From: Deltaproteobacteria bacterium
Lineage (GTDB): Bacteria > Desulfobacterota > Desulfuromonadia > Geobacterales > Pseudopelobacteraceae
Direction: 5' to 3'
NCBI GenBank assembly: GCA_021780495.1
Contig: JAJXYO010000009.1
Coordinates: 1 to 64,000, forward strand
Length of the DNA: 64,000 nt
The translations under genes were made by a program, and so were the position numbers. This document shows, in pieces, positions 1 through 64,000 of this stretch. Numbering within the stretch: the stretch's first letter is position 1; every line of letters starts with the position of its first letter. The notes under the pieces were generated by a model that saw only the letters and a program-made list of their open reading frames with translations, did no database searches and was not told where the DNA came from.

Positions 1-142
1 TGAGGAACATTGCGAAAAAGTGGACGATGCCAATCAGAGACTGGAAGTCAGCACTGAATCAATTCAGCATAATTTTTGAAGACAGAATGCCTGTATTGTA
101 AAAGACCGAAAAAACCATTTACACAAACTGATTGACAGGCCC
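1..142 (+). mobile_element. Right end of an IS256-family insertion sequence
   Basis: The first 142 bases hold the last codons of an IS256-type transposase and then a roughly 40-base non-coding tail. The tail ends near position 142 in a segment containing TTTACACAAA and GACAGGCCC, which looks like a terminal inverted repeat. Immediately beyond it the minus-strand reading frame of an ATPase gene begins, and that gene is cut at this point. The left end and the target duplication lie outside the window, so the exact boundary is an estimate good to a few bases. Confidence 0.72.
3..101 (+). CDS. IS256-family (mutator) transposase, C-terminal fragment
   Basis: Thirty-two codons and a TAA stop are visible; the rest lies to the left of the window. 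The peptide contains [18 protein letters not shown] followed by FEDRMPVL. This matches the conserved C-terminal end of IS256/mutator transposases, where a W-x-x-P-I-R-D-W-K pattern precedes the final residues. The protein would be a DDE transposase acting on its own terminal repeats. Whether the full gene is intact cannot be judged from here. Confidence 0.75.
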
Positions 143-1425
143 AGACTCGCGGTTTCCGCGCACCTCAATATCTCGTCGTTATCTGCATGTTTTTGAACAA
201 ATAGACGTTTAAACAATTCAGAATCGCGCAGTTGGGCAAGTTCACCCGTGGTCTCAGTTGAAAATGCAAGAGCGTATGCAACCCTCGCGTTGCCATCGGA
301 AAACTCGGCAATCTTGTCGATATCGCGGCCTGAAAGAACTTTGAAGCGGCGTTTAAGTAGCTTTTTGATTACATCATCAGAAGAGCCTTCAAGTCGATAG
401 CATATGGTTCCTTCCGGAAGGTCGTCACGAATGTCGTATTCAACCGTTATGAGACGCACTTTACTGCCATGACGTTTTACTGTATCTGTTAGCCGTTGAT
501 GAACATCATGCCCACAATTGTCAATTACGACAACGCAGTCTGAATTGTCAGTAACTAGCGCTTCAACCATAGCATTAGGCTGTGGAGTTGGATTATCTGA
601 AAGATCTGTATAGACCACGTTTTCCGCATCGAGTTCAGGTAATTCTGTGCAAATGCGTTTGTCGAACAATGCTTGGACAAGTCTAGTTTTTCCAACACCG
701 GAAAGTCCAACAATACGCACGGAGACATTTTTGTTCAGATCGTTTCTCAGGCGATTTATTGCAGACAAAACATCACTTCCTTCATCTGCATTTGGAACAA
801 AAACCTTTACTCGATCATCAACAAGGTATTCAGATTCCGTGTCGGATTCTTGATAGGCCCATGGAGAATAAGGCTGCCAACCGACAAGAGGCTTACCAAT
901 GACATGCCTAATCCAATTCGCAATAGCTGGATGCTGCTCAACCCAATCTGCAATTCTTCTACAATCATAAAAGTCTACGACTACTTTTCCGGATAGTCCA
1001 TTATCAGACAGGCACGCAGCCATTGCCTTGATACGGGCAGAAAGAGAAGTGGCAGATACACTATCTCGTGTTGAAACAATCATATAAGCACCATTGTCAT
1101 TTGCCAGTTCGACAATGGCAGGCCGAAGAACGCCCTTTGGAGCCATTTCATCAGGTATTTTCCCAGGTCCGAACTTTTCCGCCTTTACCTGGAATGCGCA
1201 TCGATCTTTTTTGATATATCCACTAATTCCAATAGGGGGGTCAACATCAACACGCACATCAACGCCACCATCTTTAGCTCGTTGATCGCCTCCCCACGTA
1301 ACAGCAGCCTGAGAAAAACCATGTTCTCTAACCTCAGCTCTGCAAAGGCGCGCAACCAGCTCTCTGGATTGTCCGTCGGTTAGACTTTTAATATCTTCAA
1401 CTGTAATGGAGAAAATTGGATGCAT
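142..1425 (-). pseudogene. PD-(D/E)XK-like nuclease / P-loop ATPase, 3' end removed by IS insertion
   Basis: About 428 codons survive. Residues 52-81 carry D-G-G-V-D and, 23 residues later, Q-V-K, a plausible Mrr-like PD-(D/E)XK nuclease core. A Walker A motif (GLSGVGKT) lies at about 240-247 and a Walker B-like strand (VVVIDNC) at about 298-304, giving a STAND/AAA-like module. The frame is native up to ...CAETASL and then runs into the insertion sequence, reading IS bases to a stop at 64-66. From memory, relatives continue here with a VYSFDGE-type motif and several hundred more residues. The start at 1425 has a GAGG Shine-Dalgarno sequence. It follows the PLD-helicase gene and was probably its partner in a defence module. 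The interrupted product is unlikely to work as the full protein did. Confidence 0.6.
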
Positions 1426-1431
1426 CGCTTT

Positions 1432-1539
1432 TTACCTCATGCTAAGCGTAAATATCCTAGTGTAGGGTAAAATCCGGATATAGCTAAATTGACTTTCACT
1501 CACACCTACCACACCACCATCGGATAACTCATCATTCAT
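1432..1539 (-). CDS. Possible 35-codon leader ORF between helicase and ATPase genes
   Basis: A 35-codon frame starts 6 bases after the helicase stop codon and ends inside the Shine-Dalgarno region of the downstream ATPase gene, so its stop overlaps the GAGG used by that gene. The placement would allow translational coupling across the 120-base gap. The peptide has no recognisable motif. It may be chance; the support is position only. Confidence 0.22.
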   Translation of the reverse strand: MNDELSDGGVVGVSESQFSYIRILPYTRIFTLSMR

Positions 1540-1545
1540 GACCAA

Positions 1546-4500
1546 CTACCCACCCCGCCGATTATCCTCAAACATCTCCACCGGCATCGGATGCCTGAGC
1601 CGCCACACCACCTTAATCGGCCGGTCGCTCTCGTAACTCACCATATCCACCGGCCCCAAATAGGTAAACGGCACCGTGACATTGTTCCGTTTTTTCTGGT
1701 CGCGGGCAAAGACCAGGATCGTGTAACCCCGCTCTTGATGGTGAATCAGGTTCTGCCCGTCAATGTGATGCTGCGCCGTATTCGCCTGTGACTCCCAGTG
1801 CATGAACTCCCTGCTGATGGGGTAATCGGCATACATGGTGCTCGGCGAGAACTCCTTCTCAGTCTTCTGAAAGGTGACCAGCAGCACATAGGTCTTTTTG
1901 TCAGCGAAATGAAATGAGCCGACGCCGGTCTGCCCGGCTGTCTCCAGATTTGCCCGACCAAAGACCGCCTGAATTTCCTTGCCGCCGTAATGGGCGTGCA
2001 GCTCCAGCGGGCAGGCAAAGGGGAGTTGCGGAATCTGGCCGCTGACCTCGGTGGTATCCTGCGACCAGGCAAGGATTTCATCCAGATCGGCCAGGATCGT
2101 CGGGTTGCGTGCCAAGCGACGGAAGGCATCTTCCAGCGAGGCAATACCAAGATTGCTCCCTTTGTCTCCCCAGATCCGGTAGTAGATCGACATGACAGAA
2201 TTTCCGGCGATCGTCAGCGCCTCGTCAATGGCTCCCAGGGCAACCTTGGCAAGGACATCACGCAGCAGGGCAATCTCCCGCGGACCGTTGATGAAGGCGG
2301 CACGCACGAGGGTTTTACTCAGCCGCGCCAGATCCGGATCAGTGGGGATTGGGCCTAGCAGCGCCTTGGCTTTCCATTCTGACCATGTTTCCTTGACCAA
2401 CAGAACTTCCGGATCGTAGTCGTGATAGCGGATAAAATTGCCGAATGTCAGTTTCTGTCCACTCTCGCTGGTGAAAGTCTGCAACCGGTCCGGCACCTGC
2501 ACATTCAACTTGCCGAGGTTCTCCCTGATGTTCTCCAGCACATACTGCCGAGAGAGGCGGTCGAGCTGAATGGAGCAACCGGCCGGGAGGTGGGGGAAAT
2601 CCTGCTCCACTTCTTTGTCGATGGAGAAGCGGTGCCGGGGGAGGAGCGCTTTCAGTTTGGTATCGACCCGGTAGCGGCGGTGGGTCTGGCCGACGAAGTC
2701 CAGTACGGTGAGGCAGTCCTTGTCGGGTGCATGACGCAGGCCGCGCCCGAGTTGCTGGAGGAAGACAGTTAGGCTTTCGGTGGGGCGGAGGAACAGCACC
2801 GTGTTAATCTCTGGAACGTCCACCCCTTCACTCAGCTTGTCCACGGTAAAGAGGAAGGTAATCTGGCTGTTTTTCAGGTCAGCCAGCAACTCACGGCAAC
2901 GCTCACCATCTACCCCAGAAACAAAGGCAGCAGCAGGGATTCCCAAGTCGGAGAAGGTGTCTGCCATGAACTGGGCATGCCTGATGGTGACACAGAAACC
3001 GATCCCCTTGATGGTGGTGAGATTTGGTTCGTAGCGGTTGAGTGCAGTGACAATGGCATTGACCCGCTTCGTGGCGCTGACGTTATCCAACACATAGACG
3101 TTTTCCAGCGCTGAGGCATCGTACTTGCCGTTGCGCCAGAACTGCTCCCCGTTGATGGCTATCGGGTCGGCAACACCGAAATAATGAAAGGGACAGAGGA
3201 GCTTTTCTTCCAGAGCTTCCGGGAGACGAATCTCGGCGGCAAAGCGGTTACCGAAGTCAGCGGCCACGTTATCACCATCCATCCGCTCCGGGGTGGCGGT
3301 CAGACCGAGGAGTATCTGCGGGGTAAAGTGATCGAAGAGCGGCCGATAGCTGCTTGCTACGCCGTGGTGGGCCTCGTCAACCACGATGTAATCGTAGAAG
3401 CCGCTCCCCACCTGCTCCCAGAGGCGGCGACTGGTGAGCATGCCGACGGAACAGAAGAGGTGCTCCAGGCGGTTAGCCTGAAACTGGCCGACCAACAGTT
3501 CACCGAAGTTTTGGTCGCGAAGGACATTGGCAAAGGTGGCTTGGGCTTGCTGGAGTATCTCTTGCCGGTGGGCAACGAAGAGCAGCTTGGCCTGCTTGTG
3601 CTTCTGCTCGAAGAAGCGTTTGAAGTCAAAGGCGGCGACCACCGTTTTGCCGGTGCCGGTAGCGGCAATCACCAAGTTGCGCCAGCGGTCGTGACTGCTC
3701 CGCTCCCGTTCCAACGCCTCCAGAATCCGTTCCTGAAAGGGATGGGGACGCAGATCGAAGAAGACTGCCGGGCCTTTGATGCGCTCTTTGCCATGGGCTA
3801 TGGCCGCCCGGAGGATTTCCGGGTGCTGCGGATCAAAGGGGATGAATTCGCGGCTGTTCCAATAGGTCTCGAATTCGACGGAGAATTTTTCGAGGATGTG
3901 CCCCATATCCTGGGAGGTAACCTTGAGGTTCCACTCCAGGCCGCTGGTGATGGCGGCATGGGACATGTTGGCCGAACCGATGTAGGCCGTGGAAAAACCG
4001 CTGTTGCGCTTGAAGTGATACGCTTTTGCATGGAGTCTGGTTCGCTCGGTGTCGTAGGAGACGCGCACCTCGACGTTCGGCAGGTGAGCCAACCACTCCA
4101 CCGCCGGGGCATCGGAGGCCCCCATGTAGGAGGTGGTAATCAGCCGCACCGGTATATCCCGGTCACGCAGGTCCTCAAAGGCCGGCATCAGCAGGCGCAG
4201 ACCAGACCATTTGATAAAGGATACGAGGATATCCACCCCATCGGCAGAGCGCATCTCTTCCAGCAATTCATGACCAAGCTGTGGCTCCTGCGGTGAGCCG
4301 GTGAAGAGACTGCTTTCTGTCAGTGATGTGTGCGGTCGGGGCATGCCTGACCTGCCATAATGTGATGGGGTAATTTCGAGGAGGATCGGCTTTTGATCCT
4401 GGATCAGGCGATGTTTGTCGAGGTGGCCTCGCCCCGGTTCACTGGCGACGTAACCGAGAATATGATTACAAAGGACGAGGCGCTGCTCCGGGTCCGATTC

Positions 4501-4674
4501 TTCACGAAGAGCCTGCTCCAACACCTTTGCCACAAAGGAAGCATATTTGGCTGGCTGTTCTTCCGGGTCTATCTTGCCGAAAACAGTCCGCAGTTCCGGT
4601 CGCAGTGCCAGAGCATCGCGGAGATATTCGTCGATAAGTGCTTCGTATATGCCGGGGGCGACAAGTTTTATCAC
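1546..4674 (-). CDS. PLD-like nuclease / superfamily II helicase fusion (DUF3427-type)
   Basis: A 1042-residue protein. Residues 140-250 hold a phospholipase-D-like domain with H215-A-K217 and, 16 residues later, G-S-A-N at 233-236 (the HxK...GSxN active site). A superfamily II helicase follows: Walker A ATGTGKT (about 338-344), DEAH box (433-436), TATP (459-462) and a motif VI GRGLR near residue 640. The C-terminal third matches the layout I recall for DUF3427 proteins. It probably unwinds or translocates on DNA and cleaves it with the PLD domain. The GTG start at 4674 is preceded by AAGG. It sits downstream of a toxin-antitoxin locus and upstream of the IS-interrupted ATPase, consistent with defence, but its substrate is not known to me. 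Confidence 0.8.
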   Translation of the reverse strand: MIKLVAPGIYEALIDEYLRDALALRPELRTVFGKIDPEEQPAKYASFVAKVLEQALREESDPEQRLVLCNHILGYVASEPGRGHLDKHRLIQDQKPILLEITPSHYGRSGMPRPHTSLTESSLFTGSPQEPQLGHELLEEMRSADGVDILVSFIKWSGLRLLMPAFEDLRDRDIPVRLITTSYMGASDAPAVEWLAHLPNVEVRVSYDTERTRLHAKAYHFKRNSGFSTAYIGSANMSHAAITSGLEWNLKVTSQDMGHILEKFSVEFETYWNSREFIPFDPQHPEILRAAIAHGKERIKGPAVFFDLRPHPFQERILEALERERSSHDRWRNLVIAATGTGKTVVAAFDFKRFFEQKHKQAKLLFVAHRQEILQQAQATFANVLRDQNFGELLVGQFQANRLEHLFCSVGMLTSRRLWEQVGSGFYDYIVVDEAHHGVASSYRPLFDHFTPQILLGLTATPERMDGDNVAADFGNRFAAEIRLPEALEEKLLCPFHYFGVADPIAINGEQFWRNGKYDASALENVYVLDNVSATKRVNAIVTALNRYEPNLTTIKGIGFCVTIRHAQFMADTFSDLGIPAAAFVSGVDGERCRELLADLKNSQITFLFTVDKLSEGVDVPEINTVLFLRPTESLTVFLQQLGRGLRHAPDKDCLTVLDFVGQTHRRYRVDTKLKALLPRHRFSIDKEVEQDFPHLPAGCSIQLDRLSRQYVLENIRENLGKLNVQVPDRLQTFTSESGQKLTFGNFIRYHDYDPEVLLVKETWSEWKAKALLGPIPTDPDLARLSKTLVRAAFINGPREIALLRDVLAKVALGAIDEALTIAGNSVMSIYYRIWGDKGSNLGIASLEDAFRRLARNPTILADLDEILAWSQDTTEVSGQIPQLPFACPLELHAHYGGKEIQAVFGRANLETAGQTGVGSFHFADKKTYVLLVTFQKTEKEFSPSTMYADYPISREFMHWESQANTAQHHIDGQNLIHHQERGYTILVFARDQKKRNNVTVPFTYLGPVDMVSYESDRPIKVVWRLRHPMPVEMFEDNRRGG

Positions 4675-4709
4675 ATCATGCCTTAAAACTACTCTTTGAA
4701 ACTTCAGCT

Positions 4710-4811
4710 ACAAAAAAGCCGCTGAACCGGCATTATTACCCGTTCAGCGGCTTTTATTATCGTTTGATTGTCTCAGTATTCACTTCATCCCATCCCCTTA
4801 AACATGATAAG
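4710..4811 (-). ncRNA. Putative ~100-nt RNA, copy A of a repeated promoter-leader-terminator unit
   Basis: Reading leftwards, a TTGACA/TAAGGT promoter (4818-4846) predicts a start near 4811, and transcription would end at the intrinsic terminator at about 4714-4755. The whole unit aligns with 26134-26266: the promoter hexamers and 17-bp spacing, the bases just after the -10, a central GGGGATG, an ACGATAATAAAAG-like stretch, and the terminator ending in TTTTTTGTA. The stem is conserved through G-U pairs in the other copy, suggesting selection on RNA structure. The terminator lies about 40 bases before the PLD-helicase start. It could be a small RNA or an attenuating leader. Confidence 0.42.
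4714..4755 (-). terminator. Intrinsic terminator of copy A, likely bidirectional
   Basis: Perfect 14-base arms (AAAAGCCGCTGAAC and its complement) surround a 14-base loop. On the minus strand the stem is followed by TTTTTTG. A T-run also follows on the plus strand. It lies between the CopG antitoxin gene and the PLD-helicase gene. Confidence 0.8.
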
Positions 4812-4817
4812 CGCCTC

Positions 4818-4846
4818 ACCTTACCCCGGCAGCGCCTCCCTGTCAA
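4818..4846 (-). promoter_or_regulatory. Putative sigma-70 promoter of copy A
   Basis: TTGACA at 4841-4846 and TAAGGT at 4818-4823 on the minus strand, 17 bp apart. The same two hexamers at the same spacing occur in copy B at 26238-26266 although the spacer bases differ, which supports function. Confidence 0.5.
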
Positions 4847-4959
4847 CGGATCAGACCAAAACACCCGCCCTCACTACCCATCCGTCCCAACCTACCCTTT
4901 AGCATCGTTTCCATCAAGTTCAAGAAACGCGGCGTGCTGCTGATCCGCTTCACGTTATC

Positions 4960-5238
4960 TCATTTCGAATGATGAAAAGCTTCATCTACCTTTTCTGCCA
5001 GAAGAACCTTCAAGAGCGATTGGTAGGGAACGTCCTTTTTATTGGCCAGCATTTTAAGCCGATCAATCAGCGAAACCGGCAGACGCAGAGAAATTGCCCT
5101 GGTTGATGGTTTCAGGTTGGGAAATACAGCTTCCTCGGCCTGTGAAAAGTCCAGATAATCCGTCGCATCGCGGGTTGCCCAGAAATCCCGTTCATCATCC
5201 TCTGTATTAAATTTTGGCACTTTTTTTAAAGCGGTCAC
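4960..5238 (-). CDS. CopG-family ribbon-helix-helix antitoxin
   Basis: Ninety-two residues. The N-terminal half carries the acidic D-E-R-D-F-W-A pattern of CopG antitoxins partnered with BrnT-type toxins. The C-terminal half (about residues 48-80, SLRLPVSLIDRLKMLANK) fits a ribbon-helix-helix DNA-binding fold. The GTG start at 5238 has GGAGG eight bases upstream. It is the third gene of a brnT-brnA-copG run and has no toxin of its own next to it, so it may be an orphan, an extra immunity factor, or a second regulator of the locus. Confidence 0.72.
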   Translation of the reverse strand: MTALKKVPKFNTEDDERDFWATRDATDYLDFSQAEEAVFPNLKPSTRAISLRLPVSLIDRLKMLANKKDVPYQSLLKVLLAEKVDEAFHHSK

Positions 5239-5274
5239 GATATACCTCCAACTCTTTGTCTGTCATATCCCCCA

Positions 5275-5541
5275 TCACTGCCCGTGCGCCTCCACATACT
5301 TGCGCAACACGGCATTGATCATGGATTGGTAACCTTTCCCCTGTTTTTTGAAGAAATCAATTACATCGGGATCAATGCGAAGTGTGACCTGCCTCTTTTT
5401 TTCCGGCCAACGGACATGAGCCTCTTTAAAGAAGTTGGCGTCCAAGGGCGGAATATCTGAATAATCGATCTCCTCGTCCTTCATTGTGGCAACCCGCTCC
5501 CAATCAGTTCGCGAAGGTTTTGCAGTATGCTTCTCTTTCAT
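5275..5541 (-). CDS. BrnA antitoxin
   Basis: Eighty-eight residues from the ATG at 5541, which has AGG-type pairing upstream; a GTG nine bases earlier is the alternative. The C-terminal half (R-Q-V-T-L-R-I-D-P-D-V-I-D-F-F-K) is the ribbon-helix-helix signature of BrnA, which neutralises BrnT and represses the operon. The gene overlaps the 3' end of brnT by 38 bases, usual for this family. The copG gene follows after 36 bases. Confidence 0.82.
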   Translation of the reverse strand: MKEKHTAKPSRTDWERVATMKDEEIDYSDIPPLDANFFKEAHVRWPEKKRQVTLRIDPDVIDFFKKQGKGYQSMINAVLRKYVEAHGQ

Positions 5542-5785
5542 GTCGATCACCTTTTCTGAACGAAATAATCCGCACGATCCCTTTCTGCGGTTCAGAATAA
5601 ATCACAACTACACACAGGATGCCGCGCAACAGACCAACAACAATCCAACGTTCCTCACCATAATCAAAACGGTCGTCAAGTTTTTCCAGAAACGGACCGT
5701 CAAAAACCTCATGGGCGTCGGCAAAGTCAAGCCCGTGTTTACGGATATTGGTTCCGTTCTTTGTCTCATCCCAGATATATTTCAT
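5504..5785 (-). CDS. BrnT ribonuclease toxin
   Basis: Ninety-three residues with the BrnT layout: an N-terminal Y-I-W-D-E-T-K-N-x-x-N-x-x-K-H-G, a central acidic stretch ending in a glycine-rich strand, and a C-terminal R-I-I-S-F-R-K-x-x-x-x-E-R-E-x-Y. BrnT folds like RelE and cleaves mRNA. The ATG start lets the family's usual N-terminus begin at residue 2. It opens the brnT-brnA-copG run and follows the argG terminator. Confidence 0.83.
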   Translation of the reverse strand: MKYIWDETKNGTNIRKHGLDFADAHEVFDGPFLEKLDDRFDYGEERWIVVGLLRGILCVVVIYSEPQKGIVRIISFRKGDRHEREAYCKTFAN

Positions 5786-5804
5786 ACTAGCACACCACTG
5801 CTGT

Positions 5805-5823
5805 AGTTACAATTGGAGTTACA
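5805..5823. promoter_or_regulatory. Candidate operator repeats upstream of brnT
   Basis: A 7-base direct repeat, AGTTACA, occurs at 5805-5811 and 5817-5823, 12 bases apart or about one helical turn. It lies 20-40 bases upstream of the brnT start and overlaps a weak -10 candidate paired with TTGACG at 5835-5840. This is where a BrnA or CopG autorepressor would be expected. The assignment rests on position only. Confidence 0.25.
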
Positions 5824-5853
5824 GTCTTGATATTCGTCAAGATACCTATAAAT

Positions 5854-5897
5854 AAAGCCGCCCAACCGGCAAAATCTCCGGTCAGGCGGCTTTTTTC
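5854..5897 (-). terminator. argG terminator
   Basis: A GC-rich stem (AAAGCCGCC-AACCGG against CCGGTCAGGCGGCTTT) with an 8-base loop lies 28 bases after the argG stop codon. T-runs on both sides make it potentially bidirectional. Its stem sequence resembles the terminators of the two repeated units at 4714 and 26137. Confidence 0.75.
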
Positions 5898-5924
5898 ATA
5901 CACGTTGTCTCATACAGGAATCTA

Positions 5925-7154
5925 TTACTTCTTGCGGTTGGCCTGCATCAACGACCTGATCCGCAGCCGCAGGGAGTTGATCTTGATGAAGCCCTCGGCG
6001 TCGGCCTGGTTGAAGACCTGGTCCTTCTCGAAGGTGGCGAAGTCCAGGTTGAAGAGCGAGTCGGTCTCGGACTTACGCCCTACCGTACGGCACAGACCTT
6101 TGTAGAGCTTGAGACGGGCCACGCCGTTGACGCATTTCTGGGAATCGTCGATCAGGACCTGCAGCATCTGGCGCTCGGGCGAGAACCAGTAACCGGCGTA
6201 GATCTGCCGGGCGTACTCGGGGATCAGGCTGTCACGGATGCGTAACACTTCACGGTCCATGGTGATCTGCTCAACCGCCGAATGGGCCTCGCGCAGGATC
6301 GTGCCGCCGGGGGTCTCGTACACGCCGCGCGACTTCATGCCGACCGAACGGTTCTCCAGCAGGTCGACCCGGCCGATACCGTGCTGTCCACCAAGAACGT
6401 TGAGATGAGCCAGCAACTGGGCGGGAGTCATCTTGACGCCGTCAACAGCCACGGCATTACCGTTCCTGAACTCGATCTCCACATACTGGGCCTTGTTGGG
6501 CGCCTTCTCCGGAGACTTGGTCAGGACGTACATCTCTTCCGGTGCTTCGGCCCAGGTATCCTCCAGGATGCCCCCCTCGAAGGAGATGTGCAGCAGGTTG
6601 CGGTCGGACGACCAGGGGCGCTTCTTGATGGTCGGGATAGGGATGCCGTTCTTCTTGGCGTACTCGATCAGCGCCTGACGACTGTTCAGATCCCACTCGC
6701 GCCACGGGGCCACCACCTTGATTGAGGGGTCGAAGTGGTAGTAGGCCAGCTCGAAACGGACCTGATCGTTACCCTTGCCGGTAGCGCCGTGGGAAACCGC
6801 GTCGCATTTCTCCTTGGCGGCGATCTCCATCTGACGCTTGGCGATCAACGGGCGGGCAATGGAGGTGCCCAGCAGGTAGTGGCCTTCGTAGATGGCGTTG
6901 GCGCGGAACATGGGGAAGACAAAGTCGCGCACGAATTCTTCTTTGAGGTCGTCGATATAGACCTTGTCGGCGCCGGTGGCCAGGGCCTTCTCGCGGACCG
7001 GGTCCAGCTCCTCACCCTGCCCCAGGTCGGCGGAAAAGGCCACGACCTTGCAGCCGTACTCGTTTTTCAGCCATTTGAGGATGATGGACGTATCCAGACC
7101 GCCGGAATAAGCCAGAACGATTTTTTTGATTTCCTGTTTTTTGATTGGTGCCAT
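5925..7154 (-). CDS. argG: Argininosuccinate synthase
   Basis: A 409-residue cytoplasmic enzyme that joins citrulline and aspartate with ATP to give argininosuccinate. The PP-loop AYSGGLDTS at residues 15-23 is the ATP-binding signature. [14 protein letters not shown] segment further in is the conserved synthase core. Length is typical. It is the last gene of argB-argD-argF-argG, 26 bases after argF. No argH follows inside the window, where brnT and the defence genes sit instead. Confidence 0.97.
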
Positions 7155-7180
7155 CAGCAGAGTCTCCTTTGGAGTGGAAT

Positions 7181-8092
7181 TTATTTGATCAATGTAGCCA
7201 TGATAGCTTTTTGTATATGCAGACGGTTCTCGGCCTCATCCCAGACCACCGAGTTTCGCCCTTCGATGACCGAGTCCGAGATCTCTTCGCCACGGTGGGC
7301 CGGCAGACAGTGCAGCACGATGCAATCCGGTTTGGCCAGGGCCAGCAGCGCGTCATCCAGACAGTAGCCGGCAAAGGCCTGTTCCCGCTCCTTCTGCTCG
7401 CTCTCCTGCCCCATGCTGGCCCAGACATCGGTGTTGATCACATCGGCGTCTTGAACGGCCACTTTCGGGTCGGTCGTCAGCTGGATGCGGCCGGGGGCCT
7501 GGGCTTGGGCCCATGCCAGGACCGCGGCATCCGGCTCGTAACCCTGCGGGCAGGCCAGTTTCAGATCAAAGCCGAAAATGGCGGCCGCCTCGATCCAGGT
7601 GTTGGCCATGTTGTTGCCGTCCCCCACCCAGGCAAAGGTCAATCCTTCGTAGGTATGCTTGTACTCGATGACCGTCAGCAGGTCGGCCATGATCTGACAG
7701 GGGTGAAACAGGTCGGTCAGACCGTTGATGACCGGTATCGACGAATAGCGCGCAAATTCCTCCACGATCTCCTGGCCGAAGGTGCGGATCATGACGCCGT
7801 CGCAATAACGGGACATGACGCGGGCGCTGTCCTTGATCGGTTCACCCCGCCCCATCTGGGACGTGCCGGATGACATGAACAGTCCATGACCGCCCAGTTG
7901 AAAGACACCTACCTCAAAGGAGACCCTGGTGCGGGTGGAGGCCTTTTCAAAGATCAGCGCCACGGTCTTGCCCTCCAGCAAGCGGTGCGCTGTGCCCTGT
8001 TTCTGCTTCGCCTTCAGCTCGCGGGCCAGGGTCAGCATGCCGTACAGTTCGATCTCGTTGTAATCGTGCAGCGCCAAGAAATGTCGTGTCAT
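7181..8092 (-). CDS. argF: Ornithine carbamoyltransferase
   Basis: A 303-residue enzyme that transfers carbamoyl from carbamoyl phosphate to ornithine, giving citrulline. The carbamoyl-phosphate loop S-T-R-T-R is at 52-56, H-P-C-Q at 130-133, and the ornithine-side H-C-L-P at 261-264. Length is typical. It lies nine bases after argD and 26 before argG, so all four arg genes are probably co-transcribed. Confidence 0.97.
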
Positions 8093-8101
8093 TTCGTCCT
8101 C

Positions 8102-9298
8102 CTAAACCTCGACTTCGGCGAAAATGCCGTCGAGGATCACAATCATCTGATTTATTTCCTGCTTTGAAACGATCAACGGCGGCACAAAGCGGAGCACCGT
8201 ATCGTGGGTCACATTCAGCAAGACCCCCCGCTCGTGCCCCTTCTTGACGATGTCGCCCGCCGGAATATCCAGGGCCATACCGATCATCAGGCCGATGCCG
8301 CGCACCTCTTTCACGAATGGATACCTGTGCTGGAGCTTTTCAAGTTCACCTTCCAGGTACTCACCCAGCTCTTCGCAGCGATTGAGGATACCATCTTCCA
8401 GGATGGTCCGCAGCGTGGCGATGGCGGCGGCGCAGACCAGCGGATTGCCACCGAAGGTGGAGCCGTGGGTGCCGGGTACAAAGGCGGCGGCGTAGCGGTC
8501 CGTCGCCAGCATGGTGCCGATGGGAGCGCCACCGGCCAGGGCCTTGGCCAGGGTCATGATATCCGGGGCGATATCGAAATGTTCATAGGCGAACAACTTG
8601 CCGGTGCGCCCCATGCCCACCTGCACCTCGTCGAAGATCAGGATCAGGTCATGCTTGTCGCAGATCCGTCGGACCTCCTGGAAATAGCCGGGAGACGGGA
8701 CATTCACCCCGCCTTCACCCTGGATCGGTTCCAGCATGATGGCACAGGTGGCGGGGGTGACCGCACCCTCCAGGGCGTCCAGGTCATCGAACGGCACATG
8801 CTTGAAGCCATGCAGCAGCGGGTCGAAGAAGCGTTGCACCTTCTCCTGGCCGGTGGCCGAAACCGTGGCCATGGTGCGGCCATGGAAGGAATCGGCAGCG
8901 GTGATGATCTCAAAACGTTCCGGTCCGTAGGTATCGCGGCTGTACTTGCGGGCCAGCTTGATGGCCGCCTCGTTGGCCTCGGCACCGCTGTTGCAGAAAA
9001 AGGCCTTGTCCGCAAACGAGTGTTTGCAGAGCAGTTCCGCCAGTTCGATCTGCTGCGGGATCTGGTAATAGTTGGAGCAGTGGATCAGTTCAGCGGCCTG
9101 TTTTTGCAGCGCTGCAACGACCTTGGGATGACAGTGTCCCAGATTGTTGACCGCCACGCCCCCCAGGAAGTCCAGGTATTCCTTGCCGTCCGCATCCCAC
9201 AGGCGGCAGCCTTCGCCCCTGACCGGCACGATCGAATAGCGGCCGTAGGTCCGCATGATGTATCTGTCCGATTTCTCGATCCACTGTTGACTGTTCAT
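8102..9298 (-). CDS. argD: Acetylornithine aminotransferase
   Basis: A 398-residue class III PLP aminotransferase making N-acetylornithine from N-acetylglutamate semialdehyde and glutamate. It shows [10 protein letters not shown] near 103-112, D-E-V-Q at 223-226, and the PLP lysine in T-L-A-K-A-L-A-G-G (about K252). The start overlaps the argB stop by four bases (ATGA). Enzymes of this family may also act on succinyl-diaminopimelate. Confidence 0.95.
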
Positions 9299-10173
9299 TT
9301 GATTATTTCCGTTCCTATGCCGATGTCGGTAAAAATCTCCAGCAGTACCGCATGCTCCATGCGGCCATCGATGATATGGGCCTTCTTGACCCCTTCCTTG
9401 AGCGCCTCGGCGCAGCAGACCACCTTGGGGATCATGCCGCCGGTAATGGCTTCCTCCTCGATCAGACGATGCATATCCGCCACGGCGATACTGGGCAGCA
9501 GCTTCTTCCGGCTGTCCAGCACACCGGGGGTATCGGTCAGCAGGATCAGCTTTTCGGCATTCAGGGCCGCAGCCACCCGACCGGCGACCAGATCGGCATT
9601 GATATTGTAGCTCTCGCCCTGGGCGCCGACCCCCACCGGGGCGATCACCGGAATATAGGCGCCGTTCTCCAGGGTCTTGATCAGATCGGTGTTGACCTTG
9701 ATGACATCGCCGACAAAACCGATATCGACCGTCTCCGTGCTGCCATCCTCGGCTTTCACTTCCTGCAGCAGTTTCTTGGACAGCAGCAATGTGCCATCCT
9801 TGCCCGACAGACCGACGGCCCGGCCACCGTGCAGATTGAGGTAGCCGACGACCTCGGTATTGACCTGTCCGACCAGCACCATCTCCACTACCGACATGGT
9901 GTCGGCATCTGTCACCCGCATACCGCGGACAAACTCGGAGACAATACCATAGCGCTTGAGGGTCTCGTTGATCTGCGGTCCGCCGCCATGCACAATGACC
10001 GTGTTGATGCCCAACGACTTGAGCATGATGATGTCGAGGGCAAACGACTGCTTGAGCCGCGCGTCCGACATGGCGTGGCCGCCGTATTTGATGACAAAGG
10101 TCTTGCCCGAAAAGCGCCGGATATAGGGCAGGGCCTCCATCAGAGTATTTGCTTTTCCGATCAGATGTTCCAT
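9295..10173 (-). CDS. argB: N-acetylglutamate kinase
   Basis: A 292-residue amino-acid kinase phosphorylating N-acetylglutamate. K-Y-G-G-H-A-M begins at about residue 29 and H-G-G-G-P-Q-I near 60, the phosphate-binding glycine loops. The N-terminal extension (about 20 residues before the first strand) resembles the arginine-sensitive, hexameric form, so arginine feedback inhibition is likely but inferred. It is the first gene of the arg cluster and is separated from the upstream sensor kinase gene by a terminator. Confidence 0.96.
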
Positions 10174-10217
10174 GTCAATGCCTGTCCCCGATAGGTAACC
10201 TACGTTTCATTAAATAC

Positions 10218-10246
10218 AAAACTGCCAACGGTAAAGCTGGCAGTTT
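10218..10246 (-). terminator. Terminator between the sensor kinase and argB
   Basis: Nine-base arms (AAACTGCCA/TGGCAGTTT) with an 11-base loop, followed on the minus strand by TTGTATTT. It lies about 30 bases after the sensor kinase stop and about 45 before the argB start. Confidence 0.65.
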
Positions 10247-10274
10247 AGCGTACAATCCAAAAAATCTCAAAAGG

Positions 10275-11396
10275 TTATTGCATTGGCAACGAGACCGTCA
10301 CGGTCGTTCCCAAGCCCGGCTCGCTGTCCATACTGATGGTGCCGCCATGCTGGTGGATAAACTCGCGCGCGTAAAACAATCCCAGGCCGAAGCCGCGTAC
10401 CTGGCCGGTATTGTGAGGATCGATCTGGTAAAATTTTTCAAACACCTTGGGAATCTCTTCAGGCGGAATCCCGACCCCACTGTCAGAAACGACGACGCAG
10501 ACATGGTCACCGCCATTAAACAAGGAGATTGAAACGGTGCCGAGCTCGCTGGAAAACTTGTAGGCGTTGTCGATGATCTGCTGCAATGCAAACGTTATCT
10601 TTGCCCGATCGAGATTCATTGCCGGCAATACTATTTCCTGAAAATCCGTTTCGATCCCCGGTTTGCGCTGGGACTCCTGCGACGCATACACGGCCGAGGC
10701 TGTGATCAGATTGAGATCGCACGCTTCACGGTTCAGCCTCTCACTCCCCTCCATTACCTGACTGAAGGTAAGCAGATCCGTCACCATGCGGCCCAGATAG
10801 ATGGCCTCATCATTGATCAGCTTTACATTCTCCAAAAAAGATGCGTCGTTCGTTTCATAGACGCCGCGTTCAATATTCTGCAGAAACAGTGAAATGGTGG
10901 TAATCGGCGTCCGCAGCTTGTGGGAGATGAGCGATAAAAAGGTACCCTTGAGATGGTCCAGATTCTTCAGGCTTGCAAGCTCTTCTTTAAGCGATTTCCT
11001 GATCAGGGATTTCTCAACAGCGGTCTTCAACTGCAACATGTTGAGCGGCTTGCTGATAAAGTCATCCGCGCCATCTTTCAGGGCGCCGAGAATAACGTCC
11101 TTTTCGGAAAAGCCGGTCATAATGATGACGGTCGCGTTGGGATCAAACTCCTTGATCTGCCGCAGAAGGTCAAGCCCGCTTCCTCCGGGCATCATCACAT
11201 CGGTCAGCACCAGATCAATACGTTCCTGTTTATAGACCCGCAGGGCATCATGACAGGTACCGGCCTGAAAAACCCGGTAGCCTTTGAGGGTTTTCGCGCA
11301 CAGATCCCTGATGGAGCTTTCATCATCTACAATCAGGATCGTAGACGATGGTTTATGCGGGCTGTCCGCTCCGTTATGTAGCGTTTGGAATGTCAT
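10275..11396 (-). CDS. Receiver domain / histidine kinase hybrid
   Basis: A 373-residue soluble protein with no membrane segments. A receiver domain covers 18-130 (D24, D25, phosphoacceptor D66 in L-T-D-V-M-M-P, K116). A HisKA domain follows with H159, then an HATPase with N278, D-S-G-V-G-I-P near 306-312 and G-F-G-L-G near 336-340. The residue after the phosphorylated histidine is lysine (S-H-K-L-R-T-P) where many kinases have glutamate. The receiver-first order means input comes by phosphotransfer from another kinase. It lies 24 bases after alaS and is probably in that transcript. Its target is unknown. Confidence 0.88.
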   Translation of the reverse strand: MTFQTLHNGADSPHKPSSTILIVDDESSIRDLCAKTLKGYRVFQAGTCHDALRVYKQERIDLVLTDVMMPGGSGLDLLRQIKEFDPNATVIIMTGFSEKDVILGALKDGADDFISKPLNMLQLKTAVEKSLIRKSLKEELASLKNLDHLKGTFLSLISHKLRTPITTISLFLQNIERGVYETNDASFLENVKLINDEAIYLGRMVTDLLTFSQVMEGSERLNREACDLNLITASAVYASQESQRKPGIETDFQEIVLPAMNLDRAKITFALQQIIDNAYKFSSELGTVSISLFNGGDHVCVVVSDSGVGIPPEEIPKVFEKFYQIDPHNTGQVRGFGLGLFYAREFIHQHGGTISMDSEPGLGTTVTVSLPMQ

Positions 11397-11420
11397 TCGT
11401 TCCTTTATCCCGGTTTGGCA

Positions 11421-14063
11421 TCAGACCGCGCAGGTGCCAAGAATGTGCGCTGCCCGTGCAAGGGCTTCGCCAATCTTTTCCGGCTGGCTGCCGCCGGCCT
11501 GGGCAAGTTCGGGCTTGCCGCCGCCGCTGCCGCCTACAACCGGTGCCAGTTGTTTGATTATATCACCGGCTTTGATTTTTGCATGCAACCCTTTGCTGAC
11601 AGCGACCAGCAGATTGGCTTTGCCGGCGATCTCTGCGCCCAGGATGATCACCCCTTCGCCGATACGATCCTTGAGCGTATCGGACAGATCGCGCAACCCC
11701 TTGACATCCTCGACCTGAACCTGTACCGCCAGCAGCTTGAGGCCGTCAACCTCGACAACCTGTGCGAGCAGATCGCCGGAAGCCGCCGCGTTGAGTTTGC
11801 CCTGAAGCGATTCGATCTCGCGCTGCAGCTCACGTTGCCGCACCAGCAGTTTCTCCAGCCGGTCGAGGGGATTTCCACCCTCGGCCTTGAGCAGAAGCGC
11901 CATGGCCCGCTGCTCATCTTCCAGTTGCCGGACGAACCCGAGGGCGCCGGTGCCGGTCAGCGCCTCGATGCGGCGTACGCCGGCGGCAATCCCGGCTTCA
12001 GAGACAATCTTGAACAGCCCGATGTCGCCAGCCGCCCGGACGTGGGTGCCGCCACACAGCTCCATACTGACGTCTCCCACGCGCACCACACGCACCGTAT
12101 CGCCGTACTTTTCATCGAACAGCGCTGTGGCGCCGGCCTCGACGGCCTCTGCGACAGGCATCAGGCTTGTCGTCACGGAGTCATTCTCCATGACGTAGCC
12201 GTTGACCAGAGCTTCCACCTGCCGGATCTCGTCGGCGGTCATTGCGGAGAAATGGGTAAAATCGAAACGCAGCCGATCGGCAGACACCAGCGATCCGGCC
12301 TGTTTGACATGCTCGCCCAGCACCTTGCGCAGGGCCGTCTGCAGCAGATGGGTGGCGGTGTGATTACGGGCAGTCGCGCTGCGGCTGGCGCCGTTCACGG
12401 TCAGATTGACCGCATCTCCAACCCGGACCGAGCCTTCCTTGACATGGCAATGGTGCACGATCATATCGTTGAAGGGGCGGCTGCTTTCCACCACCTCCAG
12501 ATGGGCGCTGCCGGATGAGATCAGTCCGCAGTCGCCGGCCTGCCCGCCCGATTCACCATAGAACGGGGTAGATTCTACGATCACATCCACCTGATCGCCG
12601 GCCGTGGCTGAGGCGGCTTCGACGCCGTCGCGCACCAGCGCCAGGATCGGCGAATAGGTCAGCAGGGCCTCATAACCGATAAATTGGGAATAAACGCCGC
12701 GATTGTGGATCGCCTTGTAGATGTCCGCAATACCGGCCGCACCGGAGCCTTTCCAGTGTTCACGGCCCAGTTCGCGTTGTTTTTCCATGCAGATGTCGAA
12801 ACCGGCTTCGTCAACCGTGAATCCTTCCGATTCGACGATATCGGCAGTCAGATCGACCGGAAAACCGAAGGTATCGTACAATTTGAACAGCACCTCGCCC
12901 GGTATGACCGTCTTTCCGCCGGAGCGCAGCGCGGCCACTTCCTCGTTGAGTATCCCGAGACCGCGATCCAGGGTCTCGGTGAAGCGCTCCTCTTCGGCCA
13001 GGACCACCTTCTTGATATAGGCCTCGCGCTCGGCCAGCTCCGGGTAGGCATCCCCCATCATCTCGCGCACCGCCTCCACCATCCGGTACAACAGCGGTTC
13101 GCCCACCCCCAGCATCTTGGCGTGGCGGGCGGCCCTGCGCATGATCCGGCGCAGGACATAACCGCGCCCCTCGTTGCTGGGCAAGGCCCCGTCACAGATC
13201 AGAAAGGTCACGGCACGGCAGTGGTCGGCAATTACCCGCATGGAGACGTTGTCTTTTTCATTATCGCCATACTTTTTAGCACTGTGGCGTTCTATATGAC
13301 GGATGATACCCTGCAGCAGGTCGGTATCGTAGTTGGAGCGGACCCCCTGCATGACGGTGGTAATGCGCTCCAGCCCCATGCCGGTATCGACGGACGGCTT
13401 GGGCAGCGGTGTCAGGACACCGTCGGCAGAGCGGTTGAACTGCATGAAGACGTTATTCCAGATCTCCATGTAGCGGTCGCAGTCGCACCCCACGGCACAA
13501 TCGGGGGAGCCGCAGCCCACCTCGGGGCCGTTATCCCAGAAGATCTCGGTACAGGGGCCGCAGGGGCCGGTATCGCCCATGGACCAGAAATTGTCCTTCT
13601 CGCCGAAGCGGTAGATCCGTTCACGGGGCACACCTTCCTGCTGATGCCAGATGTCGGCGGCCTCGTCGTCATCGGTATAGACCGTCACGTACAGACGGTT
13701 TGTGTCCAGCTTCAGATCGACCGTCAGAAATTCCCAGGCAAAGGCAATGGCCTCTTTCTTGAAATAGTCACCAAAGGAGAAGTTGCCCAGCATCTCGAAA
13801 AAGGTATGGTGCCGGGCCGTGCGGCCCACATTCTCCAGATCGTTGTGCTTGCCGCCGGCCCGGACACACTTCTGCGAACTGGTTGCCCGCTTGTAGCCGC
13901 GATCCTCAAGCCCCAGAAAACAGTCCTTGAACTGGTTCATGCCGGCATTGGTGAACATCAGGGTCGGATCGTTCTTGGGGAGGATCCCCGAACTGGGGAC
14001 CACCACATGCCCCCGCTCCTCGAAATATTTCAGAAACCGTGCGCGAATCTCTTTACCTGTCAT
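11421..14063 (-). CDS. alaS: Alanyl-tRNA synthetase
   Basis: An 880-residue class II synthetase, close to the E. coli length. The start at 14063 ([10 protein letters not shown]) is preceded by GAGG and matches the family N-terminus; a longer frame upstream is spurious. F-T-N-A-G-M-N-Q-F is in the catalytic domain, the editing-domain zinc ligands are in H-T-A-T-H and C-G-G-T-H, and the C-terminal glycine-rich DHHA1 region is present. It follows recX by 28 bases and precedes the sensor kinase. Confidence 0.97.
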
Positions 14064-14091
14064 CTGTTCCCTCAACGTAATTGGTAAGTTA

Positions 14092-14637
14092 CTAGAATTG
14101 TTCCGTAGCCCGCAGGGCACGAAATATTGCAGAAAGGGAGAAACCACGCCGTTGCAGATACCCGATCGTACGTCGTTTTTCCTTGTCGCTGGCAATAGCG
14201 AATGAAAATCCGCAGAATCGGCGGTCTATCACGGCACGTACGTCCTCGGCCTCATCGTGCTCAACCAGGACCCGCCCCAGCACCTCGGACACCAGCTCCG
14301 GCGGCAATCCCCGCCGCCGCATCTCCTGGCGCAGACGGGGACCATAGTAACGACCGGAGGCCAGCGCCGATTCGGCAAAACGTTCCGCAAAACGCCGGTC
14401 ATTCACCCAGCCTTCCGCCACCATGCGCCCGAGAACCGTTGCGGCATCCGCCGCCTCAAAGCCTTTTTCGCAAAGCTTTTCCCGCAGCCGGGCCTCGGTA
14501 TAATCCCGGGCATTCAACAGCCGCAGAGCGTATTGATAGCCCTTTTCCGGCGCGGAGGGATCAGAATTTTTCAATCGCCAGCTGCTCCGGCTCCGCAGCC
14601 GGGTCTTCCTTACTCTCGAAGCCATCCCATGACGCAT
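14092..14637 (-). CDS. recX: Recombination regulator RecX
   Basis: Up to 181 residues. It is rich in arginine and shows the three-helix repeats of RecX ([19 protein letters not shown], then a G-W-V-N-D-R-R-F-A motif). RecX binds RecA filaments and limits their growth, which fits the nearby recA. The start is uncertain: the ATG at 14637 overlaps pilT by 77 bases, while a TTG at 14574 would leave a 160-residue protein closer to the conserved start and overlapping pilT by only 14 bases. Confidence 0.88.
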
Positions 14638-15715
14638 CGGATGTGCCGGAGATGCCGGAAACCTTGAGGGCGAAATCGTCCGGATTGGAGCTCTGGCGTA
14701 CCGCTTCCTCGTAGGTGATCAGCTTAGCCGTGTAGAGCTTCATCAGCGACTGGTCAAAGGTCTGCATGCCGTAGCTGACGTAGCCCTGTGCAATGCAGTC
14801 GTGTAACTGTTTGGTCTTGTCCTTGTCATCGATGCATTCGCGCACGCGGAGCGTCCCGAGCATGACCTCTACCGCCGGAACGCGGCCCTTGCCATCCGCA
14901 CGGGGAACCAGGCGCTGGGAAATAACGCCCTTGATCACCCCGGCCAGCTGGATACGCACCTGGCGCTGATGATAGGGGGGGAAGACGCCGATGATACGGT
15001 TAACCGTCTCGGCGGCATCCATGGTATGCAGGGTCGACATGACCAGATGACCGGTCTCGGCGGCGGTCATGGCCGTTTCAATGGTTTCGTAATCGCGCAT
15101 CTCACCCACCAGGATGACATCCGGGTCCTGCCGCAGGGCGCCTTTGAGTGCCCCGGAGAAGGAGGGGGTATCCGAGCCGACCTCACGCTGGCTGATGATG
15201 CTCTTGTTGTCGCGATGCAGAAATTCGACCGGATCCTCGATGGTAATGACATTGCAGGTGCGGTTCTGATTGATATAGTCAATCATTGCGGCCAGGGTCG
15301 AGGATTTGCCGGAGCCGGTGGTGCCGGTCACCAGCACCAGACCGCGTTCCTCCTGGCAGATCTTCTGCAGGATCGGCGGCAGGTTGAGCCCCGCCATGGA
15401 TGGTATGGTAAAGGAAATCGAGCGGAACACCATCGCCGTTGTGCCGCGCTGACGGTAGACACTGACCCTGAAACGCCCCAGTCCGGGAACCGCATACGCC
15501 AGATCGACCTCCGAGTTCTCCTCGAAGATCCGTTTCTGGCGGTCATTCATCATGTTTTGCGCCATATTGCCGACAAAATCGGGAGAAAGACGCGGGGCGT
15601 TCGGGATCGGGTGTAACCTGCCGTCGATTCGCACAATAGGCGGCAAACCGGTCTTGATATGAATATCGGAGCCCTTGGCCTTGACGGCAATCGTCAGGAT
15701 TTCATTCAGATCCAT
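14561..15715 (-). CDS. pilT: PilT-type pilus retraction ATPase
   Basis: A 384-residue hexameric ATPase of the type IV pilus base that powers pilus retraction. Walker A GTTGSGKS is at 131-138, the Asp box I-T-I-E-D-P-V-E-F at about 158-166, Walker B D-P-D-V-I-L-V-G-E-M-R-D at 198-209, and the His box T-G-H-L-V-M-S-T-L-H-T near 221-231. It sits between recA and recX, far from pilus structural genes. It may be one of several PilT paralogues. Confidence 0.92.
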   Translation of the reverse strand: MDLNEILTIAVKAKGSDIHIKTGLPPIVRIDGRLHPIPNAPRLSPDFVGNMAQNMMNDRQKRIFEENSEVDLAYAVPGLGRFRVSVYRQRGTTAMVFRSISFTIPSMAGLNLPPILQKICQEERGLVLVTGTTGSGKSSTLAAMIDYINQNRTCNVITIEDPVEFLHRDNKSIISQREVGSDTPSFSGALKGALRQDPDVILVGEMRDYETIETAMTAAETGHLVMSTLHTMDAAETVNRIIGVFPPYHQRQVRIQLAGVIKGVISQRLVPRADGKGRVPAVEVMLGTLRVRECIDDKDKTKQLHDCIAQGYVSYGMQTFDQSLMKLYTAKLITYEEAVRQSSNPDDFALKVSGISGTSDASWDGFESKEDPAAEPEQLAIEKF

Positions 15716-15754
15716 TGTTTCCTCCGTTAACTCGCGTATCCTGGCAACGCAGGT

Positions 15755-16777
15755 CTACTTCTTGGCGACTGCCGGTGCCTTGAGCAGCTCCATGAGCTTG
15801 GCTTCGAGTTCGGCCAGACTCTCGGGGTGTTCGGTCAACCAGGTGCGTGAGTTCTCGCGTCCCTGGCCGATGCGATCCTTGCCGTAGGAATACCAGGCGC
15901 CGCTCTTCTCAACCAGACCCTTGTCAACCGCCAGGTCGAGCACATCACCGGTGCGGGAGATACCTTCGCCGTAGAGGATGTCGAATTCAACCTCGCGGAA
16001 AGGAGGCGCCACCTTGTTCTTGACGACCTTGACCTTGGTGCGGGAGCCGATCACCTGATCGCCCTGTTTAAGGGTGGCTATCTTGCGGATATCCATGCGT
16101 ACCGAGGCGTAGAACTTGAGGGCGTTGCCGCCGGTAGTGGTTTCGGGATTGCCGAACATGACGCCGATCTTCATGCGGATCTGATTGATAAAGATCACGC
16201 AGCAGTTCGACTTGGAGATAATGCCGGTCAGCTTGCGCAGGGCCTGGGACATCAGGCGGGCCTGCAGCCCCATGTGGGAATCGCCCATATCGCCTTCGAT
16301 CTCGGCCTTGGGCACCAGGGCCGCTACCGAGTCAACCACCAGCACATCGATGGCGCCGCTGCGCACCAGGGTCTCGGCGATCTCCAGGGCCTGTTCACCC
16401 GTATCCGGTTGCGACACCAGCAGATCGTCGGTTTTGACGCCCAACTTGCGGGCATAGCCGATATCCAGGGCATGCTCGGCATCAATGAAGGCCGCAATGC
16501 CGCCCGTCTTCATGGCCTCGGCCACTATGTGCAGGGCCAGAGTCGTTTTACCGGAGGATTCGGGACCATAGATTTCCACGATCCTGCCGCGCGGCACGCC
16601 CCCCACCCCCAGGGCCATATCGAGGGAGATCGAACCGGTGGAGATGGCTTCCACACCCGGGAGTGCTTCATCAGTACCCAGGCGCATGATGGCGCCCTTG
16701 CCGAACTGCTTCTCTATCTGGCTGAGTGCCAGCTCTATGGCCTTGTTTTTCTCCGGCGTGCTATCTTTTTCCGCCAT
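15755..16777 (-). CDS. recA: RecA recombinase
   Basis: A 340-residue DNA-dependent ATPase for strand exchange and SOS co-protease activity. Walker A GPESSGKT is at 71-78. [10 protein letters not shown] (Walker B), F-I-N-Q-I-R (loop 2 region) and the lysine-rich C-terminus are all present. ATG at 16777 has AGGAG upstream. It heads the recA-pilT-recX-alaS-kinase string. Confidence 0.98.
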
Positions 16778-16823
16778 GGCTATCTGTCTCCTGAAAGGTG
16801 GGATATGTAAATTAAAGGGCCTA

Positions 16824-16853
16824 AAAATAGCATATCTGGCCGTTGTCCCGCAA
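16824..16853 (-). promoter_or_regulatory. Candidate recA promoter
   Basis: TTGCGG at 16848-16853 and TATTTT at 16824-16829 on the minus strand, 18 bp apart, about 45 bases before the recA start. I saw no clear LexA box of a kind I can name in the 110 bases upstream. Confidence 0.3.
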
Positions 16854-16895
16854 GGCTTTATCTATTGTTCTCAGATGAAACGAAAGTGAAATGGG

Positions 16896-16920
16896 GTTAG
16901 GCGCAATCATTGCGCCTAAC
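16896..16920. repeat. 25-base near-perfect palindrome after the restriction operon
   Basis: Two 12-base arms, GTTAGGCGCAAT and its complement, are separated by one base. It lies about 20 bases after the last gene of the type I restriction operon and about 120 bases before recA. It lacks a T-tract, so it is a poor Rho-independent terminator; it could be an RNA 3'-end stabiliser or a protein-binding site. Confidence 0.6.
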
Positions 16921-16941
16921 ATAGCCTGGTATTCATTCCAA

Positions 16942-17544
16942 CTATTTCCAACACATATTTACCCCAAAATGAACCACTCTCAGAGCTACACCACTACGAT
17001 GATTATGAAGCGAGGTAAATGCCCATTGTGCAGGGTGATCGGTAGATTCTCCAGCCTGATCGCACGGCAAGCATGCATTCATTTCGTCTTTAATACCTGT
17101 CATCTTTGCTTCAATACCCGGCGATTCCACATAATCAAAAACGTATCCAGTACGTTCTCTGCCAGTAGTGTATCTGTCAATCAATTGCTTTAACCCTTCG
17201 ATGTGGTATTTCGGGCCATTGTGTTTTTTTGCTTCGCCGAGCCGCTTGCGATGTCTCAACATACAGTTCACTTCAATGGTTATATCTACATGACCATTAC
17301 TGTTTCCCTCTCGAACAACCGACATGCCAGGCATTTCAATTCTTCCGGCCAGGGTTGTTGAGATCGCATTTTCATTACAACCATCGAGATCTTTGGCGTT
17401 TGCTTCAACGTATGCAATCGCTTCCTCAATGCGCCGTTCCAAGGCGGCATCAAACTCCTCTTCGGTTGATGCTTCGAAGAGAGTCGTGACGTAACTTGGG
17501 TTCCGCCCCCACCACGCTAGAAGACTGTCTCGCGATCGGTTCAT
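16942..17544 (-). CDS. Small PD-(D/E)XK-like protein of the hsd operon
   Basis: Two hundred residues, start ATG sharing a base with the hsdR stop (TGATG). I do not recognise a named family. Residues 84-106 read G-H-V-D-I-T-I-E ... G-E-A-K-K-H, followed by Q120-L-x-x-x-Y. This matches the D...(D/E)xK...Q layout of PD-(D/E)XK nucleases (candidate residues D87, E104, K106, Q120). The C-terminus is unremarkable. Tight coupling to hsdR suggests it acts with, or controls, the restriction complex. An alternative is a non-catalytic member of the fold. Confidence 0.55.
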   Translation of the reverse strand: MNRSRDSLLAWWGRNPSYVTTLFEASTEEEFDAALERRIEEAIAYVEANAKDLDGCNENAISTTLAGRIEMPGMSVVREGNSNGHVDITIEVNCMLRHRKRLGEAKKHNGPKYHIEGLKQLIDRYTTGRERTGYVFDYVESPGIEAKMTGIKDEMNACLPCDQAGESTDHPAQWAFTSLHNHRSGVALRVVHFGVNMCWK

Positions 17545-20500
17545 CAATTATCCATCCGCCGACTTTTTTCTCTGTTACGCAACGGACGCCAGCCAACAAG
17601 TACGTTACCAGCCAGACTAATCGCATTATCCCCCAACACACCCGGCGCTGATAAGCCGGAGAGTCCGGTTCGGATCTCGCTGGGAGAAACTTCGCGCAAT
17701 AAACCCTCTGATTCATCAAACTTTGAATAGGTGCTTTCTACTAATTTGACATCATCTGCCGCCAGCACATGAAGCACGGTCACGATATCCTCTATCGGAA
17801 CCTCGCATAACGCCGCAATACGTTCAATATCGGTGAACATCACGGGATCATCCGTACGTGCTGCAAAATGTTCGGAGAGCGCATCCACAATTCCGGCCCA
17901 CTTGGCGGCACCGCCGAAACGCTCTTTAATGCGACTGGTCGCGGCATTTTTCCACCAGTTGATGAGTTCACCCGACTTGTCAATGGCGGGGCGATACGTA
18001 ACATCAAAGATCGAATCAGCCAGCCAGCGTTTGAAGCTTGGATTGTCGCTGAACTGCTTGAACAGTTCGGTGTGATCCGAGAGCAGATCGAGAATGACCC
18101 GCCCCAGCGCCTTGTCATGCTCCACGCGGGCGTTCTGGCGGTCGGACTGCTTGATGGCGTTCTGATAAGCCTTGTCGGCCGCGACTCGGGTCGGCAACTC
18201 CTTGGCGATGACCTCGCGGATCTTGTCTCCGTCCTTCCAGGCGATATTGCCGAACTGTTCATTAAAGGTCTTGATGATGTTGGACAACCGGTCAATCTCC
18301 GGCTCGGGACGGGTACCGCCGCCACCGGTCGGCGCCGGTTCCACTTCCCCCTCCTTATCCTCCATCGACAGACTCAGCGCGGCGCGCACCTCGGGGCGAT
18401 AGCTGTCCATGTCGATGGCCTCCAGCACCCCTCTCGACAAATCCTCCTCTTTTGGCGCTGGCAGCTTGGGGATCAGGAAGTTCAGGAAGATGGAGAGTTT
18501 TTCCCACGCGGCATGGCCATAGGGGAGGATGGCGGCCAGAAAGCCGTATGACCTGACGAACGCCTTGGCATTGCCCTTGAAATTGACTTGCGCGTCCTCG
18601 CCAAGCGTCTCGATGTAGGTCGCCACGCAGGCATCCAGGATCGGGTCCAACTGATCGCGCTCAGCACCGCCGATATAGCGGCTGACCAACTCCTCCACGT
18701 CATCCCAGGCATACACCTGATGGGCGTCAAGCTCATTCTTCAGGTCGTGCAGGGTGTTGGGATCGGTTTCGCCCACCAGCACCGTTGCCCGGTAATATTC
18801 CTGGAAGGCATGCTTCACCGTTTCGGCATTGTCGGCGAAATCCAGCACAAAGGTGTCATGTTTCTGGGGATGCGCACGATTGAGGCGCGACAGCGTCTGC
18901 ACCGCCTGCACACCTGCCAGCGTCTTGTCCACGTACATCGAATGCAGCAGCGGCTCGTCAAAGCCGGTCACGAACTTGTTTGCCACGATCAGGAAGCGAT
19001 ACGGATCGCTCTTGAGCATCTGGGGAATCTTGCCGCTCGGAAAGCCGTTCAGATCCGCTTCCGTGACCTTGCGGCCGTTGAATTCATGTTCGCCCGAGAA
19101 GGCTACGATAGCCTTGAAGGGGCTCTTTAACTCGGCGAGATACTCGGACACCGCCTTGTAATACTCACAAGCCCGGGCAATACCGGCGGATACGATCATG
19201 GCCCGTGCCTTGCCGCCGATCTTGCGCTTGGACACAACCGGCTCCAGGAAATGATCGACCATGATTTCGGCCTTGCGCTGAATGGCCGTATCATGCGACT
19301 CCACGTAACGCCGGATCTTTTTCAACGCCTTTTTCTTGTCATAGGCCGGATCGTCCTCGACCGTCTTGGCTATACGATAGAAACTGGCTACCGGGGTGTA
19401 GTTCAGCACCACATCCAGGATAAAGCGTTCCTGTATGGCCTGCTTGGTGGTGTAGGTCAGCTCCACCGGCGAGCGGAAACGCGGCTCATCGCCTTCCTGA
19501 TATTCTTCGCCGAACAGTCGCAGCGTCCTGGGCTTTGGCGTCGCGGTAAAGGCGAAGTAACTGGCGTTGGGGAGCATCTTGCGCGATTCGATGATGTGGT
19601 TGATGACGTCCTCTACCGACTCGTCCTCCTCCTCGTGCTGCTGTGTCAGCGCCAGATGCATCTTGGCCGTGGTGCGCCCTCCCTGACTGGAATGTGCCTC
19701 GTCGATCACGATGGCAAAGGTGTGCGAGCGATGTTCATTCCCCAGTTCATCAAGCACAAAGGGGAACTTCTGCACCGTCGTCACAATGATCTTCTTGCCC
19801 GAGCGGAGGAACTGCTTCAACTTGGCCGCATCGGTGGAATGGCCAAGGATCGAGGCCACGTGGTCGTAGCTCTTGATCGTCCCGGCAATCTGCTTGTCGA
19901 GCTGGGTGCGGTCGGTTATCACGATGACGGAATCGAAGATCTCCTTCTCATCCGGCAGCCCCTTCTGCTTCAGCCCCACCAGTTGATGCGCCAGCCAGGC
20001 GATGGTGTTGCTCTTGCCGCTGCCGGCTGAATGCTGGATCAGGTAGCGCTTCCCCACGCCGGCGGATTTCACCCACGACAACAGCGCCCGTACCGTGCGC
20101 AACTGGTGGAAACGGGGAAAGACCTGCTTGCGCTTCTTGCGCCCCTTTTCGTCATCTTCCTCGACGATCTGGGCATAATTTTCAATGATGTTGGCCAGCG
20201 ATTCCCTGGCAAGAATGTCTTTCCAGAAATAGTCGGTTTTCAAGCCGTTCGGGTTGGGCGGATTGCCGGCGCCGTCGTTCCACCCCTTGTTGAATGGCAG
20301 AAACCATGATGACGTGCCGGTGAGGTGAGTACAGAAGCGCACCTCCTGATCATCCACAGCGAAATGGGCCATGCAGCGACCAAAGTGGAACAAAAGTTCC
20401 CGTGGTTCGCGATCCTGTTGGTATTGGGTGACGGCATCGGCCACGGTCTGCTTGGTCAGGCGGTTTTTGAGCTCGAAGGTCGCCAGCGGCAGGCCATTGA

Positions 20501-20996
20501 TGAACAGCACAAGGTCAAGGGCGAGCTGGCTTTCGTCCTTGCTGTAGCGGACCTGGCGGGTGATGCTGAAGATGTTTTTGTCGAAGTTTTCGTACGAGGT
20601 GGCGTTGCCGGGGGTGGGGAGAAACTTGTAGAGGTCGATATGGGCCGGACCGTGCTGAACACCTTTTCGCAACACGTCCACTACGCCGCGTTTGGCGATC
20701 TCGCCTTGCAGGCGGTGCAGGAACTGGGTCTGCTTGATCCCTTCGTAACCCAGTTCCAGTTGTTCGACTATCCTGCGTTGGGTCGATTCCAGAAAGGCCA
20801 GCAGTTTGACCGTATCCAGCGCCACATCCCGGTTGTAGTCACGGGGATCGCCCTGCACATAGCCGCCCGCCACGCTGTATAACGATGGCTTGTCCTTTAC
20901 ACTGACGTCCGAGGGATCGGATGAAGGTGCAGTCGCCGTCAGGTGCGCCACGATCAGGGCTTCAAGCCCCGCTTCGCTGGTGTCAGTCGTTCGCAT
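17544..20996 (-). CDS. hsdR: Type I restriction endonuclease subunit R
   Basis: A 1150-residue motor/nuclease subunit. The N-terminal PD-(D/E)XK domain has D161, E175-L-K177 and Q191. The translocase domain has Walker A SAGSGKS (323-329), I-D-E-A-H-S-S and T-A-T-P-K. The start at 20996 (MRTTDTSEAG) has GAGGAGG upstream and overlaps hsdS by 14 bases; a longer upstream frame is rejected. With HsdM and HsdS it would translocate DNA from an unmethylated site and cut at a distance. The frame appears intact. Confidence 0.94.
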   Translation of the reverse strand: MRTTDTSEAGLEALIVAHLTATAPSSDPSDVSVKDKPSLYSVAGGYVQGDPRDYNRDVALDTVKLLAFLESTQRRIVEQLELGYEGIKQTQFLHRLQGEIAKRGVVDVLRKGVQHGPAHIDLYKFLPTPGNATSYENFDKNIFSITRQVRYSKDESQLALDLVLFINGLPLATFELKNRLTKQTVADAVTQYQQDREPRELLFHFGRCMAHFAVDDQEVRFCTHLTGTSSWFLPFNKGWNDGAGNPPNPNGLKTDYFWKDILARESLANIIENYAQIVEEDDEKGRKKRKQVFPRFHQLRTVRALLSWVKSAGVGKRYLIQHSAGSGKSNTIAWLAHQLVGLKQKGLPDEKEIFDSVIVITDRTQLDKQIAGTIKSYDHVASILGHSTDAAKLKQFLRSGKKIIVTTVQKFPFVLDELGNEHRSHTFAIVIDEAHSSQGGRTTAKMHLALTQQHEEEDESVEDVINHIIESRKMLPNASYFAFTATPKPRTLRLFGEEYQEGDEPRFRSPVELTYTTKQAIQERFILDVVLNYTPVASFYRIAKTVEDDPAYDKKKALKKIRRYVESHDTAIQRKAEIMVDHFLEPVVSKRKIGGKARAMIVSAGIARACEYYKAVSEYLAELKSPFKAIVAFSGEHEFNGRKVTEADLNGFPSGKIPQMLKSDPYRFLIVANKFVTGFDEPLLHSMYVDKTLAGVQAVQTLSRLNRAHPQKHDTFVLDFADNAETVKHAFQEYYRATVLVGETDPNTLHDLKNELDAHQVYAWDDVEELVSRYIGGAERDQLDPILDACVATYIETLGEDAQVNFKGNAKAFVRSYGFLAAILPYGHAAWEKLSIFLNFLIPKLPAPKEEDLSRGVLEAIDMDSYRPEVRAALSLSMEDKEGEVEPAPTGGGGTRPEPEIDRLSNIIKTFNEQFGNIAWKDGDKIREVIAKELPTRVAADKAYQNAIKQSDRQNARVEHDKALGRVILDLLSDHTELFKQFSDNPSFKRWLADSIFDVTYRPAIDKSGELINWWKNAATSRIKERFGGAAKWAGIVDALSEHFAARTDDPVMFTDIERIAALCEVPIEDIVTVLHVLAADDVKLVESTYSKFDESEGLLREVSPSEIRTGLSGLSAPGVLGDNAISLAGNVLVGWRPLRNREKSRRMDN

Positions 20997-22353
20997 CGCC
21001 TTCCTCCTCGACAGGGATTTCCTCGTCATCACCGATTTCTGCCAGCAGTTCGTTGTCCGTCTCCAGATCTTCCGGCGCCGGAGTCCAACCGCGCACATCC
21101 ACTTTGCCGGTGACCACATCGCTGATCAAGCGTTCGCGGTATTCGCGGATGAGGTCGATTTCATATTTGGTCTTTGCTATGGCGTCTTCCAAAGATATAG
21201 TTTCATTTGTTACAAATTTTGATATTTGCTCTTGCTCAAACAAAGTGGGGAATGTGGTTAGTAGGTTCCCTACATCTTTCGTACTAACCGCATCATAGGT
21301 TGAACCCGTAGAGGCAATTTTGAACTGAGTCTTCGAGTCCACCAAACTGTAGAATAAAAAATAATGATCTAAAGAGCTTCCACGAGAGATGGCACATAAC
21401 CCTCGACCAATACCATATATTTTGTTTGCAACATTCATTGAGCCAACCGGCGCACGCACAGAAAGAAGAATTGATCCTTCAGGAGCTTTTTTGGGTGGAG
21501 TTGGGCAATACTGAACTGGTTCAGGATTGACAACACCAAACTCTGCGCATCCCTGAAGGAAGGGAAAACCGTTCCCATCATGATTGCAGTCGGTTGATGA
21601 AGGCGATTGCCCCATAATTATAGAAGCAATAGTTTTCAGTCTTCGTATTTCCCAATGCTCCGGCACATCCCCCAGCCAGTCGATGCCGGACGGCCGCAGC
21701 CGGACGTTGGGATCAAGGCCGCGGGTGACGGCGCGGTGGATGATGGTCTGCTTCTGCTCGTTCAACAACTCAATCAGCCGCCGCTTGTCGCGGATGAAAC
21801 GGGCAATCTGCCGGTCCTGGGCGCGCAGGAAGGCGACAATTTTGTCCTGCTCGTCGCGGGGTGGGACGAGAGCACGAATGTTGTAGAAATCATCGGAATA
21901 AAGACGCCAGAAACCTTCAACAATTCCTTTTGTTGAACGCCGAAACTCTCCAACATAACTTGGGGTTTTGAACAGTGCCTCGTAGTAATGGATCGGTCCA
22001 TCAGTCACTGGTCTAAAAACCGAATAGTCAGGGCTGATAACGCCTGCTTGTTTCGCATGTGCAAACACGCCAAGATGCGCTTTCAAACGGTTCAAAACAA
22101 GATCACCTTGTTTGCACAGTTTTCCGCCAGCGTACGACTCCGATGTAAGCTGTTTTCTTTTCAGGCTTGTGCTTGGTATGAGGCCATGAACCTGACTCAT
22201 CGAAAGGTGAGTTTCACTGCCAGTTTTTGAGCGTTCATCAACTTCGCGAAAGAGAAAACGACAACGTATTGTTTCCCAGTGCGCCGGAATCGAGCCGACC
22301 CACGGCAAGTGCGAATCCCGATAGGCCGGATAGGCGGGCAGGTTATCGATCAT
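20983..22353 (-). CDS. hsdS: Type I restriction specificity subunit S
   Basis: A 456-residue protein with two target-recognition domains. Each is introduced by the typical W-L/V-G-x-x-P-x-H-W-E motif (near residues 18-27 and again near 213). Conserved helices are GC-rich, while the recognition-domain stretches at about 21190-21640 and 21880-22260 are clearly AT-rich. ATG at 22353 overlaps the previous stop (ATGA) and has GGAGG upstream. The recognition sequence cannot be deduced. Confidence 0.92.
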   Translation of the reverse strand: MIDNLPAYPAYRDSHLPWVGSIPAHWETIRCRFLFREVDERSKTGSETHLSMSQVHGLIPSTSLKRKQLTSESYAGGKLCKQGDLVLNRLKAHLGVFAHAKQAGVISPDYSVFRPVTDGPIHYYEALFKTPSYVGEFRRSTKGIVEGFWRLYSDDFYNIRALVPPRDEQDKIVAFLRAQDRQIARFIRDKRRLIELLNEQKQTIIHRAVTRGLDPNVRLRPSGIDWLGDVPEHWEIRRLKTIASIIMGQSPSSTDCNHDGNGFPFLQGCAEFGVVNPEPVQYCPTPPKKAPEGSILLSVRAPVGSMNVANKIYGIGRGLCAISRGSSLDHYFLFYSLVDSKTQFKIASTGSTYDAVSTKDVGNLLTTFPTLFEQEQISKFVTNETISLEDAIAKTKYEIDLIREYRERLISDVVTGKVDVRGWTPAPEDLETDNELLAEIGDDEEIPVEEEGDAND

Positions 22354-23702
22354 TTGCCAACCTCCCAATATCCGCCCTTGTCCGGTCCGACACGACGCAG
22401 ACGCTCCGCTTTCTTAAGTCCATCAATATTCTTTTTCACCGCTCTATCAGTGATTTTAAGTAGTTCAGCTAATTCCTTGATGGTGATATTCGGATTTTCC
22501 GCAATGAGTTCAATAATTTTCTGGGAACTTTTCTGGGAACTTTTCTGGGAACTTTTCTGGGTAGTTTCTCCGAACTTTTCACCGAACTCCGTGGGCAAAA
22601 CGTCTATGTTCTTCCTCTTGAACGTGGCAACAAACTGGACGGTCCCGATTTCCTCAAACTCGGTCGCCGGTTCCCGCTCCAGGATCATCTTGATGCCGCG
22701 GCCCCATTTCTCAATGCGGTGACTACGTTGAAAAAGCTCCGCCAGCAACTCATTCCGCCGTGCAGAAACCATTTTCTTCCTGATGGAAGCAATGGTAAGC
22801 CCACCATACAGTAAACCGGGACTCCTGATCTCCACCCGGTCCTTGAAGATGGCGATATTGACAGAATCGTACTCCCGGTAGTCCCGGTGGCAGAATGCGT
22901 TGATGATTGCTTCACGAAAGGCTTCAGGATCAATCTCGGGAACATCGACCCTCAACAATCCATCCAGGCGCATACCGATGTTGATGTGCTCCAGAATGAA
23001 TTCTTCGGCTTTCTTGATCAGATAAAAAACATCACCATAAAAATCCTGCATGCTGATGGTAAAGGTGGTGTCCAGCGTTCCGAATACGGCGCAACGCAGC
23101 CGGGCATTGGGGAGAAACTTCTCCGGCTTGCGGGCAAAGCAGAGTACGGCGGCATTAAGCAGCTTGCCGTCTCTGACCAGATTCAGTTTTTCAAGGGAGT
23201 TTGGGATGGTGTCGAACTTGAGGCCGCTGAGCTTCAGGAAGGATTTCAGCTTGCCGGCGCCGATATCATCTACGGTCGCCTTGCTGCAAATCTCCGTATC
23301 CCAGTGCAACCGGTCACGGTTTTTCTCCAGAATCAGGTTTTCCAGCTCGCGGGCGCTTAATTGCCGGTCTTCATCGCCGACCCGGATATATGCCCGGCCA
23401 TAGCCGTAGTAGGGGTGTTCCTTGCCTTCGACCTGCACTTTTATGCACTGCTTGGTGTCAACTGCTGTCTGTTCGATGGCAGGGTATATTTTGGGCTCAA
23501 CATGATCGGCAATCGCCTTGGAGATGTCGCGAATCGTCTTCTCCGAAACCTGCTGGCCGGTGACCGCGCCATCGTTCCTGATACCGAACCAGACTTCGCC
23601 CCGCTGATGTTTGTTCAGCATGGCGACAATGGAGATCACCGCCTCCTTCAGCTCGGAGGTGGATTTTTTCAGTTCAAGGGTTTCAGATTCCTGGAAGGTC
23701 AT
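22350..23702 (-). CDS. AlbA_2 (Schlafen-like) ATP-binding protein inside the hsd operon
   Basis: A 450-residue protein. Residues 1-125 match an AlbA_2/Schlafen-type domain (E-S-E-T-L-E-L-K-K-S, then G-x-x-W-F-G-I-x-N-D-G). A GHKL-like ATP-binding region follows, with I-N-A-F-C-H-R-D-Y and D-R-V-E-I-R-S-P-G. The C-terminal 60 residues form a winged helix-turn-helix, preceded by a tandem S-S-Q-K repeat. It starts within the hsdM stop (ATGA) and ends within the hsdS start (ATGA). Proteins of this type are often annotated as transcriptional regulators. A role in guarding or controlling restriction is inference from its position. Confidence 0.82.
   Translation of the reverse strand: MTFQESETLELKKSTSELKEAVISIVAMLNKHQRGEVWFGIRNDGAVTGQQVSEKTIRDISKAIADHVEPKIYPAIEQTAVDTKQCIKVQVEGKEHPYYGYGRAYIRVGDEDRQLSARELENLILEKNRDRLHWDTEICSKATVDDIGAGKLKSFLKLSGLKFDTIPNSLEKLNLVRDGKLLNAAVLCFARKPEKFLPNARLRCAVFGTLDTTFTISMQDFYGDVFYLIKKAEEFILEHINIGMRLDGLLRVDVPEIDPEAFREAIINAFCHRDYREYDSVNIAIFKDRVEIRSPGLLYGGLTIASIRKKMVSARRNELLAELFQRSHRIEKWGRGIKMILEREPATEFEEIGTVQFVATFKRKNIDVLPTEFGEKFGETTQKSSQKSSQKSSQKIIELIAENPNITIKELAELLKITDRAVKKNIDGLKKAERLRRVGPDKGGYWEVGK
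22517..22563. repeat. 12-base tandem repeat inside the AlbA_2 gene
   Basis: The unit TTTTCTGGGAAC is repeated about three and a half times without mismatch. Because it is 12 bases long, changes in copy number would add or remove S-S-Q-K units in the linker before the winged helix without shifting the frame. Confidence 0.85.
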
Positions 23703-26056
23703 TCCACTCCGCCCCCCACAATCTTGTGCAGCAGCCCTTCGGTCTGGCTTTCAAGCGCGAGGATGTCGGCGCGGATTTCATCCAGCGTACGGAGCGGCTT
23801 GGGGCGGTAGAAGTAACGGGCAAAGGAAATCTCGTAACCGATTTTGGTGGAGTCGGCGTCGATCCAGGCATCGGTTGCATGGGGCAGCACTTCGCGCTTG
23901 AAGAAAGCCTCAATGCCACCCTCCTCCAAAAGCGGCACCTGTTCCGTATCCCGCAGATCCGTGTCCGGTTCGTATTCAACCAGCGCACGCTGTTTCCCCT
24001 TACCATGAGGGTACTGGCCGTAGAGGACAGCGCGTTCTTCGTCCTGCTTGGTTTTGGGTTTATGGACTTTGGCTACCACCGGTGGAGCGGTTTCGTCTCG
24101 CCAGCTCACCGCACGATAGATGGTCTTTTTCTCGGTCGGGGAAAGCTTGAATTCCGATTCCTTGAGGGCCGCTTCGAACTGTTCACGAAAAACATTGTGA
24201 TCGTCGAACAGGCCGTCACCCAACGCTTTCCACAGGGTACGGGCCGTATCCACCAGTCGTTTGTCCCGCAGCCAGGTATCCATGTCCAGCAGCTTTTTGC
24301 GCCGCTTCTCAGGCACACTCTTCTTGCCCGGCGGGGTATCACTGTTCTCGTCGTCATCGTCGGCGATCTCTTCGTTTTCACCCTTCAAAAACGCCTCGAT
24401 GTCCGAGCGGATACGGCTGAATCGGGTGTAAATATCTTGTCCCCAGCGACCATAGATCTCACGCCGCAAGGCTTCATCGCCACTGGCGAAACGTAGACCC
24501 TCCACGGAGTGGCGGGTGAACTGGCTCTTCCAGCGCAACGGCCGTTCAACGGTGATCTTCCAATAGCCAAAGGCCTCATTGGGGAACATCCGGGATTCCG
24601 CTGATTCCGTGAGATTCAGGAACGCGGACATGATCCGCTCGGTATCCGCGTCGGAGAGCTTGCAATTCTTCTTGCCCATGTTCCTGCGCAGCGGCTCGAA
24701 CCACTGGGTGGCGTCCATGAGCTGCACCTTTCCCTTCCGTTCCGGCGACTTGCGGTTGGTCATCACCCAGATGTAGGTGGCGATGCCGGTGTTGTAGAAC
24801 ATGTTGAGCGGCAGGGCGATAATAGCCTCAAGCCAGTCATTTTCAATCAGCCAGCGCCGTATGTTGCTTTCTCCCTGTCCGGCGTCGCCGGTAAAAAGGG
24901 CCGAACCGTTGTGCACCAGAGCGATACGGCTTCCCAGAGGAGTGTTATGTTTCATCTTGGACAGCTTGTTGACCAGGAACATCAACTGCCCGTCGGAAGA
25001 GCGGGTAATCAGTTTAAATTCCGGGTCACCGCCATGTTGCACCACGAAACGAGGGTCATTGATTTCCTTCTTGCCCCCCATCCGTTCCAGATCGGTCTTC
25101 CAGCTCTTACCGTAAGGGGGATTGGAGAGCATGAAGTCGAATTCGCGGGATGGAAACTGGTCGTTGGACAGCGTCGATTTATCGCCGCCGCCAAGGATGT
25201 TATCCGCTTCCAGCCCTTCACCCTTCAACAGCAGGTCGGCCTTGCAGATTGCGTAGGTTTCGGCATTGATCTCCTGGCCGTACAGGTGAATTGAAACCTC
25301 CGTGCCGTGGGCTTTGGCCAGATCTTTCAATTCTTCTTCCGCCACGGTCAGCATGCCGCCGGTGCCGCAGGCGCCGTCGTAGAGCAGATAGGTGCCCGAG
25401 TCGATCTTGTCGGCTACCGGCAGAAACAGCAGCTTGGCCATCAGCTTGACCACGTCGCGTGGTGTGAAGTGTTCGCCTGCTTCTTCGTTATTTTCCTCGT
25501 TGAAGCGGCGGATCAGCTCCTCGAACACCGTGCCCATGCCGTGGTTGTCGAGCGCGGGAAGCTTAACCTTGCCATCTTCGTCAAGAACAGGTGCGTTCGA
25601 AAGATTTACGGTAGGATCAAGAAAACGCTCGATCAAAGTGCCGAGGATGTCGGCATCAACCAGCGTCTGAACCTGGTTGCGAAACTTGAACTTATCGAGA
25701 ATTTCCAAAACATTCGGAGAGAAACCGGCGAGATAATCGCCGAAGTTATCGCGCAATTGCTGTCCCTTGGAACTCGACTTGAGGCGAACCAGCGAAAATT
25801 GGGACGTGTTGAAGAATGCCTGATCGGCTGCATTGCGCAAGGCCGGTTCCTGGTTGGAGACGCCCGCGTCGTCAAGCATCTGCTTCATTTTGAGCACGGC
25901 ATCCTTGGAGGGCTCCAGAACGGCGTCCAAACGACGCAATACGGTGAACGGGAGGATTACATCGCGGTATTTGCCACGGACATATACGTCGCGAAGCACA
26001 TCATCCGCGATATTCCATATAAAATCTGAAATCCAGTCTATCTGTGATTTATCCAT
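23699..26056 (-). CDS. hsdM: Type I restriction adenine methyltransferase subunit M
   Basis: A 785-residue N6-adenine methyltransferase. H-F-T-P-R is at about 197-201, the AdoMet loop D-G-A-C-G-T-G-G at 227-234, and the catalytic N-P-P-Y at 312-315. It is longer than the roughly 500-residue classical HsdM, with an extra charged C-terminal region after residue 600. ATG at 26056 has GAGGGG upstream. It is the first gene of the five-gene operon and lies 78 bases downstream of the repeated promoter-terminator unit B. Confidence 0.94.
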   Translation of the reverse strand: MDKSQIDWISDFIWNIADDVLRDVYVRGKYRDVILPFTVLRRLDAVLEPSKDAVLKMKQMLDDAGVSNQEPALRNAADQAFFNTSQFSLVRLKSSSKGQQLRDNFGDYLAGFSPNVLEILDKFKFRNQVQTLVDADILGTLIERFLDPTVNLSNAPVLDEDGKVKLPALDNHGMGTVFEELIRRFNEENNEEAGEHFTPRDVVKLMAKLLFLPVADKIDSGTYLLYDGACGTGGMLTVAEEELKDLAKAHGTEVSIHLYGQEINAETYAICKADLLLKGEGLEADNILGGGDKSTLSNDQFPSREFDFMLSNPPYGKSWKTDLERMGGKKEINDPRFVVQHGGDPEFKLITRSSDGQLMFLVNKLSKMKHNTPLGSRIALVHNGSALFTGDAGQGESNIRRWLIENDWLEAIIALPLNMFYNTGIATYIWVMTNRKSPERKGKVQLMDATQWFEPLRRNMGKKNCKLSDADTERIMSAFLNLTESAESRMFPNEAFGYWKITVERPLRWKSQFTRHSVEGLRFASGDEALRREIYGRWGQDIYTRFSRIRSDIEAFLKGENEEIADDDDENSDTPPGKKSVPEKRRKKLLDMDTWLRDKRLVDTARTLWKALGDGLFDDHNVFREQFEAALKESEFKLSPTEKKTIYRAVSWRDETAPPVVAKVHKPKTKQDEERAVLYGQYPHGKGKQRALVEYEPDTDLRDTEQVPLLEEGGIEAFFKREVLPHATDAWIDADSTKIGYEISFARYFYRPKPLRTLDEIRADILALESQTEGLLHKIVGGGVE

Positions 26057-26133
26057 GCACCCCTCGGGTATAATTTCTAAGAGTTCGCTTATCAAGCTTT
26101 ATTGCAAGCCTATCAAGTCATTACTCAATCCAT

Positions 26134-26231
26134 TACAAAAAAACCGCCAAACCGGCAGCATGTACGGTTCAACGGTCTTTATAATCGTCAGATTTTCCAT
26201 CCATATCATCCCCATTTCATCGCATAAAAAG
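26134..26231 (-). ncRNA. Putative ~100-nt RNA, copy B of the repeated promoter-leader-terminator unit
   Basis: Same architecture and orientation as copy A at 4710-4811: promoter at 26238-26266, predicted start near 26231, intrinsic terminator at about 26137-26182. Overall unit length is 133 bases against 138. The terminator stem differs in sequence from copy A but stays paired over about 16 positions through G-U pairs. It lies between the cinA stop and hsdM, pointing at hsdM, and may be a small RNA or an attenuating leader. Confidence 0.42.
26137..26182 (-). terminator. Intrinsic terminator of copy B
   Basis: A stem of about 16 pairs including several G-U pairs (AAAGACCGTTGAACCG against CGGTTTGGCGGTTTT), followed by a T-run and GTA on the minus strand. 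It would also end transcripts reading out of cinA. Confidence 0.6.
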
Positions 26232-26237
26232 TGCTTC

Positions 26238-26266
26238 ACCTTACTCCGGCAGTACCGGCCTGTCAA
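26238..26266 (-). promoter_or_regulatory. Putative sigma-70 promoter of copy B
   Basis: TTGACA at 26261-26266 and TAAGGT at 26238-26243 on the minus strand, 17 bp apart, as in copy A. Confidence 0.48.
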
Positions 26267-26311
26267 AAGAAACCCAGTACAAAAACCAGCTTTGGGAGGG
26301 GACTTACCTTT

Positions 26312-27556
26312 TTACTTATTCATCAGATACCTGCGCAGCCAGTCCAACGCCGTCCAGGCCGTGAGGATACGAATCTCATCGCGGCTGCCGTTGAACAGAA
26401 AACGTTTGGTCCAGCAGCCGTCCGGGGCCGCCAGGGAGATGAACACCGTGCCGGCCGGTTTTTCAGCCGTACCGCCATCCGGCCCGGCAATGCCGGTCAC
26501 CGCCAGCCCCAGATCGCTGCCGGCAACCCGGCGGATACCCTTGGCCATGGCCGAAGCCACCTCACAGCTGACCGCGCCCTTTTCCTCAAGCAGCGCAGCA
26601 GGTACACCCAGCTGGCAGATCTTGGCGGAATTGCTGTAGGTCACGGCACCCTCCAGAAAATAGCGGGAACTTCCGGGAATAGATGTGATCCGCTGGGCAA
26701 TCATCCCGCCGGTGCATGATTCGGCCAGCGCCAGCGTACGGTCGGCCCCCTGGAGAAGCTCGGCCACAACATCGTCAATTCCTGCCTCGCCGCTAGCAAA
26801 GACATACGCTTGGAGTCGCTCGCGCACCAGCTGTGCGGCCGGCTGGAGCAGTGCCTCGACCGCATCCTCACTATCCGCTTCGGCGCGCAAGGTGATGCGC
26901 ATCCACGGGAACGTAACGCAGATCCCCAGGTGCAGCCCGAGCTCGGGCCGGGCAATTCCGGTCAGCAGTTCGTCCACCTCGGCCTCGCACGGGCCAAAGA
27001 CATTTAAGAGCAACGTCCGAATCACCCGCTTGGGCGTGATCCGTTCGGCCAGGAAGGCAATAACGGAGGCATGCAACATCAGGCGCATCTCGGATGGCAC
27101 CCCCGGCAGAAAAAACATGAAACAGCCGTTGTTCATCAGGTGGAAACCACAGGCCGTTCCGGTCGGATTGGGAATCAGGGTGGTTTTGGTGGGGATCATG
27201 GCCTGCTTGTCGTTCAACGGGCAGACGAGCAGCGAAGCAAGCCGGGCCGACATGTCGCGGACATGCGCCCGGGCGTGATCGTTCAGAACCAGCCGCCGGC
27301 CGGTCGCCCGCGCTGCGGCGCGGGCGGTCAGGTCATCGGCCGTCGGGCCGAGACCGCCGGTTACGATGATGGCATCGCTGTTTCTGGCGAGTTCCAGCAG
27401 GGCTTCGATGATGTCCGGCTCACTGTCACCGACCGTCATATGCCGCTGCACCCGCATACCGTGTTCGACGAGCGACTGGGCGATCGTGCCGGCATTGGTG
27501 TCTGTGGTCTCGCCGCAGATCAGTTCGTCTCCCACGCTCAAGGTTGATATTCTCAT
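26312..27556 (-). CDS. cinA: CinA: NMN deamidase with ADP-ribose pyrophosphatase-type domain
   Basis: A 414-residue two-domain protein. The N-terminal molybdopterin-binding-like domain has V-G-D-E-L-x-x-G and V-T-G-G-L-G-P-T-x-D-D. The C-terminal CinA/PncC domain (about 255-414) has A-E-S-C-T-G-G and G-I-A-G-P-D-G-G. It removes the amide of nicotinamide mononucleotide in NAD recycling. It overlaps larC by four bases (ATGA). Confidence 0.94.
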
Positions 27557-28704
27557 GGTCCTTCCTTGCGCAACAGTTGCTGCATAATATCCCGGCAGGG
27601 GACACCCTGTTCACGGGCAATACGACGGCAATCCTCGTATTCGGGTTTCTCTCCGTAGCGGCTGACCTTGAAGCGCACCGGGCCGAACGGCGTGTCGCGT
27701 TCTTCAATCCGCCGGGGCTGCAGTATGCGCCGCTGACGGGTATACCTCACCCCCAGGGTGCCGGTTTCGGCCATCACCAGTTCAGACAGGCGACTCAGCT
27801 CCTCAGGTTCACAGAGGAAGGACAGCACAACACCGGGACGCCCTTTTTTCATCTGCACCGGAGCAAGCCACACATCCAGCGCCCCGCTCTCCAGCAGCAG
27901 CTCCTGGACATAGCCGATTACCTCCGGCGCGACATCATCGAGATTACACGAGACCTCCCGGACCTCTTCAGCCCCCCCGGCGGTATCCGTGCCGAGAAAG
28001 GCCCGCAGGATATTGGGACAGTCGCTGAAATCCTTGCCACCGGCGCCGCTGCCGATCCGTGTCAGGGTCATGGCCGGCCGTGTATCCGCAGGTGCCGCCA
28101 GGGCCGCCAGGATCGCCGCGCCGGTCGGCGTCACCCGCTCCCCCGCGCCGCAACCGCCATGCACCGCCATGCCTCGCAACAGTTCCGCCGTTGCCGGGGC
28201 CGGCACCGACAGACGACCATGTCCGGTCTCCACAAAACCGCTCCCCAGCGGCAACGCTGCCGCGTAGACCGCCTCCACCGCCAGATACTCCAGGCAAATG
28301 GAGGTTGCGACTATGTCAACGATGGAATCGATCGCACCGACCTCGTGGAAGTGCACGTCCCCGACAGCGACCGCATGTACCAGCGCCTCGGCCTCGGCCA
28401 GACGTTTAAATATTTTCCGGGCCGTGCCCTTGACGATATCGGACAGAGCGCTGGCTCCGATCAGGGCATCGATCGTGCCGTACTGCCGGTGCGTATGAAG
28501 GTCATGGACGGCTACGTCGAATTTCAGGGCCGCAACGCCCTGCCGCTCGGTTCTGTTTGCGGATATTTCATAGGAGCCGGCCGGCAGCCCCAGCCTGGCC
28601 AGTTCCGCCCGCAAGTGCTCCAGCGGCACACCCAGATCCAGCAGCGCACCCACGGTCATATCCCCGGAGATGCCGGATTGACAATCAAGATAGAGAATAT
28701 TCAT
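27553..28704 (-). CDS. larC: Nickel-pincer cofactor metallase LarC
   Basis: A 383-residue protein that inserts nickel into the pincer cofactor of lactate-racemase-type enzymes using CTP. It starts with the family signature Y-L-D-C-x-S-G-I-S-G-D-M. Histidine-rich H-D-L-H-T-H-R near 87-93 and [11 protein letters not shown] near 118-128 are likely nickel ligands. The frame is complete. It partners with larB at 32.1-32.9 kb; larE and larA are not in the window. Confidence 0.9.
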
Positions 28705-28708
28705 GGGA

Positions 28709-31261
28709 TTACTTCCTCCCTGTTATATAACCTGCCAGCAGCTGACTCAGACCGGAAAAAAGGGTTGTCATTACCTCCGGTTCCGGCAGCGGAATCTTCA
28801 GGCAGCTCTTGCCGGTAGCCTCGTCAACAGCCACCAACCCGCTAAGCGGGTTTGTCCGGGGAGTCTCGCCACTGGTAATTCCGGCTGCCCTTTCGACAAC
28901 TTCCGACTGTGGTGCAAGCGCCTGTCCCAGTTCCATGAGAAACCGCGCGCCGGTCTGCAACAGCTCACTCAATTGCGGTGTTACCGCCGCTCCACCTGGC
29001 TTTATTGCTTTCGAAGATATGCATTCATCCGATCCATCTTCAGCAACTACAGCAACGATCTCGTCTCCCGCCTCCTCCGCGTCCTGCTCGTCGCGCCAGA
29101 GTTCCTGTCCACCAGACAAATCAGCCCGTTCAATACTACCGGTCAGATTCTCCACTGAATTCATGAAGGATTCGAGCTGGGATTCGCCAATCATCACCGT
29201 ATCACGCCCATCCTCATCCAGAGCACCGGCGAAGACCGCCTTTTTGAAGCGCAGCAGGTCAAGGATACGCTCTTCAATGGAATTGCAGGAAATGAAATTG
29301 ATCACCCGCACCGGCTTCTTCTGCCCCATGCGGTGCACCCTGGCAATGCGTTGTTCCAAGATGGCCGGATTCCAAGGGATATCCAGGTTGATCACCACCG
29401 CGCCGCTTTGGAGATTCAGCCCTACCCCGCCGGCATCGGTGGAAAGAAAGACCTTGCAGGCAGGATCTGACTTGAAACGGCTCATGAGATGCTTGCGATT
29501 CTTGGACGGTACGGAGCCGTTCAGATGGACATGACCGATCTCAAGGCGCTCCAGCACCTGCTCCACCAGCTCATTCATTCTGAGCCACTGGCTGAAGATG
29601 ACGACCTTTTCGCCGCCCTCGACAACCAACTCCCGCAGAAGTGTCTCCAACTCCCCGAGTTTCGGCCCATGCACGGTCTTTTTGTCAACCAGCCAGGTGT
29701 TGTCGGACACCATACGCATATTCGCCAGGGCAATTCGGAGGCGCAAACTATCGGCCTCGCTTAGAAAGCGGAACCGTCGCCACTTGTTCACCAGCCGCGC
29801 CACCATATCGGCGTAGTCCTGATGAATTGCCATCTGTTCCGGTGTCATTGGCACGAAAAAATTCTTGTCGATCCGCTCAGGCAGCTGTTTCAGCACTTGG
29901 CTCTTTTTCCGCCGGATCATGACGCCGTTCAAGGAGGCGCGGATCTTGTCCAGTTCCTTGTACCCCACCAACTTGCCTGCATGATCCGTCACCCGGTGCG
30001 CATGGACAAAGCGGTAGAGCGGTCCCAGGTGATGACGGTCTACAAATTCCATGATGGAGTGAAGCTCCTCGATCCGGTTTTCCAGCGGCGTGCCGGTCAG
30101 AACAAGGGCAAACGGAGATTCCAAACGCTTCACCGCCTGGGCTGTGCGTGTCTGCCAGTTTTTGATCCGCTGCGCTTCGTCCAGAACGATCAGGTCCGGT
30201 GCCCACGCTTCGATGAGTTCAGCATCACGGTAGATCAGCTCGTAATTCACCAGCTTGAAAAACGAATCAGATCGGTACAACTCGCGGCGTTGCGGGGTCA
30301 AACCTTCAATCACGGTCGCTGTCCGGTCGGTGAAGGAATCGATCTCACCCTTCCACTGGTGTTTTAATGAGGTTGGAGAAACGACCAGAACCTTGGCGAC
30401 GCCAAACAGCCTCGCCATGACCTCCGCCACCGCTATTGCCTGGACAGTCTTGCCGAGCCCCATATCATCGGCCAGCAGCGACCGCCCGGCCCGTGATGCG
30501 AACAGGATTCCTTCCCGCTGGTAGGGATACAGGCTGGCTTTGATGAGCGAATCAAAGAGTGGCGCATCGATTCCCGTCGGGAATGCTTCATCAATCAGGG
30601 CTTGGCGATGAACGGCATCCTGACGGGAAGCAATGAATGCCATGACATCGTCATAACAACGCAGTTCATGGCCGGGCAGACTGGTCGCCTTGGTGATAAA
30701 ATCGGTGATATCGCCGATGTGTTGTCCCTTGAGAACACCATCAGCGGCAAAGTAGCGTTGCGCCAGTCTCCGGAGAGGAGGGGCCGCTGTGCTTCCCAGG
30801 CGTAGTCTGACCTCACGTTTCAGTCCGTAGGAAAGATAGATTTCCGACCAGGTCTGGTTGAAGCCCTGATTAAAGTGCCGTACGCCACCCTTCCCGGCCT
30901 TCAAGCGGGCAAGGGTAAAAGAAATATGCTTGCAGACGCCCAACCCGTTGATGCGGAAATCCGGGCAGGAGCAGAAGTTATCCCCCGCCTGGTCGCCACG
31001 GATGGCGATACGGTAGGTTTTGTTTGACACGGGGTTTGTCAGGGCAAATTCGGAGAACACCGGATGCTCGCCGCGATTTTCCAGGAGAAATTCCTGGCTT
31101 TCACCGTACTCCATCCGCAGTTGGCGCTGCCACTCTTCCAGCGTCATATCCTCCGGCTTGTGGGTCCGGCTGAGCTTGGCCTGCTTTGGGGGTTTTATTG
31201 TTGTAGCGGATTCAGCGGAGCGGCTGCCGGGGCGTTTTTTCGGGGTTTTACTTGTTTTCAT
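28709..31261 (-). CDS. SWIM-zinc-finger SNF2 helicase
   Basis: An 850-residue RapA/SNF2-type ATPase. A SWIM zinc motif is at C97-x-C99 ... C110-x-H112. The helicase core has D-M-G-L-G-K-T (266-272), L-D-E-A-Q-R-I-K-N, T-G-T-P-L-E-N, and the C-terminal R-I-A-R-V-H-R-M-G-Q. ATG at 31261 has GGAG upstream; a longer frame would overlap brnA. It lies four bases before larC and 44 after brnA. It probably remodels protein-DNA complexes; relatives occur in defence islands, but its role here is unknown. Confidence 0.87.
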   Translation of the reverse strand: MKTSKTPKKRPGSRSAESATTIKPPKQAKLSRTHKPEDMTLEEWQRQLRMEYGESQEFLLENRGEHPVFSEFALTNPVSNKTYRIAIRGDQAGDNFCSCPDFRINGLGVCKHISFTLARLKAGKGGVRHFNQGFNQTWSEIYLSYGLKREVRLRLGSTAAPPLRRLAQRYFAADGVLKGQHIGDITDFITKATSLPGHELRCYDDVMAFIASRQDAVHRQALIDEAFPTGIDAPLFDSLIKASLYPYQREGILFASRAGRSLLADDMGLGKTVQAIAVAEVMARLFGVAKVLVVSPTSLKHQWKGEIDSFTDRTATVIEGLTPQRRELYRSDSFFKLVNYELIYRDAELIEAWAPDLIVLDEAQRIKNWQTRTAQAVKRLESPFALVLTGTPLENRIEELHSIMEFVDRHHLGPLYRFVHAHRVTDHAGKLVGYKELDKIRASLNGVMIRRKKSQVLKQLPERIDKNFFVPMTPEQMAIHQDYADMVARLVNKWRRFRFLSEADSLRLRIALANMRMVSDNTWLVDKKTVHGPKLGELETLLRELVVEGGEKVVIFSQWLRMNELVEQVLERLEIGHVHLNGSVPSKNRKHLMSRFKSDPACKVFLSTDAGGVGLNLQSGAVVINLDIPWNPAILEQRIARVHRMGQKKPVRVINFISCNSIEERILDLLRFKKAVFAGALDEDGRDTVMIGESQLESFMNSVENLTGSIERADLSGGQELWRDEQDAEEAGDEIVAVVAEDGSDECISSKAIKPGGAAVTPQLSELLQTGARFLMELGQALAPQSEVVERAAGITSGETPRTNPLSGLVAVDEATGKSCLKIPLPEPEVMTTLFSGLSQLLAGYITGRK

Positions 31262-31305
31262 GGGTTCTCCGGGGATTGATTTTCCTGTCGCATAACGTGG
31301 GAGAA

Positions 31306-31644
31306 CTAACCGGCGCGGAGCTTTTTCCCGCGACCGGTTGAGCGCGTAGTTAGGCATGTTTCCCATGTTTCGTGGATAGCTTCGCGTACGACATCGGATA
31401 GTCTCAATCCTTGGGCAAACTGCTTCAAGGCATCATTCATCAGCGTTTGATAGTTGCCACCGATCATCTCGGCCCGCGCCTTAAATGTTGCCAGTACATC
31501 GCTATCAACTCTCATGGTAATTCTGGATTTTCCTCCTGCTTCTGCCTGCAATTTTGCAAGTGGCGGTGTTTCACTGACAGGCTTCGCGTCGATAAAATCA
31601 AAGTCTTTGTATCTGTCGTGCATTTTGTCAGAACTGGTTTTCAT
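31306..31644 (-). CDS. brnA: BrnA antitoxin, second copy
   Basis: A 112-residue protein. ATG at 31644 (MKTSSDKMHDRY) has GGAGG upstream. R-I-T-M-R-V-D-S-D-V-L-A-T-F-K near the middle is the BrnA ribbon-helix-helix, followed by G-N-Y-Q-T-L-M-N-D-A-L. It overlaps the brnT 3' end by 17 bases. It has a longer C-terminal tail than the copy at 5.3 kb and is not a close duplicate of it. Confidence 0.84.
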   Translation of the reverse strand: MKTSSDKMHDRYKDFDFIDAKPVSETPPLAKLQAEAGGKSRITMRVDSDVLATFKARAEMIGGNYQTLMNDALKQFAQGLRLSDVVREAIHETWETCLTTRSTGRGKKLRAG

Positions 31645-31903
31645 AGCGCCTCCGCTGCGGTTCATTAGCCTTCCAGGCCGAAATGATCCGAATTGTTTCG
31701 TCTCTGTAAGTATAGACAACAATCAGAATTCGATTCTTGCCACCCATGCCCAACGTTATAAAGCGTTGCTCGTTTTCCGAGTCACTGTCTTCGCGGGTCA
31801 AAGCATAGGGATCAAGTAGAACGTGCTGGGCTTCCTCGAAGGTTACGCCATCGTGGTTCTTCGGGTTTGCTGCTGCCTTTTTGGTATCCCAAGTGATGTT
31901 CAC
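31628..31903 (-). CDS. brnT: BrnT ribonuclease toxin, second copy
   Basis: Ninety-one residues, starting with I-T-W-D-T-K-K-A-A-A-N-P-K-N-H, a BrnT N-terminus, and ending R-I-I-S-A-W-K-A-N-E-P-Q-R-R-R-Y. The start is GTG at 31903; no later start keeps the conserved N-terminus. The promoter just upstream predicts transcription starting at about this GTG, so the mRNA may have no leader. Confidence 0.85.
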   Translation of the reverse strand: MNITWDTKKAAANPKNHDGVTFEEAQHVLLDPYALTREDSDSENEQRFITLGMGGKNRILIVVYTYRDETIRIISAWKANEPQRRRYENQF

Positions 31904-31909
31904 AGTTCA

Positions 31910-31938
31910 ATTATATGCACAAAAGTATGCACTGTCAA
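31910..31938 (-). promoter_or_regulatory. Consensus sigma-70 promoter of brnT-brnA with likely operator
   Basis: TTGACA (31933-31938), a 17-bp spacer and TATAAT (31910-31915): both hexamers match consensus exactly. The spacer and -10 contain a direct repeat, GTGCATA ... GTGCATA, 12 bases apart, a natural site for BrnA autorepression. Confidence 0.85.
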
Positions 31939-32005
31939 GGGTAGGCAAAAATTGCTTGTCCTGTTTGAACGGACAGGAGAGGACAGAAGATTTTGGCAAA
32001 GGGGA

Positions 32006-32137
32006 TTAGCAGTTCCGATCCTCAGTTGCCTTCAATTCCGCATCTTCTTCCCGCTCCCAGTCGGAAACAATGGAAATTCTGCCGCGTAAGGCCAGCAAAT
32101 CCTCCATTTTTTTACTCCGCACAGACTCTTCCATCAT
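32006..32137 (-). CDS. Possible small VapB-like antitoxin remnant
   Basis: A 43-codon frame begins 17 bases after the larB stop. Its middle, K-K-M-E-D-L-L-A-L-R-G-R-I-S, followed by an acidic tail, resembles the C-terminal, toxin-binding part of VapB antitoxins. It lacks a ribbon-helix-helix N-terminus, and no clear Shine-Dalgarno precedes the paired ATG codons. It may be a truncated antitoxin left by an earlier toxin-antitoxin locus; chance similarity is possible. Confidence 0.35.
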   Translation of the reverse strand: MMEESVRSKKMEDLLALRGRISIVSDWEREEDAELKATEDRNC

Positions 32138-32153
32138 GGCAACTCACCAGCCT

Positions 32154-32903
32154 TCACACCCGATTGATTAATGATGCCGCGCAAGCCGCACCGAAACCGT
32201 TGTCGATATTGACCACCGTCACCCCGGCGGCGCAGGAATTAAGCATTCCCAACAGGGCCGCGATGCCGCCGAAAGAGGCACCATAACCGATCGAGGTTGG
32301 CACGGCGATGACCGGCTTGTCTACCAAACCACCTACTACCGAGGGCAGCGCACCTTCCATACCTGCGACCACTATAATCACTGACGCGGCATCCAGCTGA
32401 TCCCGCCTGGCCAGCAGGCGGTGAATACCGGCCACCCCTACATCGTAGACATGACTTGTTTCATTACCCAGAAAACTGGCCGTCAGCAACGCCTCGGCCG
32501 CCACCGGAATGTCGGAGGTGCCGGCCGAAACCACCAGGATCGTACCTCGGCCACGAGCCACCGGCGGATGCTGCTGCAAGGTTAGACAACGCGCCTCGTC
32601 GTGATAGTTCGCAGCTGGAAAGGCATGTTCGACCTCCTTGGCTTTGTCGGCCAATAGTCGCGTCACAAGGATATTACTGCCCTTGCCGGCCATGGCGGTC
32701 ATGATCCGTATGATCTGCGGCACGGTTTTCCCTTCGCCGAAGATTACCTCCGGCATACCCTGGCGCAGTTCGCGGTGGTGGTCCACCTGGGCGCAACCAA
32801 CATCCTGAAATGGAAAATTCCGCAGATCTTCCAGGGCCTCTTCAACTTCCAAGGTGCCATGTTTCACTGAGTCCAGCAGTTCTTTCAATTTTTCCAGCGT
32901 CAT
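32154..32903 (-). CDS. larB: LarB: nickel-pincer cofactor carboxylase/hydrolase
   Basis: A 249-residue protein of the PurE-like fold. LarB carboxylates the pyridinium ring of nicotinic acid adenine dinucleotide and cleaves it, starting pincer cofactor synthesis. V-S-A-G-T-S-D-I-P-V-A-x-E-A and the glycine-rich P-T-S-I-G-Y-G-A-S-F-G-G are the conserved cores. GAGGG precedes the ATG. It is separated from larC by a toxin-antitoxin pair and a helicase gene. Confidence 0.9.
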   Translation of the reverse strand: MTLEKLKELLDSVKHGTLEVEEALEDLRNFPFQDVGCAQVDHHRELRQGMPEVIFGEGKTVPQIIRIMTAMAGKGSNILVTRLLADKAKEVEHAFPAANYHDEARCLTLQQHPPVARGRGTILVVSAGTSDIPVAAEALLTASFLGNETSHVYDVGVAGIHRLLARRDQLDAASVIIVVAGMEGALPSVVGGLVDKPVIAVPTSIGYGASFGGIAALLGMLNSCAAGVTVVNIDNGFGAACAASLINRV

Positions 32904-33070
32904 AAAATTCCCTCAAAACGTTATGCATGATTTTATACACCACCACCACTACGCTTGCCACCGAAAGTTTTAAATGCTCACCCACCAAACCGTACCCAAC
33001 TCAGGTTCATCCGTTTACTTAATGTACGCTTCCATGCTAATTTTCCATATTATGTAATTTATTTTGCAAT

Positions 33071-33080
33071 TGCATATGCA
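33071..33080. promoter_or_regulatory. Candidate operator between larB and the LysR gene
   Basis: A perfect 10-base palindrome, TGCATATGCA, within an AT-rich stretch, 23 bases upstream of the LysR start and in the divergent region with larB. LysR proteins usually bind such sites to regulate themselves. No footprint-level detail can be inferred. Confidence 0.3.
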
Positions 33081-33102
33081 TAGACAATTCCGAGGTTCAA
33101 TC

Positions 33103-33984
33103 ATGATCATCGACCCACTGTCACTCAAGCTGTTCGTCTCCATCGTGGAGGAAGGTACTATCGCAGCGGCTGCGGAGCGGGAACACATCGCGGCATCCGC
33201 CGTCAGCAAACGCATCAGTGAGCTTGAAGACGTCTTTCACACGCAGCTTCTCAGGCGCACCAACAAAGGGGTGATTCCGACCGAAGCGGGTATCACCCTG
33301 CTGCAGCTTGCGCGAGGCGTGCTCCATGACCTGAACAACATCACTCTCCAGATTCGCGAGTACGCCAGCGGCGTGCGGGGCCATGTCAGGCTGAGCGCCA
33401 ATATCTCATCCATCAACCAGTTCCTTCCGACCGAGATCCGATCCTTCATGAACATCCACCCCCAAGTGCATGTCCACCTTGAGGTAAACATCAGCGAGGC
33501 AATCGTTAACGCCGTAGCCGAGAACGCTGCCGACGTGGGCATCATCACCATGGGGTCATACCGGCATGACCTGGAGTATTTCCCCTATCATTCCGACCAG
33601 CTTATCGTCATAACCCCTAAGGAACATCCACTGTCAAATATGCGCTCCATATCCTTCCGCGACACCCTGGATTATGACTTCGTTGGACTGCCAGTAGGAA
33701 GTGCCCTGCACAACCAGATCCTCAGAGCGGCACATGAACTCGACAAAACTCCCAAGCTGCGGATACAGGTAAACAGCTTCGATGCACTCTGCCTGATGGT
33801 GGAAGCGGGGTTGGGCATCGGCATCGTGCCCAAAGGGGCCGCCAAGCCCTACTTCAAAGGGTTGCGCATCCGCTCAATCATCCTTGATGAACCTTGGTCC
33901 AATCGGGAGCTGAAAATTTGTGTCCGCTCTCTGGCTGCCCTGCCGGCTGCCGCCAAGCTGCTGGTCGAACACCTCAGAAAATGA
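33103..33984 (+). CDS. LysR-family transcriptional regulator
   Basis: A 293-residue regulator. The N-terminal winged helix (S-L-K-L-F-V-S-I-V-E-E-G-T-I-A-A-A-A-E-R, then A-A-S-A-V-S-K-R-I-S-E-L-E) is followed by the effector-binding periplasmic-type fold. ATG at 33103 has GAGG upstream; an upstream in-frame ATG is rejected. It precedes leuC on the same strand by 123 bases, so leuCD is a plausible target. The effector is unknown. Confidence 0.9.
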   Translation: MIIDPLSLKLFVSIVEEGTIAAAAEREHIAASAVSKRISELEDVFHTQLLRRTNKGVIPTEAGITLLQLARGVLHDLNNITLQIREYASGVRGHVRLSANISSINQFLPTEIRSFMNIHPQVHVHLEVNISEAIVNAVAENAADVGIITMGSYRHDLEYFPYHSDQLIVITPKEHPLSNMRSISFRDTLDYDFVGLPVGSALHNQILRAAHELDKTPKLRIQVNSFDALCLMVEAGLGIGIVPKGAAKPYFKGLRIRSIILDEPWSNRELKICVRSLAALPAAAKLLVEHLRK

Positions 33985-34006
33985 GCCCGGCAAATGCCCT
34001 TGTTGT

Positions 34007-34023
34007 CATCGCGGTTCGCGATG
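34007..34023. promoter_or_regulatory. Inverted repeat before leuC
   Basis: Seven-base perfect arms, CATCGCG and CGCGATG, with a 3-base centre, about 85 bases upstream of leuC. It has no T-run, so it reads better as a protein-binding site or short RNA hairpin than as a terminator. Confidence 0.3.
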
Positions 34024-34107
34024 GCGACATCACAATAAACTACTTTTATAGGTGCGGGTAATGTTGTATACATAGGATCATTACTGCATGAAGCGAGGTA
34101 TAAGCCT

Positions 34108-35391
34108 ATGGGAAAAACTGTTGCAGAGAAAATTTTTGAAGCCCACCTGGTAAACGAGCCGTTTCCCGGCACCAAGGTGCTGAAACTGGATGTCGTGCTC
34201 TGCCACGAGATCACCACCCCCATCGCTATCGACGACCTGATCCGTCGCGATAAAGACCGGGTATTTGACCCTTCTAAAATCAAAGCGGTTATCGATCATG
34301 TCACTCCCAGCAAGGACAGCAAAACCGCCACCCAGGCCAAGATCCTGCGCGACTGGGCCCGCCGGCACGATATCAAGGATTTCTTCGACATCGGCGCCAA
34401 CGGCGTCTGCCATGCCCTGTTCCCGGAAAAGGGTTTCATCCGCCCCGGCTATACGGTTATCATGGGCGATTCCCACACCTGTACCCATGGCGCCTTCGGG
34501 GCCTTTGCCGCCGGCATCGGCACCACCGACCTGGAAGTGGGCATCCTGAAAGGGGTGTGTGCCTTCCGCCAGCCGAAAACCATCAGGTTCAACGTCAACG
34601 GCCAGCTCCCCAAAGGGGTCTACGCCAAGGACGTCATCCTGCACATTATCGGCCGGATCGGCGTGAACGGCGCTACCGACCGAGTGATGGAATTCCACGG
34701 CTCCACCATCGCAGCCATGACCATGGAATCGCGCATGACACTCTGCAACATGGCCATCGAGGCCGGCGGCACATCCGGCATCTGCATGCCTGACGCGACC
34801 ACCGTCGAATATCTCTGGCCCTTCATCAGCGGTGAATTCGCCAGCAAGGAAGCCGCACTGGCGGACTATTCAAAATGGACCGCCGACGCCGATGCAGCCT
34901 ACGATCAGGTCATCGAAATCGATGTTTCCACGCTGCAGCCGGTCGTGACCTTCGGCTATAAACCGGATCAGACCAAATTCGTAAGCGATATGCCAGAATC
35001 ACCGGTGGATCAGGTGTACCTCGGCTCCTGCACCAACGGACGCATCGAGGACCTGCGCATCGCCGCCGGAATATTGAAGGGGAGAAAAATTGCCCCGACG
35101 GTGCGCGGCATCCTCTCCCCCGCCACCCCCAAGGTCCAGCAGCAAGCCATGCATGAAGGCTTGATCGATATCTTCATGGAGGCCGGCTTCTGTGTAACCA
35201 ACCCGACCTGCGGTGCCTGTCTCGGTATGAGCAACGGTGTATTAGCCGAAGGTGAGGTCTGCGCCTCCACCACCAACCGTAACTTCATGGGCAGAATGGG
35301 CAAGGGAGGCATGGTGCACCTGATGTCACCGGCCACTGCCGCTGCCAGCGCCATAGAGGGCAAGATCGCAGATCCGCGGAAATACCTGTAA
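34108..35391 (+). CDS. leuC: 3-isopropylmalate/homoaconitate-type dehydratase large subunit
   Basis: A 427-residue aconitase-superfamily subunit holding a [4Fe-4S] cluster; cysteine ligands are expected in G-S-C-T-N-G-R (near 308) and N-P-T-C-G-A-C-L-G (near 368). G-D-S-H-T-C-T-H-G-A is present. The length fits the short bacterial/archaeal LeuC type, which can act on isopropylmalate, citramalate-derived substrates or homologues, so the exact substrate is not certain. It has a GAGG ribosome site and is paired with leuD after a 133-base gap. Confidence 0.88.
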   Translation: MGKTVAEKIFEAHLVNEPFPGTKVLKLDVVLCHEITTPIAIDDLIRRDKDRVFDPSKIKAVIDHVTPSKDSKTATQAKILRDWARRHDIKDFFDIGANGVCHALFPEKGFIRPGYTVIMGDSHTCTHGAFGAFAAGIGTTDLEVGILKGVCAFRQPKTIRFNVNGQLPKGVYAKDVILHIIGRIGVNGATDRVMEFHGSTIAAMTMESRMTLCNMAIEAGGTSGICMPDATTVEYLWPFISGEFASKEAALADYSKWTADADAAYDQVIEIDVSTLQPVVTFGYKPDQTKFVSDMPESPVDQVYLGSCTNGRIEDLRIAAGILKGRKIAPTVRGILSPATPKVQQQAMHEGLIDIFMEAGFCVTNPTCGACLGMSNGVLAEGEVCASTTNRNFMGRMGKGGMVHLMSPATAAASAIEGKIADPRKYL

Positions 35392-35448
35392 GCAAATCAT
35401 CCCCTGGCCCCTTTGTCAATGGGGCACGCCCAGCCGCCCGGATTTGGG

Positions 35449-35482
35449 CCTCCCCCTTTGAAAAGGGGGATGAGGGGGATTT
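35449..35482. repeat. REP-like palindromic element between leuC and leuD
   Basis: A run of C5-T3 faces A4-G5 across a short loop and is followed by GATGAGGGGGATTT. This C-run/G-run palindrome is of a kind scattered between genes in many proteobacteria. It separates leuC from leuD and may stop exonucleases or tune the ratio of the two subunits. Confidence 0.5.
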
Positions 35483-35524
35483 GAATGCTGCCATCAACTT
35501 CGATAGACAAAAGGAGCTACCCAT

Positions 35525-36052
35525 ATGAAAACCTTCGGAGGCCCGGTCCTCTTTCTCGACCGTTCAGACATCAACACCGACGAGATTATCCCGGCCAAGT
35601 ACCTGACCGAGATCACCAAGGAAGACCTGAAGCCATATATCCTGGAAGACCTGAAACTGCCCGGCTTCGATCCCAAGGGACCAAAAACAAAAAACGCCCG
35701 GGTTGTCTTATCCCGCGCCAACTTCGGCTGCGGCTCGTCCCGCGAGCACGCCCCCTGGGTGTTCGAGGTTAACGGCATCACCGCGGTGATTGCCGAGTCC
35801 TTTGCCCGCATCTTCCGCCAGAACATGTTCAACTGCGGCATGGCGGCCATCGAGCTGCCCAAGGCCGACCTGGACCTGCTTTTCACCCATGCCGGAGATG
35901 CCGATGCCGCCATGAGCATCGATATCGAATCCGGAACGCTGACCATGAGCGGCGGCGGCAAACAGAAGACCTTCGGTTTCGAGATTTCGCCCTTCGACAA
36001 AGCCCTGGTAACCGCCGGTGGCTGGGTCGATTACGCCGACCAGAACTATTAG
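35525..36052 (+). CDS. leuD: 3-isopropylmalate/homoaconitate-type dehydratase small subunit
   Basis: A 175-residue swivelling-domain partner of LeuC. I-N-T-D-E-I-I-P-A-K-Y-L near 19-30 and the S-R-A-N-F-G-C-G-S-S-R-E-H-A-P-W-V segment are the conserved substrate-binding parts. The ATG has AGGAG upstream. Together with the LysR and leuC genes it forms a plus-strand group. Confidence 0.9.
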   Translation: MKTFGGPVLFLDRSDINTDEIIPAKYLTEITKEDLKPYILEDLKLPGFDPKGPKTKNARVVLSRANFGCGSSREHAPWVFEVNGITAVIAESFARIFRQNMFNCGMAAIELPKADLDLLFTHAGDADAAMSIDIESGTLTMSGGGKQKTFGFEISPFDKALVTAGGWVDYADQNY

Positions 36053-36091
36053 TGCCAATCCCGCTTGCACGGATTCAGCCCGTCACCCACA

Positions 36092-36127
36092 AAAAGAGGC
36101 AAAAAACTCACGTTTTCTGCCTCTTTT
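36092..36127 (+). terminator. leuD terminator
   Basis: Ten-base perfect arms (AAAAGAGGCA/TGCCTCTTTT) with a 16-base loop, followed by more T-rich sequence, 40 bases after the leuD stop. It faces the end of the convergent DUF3187 gene and can serve both. Confidence 0.8.
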
Positions 36128-36220
36128 CCGATTTTATTTCCCTTTAAAACCGGATGGCCCAGACAGTTACACGTACCCTCTTTGCAACAGCTGGGACTTC
36201 GAGGCTATGATGGCAAGCGC

Positions 36221-37255
36221 TCAGAAGCGCCTGCTCAAACCCAGATGCAGGGCGACGTCCGGCGCGGTCGCCACAGCAACGTCCTCAGAGACACCAATGT
36301 CGAGCAGACAATCACCCGGCAGCTTCAAGGCACCGCCCATTACGAGCATCAGAGAGTTCGTGGAGAGTTCCGTCAACGAGCTGTTGCGGTAGAAAGCCGT
36401 ATGTCCGTTCAGTTGCAACTTGAATGAAATCCATTCCGCCGGTCCCCAGCCAAGGCCCAGCGTACCGAAACCGACCAGGTTGTTCTGCTGGTCTGGCAAC
36501 ACATCCCCCCGGGTCATAACCATGCCACCGGCAGAACCGAAGACCCCCAAACTGCCCCATTCGGTGAAATTATTCATACTTCCGCAGAGATACAGGGCCA
36601 GGTCCGTACTGCCGCTGCCACGCAGGGAACCGCTCGCACCGCTAGGCAGCTTGAGCGATGCCCGCAGCGCCGCGTTATCGTGAAAGCTTGCATCACTCGC
36701 CTCGTAGAGCTTCATGCCACTGTTCAGGGCGATATCACCGATCCCTGAATCGGCATGGTTCATATCGAGTTTTTGTATGCCATCCTTGGAATAGCTGTAG
36801 TTCAGGCGATTCTTAGGGGCAGAGTCACGCCCCCCCTGGGGCAGGTTGAAGGCGTTGTGCCAGTCAACAATGAACCCGTCCAAAAATCCGCCACTATACA
36901 TCACGTACGGGATAACGATGCCGGCCTCGAAACGGTCACCGATGCCATAGCGAGCGGACAGGCTCCAGCGATATGATTCGCCGTCGAGCACAATCCACTC
37001 GTTTTGCGTTTGACGGGCGGTGTACTCACTGGCGACATCCTGGGTGAGGCTGAACCCGCTGCGGCCGGCCGTCAGCACGGCAGCGGACGACTCGGCCGGG
37101 AGTCCGAATATCTGCACGAGCGGCCGCTGATTGATGGTACGGAAAGGTGTGATCTCCATGTCTGCGGCCCGGCACGCGCTGGGATGGTACAAACATGCGA
37201 CCAGTAACAGGCACACACAAACCGCGGCATTTCGGGTACGAGGGCCAAAGAGCAT
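36221..37255 (-). CDS. DUF3187-family outer-membrane protein
   Basis: A 344-residue protein. The start at 37255 has GGAGG five bases upstream. Residues 1-31 look like a signal peptide (A-A-V-C-V-C-L-L-L-V-A-C-L, cleavage near A-C-R-A-A). The rest is rich in alternating hydrophobic strands and ends in R-R-F, a typical beta-barrel outer-membrane ending. The function of DUF3187 is unknown. It lies 28 bases after a chemoreceptor gene and may share its transcript. Confidence 0.75.
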   Translation of the reverse strand: MLFGPRTRNAAVCVCLLLVACLYHPSACRAADMEITPFRTINQRPLVQIFGLPAESSAAVLTAGRSGFSLTQDVASEYTARQTQNEWIVLDGESYRWSLSARYGIGDRFEAGIVIPYVMYSGGFLDGFIVDWHNAFNLPQGGRDSAPKNRLNYSYSKDGIQKLDMNHADSGIGDIALNSGMKLYEASDASFHDNAALRASLKLPSGASGSLRGSGSTDLALYLCGSMNNFTEWGSLGVFGSAGGMVMTRGDVLPDQQNNLVGFGTLGLGWGPAEWISFKLQLNGHTAFYRNSSLTELSTNSLMLVMGGALKLPGDCLLDIGVSEDVAVATAPDVALHLGLSRRF

Positions 37256-37283
37256 TCTTTCCTCCAGATACCGCATAAGGTCC

Positions 37284-38984
37284 TTACGTACTGATCGTAT
37301 TCAGCACGTCCGTCTCGTCGGACATGACCGTTCCGGTACGATAATGATCTATCAGCTTGGTGAGCGTCTTCACGCTATCCATAATTCTCATGCTGTCAGC
37401 CGCGTTCGCGGCGATCAGGTCATCCACTTTCTGGACCGCATCGACAGCCTGAGCAACCACGGCGATATGACTCGCGGCATCATCCTTTAGTTCTCGGGTA
37501 CGTTCATTATCTTCCATGACACTCATCAGATAGAGCCGGTTACCCTTGGCCTGCTCCTGGGCCGATGAATTGATGCGATGTGCCAGTTCGCGCATGTGTT
37601 CAAGGTTTTTGAGGATCTGACTGGTACCCACCTGCTGATGTTCGGTGGCAAGCGTTATCTGACGAACGCGCTCCAGATTATTCTCGGCTTCATCAGCAAT
37701 ACGCTGGATACCAACCGACTGTTCCGTGGTTTCGTCAGCGATGCGCGCTACCACCCGCGAGGCCTCTGCGGCACTCGCATCTATGGTGACCAGCGCATCG
37801 TTGGCCCGCGAAGAGATCTTGACCCCCTCCTTGGCCTTGTCTTTGCCCTGAGAAACGGCACGTTGCACCGCAGCGGTTTCCTTCTGGATGTTGCGGACCA
37901 GCTCCTCGATCTCTTTCGTGGAAGCGGATGTACGACGCGCCAGTGAACGCACCTCTTCTGCTACAACGGCAAAAGCCTTACCGCGTTCTCCCGCCTGTGC
38001 GGCAATGATGGAAGCGTTCAGCGACAGCAGGTTGGTTTGATCAACCACGTCCTGGATTACACTCAAAAATTCGCCGACTCGTGCGGAGTAGCGCGACAGA
38101 CGGTTGATGGACTCGAAGGACTCGTCGTTACTCTTGACGATTTCCTGCATAGCCCGCATCGTCGCGGTCATACTGTGGAGCCCCTGCTGGGCATGATTAC
38201 GTACGCTGTCTGACACCGTCGCGCCACGCTCGGAGTTTTCACGCACATTGGATTGGGAAACACTGATCTGGGTAATGGCGGAAACCGTCTGCTCGGTGGA
38301 GGCGGAAAGACCGCGGATATTATCGGCCGTATCCTTGATAGCCCGCGTCATCTCCTCGATGGAACTGGAGGTCTCAAGCACAAACGATGAGTACTGGTTT
38401 ATGTTGTCCGCGATGGCATCGGTAGTGGCGCTCATTTCAGCCGAGATGGAAGCACGCTCTTCGGTCCGGCCCGACAGCTCGTCGATCTCGGCAATGACGG
38501 TTGCAAAGGCGCTGTTCATGCTCTCCATGGCAATCACCGCATCCCGCACCTGGGCGACCTCGTTGTTATCGCCGGTTATCAAATTGTGAATAATCACCTT
38601 GAGTTCTTCTTCCGCCGCAATAATCTGGTCCAGAAGATGTTGACGCTCCTTCCGGCGGCTTGCCACAACTTCCATGATAACATTATCAAAAGAATAAATA
38701 GCCGTGATGTCATCCTGCTCGGCCTGGATGGTCGAAATATCCTCGGCAAGCTGGAGACTTTTCACAACCAGGAATTGGCGCTCCCGGATATCGGCCACGG
38801 CCCGTGAAAGAGTTCGCAGACACAACAGCGCGCTGAACAGAGCTGCGCAGGCGACTCCGGTAAGCGCCAGTCCACCACTTCCCGCAGCCATTAACAGGGC
38901 TCCAATCACGACAGCAACTACGAGGGATGAAACGATAATCCTGCTTTTGTAGACGGAAAGATCAGCATGCTGCGGATTTGACAT
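37284..38984 (-). CDS. Methyl-accepting chemotaxis protein without a periplasmic domain
   Basis: A 566-residue chemoreceptor. Two adjacent membrane helices (about 15-37 and 40-58) are separated by only a few residues, so there is no outside sensor domain. A long coiled coil follows, then the signalling tip with D-Q-T-N-L-L-S-L-N-A-S-I-I-A-A-Q-A-G-E-R-G-K-A-F-A-V-V. Sensing is probably cytoplasmic or of the membrane state. AGAGG precedes the ATG at 38984. Ligand unknown. Confidence 0.9.
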   Translation of the reverse strand: MSNPQHADLSVYKSRIIVSSLVVAVVIGALLMAAGSGGLALTGVACAALFSALLCLRTLSRAVADIRERQFLVVKSLQLAEDISTIQAEQDDITAIYSFDNVIMEVVASRRKERQHLLDQIIAAEEELKVIIHNLITGDNNEVAQVRDAVIAMESMNSAFATVIAEIDELSGRTEERASISAEMSATTDAIADNINQYSSFVLETSSSIEEMTRAIKDTADNIRGLSASTEQTVSAITQISVSQSNVRENSERGATVSDSVRNHAQQGLHSMTATMRAMQEIVKSNDESFESINRLSRYSARVGEFLSVIQDVVDQTNLLSLNASIIAAQAGERGKAFAVVAEEVRSLARRTSASTKEIEELVRNIQKETAAVQRAVSQGKDKAKEGVKISSRANDALVTIDASAAEASRVVARIADETTEQSVGIQRIADEAENNLERVRQITLATEHQQVGTSQILKNLEHMRELAHRINSSAQEQAKGNRLYLMSVMEDNERTRELKDDAASHIAVVAQAVDAVQKVDDLIAANAADSMRIMDSVKTLTKLIDHYRTGTVMSDETDVLNTIST

Positions 38985-39159
38985 TCGACAACCTCTCATT
39001 GCAAAGAATCATTCCTGCTTGTATCACGCGGCCTGGTTTGGTGTCAACGAAACTGGGTCGGCAAAAATGCCGATTCATTCAAGCGTTAGCCCGATTCGCC
39101 TAACATCGCACATCTGGTTCGGAATCACGGGCAACCAAGACAACTCATTGCTGCAACAC

Positions 39160-39188
39160 TTGATTTTTTTGACCGGCAGTGCGATACT
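39160..39188 (+). promoter_or_regulatory. Candidate tatA promoter
   Basis: TTGATT (39160-39165), 17 bp, GATACT (39183-39188), about 60 bases upstream of tatA. The 39000-39248 gap also contains a short TCGGCA/TGCCGA hairpin; nothing else in it is assignable. Confidence 0.32.
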
Positions 39189-39248
39189 TCACCCTTACAA
39201 TGCATGATTGTGCCACAGTCAAATCTCAAAGTTTCAGAGGAGGATATA

Positions 39249-39437
39249 ATGTTTGGATTTGGAATGCCCGAACTGATCATAATTCTGGTAATTGTTCTGG
39301 TAGTATTCGGAGCAGGGAGACTGCCCGAAATCGGCGGTGCCTTGGGCAAGAGCATCCGCAACTTCAAGAAGGCTTCGGATGGCAAAGACGAAATCGAGAT
39401 CACGCCCAAGAGCGGGGATAACGATAAAAAATCCTGA
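39249..39437 (+). CDS. tatA: TatA/TatE twin-arginine translocase subunit
   Basis: A 62-residue protein with one N-terminal membrane helix ([15 protein letters not shown]), the G-A-G-R-L-P-E-I hinge, and an amphipathic helix ([10 protein letters not shown]) with a charged tail. It forms the pore ring of the Tat system that exports folded proteins. GAGGAGG lies six bases before the ATG. It is a single gene here with no tatB or tatC beside it. Confidence 0.92.
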
Positions 39438-39452
39438 TCAGTAAACTTTTTA

Positions 39453-39504
39453 ATCCAACAAAAAAGGGGAAAACCGCATGCGGTTTTCCCCTTTTTTGTT
39501 GGAT
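39453..39504. terminator. 52-bp perfect palindrome, bidirectional terminator
   Basis: Two 26-base arms match without mismatch around the centre at 39478/39479 (CCGCATGCGG). The inner stem is GGGGAAAACCGC with runs of six A and six T outside it, so it works as a Rho-independent terminator in both directions. It lies between convergent tatA and aminotransferase genes. Confidence 0.92.
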
Positions 39505-39517
39505 GTGTACAGGGTGA

Positions 39518-40822
39518 TTACGAGTTGAGGTATTCCCCGATCTTCTCGGCCAGCGTACGATAGATCCTGCGGCATTCATCCTCATCCTTCTCCAGCAGGG
39601 TCACGCGGAAACCCTGCAGCGGTGTGGAAAACGAGGAGAGCGGCACGACACAGATGCCGGTAGCAGCCAGGATGTGGTAGACAAAACGCTTGTCCGGTGA
39701 CACGCCCGGCTGGTTGACCAGCCCGTTCACCAGCTCCTTCACCTCGCCGTTGGCAATCGGGAGCGACTGGCGGTTGGTAAGCAGTCCATCCCTGAAGGCC
39801 ACCGCCATGTAAAAAGCGCCGTTGGTGCGATTGACCTGCAGGGCCGGAACCTTGGCTAGAAAATCGAAGGTAATATTACTCATCTTTTCGTAACTGGCGA
39901 TGCGATCAGCCAGATACGTGTTGTACTCGGGATGTCGCGTGATGGCCGGAATGACGGTCTGCGGTAAAGTCGTGGAACAGACCTCGTTCATCTTGCCGGT
40001 CAGGATCAGGTTGATGTACTTGCGGAACTGCTCATCCGTGTGGCCATTGTAGACCTCGATCCAGCCACAGCGCGAACCGGGCCAGGGGAATTCCTTGGAA
40101 ATGCCCTTCAGGGAGATGGCCGGCACATCACCGATCACATCGCTGATATGGACCGTTTTCTCACCGTTGTAGACGATGTTGATATAGACCTCATCGGCAA
40201 TGATGAACAGGTCGTTCTCACGGGCAATCTGCACGATCTCACGCAGAATCTGTTCGGTGTAGACCATACCGGTAGGATTGTCGGGATTGATGATCATGAT
40301 GGCGCAGATGTTGGGATTGTACTTGATATGATTGCGCAGATCGTCCAGGTCCGGATACCACTTGTCCTCGGATTTGAGCCGGAACAAGGCCGGCGCGGCG
40401 TGGGCGTGACCGATCTCCCCCAGGGTATGGGTCGTGTACGATGGGGACGGCATCAGGACGCGCGCCTCGGCCCGCAGAGCGCCGTATATCTTGGCAATGG
40501 CATCGCCCAGACCGTTGAAGAAGATGATATCGTCGGGGGTGATTTGGGCACCGCCCCGGGCGTTGGTGGAGTCGCAGATGAACTCGCGGGTCTCCAGCAC
40601 GCCGCGGGTGTGGCAGTAGCCCCAGGTATGATTGTCCATCACCGCCGTGGCCACGATCTCCTTCATCCACTCCGGTATGACCTCACCCTTGACAATCGGG
40701 TCGCCGATATTCTCCCAGTTGATCTTGACACCATGTTTTTGAAGTTTTTCAGCAACATTAACGATGTTCCTGATCTCGTACGTCAGTTCCCCGGCACCGG
40801 GCCGTACCAGTTCAACTCTCAT
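39518..40822 (-). CDS. Class I/II PLP-dependent aminotransferase
   Basis: A 434-residue fold-type I enzyme. N-P-D-N-P-T-G is the substrate-carboxylate region, D-E-V-Y the pyridine-nitrogen aspartate, and the PLP lysine lies in I-S-K-E-F-P-W-P-G-S-R-C-G-W. It resembles AlaT/aspartate-type aminotransferases; alanine or aspartate is the likely substrate but is not provable here. ATG at 40822 has GAGG upstream. It stands alone, about 115 bases after the waaC gene. Confidence 0.85.
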   Translation of the reverse strand: MRVELVRPGAGELTYEIRNIVNVAEKLQKHGVKINWENIGDPIVKGEVIPEWMKEIVATAVMDNHTWGYCHTRGVLETREFICDSTNARGGAQITPDDIIFFNGLGDAIAKIYGALRAEARVLMPSPSYTTHTLGEIGHAHAAPALFRLKSEDKWYPDLDDLRNHIKYNPNICAIMIINPDNPTGMVYTEQILREIVQIARENDLFIIADEVYINIVYNGEKTVHISDVIGDVPAISLKGISKEFPWPGSRCGWIEVYNGHTDEQFRKYINLILTGKMNEVCSTTLPQTVIPAITRHPEYNTYLADRIASYEKMSNITFDFLAKVPALQVNRTNGAFYMAVAFRDGLLTNRQSLPIANGEVKELVNGLVNQPGVSPDKRFVYHILAATGICVVPLSSFSTPLQGFRVTLLEKDEDECRRIYRTLAEKIGEYLNS

Positions 40823-40937
40823 TGCCACACCTCACTTCCTGGAAATTCCGAAAATAGTACTATTTTTACCACAGAGACCGGTCGTGGGACAGGAAAATAA
40901 GCCATCTATCCAGAAATTTTCTACTGCAAAGTAAAAC

Positions 40938-41987
40938 TTATCTATCCTGCTTTAAGAGCATTTCCATAGCCGATAGCAGTTCTTTGGCAGTAATACTCTC
41001 ACGGCAGGCGAGGTCCTGCCTGCAGCTCGTACGGAAACAGCGGGCACAGGGCATATGGGCCTGAATCACTTTGTGCTGACTGCCACGTGGTCCACTGCGC
41101 TGAGCATCGCTGGCACGATAATAAGACACCGTCGCTGTTCCAACCGCCGCCGCGGCATGAACGATGCCGGTATCGCCGCCTACAACGAGGTCTACTTTTT
41201 TGAGCACCCCTACCAGCTTACCAAGTGGCAACCGTTCAACGACCCGTACACAGGTTCCGGCGGCAGCGGCGATTCGATCCGCGGTGAGACGTTCAGACTC
41301 GTTACCCCAGGTCAGCACAATGGTACAGCCGGGGAAGACTTCCCGTGCAAGGCGGGCAAGCTCGATCCAGCCGGCTTCATGCCAGAACTTTGTCTGCCAG
41401 GTAGTGCCGCAATGAAACAGAAATACCAGGCCATCCCCCAGAGTCTCCATGAACCTGCTGGCCCATCTCTCGTCACTGTCCGGAACGGGAATTTCGGTCG
41501 CAAGCTCCAATTGGTTAAAATCTCTGCCAAACGGTATGCTGGCCACCCGCAGACACTGGTCGGTAATATGATAGTCGCCCGGCCTTAAGGGGATCTGGCG
41601 TGTGGTAAACCAGGTATTAACGGATTCCTGGGTCACTTCCCGGCAAAAACCCAGCCGGTCAGGGCAGCCACTCAGCCAAGCGGTGACGCCACTTTTAATA
41701 TTGCCCTGGATGTCAAAAACCATGTCATAGTCACGGTCACGCAGGCGACGAACGGCCGCCATCAATTCACGGCGAGTCTCGGCTGCAAACGGATGTTTGC
41801 GCCATGAGCGTGCCCGTATGACGATCAGCTCGGCAACCTTTGGATTTCCGGTCAGCAGCGGACTGAAGGCCTCCTCCACTATCCAGTCGATCTCGATGCC
41901 CGGCTTTACCTGGTGAAGATAATCCAGGACCGGCAGGGCATGAATAACGTCACCCAGCGCTGATAATTTGACGATTAAGACTCTCAC
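40938..41987 (-). CDS. waaC: LPS heptosyltransferase I
   Basis: A 349-residue GT9 enzyme that adds the first L-glycero-D-manno-heptose to Kdo in the inner core. V-L-I-V-K-L-S-A-L-G-D-V-I-H-A-L-P at the N-terminus and V-G-G-D-T-G-I-V-H-A-A near the nucleotide-sugar site are the WaaC signatures. The start is GTG at 41987, overlapping the upstream glycosyltransferase stop (GTGA); an earlier frame is rejected. Confidence 0.88.
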   Translation of the reverse strand: MRVLIVKLSALGDVIHALPVLDYLHQVKPGIEIDWIVEEAFSPLLTGNPKVAELIVIRARSWRKHPFAAETRRELMAAVRRLRDRDYDMVFDIQGNIKSGVTAWLSGCPDRLGFCREVTQESVNTWFTTRQIPLRPGDYHITDQCLRVASIPFGRDFNQLELATEIPVPDSDERWASRFMETLGDGLVFLFHCGTTWQTKFWHEAGWIELARLAREVFPGCTIVLTWGNESERLTADRIAAAAGTCVRVVERLPLGKLVGVLKKVDLVVGGDTGIVHAAAAVGTATVSYYRASDAQRSGPRGSQHKVIQAHMPCARCFRTSCRQDLACRESITAKELLSAMEMLLKQDR

Positions 41988-42946
41988 TCTCTTCCCAATC
42001 TCTTCGCGATCATGCGCTTCATCTGCCAGTAAGGCGTATACAAACGATAGTACGGCCGTAACAGATAAAACTTCCACATTCCATACTGGCTCTGAATCTT
42101 TTCCTGAACAAGGGCCATGTCATGTTGGCCCTGTCGGGCATGTTTCAACAGTTTGTAAAACTGATAATACGTCAGGTAGAACGACTCAGACCTGCTTATA
42201 CCAACGTAGGGCTTACAAAGATATTCTCTGAACAAGCAGATGATATCTTCGATGAAATTCAGTGCCACGGCATTTTTTTTCGTCTGTTGGCCCTCGTGAT
42301 GACGAAAAGAACAGAGCGGCGTTCCCAAGTACGAAAACGCACCTTGTTCCAAGAGATGAAAACACATCTCCAGATCCACCAGCTGCTGGTAGCGAAGATC
42401 AAAGCCCCTGTCGGCTGCATCTCTGCGGAACAAAACAGCAGAAGGCTCACCGATAAGATTATGGTGACGAGTCATTCTCCGGACACAGCGCCGGATCACA
42501 TCTCGTCCGTCAGAGGTGAAGTCGCCTGGGAAATGCGAAACGTGTTCAAATGGATAAGACTGAGCGTCGATTAATGTTCGGGCACAGGAGACAAGGACTG
42601 TCCCCGGAGTTCGTTGCATTGCTTCAACCATCAGCCAGAGTGTTTCTGGTGATGACAACAGGTCATCACCGAAGAGGAACTTGATGTAGGTACCCCGTGA
42701 CAACGCCATGCAGCGGTTCCAATTTGGAACCATGCCGATGTTCTGCTCGTTGACACGAACGGCAATTCTCCCGTCCCGAGAAGCAAATTCGTGAGCGATT
42801 GACGCCGTTGTATCAGTAGAGCAGTCATCAATTATGATGACTTCGAAATCTACACTTCTCTGTATAAGTACCGATTCAAGGGCCTCTGCTAGGAACCGCG
42901 CGTTATTGTATGTCGGGATGCAGATACTGACAAGGGGAGCTGACAT
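41984..42946 (-). CDS. GT2-family glycosyltransferase
   Basis: A 320-residue enzyme with the GT-A core: V-S-I-C-I-P-T-Y-N, I-I-D-D-C-S-T-D and F-G-D-D-L-L-S-S-P. It is a clear paralogue of the gene at 49459-50412, sharing N-I-G-M-V-P-N-W-N-R-C and Y-I-K-F-L-F-G-D-D-L-L-S-S-P. It transfers an unknown sugar during LPS outer-core or O-chain synthesis, in the cytoplasm. Confidence 0.86.
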   Translation of the reverse strand: MSAPLVSICIPTYNNARFLAEALESVLIQRSVDFEVIIIDDCSTDTTASIAHEFASRDGRIAVRVNEQNIGMVPNWNRCMALSRGTYIKFLFGDDLLSSPETLWLMVEAMQRTPGTVLVSCARTLIDAQSYPFEHVSHFPGDFTSDGRDVIRRCVRRMTRHHNLIGEPSAVLFRRDAADRGFDLRYQQLVDLEMCFHLLEQGAFSYLGTPLCSFRHHEGQQTKKNAVALNFIEDIICLFREYLCKPYVGISRSESFYLTYYQFYKLLKHARQGQHDMALVQEKIQSQYGMWKFYLLRPYYRLYTPYWQMKRMIAKRLGRE

Positions 42947-43002
42947 TATTCTATCTCCGCACGGACTTTAAACGACTGACACTCAGTGAGACGACATCCG
43001 CT

Positions 43003-44121
43003 TCAAGTCCGTTGTGTAAAGTCGCGGAGGGCACTACAAACCACTTCTACCTGTCGCTCGCCGAGATGTGGCCCCATCGGCAGGCTGAGTATCTCGTTGT
43101 GGATGGACTCGCTGATTGGAAACGTTCCCGACGCAAAACCAAGGTCAGCATATGCCCTTTGTAGATGGGGCGGTATAGGATAATGGATCATGGTTCCTAT
43201 CCCTCTCTCGGTCAGGTGGCGTTGGAGATCGTCTCGCAGAGGTGTACGAACCGTATAGAGATGCCAGGCAGGCTCAGCCCACTCCGGCACAACAGGAAGC
43301 GTGAGGCCCAAACCGGCCAGTAGTTCATTGTAACGTCCGGCCAGCTTGGACCGACAGGCATTATCCCCGTCCAGTCCCTTCAACTTCTCTCGAAGAAAGG
43401 CCGCCTGCAGTTCGTCCAACCGGGTGTTGTACCCCTTTTCTTCGTTATGATACTTGATTTTGGAGCCATAGTTGCGTAGCACACGCAATCGCTCGGCCAA
43501 GCGATCGTCGTTGGTGGTAACAGCCCCGCCGTCACCCAGAGCACCCAGGTTCTTGCCGGGATAGAAACTGAAACCGGCCGCGTCCCCCAGAGAACCACTA
43601 CGTCGCCCCTTGTAGCGCGCTCCATGTGCCTGAGCCGCATCTTCGATGACTTTAAGTCCATGACGGCGAGCCATCGTGCAAATCGGGTCCATGTCCGCCG
43701 GTTGCCCGTAGAGGTGCACCACCATGATGGCTTTTGTTTGCGGAGTAATTGCTGCCTCGATCCGCTCGGGATCAAGATTACAGGTACCTGAGATCGGCTC
43801 TACCGGGACCGGATGGGCGCCGGCGTAAGAAACCGCCAGCCAGGTGGCGATGTAGGTGTTGGCCGGCACGAGCACCTCATCTCCCGGGCCGATATCAAAG
43901 CCCCGCAGGATGAGATGCAGCGCATCCAGACCGTTTCCAACCCCGATGCAGTGCTTTGAGCCGCAATAGTCGGCAAACTCTAGTTCAAAAGCATCCGACT
44001 CCTTGCCCAATATGAACCAGCCGCTCTCCAGCACCCGCCGAAAAGCCGAGTCCAGAGGGTCCTGATAGCGATTGTTAATCGTACGTAGATCCAGAAATGA
44101 AATTTTCGGTTGTCCGGTCAT
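43003..44121 (-). CDS. DegT/DnrJ/EryC1 sugar 3-aminotransferase (QdtB/FdtB-like)
   Basis: A 372-residue PLP enzyme. The PLP lysine lies in [15 protein letters not shown] and the family motif E-D-A-A-Q-A-H-G-A is present. It overlaps the ketoisomerase gene by four bases (ATGA), so it most likely aminates the 3-keto sugar made there, giving dTDP-3-amino-3,6-dideoxyhexose. Whether the product is the gluco (Qui3N) or galacto (Fuc3N) form is undecided. Confidence 0.87.
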
Positions 44122-44540
44122 GCCCCCTCCCGCATCGGAACTGCTTGAATAAATTGGTCATACTCACGGTAATAATCGGCCTCATCGTAGAGGTTAGAGG
44201 CGAGGACCATGCAGACGGAACCGGAGGAGAAGTTATCAAGTTCACGCCAGATCATTGGGCAGACATACAAGCCGTAATAAGAGCGATTGAGATGAATTCG
44301 ATGTTTTTCCCGGCCATCGTCCAAGACAACATCAAAACTGCCGGACATGGCGATAATCAATTGATGAAGAGCCTTGTGTCCGTGACCACCTCGCTCTGCG
44401 CCACCCGGGACATCGTAGAGATAGTAGACGCGTTTGATATCAAAAGGAACATGTCGGACTCCTTCGATAAAGGTCAGGTTGCCGCGGGGATCAGTGATCT
44501 TGGGAAGCTCTATGATCCGACAATTACTCAAGGAATACAT
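44118..44540 (-). CDS. dTDP-4-oxo-6-deoxyglucose 3,4-ketoisomerase (QdtA/FdtA-like)
   Basis: A 140-residue cupin. [11 protein letters not shown] at the N-terminus, the R-G-x-H-x-H metal/substrate motif (E-R-G-G-H-G-H-K-A) and Y-Y-G-L-Y-V-C-P are typical of the WxcM/FdtA family. It moves the keto group from C4 to C3 of dTDP-4-keto-6-deoxyglucose. It is coupled to genes on both sides. Confidence 0.87.
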
Positions 44541-45007
44541 TCAGAATCCTCCAGGTATCTGATTATGCGCCCGGGGTTTCCAACGACTACCGCTTTGGTT
44601 GGTACATCCCTGGTCACGACGGAACCAGCCCCTATCATCGCCCCTGCACCGATCGTGATCCCGCAGAGAATAGTCGCATTGGCGCCGATTGAAGCGCCCC
44701 GCTCCACCACCGTTGAGCTAAGTTTAAAAGGCTGCTTGCTGCGCGGGAAAAGATCGTTGGTAAATGTGGCATTAGGCCCGACCATCACATCATCTTCCAG
44801 GCGGATACCATCCCAGATCTGGACACCGCACTTGATGGTGACCCGATCACCGATGATCACATCGTTTTCTATGAAGACGTGGTCGCAGATGTTGCAGTCA
44901 GCGCCGATATGGGCACCCGGCAGCACATGTGCAAAAGCCCATATTCGTGAATTCAAGCCGATTGTTCCGCTTTCTACCAATGCATTCGGATGACAATAGA
45001 AGTCCAT
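44528..45007 (-). CDS. Left-handed beta-helix sugar N-acetyltransferase
   Basis: A 159-residue hexapeptide-repeat protein, with imperfect I-G-x-x-x-x-I repeats through most of its length and a C-terminal P-A/G-R-I-I cap. From the neighbours it should acetylate the 3-amino group of the dTDP-sugar (QdtC/FdtC role). GGGGAGG precedes the ATG. It overlaps the ketoisomerase by 13 bases. A general serine or maltose O-acetyltransferase is less likely. Confidence 0.8.
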
Positions 45008-45104
45008 CGCGTCCTCCCCTGTTAGGTGTCATACTGCTCTGACTATGACAGTCGTCAGATTTTTATTTAAAAAATATCCTTACAGCTGACAGTGATGACC
45101 AAGA

Positions 45105-46169
45105 TCATATATTAAGTTTTATCCTCATATCTCTGCGGAACTGCTTATTGGGAAGCAATGCTATGAGTAGCTTCATTACAGCCCTGTATATCTTAAAACC
45201 TATCGTAGTTCTATTCAATACATCCTGTATTTTATTCGCCAACTCTTTTGCTATCTGCTTTTTGTTCTCTGATCTAATTCTCAGGATAACTGCTTTTGCA
45301 TAATGCATGTTTTTTTCTGTACTTGCCATGACAAGGCCCGCTGTTGCAAATCTGAAGGCATCGTCATACAACTTTTTTTGGACACAGAACTCGCCCATAT
45401 TGATCAATATATACGCGAGAGTCTCGATTTTTTTGTCCGGCGGCACCAATTCTGACACCACTTGGACCCGTGCGGGCAACCAACGCCAGAAATCTTTATG
45501 TACATTATGTTCGTGATGGCGATAAAGATACAAGACCGCTTCATCGAAACCAGTTTTATAATCCTGCCAGACTTTTATCGTAAACGGGAAGTCATCCAGC
45601 AAGAACTTTTCTCTCATCCAGGATAATTCAGTAAAGATTTTCCTCTTATAGACGGCACCTTGCGTCAATAAGCAGCCAAAACCGTCACTGGCGCAGATCA
45701 GGTCGGCAACATAGTGCTGCCCTTTTGATAACGCCTCGACGACTTCTCTGGTTTCAAACGGTTGAGGTGTTTTCGTGTTGTCATCGGTAATTATGGCTCC
45801 ATTGCAATAAACTGCATCCAGATCCTGCTTCAAAATGATCTTGATTGAATGCTCTAATTTGTTGTCAGTGTATAAATCATCATGTGAGATTATAGAGACA
45901 TAGTCACCTACAGAATGCTCAAAAGCCAATTGGAAAGATTTCGCGGCACCGCTATTTTTTCCCGTAGAAATAAGCTTGAAGCCATATTTTTTCTGTAATG
46001 ATCTTATCAGCTCTTGCGCTTCAACACTTGGAGAACAATCGTCAACGACTATAAATTCCCAGTTTTTGTAGGTCTGGGCATAAACGGATTTTATACTTTC
46101 TTCCACATGCTTTAAATTATCGTAATAAGCCATCAGAACAGAGACTAAAGGCTGATTATGTACATTCAT
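45105..46169 (-). CDS. GT2-family glycosyltransferase, AT-rich
   Basis: A 354-residue enzyme with P-L-V-S-V-L-M-A-Y-Y-D-N, V-V-D-D-C-S-P-S and an S-H-D-D-L-Y motif. The gene is visibly richer in A/T than its neighbours and uses AAA/ATA codons often, suggesting separate acquisition. GAGG precedes the ATG. Donor and acceptor are unknown; it probably adds a variable LPS sugar. Confidence 0.85.
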   Translation of the reverse strand: MNVHNQPLVSVLMAYYDNLKHVEESIKSVYAQTYKNWEFIVVDDCSPSVEAQELIRSLQKKYGFKLISTGKNSGAAKSFQLAFEHSVGDYVSIISHDDLYTDNKLEHSIKIILKQDLDAVYCNGAIITDDNTKTPQPFETREVVEALSKGQHYVADLICASDGFGCLLTQGAVYKRKIFTELSWMREKFLLDDFPFTIKVWQDYKTGFDEAVLYLYRHHEHNVHKDFWRWLPARVQVVSELVPPDKKIETLAYILINMGEFCVQKKLYDDAFRFATAGLVMASTEKNMHYAKAVILRIRSENKKQIAKELANKIQDVLNRTTIGFKIYRAVMKLLIALLPNKQFRRDMRIKLNI

Positions 46170-46213
46170 ATATCACCTCGATAGAAGCCAATATCCGGTT
46201 TGACGCTCCGTTA

Positions 46214-48103
46214 TTACACTAATCTTATCCGATCCAGCACCAATTGCACCGCCTCATCAACACTCATCTTCGTCGTATCGATGACCAATGCCGGTGTCTC
46301 GGGTGGTTCGTAGGGGGCATTAACCCCGGTAAAATTGGGAATCTGGCCCTGCCTGGCTTTTTTGTACAGCCCCTTGGGATCTCGTCGCTCGCACTCTTCC
46401 AGCGGTGTGCTGACGTATATTTCAAAAAACTCCCCGTCGGCGGACAGTTTTCTGACCATTTCCCGCTCAGACCGATAGGGTGAAATGAACGCGGTGATCA
46501 CGATTAACCCGGCGTCGGTCATCAATCTGGTTACCTCACCGACCCGACGGATGTTCTCGACCCGGTCAGCCTCGGTAAACCCCAGATCCTTATTGAGGCC
46601 ATGGCGTACGTTGTCACCATCCAGCAGCATCGTATGACGCCCCAGTTCACACAGTTTTTGTTCCAGTGCATTGGCGACGGTCGATTTGCCGGATCCGGAA
46701 AGTCCGGTGAGCCAGATCACACAAGGGCGTTGGCCTTTGAGATCACAACGGACTTCTCGTGTAACCTGCAGCGCCTGCCAGTGAACATTGGTGGCCCGCC
46801 GCAAGGCAAAATCAATCATCCCCGCCCCTACGGTGGCATTCGTCATACGATCTATGAGGATGAAACTTCCGGTTGCTCTATTTTCGCGATACGGATCAAA
46901 CGAGATCGCCTTGTCCAATGAGAGATTGCACACGCCGATCTCGTTCAGCGCCAATGTTTTAGCCGGTTCATGCAGCAAGGTGTTGATATTGACCTTGTAT
47001 TTGAGCGTCGTCACCTGAGCCGGCACGGTGACCGGCCCGCATTTGAGCAGGTAATTTCGACCGGGAAACATCGCTTCCTCATGCAACCAGACCAGCCTGG
47101 CCTCAAACTGGTCGGCATGCTCCGGACGATGCTGCGGGTCGGCAAAAAGATCGCCGCGACTGATATCGATGTCGTCAGCCATCGTAAGGGTGACAGCCTG
47201 TCCGGCAATGGCTTCCGGCAGATCACCATCCATGGTAACAATGCGCATCACGCGACTGCTCTTGCCTGAGGCAGAGACAATGACCTCGTCACCGGGACAG
47301 ATTCGCCCCGAGGCGATTATCCCGCAAAAGCCGCGAAAATCCAGATCGGGACGGTTAACCCGCTGAACGGCCATGCGAAATGGTTTTGCAACCGCGTCCT
47401 CGGCCACATCGACACGTTCAAGATACTCCATCAAGGTCAGACCGCTATGCCAGCAGGTGTGGGGACTGGCCGTCAGCACATTATCACCTTGCAGGGCGGA
47501 TATGGGGATAGCGGTAATGTCAACAAACCCCAAGCCGGCGGCAAAGGCTTCGTACTCCTCGCGAATGGCATGGAATCGGGATGCGGAATAATCAACCAGA
47601 TCCATTTTATTGATTGCCAGGACCACATGACGAATCCCCACCAGTGACACCAGATAGCTGTGGCGCTTCGTCTGGGTCAGTACCCCTTTACGCGCATCCA
47701 CGAGAATGACCGCAACCTCTGCGGTTGAGGCGCCGGTCACCATATTTCGGGTGTATTGTACGTGCCCTGGTGTGTCAGCAACGATGAACTTACGCGTCTC
47801 TGTGGAAAAAAAGCGGTAGGCGACATCAATGGTGATCCCCTGCTCGCGCTCGGCCTGCAATCCATCCATGAGCAGGGCATAGTCGATATCGCCGCCCTGT
47901 GTGCCGATCCGTTTGCTGTCAGCCTCCAGAGCAGCCAGCTGATCATCAAAAATCATCTTTGAATCCCACAGCAGCCGGCCAATCAGGGTGCTTTTGCCGT
48001 CGTCGACGCTGCCGCAGGTGATAAAGCGCAACATCCCTTTCTCGGCCTGATTTTCGAGATAGGCATGAATATCGGTTGCGATCAGGGCGGATTGATGAGC
48101 CAT
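46214..48103 (-). CDS. cysNC: Sulfate adenylyltransferase large subunit / APS kinase fusion
   Basis: A 629-residue bifunctional protein. The N-terminal GTPase (CysN) has [14 protein letters not shown] and D-T-P-G-H; the C-terminal APS kinase (CysC) has G-L-S-G-S-G-K-S-T near residue 460 and D-G-D-N-V-R. It makes APS and then PAPS, the donor for sulfation. CysN needs CysD, but only the last codons of cysD remain upstream (TGATG overlap). Start ATG at 48103; a TTG two codons earlier is less likely. Confidence 0.92.
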
Positions 48104-48174
48104 CAGCAATACCCCTCCGGCTGGTTCTTTTCCAACAAGCGGGCCTGGCCGTGGTCGATCAATCGCTCCTGCCT
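48103..48174 (-). pseudogene. cysD C-terminal remnant
   Basis: Twenty-three codons ending in E-K-N-Q-P-E-G-Y-C and a stop that overlaps the cysNC start as TGATG. The sequence matches the conserved CysD ending (R-x-I-D-H-x-Q ... E-K-K-x-x-E-G-Y-F). Upstream the frame quickly loses similarity, and a glycosyltransferase gene occupies the place where the rest of cysD should be. Deletion or replacement removed more than 90 percent of the gene. Confidence 0.72.
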
Positions 48175-48221
48175 ACAATAACAACAGAAGAGAACAAGGG
48201 AGATGATTGCGGGCACAAACG

Positions 48222-49241
48222 TCATCTTCCGTTATGTTGTTGGAGCATGGTAACAATACAATCAAACACCTCACCCACCTCGATCTTCTCCATACATTCC
48301 AGATACACAGGGTTTATACACTTCTTGGCCAAACAGGGCACACACGGCACTTCCGGGTGACGAACAACAACATGCCCCGCACCGACCGGACCAGTCCGGT
48401 CAGGATCAATCGCCCCGAACAGTGCTACTACTCGTGTCCCCACGGCAGTGGCAAGATGCAACGGACCGGTGTCACCACTCACCAACGTGACGCAGCGCTT
48501 CAAAACTGCTCCGAGTGTGAGCAATGACGTTGCAGCAATGAGATTAAGTGGTGGCTGTTCCATTCCATTTGCAATGGAGTCATAGAGATGTTGTTCCCCC
48601 GGCCCCCCCACAACTACCACCCCAACATCTAATTCCCGCTGCAACCGCTCGATCAACGCGGTAAATTTATGCGGCGGCCAACACTTAATGAGACTGCTGG
48701 CTCCAGGATTCACGGCGATCAGCGTTTTATCCGTTAAACCAGCTTGCATGATCAGGTTATCGGCACACCGTTCATCTTCAACAGGAATACACAGTTCCAG
48801 TTCAAGGTTCACGAGATCAGTGTCAATTCCCAATGGACGAATTGTTTCAAGATGGTTTATCACCGCGTGGACATGTCTCGTTCGTGTTTTGTGGTACACG
48901 AGAACCTTGCGCGGCAAGGCGGCCAGTGTTATCAGCCAGGTGCCGATATTGGAACGCTGATAATTTATCACCATATCGTAGCGAGTGGTAACGATCTGCC
49001 ACAAAAGCCGAAAGAAAGCGGCATAACCTTTATGCCGCCCTTTCCGGTCGTATGTCAGCACCTCTGCAACATGCGGATTATGGGAGAAGAGCGGAACCGT
49101 TCCCTCAATTCCAACCATGACCGTAATCCGTGCATCAGGCATGATCCGCTTGAGTTCCCTGATGGTGGGGGTGATCTGCAACAGATCCCCAATTGCACCG
49201 GGCTTGATCACCAATATGGACGAAATGGATTCCAGTCTCAT
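48222..49241 (-). CDS. GT9-family LPS heptosyltransferase
   Basis: A 339-residue enzyme with I-L-V-I-K-P-G-A-I-G-D-L-L-Q-I-T-P at the N-terminus and S-G-D-T-G-P-L-H-L-A-T-A in the sugar-nucleotide domain. It probably adds a heptose to the core; which position (II, III or IV) is not decidable. The ATG at 49241 has GAGGA upstream; a frame starting 75 bases earlier lacks a ribosome site. Confidence 0.83.
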   Translation of the reverse strand: MRLESISSILVIKPGAIGDLLQITPTIRELKRIMPDARITVMVGIEGTVPLFSHNPHVAEVLTYDRKGRHKGYAAFFRLLWQIVTTRYDMVINYQRSNIGTWLITLAALPRKVLVYHKTRTRHVHAVINHLETIRPLGIDTDLVNLELELCIPVEDERCADNLIMQAGLTDKTLIAVNPGASSLIKCWPPHKFTALIERLQRELDVGVVVVGGPGEQHLYDSIANGMEQPPLNLIAATSLLTLGAVLKRCVTLVSGDTGPLHLATAVGTRVVALFGAIDPDRTGPVGAGHVVVRHPEVPCVPCLAKKCINPVYLECMEKIEVGEVFDCIVTMLQQHNGR

Positions 49242-49346
49242 AGTTTTTGTTTCCTCATCTATATTGGCTGACGAAGGGGACATCTCAAAACGTGCGGAGG
49301 AGAATAAATGTTGCAACGCCTCTCAGGTTCAGCTGGTGCCGTACTG

Positions 49347-49463
49347 TTAAAACGGGTCCGGTTCGCACTCTCCTATTGCCTTGGAAAGAAGGATCAGGGC
49401 CTTCATCCGCCATAATGGCGTGAAGCTGCGAAACCTACCATATACACGACTGAATCTGTTATC
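49347..49463 (-). pseudogene. Probable remnant of a third GT2 glycosyltransferase paralogue
   Basis: A 38-codon frame starting two bases before the neighbouring GT2 stop, in a different frame, reads R-F-S-R-V-Y-G-R-F-R-S-F-T-P-L-W-R-M-K. That resembles the C-terminal ends of the GT2 genes at 49459 (R-F-T-R-L ... N-P-L-W-K) and at 41984 (L-Y-T-P-Y-W-Q-M-K). It has no start codon of its own and no catalytic domain, consistent with a decayed duplicate. Confidence 0.4.
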
Positions 49464-50412
49464 GCTTAACTCGTAAGCGGATTGACAGAACCAGCTTCCA
49501 CAACGGATTAAGCGCCTTATACAACGGAATCAAACGCGTAAACCTCTTGACGGGAATATAGCGGGAGATGATCTGTTCCGCTTGTTCACGACTCAAGACG
49601 CCCTGGTGCCGATACCCCTTCCAGACCCGGTACCACTGGACATAATAGAGGGCCGCTTCCAACAAACGGGGAAATCGCAACCCGGAGGCATGCAAATAAG
49701 CATCGTAGAGACGTAATGCCTCCTCAAGATGGACCAATTCCCCAGCATTGCGCACCGTCTGCTGCTCCGGGTGGCGCCTGAACGCTGCCAGCGACTCACG
49801 CTCACACCAGATGTCACCCTGCAGCAGCAGGTGAAACCACATCTCCAGATCGACCGTCTGACGGTAATCGTTATTAAAACCGCGCTGAGCCTGCTGTTTG
49901 CGGAACATGACAACGCTTGGTTCACCGATGTAGTTTTGCGCCGCAGTCAAACAGTCCCGAATTGCCCGGAGCCCCGACACGGGACGCCCGGTCGGCGTAA
50001 ACCCACGTTCCGCCATAATATTACCATTGGGGTCGATGAAATTGCGAAAGGAGCAAGCCAGGGTCACATTCTGATTCCGGTCGAGTATCCCGGCCAGGCG
50101 TTCGATGTTGTGAGGCGAAGAAAGCAGGTCATCACCAAACAGGAACTTGATGTATTCGCCGCGGGCAAGTTCCAGGCAGCGGTTCCAGTTGGGGACCATA
50201 CCGATATTCGTGACGTTGGTGACAAAGCGGACCGAGGAAGAGCGTTCGGCAAACCCGGCGGCGATATCGGCACTGCCATCAGTAGAGCAATCATCTACGA
50301 TCAGAACCTCGAAGCTGTCATAGCGTTGTGCAAGCGCAGATTCTACAGCAGCGGTGAGGTAGTTGGCAGAATTATACACCGGGATGCAGATGCTGACCTT
50401 TGGATTGCTCAT
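49459..50412 (-). CDS. GT2-family glycosyltransferase
   Basis: A 317-residue enzyme, closely similar in its N-terminal half to the one at 41984-42946 (V-S-I-C-I-P-V-Y-N, V-D-D-C-S-T-D, N-I-G-M-V-P-N-W-N-R-C, F-G-D-D-L-L-S-S-P). The ATG at 50412 is preceded by AGGGA and, 13 bases upstream, by a very stable hairpin that may limit translation. Sugar specificity unknown. Confidence 0.85.
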   Translation of the reverse strand: MSNPKVSICIPVYNSANYLTAAVESALAQRYDSFEVLIVDDCSTDGSADIAAGFAERSSSVRFVTNVTNIGMVPNWNRCLELARGEYIKFLFGDDLLSSPHNIERLAGILDRNQNVTLACSFRNFIDPNGNIMAERGFTPTGRPVSGLRAIRDCLTAAQNYIGEPSVVMFRKQQAQRGFNNDYRQTVDLEMWFHLLLQGDIWCERESLAAFRRHPEQQTVRNAGELVHLEEALRLYDAYLHASGLRFPRLLEAALYYVQWYRVWKGYRHQGVLSREQAEQIISRYIPVKRFTRLIPLYKALNPLWKLVLSIRLRVKR

Positions 50413-50424
50413 CAATGTCCCTAT

Positions 50425-50466
50425 CCGCAAGACACTGCTAAAAAGGCCGCTAGCAGTGTCTTGCGG
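50425..50466. repeat. Perfect 16-base-arm inverted repeat next to a ribosome-binding site
   Basis: Arms at 50425-50440 and 50451-50466 match perfectly around a 10-base loop. It has no T-tract on either strand, so it is not a standard terminator. On the mRNA it ends immediately before the ribosome-binding region of the GT2 gene starting at 50412. It may control translation or mRNA ends, or mark a past insertion. Confidence 0.8.
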
Positions 50467-50558
50467 TTAATCCAACCTTCTCTTTTGTATAGTAAAACAA
50501 GCACTCGCAGTGTCAATAAGTCCACTCAGGGTGATCACCCCCACCTCCCCTGACAATC

Positions 50559-51488
50559 TCATCCCGTGCGGGCCAAGATCTGGCGGTCTCTCAGGACTGC
50601 ATGCGCCTTTTCTTGTTTTCTCAGTGCACTGACCTTAGCAAGGCGGCGCAATGCACCGAAGAACGAACAATAGTAATTAAAATCTCCCCACAAAAAGCTT
50701 ACGCAAAGCCTTATCAAAACGTAGGCAGCATGGCTGGCCATCAAACTACGATCCGTCAGGTTGACCCAGTGAAACAGGAACCTGTTGCGAAAATAAATGC
50801 GGCGTTTTCGGCGTTTTCCCAATTTGCCGATAGTGGCGCTTGACTGGTGGTACACCGTTGATCGTGGATCATAGATGCTTTTCCAGCCTCGCTTCCAGGC
50901 ACGGTATGAAAGATCTACGTCTTCAAAAAGATAGGGCGAATACAACTCCGAGTATCCGCCTAACGCTCTGAATTTAGACAGATCATAGAGAGCACAGGCC
51001 CCGGTCGCATACAGATTTTCTCTGCCGGACACTTGCTGGTCAATCTTGGCGAATCCTCCCTTGAGAAAACCTTTGCCATATAATCCGAATACAGCCCCCT
51101 GGTTTGTACCTTCGCTGGCGGCTAGAATGTTCGGTGTTACGGCAAAGACATCCGACTGTACAAAATGTTCCACAAGCGGCGTTACAAAACCGGGACAGAC
51201 CAACACATCGCTGTTAATGCAGAGGACTAAGGTAAAACGCGCCACCGCCATACCCCGATTGCAGGTCCCTGAAAATCCTAGATTTATCCCGTTGACAATC
51301 AGGTTGACCTGAGGAAAATGATCCTTAACCAGCCGGCAGCTCCCATCAGAGCTGCAATCATCCACGATGATCAGCTCCCATTCCCCACCCCATTCCTCAA
51401 GTGCTGCAATCAGGGGCGGTAGATTGGCGGTCAGCAATGATTCGCCGTTATAGTTCGGCATGACAACCGACAGTCCGGCAGGCAGCAT
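50559..51488 (-). CDS. GT2-family (rhamnosyltransferase-like) glycosyltransferase
   Basis: A 309-residue enzyme with L-S-V-V-M-P-N-Y-N-G, I-V-D-D-C-S-S-D-G-S and, later, F-E-D-V-D-L-S-Y-R-A-W-K-R-G-W, the acceptor-site pattern of rhamnosyltransferase-like GT2 proteins. The ATG at 51488 shares a base with the upstream stop (TGATG). Donor unproven. Confidence 0.86.
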   Translation of the reverse strand: MLPAGLSVVMPNYNGESLLTANLPPLIAALEEWGGEWELIIVDDCSSDGSCRLVKDHFPQVNLIVNGINLGFSGTCNRGMAVARFTLVLCINSDVLVCPGFVTPLVEHFVQSDVFAVTPNILAASEGTNQGAVFGLYGKGFLKGGFAKIDQQVSGRENLYATGACALYDLSKFRALGGYSELYSPYLFEDVDLSYRAWKRGWKSIYDPRSTVYHQSSATIGKLGKRRKRRIYFRNRFLFHWVNLTDRSLMASHAAYVLIRLCVSFLWGDFNYYCSFFGALRRLAKVSALRKQEKAHAVLRDRQILARTG

Positions 51489-52612
51489 CACGCAACCGCC
51501 TCTGTATTCTTAAGTGATTTGTCGAGCAGAGAGCGATAATATTCAAAATGCCTGCAACACATCATATCCATCGTAAAGAACTCTTCAACCACGCAGCGCC
51601 CCTCCCGCCCTAAGGCACGCAGTCTCTCGCCATCACGCAACAGTCCGGCCAAAGCAGCGGCAAACTCCTGGATGCCTCCGTCCACCAGTATCCCGCCGCC
51701 GTGACGTACAATCTCGCGGATACCGCCACTGTTATAGGCAATCAGCGGCGTCATGGCCGCCAGAGACTCGATATGGACAATACCGAACCCCTCATGACGA
51801 TAGGTGGAAAGGGACACATCAAAATCAAAAAACAGATCCGGAATACGGGCACGGTCAATGCGGCCGGAAATTATAAAATTTTCCTGAAGACCGTTTGTTT
51901 CGATCTTTTTTCGCAGTTCGGCAATCATTTCCGCAGAACCTGCGCCCACCACGGCAATCGTGATACCTGGAAATTCATCCCGTACAAGGTTCGCAACATC
52001 CACCAGCTCAGCCTGGTTTTTCCAGAGATCCCCTACCATTCCGACCAGTGGAAAAGAACGTTGTTCAAAAAGCCTGCGCGGACGCAGGTCATTTACCTTT
52101 TCGCTACACTCAACCTGCGGCAGAAACGTGCCGTAGGGAATGATCTCGGTCCGCTCCCTGAGACCGTCGTTATTGGCAAAAAACGACTCTCCGGTATATT
52201 CCGAGGTACAGATGACCCCATCAAATCGTCGCAAGAGCGGATAGCGCCTGCCGGTCGGCGAATGGAATACCGCTACCATGAGCGGCGTTTTTTTCATGCA
52301 AGGTTGCACCATTTTCAGGGCAGCATAGACCGGGTAGATATTGTGTTCACGGTTGATCGACACGATATCGGGCTGTTCCTGATACAAAGCACGGGCCAGT
52401 GTGAACAGTGAAGTCAGCCTTCCGATGCCTCCGCGAAAAACCCTTCGAACGGGAAACCCTTGCGCTTCGGCCGTATCACCCAGCACACTTTCGTTCCGAA
52501 CAAAGAAGACCGTCTCGCACCCTCGCTCGCTTCTGAACCAACGAGCCAGATCAAGCTGGTTCTCCTCGCAACCACTCACATTGCGGGCATTATTGACCGT
52601 TACTATTTTCAT
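51488..52612 (-). CDS. GT4-family glycosyltransferase, first of a tandem pair
   Basis: A 374-residue GT-B enzyme. The N-terminal V-N-N-A-R-N-V-S-G-C-E-E-N and C-terminal E-G-F-G-I-V-H-I-E-S-L-A-A-M-T-P-L-I-A-Y-N-S-G-G-I (E-x7-E donor motif) define the family. It is homologous along its length to the next gene upstream (shared Q-P-D-I-V-S-I-N-R-E-H-N-I-Y-P and S-P-T-G-R-R-Y-P). The chosen ATG at 52612 lacks a strong Shine-Dalgarno. Confidence 0.86.
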   Translation of the reverse strand: MKIVTVNNARNVSGCEENQLDLARWFRSERGCETVFFVRNESVLGDTAEAQGFPVRRVFRGGIGRLTSLFTLARALYQEQPDIVSINREHNIYPVYAALKMVQPCMKKTPLMVAVFHSPTGRRYPLLRRFDGVICTSEYTGESFFANNDGLRERTEIIPYGTFLPQVECSEKVNDLRPRRLFEQRSFPLVGMVGDLWKNQAELVDVANLVRDEFPGITIAVVGAGSAEMIAELRKKIETNGLQENFIISGRIDRARIPDLFFDFDVSLSTYRHEGFGIVHIESLAAMTPLIAYNSGGIREIVRHGGGILVDGGIQEFAAALAGLLRDGERLRALGREGRCVVEEFFTMDMMCCRHFEYYRSLLDKSLKNTEAVA

Positions 52613-52679
52613 GTTGATGTATGCCGTACAAAGCAGGCGGTCACACAATCCAGTAGATGATAAAAACTATCGACGCGCT

Positions 52680-53783
52680 TCATGCCCTTGTCTCCTCGAC
52701 GATAGCCCGGTAAAATTCAAAATGTTTGCGGCCCATGGCTTCAATACTGAACCCGGCTTCAGCAACGCGCCTTCCGTCTGCCGACTTTCTGTTCCTCTCC
52801 TCGTGGTTTCTCAACAGCTGCCCAACCGCCTGTGCAAACTCTGCCGGACCGCCGTCAACAAGGATACTCCCGCCTTTTTCGAGAATTTCAACCAGTCCGC
52901 CAGCACGATACGCGACTACCGGCGTGCCGGAAGCGAGGGATTCAATATGCACAATGCCAAATCCCTCGTTGCGGTGGGTTGACACCGACAGGTCGAAATC
53001 GTAGAACACGTCCGGTATCGATGATCTGGGTATTCTTGGAACAAGTTCAAAATTGCGTTCAAGACCGCAGGATGCAATCCGGTCCCGCAATTGCGAAAAA
53101 TTCGCCTGACCTTCGCCGCCGACGATCGCAACGCATAATGAAGGAAACTCTTTTATCAGGAGTTGCGTTATTGGTATCAGTTCTTCCTGGTTCTTCCAAA
53201 GCTCTCCCACCATTCCGATCAACGGAAAACCGCGGTCTTTGAAAAATTGGCGGGGCCTGTCAGGCTCAGATTTAACCACCTTCGGCGCAGGTGGCAGCTG
53301 TATGCCATAATGAATAACGGCACTCATTTTCGGCAGTCTTGGATTCGCCTTCATAAATGAAGATGCGGTAAAGCGCGACGTGGCGATTGTGCCATCAAAT
53401 GACCGCAAAATTGGGTAGCGTCTTCCGGTTGGTGTGTGAAAGACCATGACCATTTTCGGACGTCGTTTGAGGAAAGGCCTGGCCAGGAGTGACGCCAACC
53501 AGGTCGGATAAATGTTGTGTTCGCGATTGACGGAGATAATATCGGGCTGTTCACTGACGAACATGCGAGCAAGACGTACAATCGAAGCTATTTTACCGCC
53601 GGTTCTTGAAAAACAGGGTGTAAAGGAAAACGATTCCTCTCCAAGACGGTCGGCAAATACGCTCTTTTCGCGGACTGCAAACGACAGGCGGACTCCAGCC
53701 GTCGTAAGCCAGTGTCCCAGATCGATCAGGTGCTCCTCGGCACCGCTGCACAACCTCGCATTATTAATAAAAACAAGCTTCAC
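52680..53783 (-). CDS. GT4-family glycosyltransferase, second of a tandem pair
   Basis: A 367-residue GT-B enzyme, paralogous to the gene at 51488-52612. It has I-N-N-A-R-L-C-S-G-A-E-E-H at the start, Q-P-D-I-I-S-V-N-R-E-H-N-I-Y-P, H-T-P-T-G-R-R-Y-P and E-G-F-G-I-V-H-I-E-S-L-A. GTG start at 53783 overlaps the previous stop (TAGTG). The pair probably arose by tandem duplication and may add two similar core sugars. Confidence 0.87.
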   Translation of the reverse strand: MKLVFINNARLCSGAEEHLIDLGHWLTTAGVRLSFAVREKSVFADRLGEESFSFTPCFSRTGGKIASIVRLARMFVSEQPDIISVNREHNIYPTWLASLLARPFLKRRPKMVMVFHTPTGRRYPILRSFDGTIATSRFTASSFMKANPRLPKMSAVIHYGIQLPPAPKVVKSEPDRPRQFFKDRGFPLIGMVGELWKNQEELIPITQLLIKEFPSLCVAIVGGEGQANFSQLRDRIASCGLERNFELVPRIPRSSIPDVFYDFDLSVSTHRNEGFGIVHIESLASGTPVVAYRAGGLVEILEKGGSILVDGGPAEFAQAVGQLLRNHEERNRKSADGRRVAEAGFSIEAMGRKHFEFYRAIVEETRA

Positions 53784-54550
53784 TACTTCTCCTTCAGATG
53801 TTTTCCCCTGGTAAATTCCAGTAAATACGCGTATTTGAGGAACGTCCCCATGGCACCTACAACAGCAATCAAAAACCCCTGTATACCATCATAAAATCCG
53901 CAACGGATGAAGAACCGGTACACAAAAGTGTGCACCGGACGCAAGAAATCGTACCATGACCATTGCTTGCCGGCGTGGACATAATCAGCGGCCGACAATT
54001 TAGCGTACCGTGCCGTTCGCGCCATGTAATGCTCCAGGTCCAGGTCCTGTTCGTGAATAATGTCAACAGCAATTCGGCGTACCGCGCCCTGCGGTATGAA
54101 TCGCTCGTGAACTGTGCCATTGCTCCAGACTCCACAACGGCGATTATAGAGGCGTACCTTGAAATCAGGGTAGAGAGAGCCATGCCGAATCCATTTCCCC
54201 CAGAAACGGGTCAACCTGCGAAAGGCAAACCCGTTGCACCTCGCGAAGTCCTCCTCGGTCAGGGCCTGTATAGCGCTACGCATTTCAGGGGATACGCGCT
54301 CATCAGCATCCAGTTCCAGTACCCAGTCATGATTCGCCTGCTCCATGGCAAAGCGTTTCTGATCCTTGAAACCGGTAAATTGGTTGCTGATAACACGGGC
54401 GCCGCACTCAATGGCAATTTCAGCAGTCCTGTCATTACTGAAATCGTCAACAACCACACGATCGTCTAACCAGTCCAGCGATGCCAGACACCCGGAAATT
54501 TTGGCAGCCTCATTCTTCGTGATGACAAATGCGGAAATCAGCGGCCGCAT
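53783..54550 (-). CDS. WaaE/KdtX-like GT2 glycosyltransferase
   Basis: A 255-residue enzyme with S-A-F-V-I-T-K-N-E, V-V-D-D-F-S-N-D-R-T and L-E-L-D-A-D-E-R-V-S, then W-I-R-H-G-x-x-Y-P-D-F-K-V-R-L-Y-N-R. This is the pattern of WaaE-type core beta-1,4-glucosyltransferases. A hydrophobic C-terminal helix may tether it to the membrane. It is one base from the next heptosyltransferase gene. Confidence 0.86.
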   Translation of the reverse strand: MRPLISAFVITKNEAAKISGCLASLDWLDDRVVVDDFSNDRTAEIAIECGARVISNQFTGFKDQKRFAMEQANHDWVLELDADERVSPEMRSAIQALTEEDFARCNGFAFRRLTRFWGKWIRHGSLYPDFKVRLYNRRCGVWSNGTVHERFIPQGAVRRIAVDIIHEQDLDLEHYMARTARYAKLSAADYVHAGKQWSWYDFLRPVHTFVYRFFIRCGFYDGIQGFLIAVVGAMGTFLKYAYLLEFTRGKHLKEK

Positions 54551-54551
54551 C

Positions 54552-55664
54552 TCACACTCCCGCTTCTGTAAGGATACGTTTATCCTGTTTATCAGGTGTC
54601 AGTTCTTCCGGCACTCGTTTGGAAAGCAGCAACGTCAATGCATCGATAACAGCAGATTCTGAAATCTCGTCAATACAACGCGGCCTTCCGCTGAGAGAAG
54701 GTTCACACTCGGTAAACGGCCGTTGACGGCAAGGGGAACAAGGGAAGCCGGAGTAAACTATGCGGCTGTTTACCCCCCATGGTCCAAAGCGTACCGGGGA
54801 GGTGGGGCCGAAGACCGCAACCAGCGGGATTCCGGCAGCCGCCGCAAGATGCATGACACCACTGTCGTTTCCAACAAACGCAACGGAACGCGCCAGCACT
54901 GCCATAGTCACCCGCAGACTGCAGGCACCTGCCAGGTTCAACGTACCTTCAGGGAAAAGCCCGGACACCGCGCGGGCCAATTCAAGATCGCGGGCGCCGC
55001 CAAGAACCACCGCAGTAAGTCCGTACAGCTCCTTAGCGGCATGGGCCACAGCAGCAAATCTTTCCAAGGGCCAGCTTTTTACACCTGACGAAGCAAAAGG
55101 GTGGATCGCCAGAAAGTCACGCCCGCTTCCCATCAGCAAGCGGGCCTCGCAATCCTCGGCAGGCTCGATCCACGCCTCAAGGTGGTCATCAGCCGGTTTT
55201 ATGCCATCTGCCCGCAGAACATCGAGAAAATTGATAACTTCGTGGCAATCAAGCTGGTAGGGGACACGTTTCGTTAAAAGAAAGCCCCGGCCTTCCGTAT
55301 TAAAACCGATCCGTCGCCGGGCGCCGCTGAGTAATGCCATGACAGCACTGGAAAAAGATCGTTTCAGCACGTATACCGTATCGAATTTACGGCGGCGCAA
55401 TTCCCGAACAAAATCCAGCCGCGACTTCAGTGTTTTGTGAGTACCACGACTATCGGCATGGATGGTAACCGGATCCCAGTACAGCAATTCGTCGACATAC
55501 GGGATGCCTTTGACAACCTCAGCGGAACCTGGTGCCACAACCCAGGTAATCCAGGCCTCTGGCCTGGCGTGCCGGAGGTTACGCAGGAAGGGAACCGTCA
55601 AGATTGTATCCCCTATAAAACGATACCGGAGAACAAGGATTTTCTGCTGTACGGGGCTACTCAC
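54552..55664 (-). CDS. GT9-family LPS heptosyltransferase (WaaF/WaaQ-like)
   Basis: A 370-residue enzyme with I-L-V-L-R-Y-R-F-I-G-D-T-I-L-T-V-P at the N-terminus and F-V-G-N-D-S-G-V-M-H-L-A-A-A in the second domain. It adds heptose to the LPS core; II or III cannot be decided. GTG start overlaps the Trm112 gene by eight bases. Confidence 0.86.
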   Translation of the reverse strand: MSSPVQQKILVLRYRFIGDTILTVPFLRNLRHARPEAWITWVVAPGSAEVVKGIPYVDELLYWDPVTIHADSRGTHKTLKSRLDFVRELRRRKFDTVYVLKRSFSSAVMALLSGARRRIGFNTEGRGFLLTKRVPYQLDCHEVINFLDVLRADGIKPADDHLEAWIEPAEDCEARLLMGSGRDFLAIHPFASSGVKSWPLERFAAVAHAAKELYGLTAVVLGGARDLELARAVSGLFPEGTLNLAGACSLRVTMAVLARSVAFVGNDSGVMHLAAAAGIPLVAVFGPTSPVRFGPWGVNSRIVYSGFPCSPCRQRPFTECEPSLSGRPRCIDEISESAVIDALTLLLSKRVPEELTPDKQDKRILTEAGV

Positions 55665-55830
55665 CGGACGGCTCTGATTCGTCGCTCACCAGCAGTATCG
55701 GAATGCCATCCCGAATCGGGAATTCCATTCCACAGGAGAGACAGCGTAAACTTTGTGTGCTGTGAGCTGTTTCGAGAGTACCGTTGCAAACGGGGCATGC
55801 AAGTATGTCCAACAAATCTTTCGAGATCAT
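55657..55830 (-). CDS. Trm112 family zinc-binding protein
   Basis: A 57-residue protein with two C-x-x-C pairs (L-A-C-P-V-C-N-G and R-C-L-S-C-G) and the F-P-I-R-D-G-I-P-I-L-L ending. Trm112-type proteins activate methyltransferases in other organisms. In bacteria this small gene commonly follows lpxK, as here, and its role is not established. Confidence 0.9.
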   Translation of the reverse strand: MISKDLLDILACPVCNGTLETAHSTQSLRCLSCGMEFPIRDGIPILLVSDESEPSGE

Positions 55831-55877
55831 AACGTCCAATCAGAGATAAAAATTTATTGATAATGCCATATCCTGGA

Positions 55878-56981
55878 TTATTTTTGAAGCAATTTCAGCA
55901 GCGCCGCTGCCAGCGGCGCGGGGTCATCCAGCGCCAGTTCCAAACGGGCAATCAGTATTTTTTCGCTGAGGCTGCCTGATAGATGCTTCAGCTTTACACC
56001 GTCTTTTTCGGTTGTTATAATACTATCAGCTCCGGAGGTCTGCATGGCAGATGAGATTTCTGCAATTTGAAACTCCGTATACGCCGCATGATCGGGGAAA
56101 CTGATAATTGCGACAACATTCAGACCGAGAGTTCTGAGTCCGTCAAAAAAGTACTGTGGCTCTGCAATGCCGGCAAAGGCCAAGAATGTCCGGCCCTTCA
56201 AGGCAGAAAACGGCAACCAGACATCTTCTGCAAATGGTCGGACGGCACATAATTGATGTCTGGCGTAACAGACCATCTTACCCGGCACAGTTAACGATGA
56301 TCGCAGGGTATCCGGGCAGCGGGTGTACATAACCAGGTCCGTACGACCGATGCCAGTTTCGGGTTCGCGCAACAGACCGGCCGGCAACGTCCACCCATTC
56401 CCGTAGGGGCACCTGTAGTCCAGCAGGAGAATATCAAGGTCCCGGTGCAGACGCAGATGCTGAAACCCGTCGTCCAATATAAAGATATCGGGAGAAAGTT
56501 GATCGATGGCCAACATCCCCGCTTCGTAACGATCAGCACCGATGACTACCATCAGGCCCGGATTTGTCCGGGCCAGCAGAAATGGTTCGTCACCGCACTG
56601 TTCTGGCTCGAGCAGGACGGTAACACCGTCCGAGACAATGGACACATTCCCTTCGAGAGAGCCACCATAGCCGCGTGACAGGACGGCCACGTTCAGCCCT
56701 CGTGCCATGAGAAACCGTGCAATGTAGGCGGTCGCCGGAGTCTTGCCGGTACCTCCAACCGTTATGTTACCGATTGAAATTACGGGGCGGGGAAGCCGCT
56801 TTGTTGTGAATAACCCGGAGCGGTAAAATTCAGCCCTCGTATACTGGATGACGGCGTAGATGAGGGAAAAGGGGATCAGAAGCAGCACAAGCAGCCTGTC
56901 CGGCATGCGCTTACGGGTACCGTTCGCTACAGCGCGCCAGTAGGCGGCAAAAGATGTGTTCGTATTCTGAATCACTGACAT
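55878..56981 (-). CDS. lpxK: Tetraacyldisaccharide 4'-kinase
   Basis: A 367-residue inner-membrane-associated kinase that phosphorylates the 4' position of the lipid A precursor. An N-terminal hydrophobic helix (about 27-43) precedes the P-loop G-N-I-T-V-G-G-T-G-K-T-P and S-R-G-Y-G-G. D-D-G-F-Q-H and the T-E-K-D region are also conserved. It overlaps waaA by ten bases. Confidence 0.95.
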   Translation of the reverse strand: MSVIQNTNTSFAAYWRAVANGTRKRMPDRLLVLLLIPFSLIYAVIQYTRAEFYRSGLFTTKRLPRPVISIGNITVGGTGKTPATAYIARFLMARGLNVAVLSRGYGGSLEGNVSIVSDGVTVLLEPEQCGDEPFLLARTNPGLMVVIGADRYEAGMLAIDQLSPDIFILDDGFQHLRLHRDLDILLLDYRCPYGNGWTLPAGLLREPETGIGRTDLVMYTRCPDTLRSSLTVPGKMVCYARHQLCAVRPFAEDVWLPFSALKGRTFLAFAGIAEPQYFFDGLRTLGLNVVAIISFPDHAAYTEFQIAEISSAMQTSGADSIITTEKDGVKLKHLSGSLSEKILIARLELALDDPAPLAAALLKLLQK

Positions 56982-58345
56982 CCGCTCGGTTTGATTGCAG
57001 CGTGCATATCCTTCTCGTTTTCCTGAGCTGAACCTACCCTGTCGGTGCTGCCTTTCAAGTAGCTGTCAATGATGTTCATGTGCCGCTCGGTTGAGCCGCC
57101 CTGGTCCCGCATCATTTTCAACCCGTTCTGACCAAGCACCTTCCTCAGTTCGGTGCTGGAAATCAGGGCTTGAAAGGTTTCGGATAGCTCGTCCGGATTG
57201 TCAATCCGTATCCCTGCTCCATACTGCAAGACAAGGGCTGTAATTTCGCGGAAGTTTGTCGTATATGGGCCAAACACGCTTGCAACCCCCAAAGATGCCG
57301 GTTCCAACAGGTTGTGGCCTCCGGTCGGCACCAGGCTCCCACCGACAAAAACCACATCAGAGGAAGCGTATACCCCCATTAATTCACCAACAACATCAAC
57401 AAGCAGCACGTCTCCTGCGCAAAACAGTTCTGTGTCCCTACCATGGATGGTGCTATAGCGCCGGTATGGCAATCCTTCCCGCTCCAGCAACCCGGCAACA
57501 TTATCTCCCCGTTCAGGGTGGCGTGGCGCAAGCACGAGCAACAGCTTGCTACTTGTGCATGTCAGCAGCCCCCGATACGCCTTGAGAACATACTCTTCCT
57601 CGCCGGGATGAGTACTCCCGGCGCAGATAACCGTCAGGTTGTCAGGGATAGCATATCGTTTTCTCAGCGCATTCTTTTCATCGTCAGTGACCCAGCCGAA
57701 CGGAATATCATATTTGAGATTACCGGCAACCACCGCACGGTCCAGTGGTGCGCCGATAGCAATAATCCGTTCACGGTCGATATCGGTTTGCATGCACAGT
57801 TTTGAAAAACACCGGAGCGCAGGACCGAAAAACCAGCTGAATTGCAGATACCTCTTAAAAGAGCGGTCTGATATGCGGCCATTGGCCAGAATGACCGGAA
57901 TGTTACGGAGTGACGCTTCTCGGGTAAAATTGGGCCAGATCTCGGTTTCCATAATAATAATCAGACAGGGCTTGATCGTGTCCAACGAAAGACGAACAGC
58001 GGGCAGAAAGTCGAACGGAAAGTAGATGCACAGATCCTTTTCAGGAAACGCTGATGCAATTCCGCGACCTGTTTCGGTGGTATTTGACACGGCAATGGCA
58101 TGATCAGGATAGCGCTTGCGAAGGGCCTTAAGTAACGGGCGAGCGGCGATAGACTCCCCCACCGAAACGGCATGCAACCAGATCACCGGGCGATTGCAAA
58201 TTGCAGCCCGTTCTTTTCCGGAAACAAGGCCAAAGCGCTGTGCGAAGGCTGGCGCCCGGCCTCGGCTGACGGAGCGGTAGAGGTGGTACACCATAACCGG
58301 GAAAAGCAGAACAATTGAAAGCAGGTTATAGATTAGATAGAACAT
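56972..58345 (-). CDS. waaA: Kdo transferase WaaA
   Basis: A 457-residue inner-membrane GT30 enzyme transferring Kdo from CMP-Kdo to lipid IVA. It has an N-terminal anchor helix (F-Y-L-I-Y-N-L-L-S-I-V-L-L-F-P), the W-L-H-A-V-S-V-G-E motif with the catalytic glutamate, and P-T-G-G-H-N-L-L-E-P. The start at 58345 is chosen because the anchor helix then begins at residue 1; Shine-Dalgarno is weak. It overlaps the PAP2 gene by 20 bases. Confidence 0.94.
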   Translation of the reverse strand: MFYLIYNLLSIVLLFPVMVYHLYRSVSRGRAPAFAQRFGLVSGKERAAICNRPVIWLHAVSVGESIAARPLLKALRKRYPDHAIAVSNTTETGRGIASAFPEKDLCIYFPFDFLPAVRLSLDTIKPCLIIIMETEIWPNFTREASLRNIPVILANGRISDRSFKRYLQFSWFFGPALRCFSKLCMQTDIDRERIIAIGAPLDRAVVAGNLKYDIPFGWVTDDEKNALRKRYAIPDNLTVICAGSTHPGEEEYVLKAYRGLLTCTSSKLLLVLAPRHPERGDNVAGLLEREGLPYRRYSTIHGRDTELFCAGDVLLVDVVGELMGVYASSDVVFVGGSLVPTGGHNLLEPASLGVASVFGPYTTNFREITALVLQYGAGIRIDNPDELSETFQALISSTELRKVLGQNGLKMMRDQGGSTERHMNIIDSYLKGSTDRVGSAQENEKDMHAAIKPSGCQ

Positions 58346-59039
58346 GCCGGTTTCCGGTTTTCGGCGAAAGGTTGTCTGGCTGATCAAGGCCCAGGCAGTA
58401 ATAAAGTGCTATTGCAGTCAGATAAACCATTCCCCAGGCCCACAGATTGTCACTCAGAAAATGCCCGCCCTGGGTAATCCGGGCTATGCTCATGAGAACG
58501 CCAAAGGCCAGCCCGCCTATCAGCCAGAGCCTTGCGAGCCGCTTGTTATTGCGGCGATAGATAAAAAACGGCGACATCATATAGAACGCTGCCGACGCAT
58601 GACCAGATGGAAAAGAGCGGCCTTTGCCGGCCTCTCCTCTTTGCCACGGCTGGAGAAACTGCTTCTGCCCGCCAAATTGGACAATTTCCCGTGGGCGTGG
58701 CCGCCCCCAATGATCTTTGAATACGGCATTGACCAGCAAGCCGGGACCAAGCGCCAGCAGAAGCACCAAAAAAGCCCCTGAGCGCCGCCAATGACGCAGG
58801 CCGGGGCGACAAAACGAAACCGCACAGGCCACCAATCCAAAGGCAGCAAGGGCAAATGCAGGAAACCTGACCATGCGGTAAAGCAACTGCCAAGGCTGGA
58901 GATAACCAATCGGCCACTTCCCCCCCAGGCAGAAGGGCGCTGAGACCGCCAGGTCTGCTCCGGACCATGCGATAAGAAGGGTGGAAACCACCAGAAAAGC
59001 TAACACCACTGCCGGCTCCACCCACCGTTTAGTCTTCAT
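58326..59039 (-). CDS. PAP2-superfamily membrane phosphatase
   Basis: A 237-residue protein with about five membrane helices. It holds the three PAP2 motifs: K-D-H-W-G-R-P-R-P, P-S-G-H-A-S, and R-I-T-Q-G-G-H-F-L-S-D. Located between lpxL and waaA and coupled to both (ATGA with lpxL), it may dephosphorylate lipid A (LpxE/LpxF-like) or undecaprenyl pyrophosphate. Which lipid is not decidable. Confidence 0.83.
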   Translation of the reverse strand: MKTKRWVEPAVVLAFLVVSTLLIAWSGADLAVSAPFCLGGKWPIGYLQPWQLLYRMVRFPAFALAAFGLVACAVSFCRPGLRHWRRSGAFLVLLLALGPGLLVNAVFKDHWGRPRPREIVQFGGQKQFLQPWQRGEAGKGRSFPSGHASAAFYMMSPFFIYRRNNKRLARLWLIGGLAFGVLMSIARITQGGHFLSDNLWAWGMVYLTAIALYYCLGLDQPDNLSPKTGNRHVLSNL

Positions 59040-59953
59040 TGAACCTTCTCTCCGGCCCGTTTCCAGCGTCTGTGCACCCAGTACCAATCGGTGGGGTGAT
59101 CAATAATAAAATGTTCGAAATATTCGGAGTAGTGCTGAACATCGGCCGCCATCCCCTCGTCCGTATCGATCAATTCAAAGCGGCAGGGAGGATAGACCGT
59201 GATGATGTGCCTCCCCGCTTCCCTGTGGGGGAATATCGGTAAAATGACGACGCCCGTTTTGCGGGCCATAACCACTGGTGCCTTGGAAGACCAGGCCGTA
59301 CGTCCCAAAAAAGATACCATTGCGCCTTCTTCCGGAAATACCGCCTGATCGACCAGCAAGCCGATGATGCCATTTTTGCGGATAACCGAGATCATGTTAC
59401 GCATGGCATTGTCTTTGTAAATGATCCGGTTCTGATAACGGTTTCTCATCTTTTCTACCATGGCATTGAGGTACGGGTTATCCTGCCGCCGGGCAACCAC
59501 TGACATGGGTGCGTTGAATACATGACTGAAACCTAAGGCCGCCAGTTCCCAGTTGCCACAATGACCTGTTAATAAAATAATGCCCTTGCCCTGTGCTCTG
59601 GCAGCCTCGTAATGTTCCCGGCCCCGAATCTCGATGCTGTTGAGCAGATTTTCACCTTTGCCTTGATACAACCGGCAGGTTTCCACCAGAGACGTGCCGA
59701 TATTGCGAAACACTTCGCGGGCGATCTCTTCGGGTGTCTGCAGGTCACAGGTCCAATCCGGGCTCAGCTGCATATGGCGGAGTGACTGGCGAATGTTGTC
59801 TATCGCCACCCTGCGCCGGCCAGGCAGCAAACGGAACATGACCTGTCCGGCAAGTCGTCCGGCCTTGGGTACGAAATTCTCGGGAATTGATGAAACTGCC
59901 AGTGTGAAGAGGTAGAACAGGGCTGCATGAACTTTCCAGAGCAGTTGCTTCAT
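59036..59953 (-). CDS. lpxL: Lipid A lauroyl/myristoyl acyltransferase
   Basis: A 305-residue inner-membrane acyltransferase adding a secondary acyl chain to Kdo2-lipid IVA. The catalytic G-H-C-G-N-W-E (H-x4-E) is present, and an N-terminal hydrophobic helix anchors it. Starts inside the msbA stop (ATGA). Chain-length preference unknown. Confidence 0.91.
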   Translation of the reverse strand: MKQLLWKVHAALFYLFTLAVSSIPENFVPKAGRLAGQVMFRLLPGRRRVAIDNIRQSLRHMQLSPDWTCDLQTPEEIAREVFRNIGTSLVETCRLYQGKGENLLNSIEIRGREHYEAARAQGKGIILLTGHCGNWELAALGFSHVFNAPMSVVARRQDNPYLNAMVEKMRNRYQNRIIYKDNAMRNMISVIRKNGIIGLLVDQAVFPEEGAMVSFLGRTAWSSKAPVVMARKTGVVILPIFPHREAGRHIITVYPPCRFELIDTDEGMAADVQHYSEYFEHFIIDHPTDWYWVHRRWKRAGEKVQ

Positions 59954-61698
59954 TGTTTGTCGATCGAACCCGCAACGTCACGATCGCTGAACTGAAGGGA
60001 ATGTAATCTGTTGTAGAGACCTTCGTTCTTCAGCAGATCGTTATGGGAACCGCTTTCCACGATGTGACCATTTTCAAGTACGACTATCTGGTCAGCATGC
60101 AGCACGGTAGAGAGCCGGTGTGCAATCACGAAGGTTGTCCGGTTGATCATCAGGTTATCAAGCGCCTTCTGCACCATCTTTTCACTTTCGGTATCCAGAG
60201 CGCTGGTAGCTTCGTCGAGAATCAAAATCGGAGCATTCTTGATGAGAGCCCTGGCAATGCAGATCCGTTGGCGTTGGCCTCCGGATAGGCGTACGCCACG
60301 GTCACCTATGATCGTATTGTAGCCATCCGGCATTTGAGTGATGAACTCATGAGCGTAGGCTGTCATGGCTGATTGCTGAACCTCTGCATCGCTGGCGTCA
60401 GAATTGCCATAACGGATATTATTGGCAATGGTATCATTAAATAGAATCGTTTCCTGATCTACAAGGGCAATCTGATCAACAAGAGTTTTTTTGGTGACAC
60501 TGCGTATGTCGTGGCCATCAATCAATATGGCGCCTTCGCTGACCTCATAAAATCGGGGGATCAGCGACACCAAGGTGGTCTTACCACCGCCTGACGGGCC
60601 CACCAGAGCGATTATCTGATTGCGTCCAGCTCGCAGTGAAACATTCCTCAAAACATATTCATCATTGTACCGGAAAGACACATCCCGCATCTCCACGACA
60701 CCTTGACAGGCATCCAGCGGAACCGCATTTGGAGCATCAACAATTTCCGGGCGCTTGTCGATGATTTCAAAGACCCGTATGGCTGCACCAAGTGATGTTT
60801 GAACCGTGTTATAGGCTCCATTGAGGCTTTTCAGTGGCTTGTAAACCAATATCATGGCGGTAATAAATGAGAAGAATTCAGCTGCGCTCATGGTTCCCTT
60901 CATAACCATGCTCCCGCCGGACCATATCACAGCCGCAATACCGATTGAGGTGATCATCTCGGTTATCGGCGCAGAAATGCTGGCGTATTTTATACTCTTG
61001 CGCACCAAATCATAATATTCCAAGCTCACTTTCTGGAAACGTTCTTCTGAACGATCTTCAAGGCCGAAAGCCTTTATGACCTTTATTCCGGAAAACGTTT
61101 CCTGAAGGTGGGAGGATAAATCAGCCATTTTGAGTTGGCCCTGATTTGCAAGACGTTTGATTCGCCTTCCAATTACCTGAGCAGGATAGGCCGTCAGCGG
61201 TATCGCGACAAATGCGATCAGCGCCAGCATCCAGTTGCGGTAAAACAACACCCCCAGCAGTGATAATGCCGAGATGCCGTCGCGGAATATGTTGGTAACC
61301 ACATTGGCAATCCCGCTTTGCATCCCCCCGACATCGTTTAACACGCGGGACATCATTCCGCCGGTGGCATTTGTATTGTAATATTGAAGATCCAGCCTGA
61401 TGCTGTTGTTATATATTTCGTTGCGGATATCGACTACAGCCAGTTCTCCGGCAGTACGCAGATAGTAATCATTGAGAAATCGGCAGGTGGACCTGATCGT
61501 AAAAAGCACAATTACCCCGATTGGCAAGAGCACAAAGATCGTCAGATCGTGAGTAGCAAATATTTTTTTGAGTAGCGGTTCTACCAGATATGCAAAAGCT
61601 CCGTCCATAGCTCCTGTTGTGCCGGATGCCAAGACTGCAATTACAATCCGCCACCAGTAAGGACGGCTGTAATGAATTATACGGCCTAACGTGCTCAT
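59950..61698 (-). CDS. msbA: Lipid A flippase MsbA
   Basis: A 582-residue ABC half-transporter with six N-terminal membrane helices (about 15-320) and a C-terminal ATPase: Walker A G-P-S-G-G-G-K-T, signature L-S-G-G-Q-R-Q-R-I, and L-I-L-D-E-A-T-S-A-L-D. It flips lipid A-core across the inner membrane, fitting the surrounding lpx genes. It overlaps lpxB by four bases. Confidence 0.92.
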   Translation of the reverse strand: MSTLGRIIHYSRPYWWRIVIAVLASGTTGAMDGAFAYLVEPLLKKIFATHDLTIFVLLPIGVIVLFTIRSTCRFLNDYYLRTAGELAVVDIRNEIYNNSIRLDLQYYNTNATGGMMSRVLNDVGGMQSGIANVVTNIFRDGISALSLLGVLFYRNWMLALIAFVAIPLTAYPAQVIGRRIKRLANQGQLKMADLSSHLQETFSGIKVIKAFGLEDRSEERFQKVSLEYYDLVRKSIKYASISAPITEMITSIGIAAVIWSGGSMVMKGTMSAAEFFSFITAMILVYKPLKSLNGAYNTVQTSLGAAIRVFEIIDKRPEIVDAPNAVPLDACQGVVEMRDVSFRYNDEYVLRNVSLRAGRNQIIALVGPSGGGKTTLVSLIPRFYEVSEGAILIDGHDIRSVTKKTLVDQIALVDQETILFNDTIANNIRYGNSDASDAEVQQSAMTAYAHEFITQMPDGYNTIIGDRGVRLSGGQRQRICIARALIKNAPILILDEATSALDTESEKMVQKALDNLMINRTTFVIAHRLSTVLHADQIVVLENGHIVESGSHNDLLKNEGLYNRLHSLQFSDRDVAGSIDKQ

Positions 61699-62891
61699 AT
61701 CTCTCTCCGTTGTCTAACCAACTGATCTGCCAACATTGCTACGTTTCGTGACGCCCCGCCGCCACCAAGCTTTCCTTGAATGGCTGCAAGTTTTTGTCTC
61801 ATGGCGGCTTCGTAGCCGGGGTCTTCGAGAATCGTCCTGATCTCAGCCGCTATTTTTTCGGGATCGGCATTGTCTTGAAGCAACTCCCGAACGATTGCCT
61901 CTCCTGCGACTATGTTACATAAACCGACATGCTCGACACGTACCAGCCTTTTGGCCACCTGATAGGTTACAGGGGCGAGCTTGTAGATTATGACCATCGG
62001 TGTACCGATGAGGGCGATCTCCAGAGTGACCGTACCGGATACCGATATTATGGCATCGCAGGCCCTGATAAGATCATGAATCCTTTGACGTGTAATTATT
62101 GGTGTCAATCCGGTGCGTTTTAGATGTGGAAGGATATCATCTTCTCTCAATGTTGATGCCAATGGCAGGACAAATTGCAGGCCGGGAATTCGTTGTTGCA
62201 GCAATTCTGCCGCAGCAAGGATGTCCGGCAGGATACGCTCTATCTCACTTCTGCGGCTTCCGGGAAACAGGCCGATAATTTTTCCGGATGGATCGAGACC
62301 GAAGCTTGCAGCTGCGTCTTCTCGCCGCATGTTCACATGCACAAGATCCAGCAAGGGGTGGCCAACAAAACTGACCGGAACACCGGCCTTCTCATACAGC
62401 GGGACCTCAAAGGGAAAGATGACTGCCATCCGATTGACCGTTGCGGCAATGGTTTTGAGACGTCCCGCCTTCCAGGCCCAGACCTTGGGACTGATATAAT
62501 ACAGCACCTTCACCCCGGCTTTTTTTGCCACTTTTGCCAGACGAAGGTTAAAACCGGGATAGTCTATGAGGATCAGCAGATCGGGGGGGTCTTTTAACAA
62601 AAGTTCTTTCAGCTTGAAAAAGGCAGACGATATAACCGCAAAATGCTTAAGGACCTCGACCAGCCCCATCACAGCCATATCAGCCGAATCCACTAAGGTC
62701 AGAACTCCCGCCTTGCGCATCCGGTTACCACCAATACCGAAGAATTTCAGCTCCGGGTTCAACAAAAGTGCTTCACGAACCAGATCTGCACCGTAGATAT
62801 CACCGGAAGCTTCTCCGGCAACAATCATGACACGTCGAGAAAGTAAAGTGTCACGTGGTGGTGTATATATGCCACCACAACCCAGAATCAT
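61695..62891 (-). CDS. lpxB: Lipid A disaccharide synthase
   Basis: A 398-residue GT19 enzyme joining UDP-2,3-diacylglucosamine with lipid X. V-A-G-E-A-S-G-D-I-Y-G-A near residue 25 and L-F-P-G-S-R-R-S-E-I further in are conserved. The ATG at 62891 overlaps the lpxA stop (ATGA); a later ATG at 62828 would fit the family length better but lacks a ribosome site. Confidence 0.93.
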   Translation of the reverse strand: MILGCGGIYTPPRDTLLSRRVMIVAGEASGDIYGADLVREALLLNPELKFFGIGGNRMRKAGVLTLVDSADMAVMGLVEVLKHFAVISSAFFKLKELLLKDPPDLLILIDYPGFNLRLAKVAKKAGVKVLYYISPKVWAWKAGRLKTIAATVNRMAVIFPFEVPLYEKAGVPVSFVGHPLLDLVHVNMRREDAAASFGLDPSGKIIGLFPGSRRSEIERILPDILAAAELLQQRIPGLQFVLPLASTLREDDILPHLKRTGLTPIITRQRIHDLIRACDAIISVSGTVTLEIALIGTPMVIIYKLAPVTYQVAKRLVRVEHVGLCNIVAGEAIVRELLQDNADPEKIAAEIRTILEDPGYEAAMRQKLAAIQGKLGGGGASRNVAMLADQLVRQRREI

Positions 62892-63667
62892 CCGCGACAA
62901 ATGCCTCGTTCCGACCGTTCTATGAAGGCGAGCAGGTACTCGACTTCAGGGCAATCTACAACATCTGATCTGACCCTGGAAATCGCCTCCGGCAGTTTCA
63001 GACCAGCCATAAAGAGGGTTTTGTATGCCTTTTTCAGTTTCAAAATAGTTTCGTCGGAAAAACCGCGCCGTTTGAGCCCGACAAGGTTGAGACCACGCAA
63101 TTTTACATCGCGCTTGGATTGCGTTGTGATCATGTAGGGGGGGATATCAAGAGTGACCAGTGTACCGCCCCCCACCATCGCATAAGCACCAATTGTCGCA
63201 AACTGGTGAATTGCCACCAAACCTCCCAGAATGACGTTGTCCTCAATAGTGACATGTCCTGCCAGTGTAGCCACGTTAGCCATGACCACACCGTTGCCGA
63301 TGCGGCAATCATGAGCAACATGTGAGTAAGCCATAAACAGATTGCCGCTGCCGACCACCGTCTCGCCGTTACCGGTGACCGTGCCGCGATGAATCGTGGC
63401 AAATTCTCGTACCATGTTGTTGTTGCCAATACGGGTCCAGCACTTTTCGCCACGATATTTCAGGTCCTGCGGAGCGGCGCCGACTGATGACTGAGCAAAG
63501 AGCTGGTTATTTTCCCCGATGCTGGTCCAGTCGCCAATCACGGCATGGGCGCCGATTATGCTGCCCGCACCGATAATGACTTCTTTTCCGATGATCGCAT
63601 AAGGGCCTACTTCTACTCCGGCAGCCAACTCGGCGCTAGGATCGATTATTGCTGTAGAGTGAATCAT
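62888..63667 (-). CDS. lpxA: UDP-N-acetylglucosamine acyltransferase
   Basis: A 259-residue trimeric left-handed beta-helix enzyme that starts lipid A synthesis by adding 3-hydroxyacyl to UDP-GlcNAc. I-H-S-T-A-I-I-D-P-S-A-E-L at the start, hexapeptide repeats through about residue 190, and Y-S-H-V-A-H-D-C (catalytic histidine in A-H-D) are visible. It lies 24 bases after fabZ. Confidence 0.96.
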   Translation of the reverse strand: MIHSTAIIDPSAELAAGVEVGPYAIIGKEVIIGAGSIIGAHAVIGDWTSIGENNQLFAQSSVGAAPQDLKYRGEKCWTRIGNNNMVREFATIHRGTVTGNGETVVGSGNLFMAYSHVAHDCRIGNGVVMANVATLAGHVTIEDNVILGGLVAIHQFATIGAYAMVGGGTLVTLDIPPYMITTQSKRDVKLRGLNLVGLKRRGFSDETILKLKKAYKTLFMAGLKLPEAISRVRSDVVDCPEVEYLLAFIERSERGICRG

Positions 63668-63691
63668 AAATGAGCTTCTCCCTGATCTCTG

Positions 63692-64000
63692 TTACTCTGG
63701 CTTATCGGCAAACGTGGCCTTGAGTGATGCCTCGGTGACCAGAGTCTCGCCAACATACGCCTTACCGTCAACTCCCCAGATGCCTCGACGACACATGTTG
63801 GTTTCTATCTCGATTCGAAGCTGGTCGCCAGGGAATACCGGCTTGCGAAACTTGGCGTTGTCAATTGACATAAAATAGCTAAGCTTTTCTTTCATCGCTT
63901 CATCTGAGGCCATAAAGGCCATAATACCGGCCACCTGTGCCATTGCCTCGATAATCAGCACGCCTGGCATAACCGGGTGCCCGGGAAAATGTCCCTGAAA
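63692..64000 (-). CDS. fabZ: 3-hydroxyacyl-ACP dehydratase FabZ, 5' end outside the window
   Basis: The last 102 residues are inside the window; the start lies beyond 64000. The catalytic G-H-F-P-G-H-P-V-M-P-G-V lies at the window edge, followed by E-A-M-A-Q-V-A-G with the catalytic glutamate. It dehydrates 3-hydroxyacyl-ACP in fatty-acid synthesis and sits, as is common, directly before lpxA. Confidence 0.94.
   Translation of the reverse strand, partial: FQGHFPGHPVMPGVLIIEAMAQVAGIMAFMASDEAMKEKLSYFMSIDNAKFRKPVFPGDQLRIEIETNMCRRGIWGVDGKAYVGETLVTEASLKATFADKPE

Follow-up and report, generated by a model that had tools for sequence, protein, structure and literature searches.

Background

The closest described counterpart of the sequences reported here is RCd22-AbiF of Clostridioides difficile (PMC12373285; RF03085), where a promoter and an RNA of about 132 nt ending in a Rho-independent terminator are followed by a defence gene reached by read-through. 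That terminator was shown to reduce how strongly the gene behind it is expressed (PMC12373285). In type III toxin-antitoxin systems (ToxIN-like), an RNA with a terminator placed before the toxin gene sets the ratio of RNA to mRNA (PMC12373285). In the pneumococcal tvr restriction-modification locus, transcription is limited by a terminator-like hairpin, removal of which raised tvrR more than 40-fold (PMC6265443). RptR-controlled defence islands carry a common device in front of type I restriction-modification operons in many genomes, namely a repressor protein, encoded by the first gene, which binds TAGCTA palindromes (PMC12255303). The regulators that we found in the literature serve one system or island, and how bacteria restrain many costly, independently acquired immune systems and switch them on jointly is largely an open problem.

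Here we analyse a stretch of 64,000 nucleotides (the window), which comprises positions 1-64,000 of contig JAJXYO010000009.1 in assembly GCA_021780495.1 of a Deltaproteobacteria bacterium (family Pseudopelobacteraceae, order Geobacterales). It contains two units, each consisting of a promoter, a predicted leader RNA and a predicted intrinsic terminator. They resemble RCd22 in the order of these parts and, as we propose, in read-through into a defence gene; RCd22, however, is tied to a single gene family and has its own AbiF protein as binding partner, whereas units of the present kind precede dozens of unrelated families. A terminator between RNA and gene, as in type III systems, is found in most units, but the tandem RNA repeats and the single cognate toxin family of those systems are missing; direct reading of the window units revealed no tandem repeat array. 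The tvr hairpin, which would share with the units the limiting of transcription, lies inside the operon of a single locus, in contrast to the dispersed promoter-leader family described below. Unlike in the RptR islands, no palindrome was found in the units, and the first genes named are defence genes with no common repressor. Attenuation itself has precedent; new is the sharing of a leader across unrelated defence families, for which no example was found in the open-access papers searched.

Two homologous units in the window

Unit 1 (4709-4846) and unit 2 (26134-26266), both on the minus strand, are homologous to each other. Their parts follow in a common order: TTGACA, a 17-nt spacer, TAAGGT, a G-rich GGGGATG stretch, ACGATAATAAAAG / ACGATTATAAAG, and a hairpin whose 3' end reads TTTTTT(T)G (Table 1). 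The likeness is beyond chance. The strict pattern TTGACA-N(13-20)-GTAAGGTGA occurs at exactly three sites in the 3.68-Mb assembly, two in the window and one on contig 29, and the reversed-pattern control at none in the whole assembly. The third site precedes a gene beginning LSQTPEQEARIDIDRMLLGAGWLVQD, which reads by eye as hsdR-like. The sequence-only reading of this DNA had claimed two such homologous units, one facing a PLD-helicase gene and the other facing hsdM, and both the positions and the downstream gene assignments bear this out.

The gap before the helicase gene measures 38 nt, and a scan found no other sigma-70-like promoter, although the same strict scan also misses the unit's own promoter. 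Just 5' of unit 1 lies a small ORF (4960-5238, minus strand), CopG/BrnA-like by eye. At 5851-5896 there is an ordinary bidirectional terminator with a hairpin similar to those of the units.

Table 1. Features of the two units and their operons. The training sets of models R1 (promoter) and R2 (RNA body and terminator) both contain the window copies.
Feature	Position	Strand	Remarks
Unit 1 promoter	4818-4846	-	TTGACA 4846-4841, 17-nt G-rich spacer, TAAGGT 4823-4818; R1 53.1 bits
Unit 1 predicted leader RNA	4712-4811	-	about 100 nt, putative start; R2 match 4712-4806, 82.9 bits
Unit 1 predicted intrinsic terminator	4712-4755	-
PLD nuclease-helicase-DUF3427, type IV-like restriction enzyme	1546-4674	-	PADLOC mREase_IV; 38 nt after terminator 1
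Second gene of helicase operon	64-1425	-	matches N-terminal third of PD-Lambda-4_A
Unit 2 promoter	26238-26266	-	TTGACA 26266-26261, 17-nt spacer, TAAGGT 26243-26238; R1 49.7 bits
Unit 2 predicted leader RNA	26137-26231	-	about 95 nt, putative start; R2 match 26137-26226, 80.4 bits
Unit 2 predicted intrinsic terminator	26137-26180	-
hsdM, type I restriction-modification operon (operon 2)	23699-26056	-	likely ATG 26056; ORF opens 26095
Operon 2, Schlafen/AlbA_2 protein	22350-23702	-
Operon 2, hsdS	20983-22368	-
Operon 2, hsdR	17544-21119	-
Operon 2 beyond hsdM, total extent	17544-23702	-

The Schlafen/AlbA_2 gene sits within the type I restriction operon; a relative of it stands alone behind a promoter-only site in another locus (L106).

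The family and its distribution

A DNA search with unit 1 yielded full-length relatives at 68-82% identity. Two models were then used: R1, a sequence-only model of 24 promoters, and R2, a covariance model of RNA body and terminator. Of 141 genomes from the order, 47 gave R1 matches, as many as nine in one genome and the great majority within the window's own family; R2 matched 39 of the 76 genomes of that family. At the cut-off of E 0.01 per genome, the weakest matches of both will include chance ones.

The strict pattern TTGACAGG-N8-G-NN-GG-N-GTAANGTGA was found on 23 contigs among 84,980 species genomes. Twenty-one of these contigs come from metagenome-assembled genomes (MAGs) that bear the labels Geobacter, Oryzomonas, Geobacteraceae, Desulfuromonad- or Deltaproteobacteria. 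One is from Lachnospiraceae and lacks the RNA body, and the last, from a MAG labelled Chitinophagaceae (L170), holds two full units in 5 kb; we take it for a misbinned contig or a transfer. The two L170 units precede a C5-methylase-like gene and have a YhcG-like gene nearby. A phage origin of the unit was considered and rejected, the strict pattern being absent from the viral contigs scanned. A generic promoter of the clade was likewise rejected, because the strict pattern is rare (three in the window's own genome), yet the weaker R1 matches include housekeeping genes.

No covariance model of Rfam 15 matched the window at gathering score, and six unit-bearing loci gave only a chance mir-7950 match at E 0.89, with no match to the abiF motif. 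A known RNA family was therefore dismissed, and neither Rfam 15 nor the open-access literature searched contradicts the earlier statement that no described family is a match. By these sequence searches the units are a family without an Rfam listing, restricted almost wholly to Geobacterales.

Conservation and structure

The units measure 130-190 bases overall, and those without an insert 127-137 nt from the -35 element to the end of the U tract. As judged from the alignments, promoter and terminator are the conserved parts and the RNA between them has diverged: mean identity among 26 units is 0.76 in the promoter, 0.86 and 0.77 in the two stem arms and 0.46-0.50 in the RNA body. Over 79 sites, the conserved block starts roughly 9 nt upstream of TTGACA and lasts until 43 nt past the first T of that hexamer; within it fall Gs at set positions of the spacer, the GTGARGC discriminator and, at the predicted start, a run of four to five T. 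In the terminators of the 26 units, 96.6% of cells pair, as compared with 36-63% after sliding the arms. Changes that preserve pairing are mostly G-U, as had been claimed for the two window copies, and one A-U to U-G position adds support.

The RNA between start and terminator is poor in C (139 in 2186 bases, about 6%), with GTTATG(G) and GGATGG enriched or recurring. No conserved structure besides the terminator was seen in units without an insert. An alignment of the body that includes the insert-type units (A5) recovers more conservation, with a recognisable GGGGATGAAA-GG-ATGGGACAATC, so the RNA body is under some constraint.

About 16 units (for example L109, L115 and L024) carry an insert module, AGTAAGTTAGAAATCAT...ATGATTTCGTTAACGCACTATCCTG...CAGGGCTATG, between the T-run and the body. 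It forms two apparent hairpins by eye and is tandemly duplicated in one locus only (G059 C134). RNAalifold reports no pairs in it because long and short versions are misaligned. Comparison by eye with GTTRRRY/RYYYAAC gave no fit, and the reading of the module as an integron attC site was abandoned.

Genes downstream of the units

Behind 49 full units, the next codirectional ORF usually begins 16-130 nt past the terminator. According to Pfam and PADLOC, these next genes are of many unrelated kinds and comprise HsdR, HsdM, mREase_IV, SmaI, Eco57I type IIG, a combined methylase, PDDEXK_3, AbiEi, BrnA, BrnT, ParE, MqsA/HigA-like, YhcG, MNT, PbeA with DndD/DndC-like neighbours, PHP/Ppl, DUF4011/Hhe, PDC-S05 and PDC-S11. 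Behind promoter-only sites there are also DndB-like, Schlafen AlbA_2, C5 methylase, OLD-like ATPase, KilA-N and HSDR_N genes.

A defence or toxin-antitoxin gene comes next in about 31 of the 45 full units with readable downstream sequence, a manual tally that combines Pfam, PADLOC and a few calls by eye with no automatic rule. About 13 of the 45 have another or an unknown gene, such as a Sel1 protein, a Vgb-type lipoprotein or a bioF-like gene. In one batch, eight of ten downstream genes passed PADLOC at 1e-8 and the remaining two were BrnA and ParE; among ten control ORFs taken at positions of chance matches, two matched weakly. The contrast in defence content is large, though the tally is manual and the control counts only ten ORFs.

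The arrangement varies. At least two full units are orphans (G024 C22, G003 C101), which face converging genes and have no operon that they could control. Promoter-only copies lie directly ahead of hsdR, and copies of body and terminator lacking the promoter lie ahead of PbeA, AbiEi and dcm. One contig (G060 C33) contains tandem cassettes, each of which opens with a unit (at 4234, 5676 and 7153).

The helicase gene with and without a unit

The search for homologues of the window helicase covered 395 genomes of the phylum. Outside the window's own genome, none of 15 full-length homologues has an upstream unit by R1 or R2 (further matches are weak, at most 19 bits). Those from other families are 53-82% identical, one of them from another family of the same class (82%), and one comes from the window's own family (81%). 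In the four that were read out (L233, L234, L235 and L237), the gene immediately before the helicase is a NUDIX gene, recognisable by a clear Nudix box, and the conserved GIYE motif near the helicase N-terminus lies 14-25 nt past its stop. In the window, the unit occupies the place held in these four by the NUDIX gene. Because homologues elsewhere lack it, the unit was probably joined to the gene in this lineage and not carried along with it through the phylum. Related loci in two other genomes (G060 and G003) have units ahead of the same helicase gene, which may represent one event spread by transfer.

Discussion

With moderate confidence, we propose that the unit acts in cis, as a regulatory cassette belonging to one Geobacterales family and composed of a promoter and a leader with intrinsic terminator, from which read-through feeds defence operons. 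The conserved dedicated promoter would start a C-poor leader RNA of 95-160 nt, and the strong terminator would end it a short distance ahead of an operon with defence or toxin-antitoxin genes. The majority of transcripts would stop there and the defence genes would be expressed by read-through, which would set a low basal level for many unrelated immune systems at once. Anything that weakens termination could then raise the level of defence gene products. The family, its anatomy, its clade restriction, its place in front of defence operons and the fact that one lineage has it before a gene which lacks it elsewhere can be read from the DNA; that the RNA is made, terminates and is read through into the genes is what we infer from them.

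Several observations favour action in cis. Firstly, units lie within tens of bases of defence gene starts, and where the distance is shortest a second promoter would hardly fit or not fit at all. Secondly, promoter and terminator are kept over the body. Thirdly, the promoter-only and promoterless copies still precede genes such as hsdR, PbeA, AbiEi and dcm. The sequence contains what is expected of an attenuator, i.e. promoter, leader, G+C hairpin with U tract and a close downstream gene. The sequence-only reading had offered either small RNAs or an attenuating leader; we favour the leader, but that transcription terminates there and that a signal relieves termination are predictions. A minority of units are orphans or precede non-defence genes, which speaks against a simple story. 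Further, no conserved antiterminator pairing was seen, the 5' arm being engaged in the terminator with a median probability of 0.9. Regulated relief, as opposed to constant damping, is thus left with no visible mechanism, and all that the terminator does may be to hold expression constantly low.

Some specific mechanisms were considered and rejected. A riboswitch-type antiterminator is not supported, since only the terminator is conserved. A leader peptide ending in the terminator arm is striking in a few units, but its reading frame is broken in many. Binding or titration of CsrA at the enriched GGATG motifs fails because the window's own genome and 58 of 60 family genomes have no CsrA (PF02599), a protein that G. 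sulfurreducens does possess (PMC13407953).

An alternative we consider unlikely takes the unit for a module boundary, in which promoter and terminator insulate swapped-in cassettes, recombination between units shuffles them and attenuation is a side effect. The tandem unit-headed cassettes would suit it, as would promoterless copies with the junction inside the unit (for example directly after hsdR or before AbiEi) and the position of many units close to contig ends, which is where repeated DNA is expected. An insulator, however, needs no promoter 5' of its terminator, yet the promoter ranks among the best conserved parts and occurs alone before hsdR; neither a recombinase site nor a conserved 3' boundary was found.

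Paralogous trans-acting small RNAs of about 100 nt, merely adjoining defence genes, are distinctly improbable. The near-constant length of units without insert, the complete terminators, the orphans and the recurring GTTATGG and GGATGG, together with the block recognisable in A5, would all agree with such RNAs. Against them, the RNA body is the least conserved part of the unit, insert-less units show no conserved structure apart from the terminator, and promoterless copies are still joined to defence genes.

Promoters of the pyrBI/codBA type, with their UTP-sensitive start, suggest a further idea. Control at initiation, with the G-rich spacer, GTGA discriminator and T4-5 run sensing nucleotide pools (UTP-dependent reiterative transcription) or a dedicated factor and the terminator only lowering output, would explain the high information content of the conserved block, spacer Gs and TTTT included, and the promoter-only versions, but it is very unlikely. 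Neither a dyad nor a direct repeat rises above column-permuted controls; this counts against the idea and against a classical dimer operator, and a dimeric repressor site was rejected.

That one unit precedes dozens of unrelated phage-defence and toxin-antitoxin operons suggests a common control element for acquired immune genes in these bacteria. It is conceivable, though we regard it as doubtful, that the unit defines an immune regulon throughout the family: newly acquired, unrelated operons would have been placed repeatedly under one terminator-gated leader and would be released together by a single RNA polymerase event, for example if a phage causes termination to fail or nucleotide pools shift. 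A shared leader makes the question of joint control testable in one clade through simple reporter fusions. Moreover, genes behind a unit in Geobacterales are candidates for new defence systems, for which the unit provides a search handle.

Other elements in unit-bearing genomes

By eye, genes for REP-associated (RAYT-like) transposases lie near three units (L024, L129 and L154). Genome G003 harbors a second, unrelated multi-copy family of promoter, leader and terminator, TTGACTTTAATGCGGTAATAGTTTACTAACTCTTCG... (L179, L180, L181, L182 and L183), which precedes ParB-like and RelE/HigA-like genes among others.
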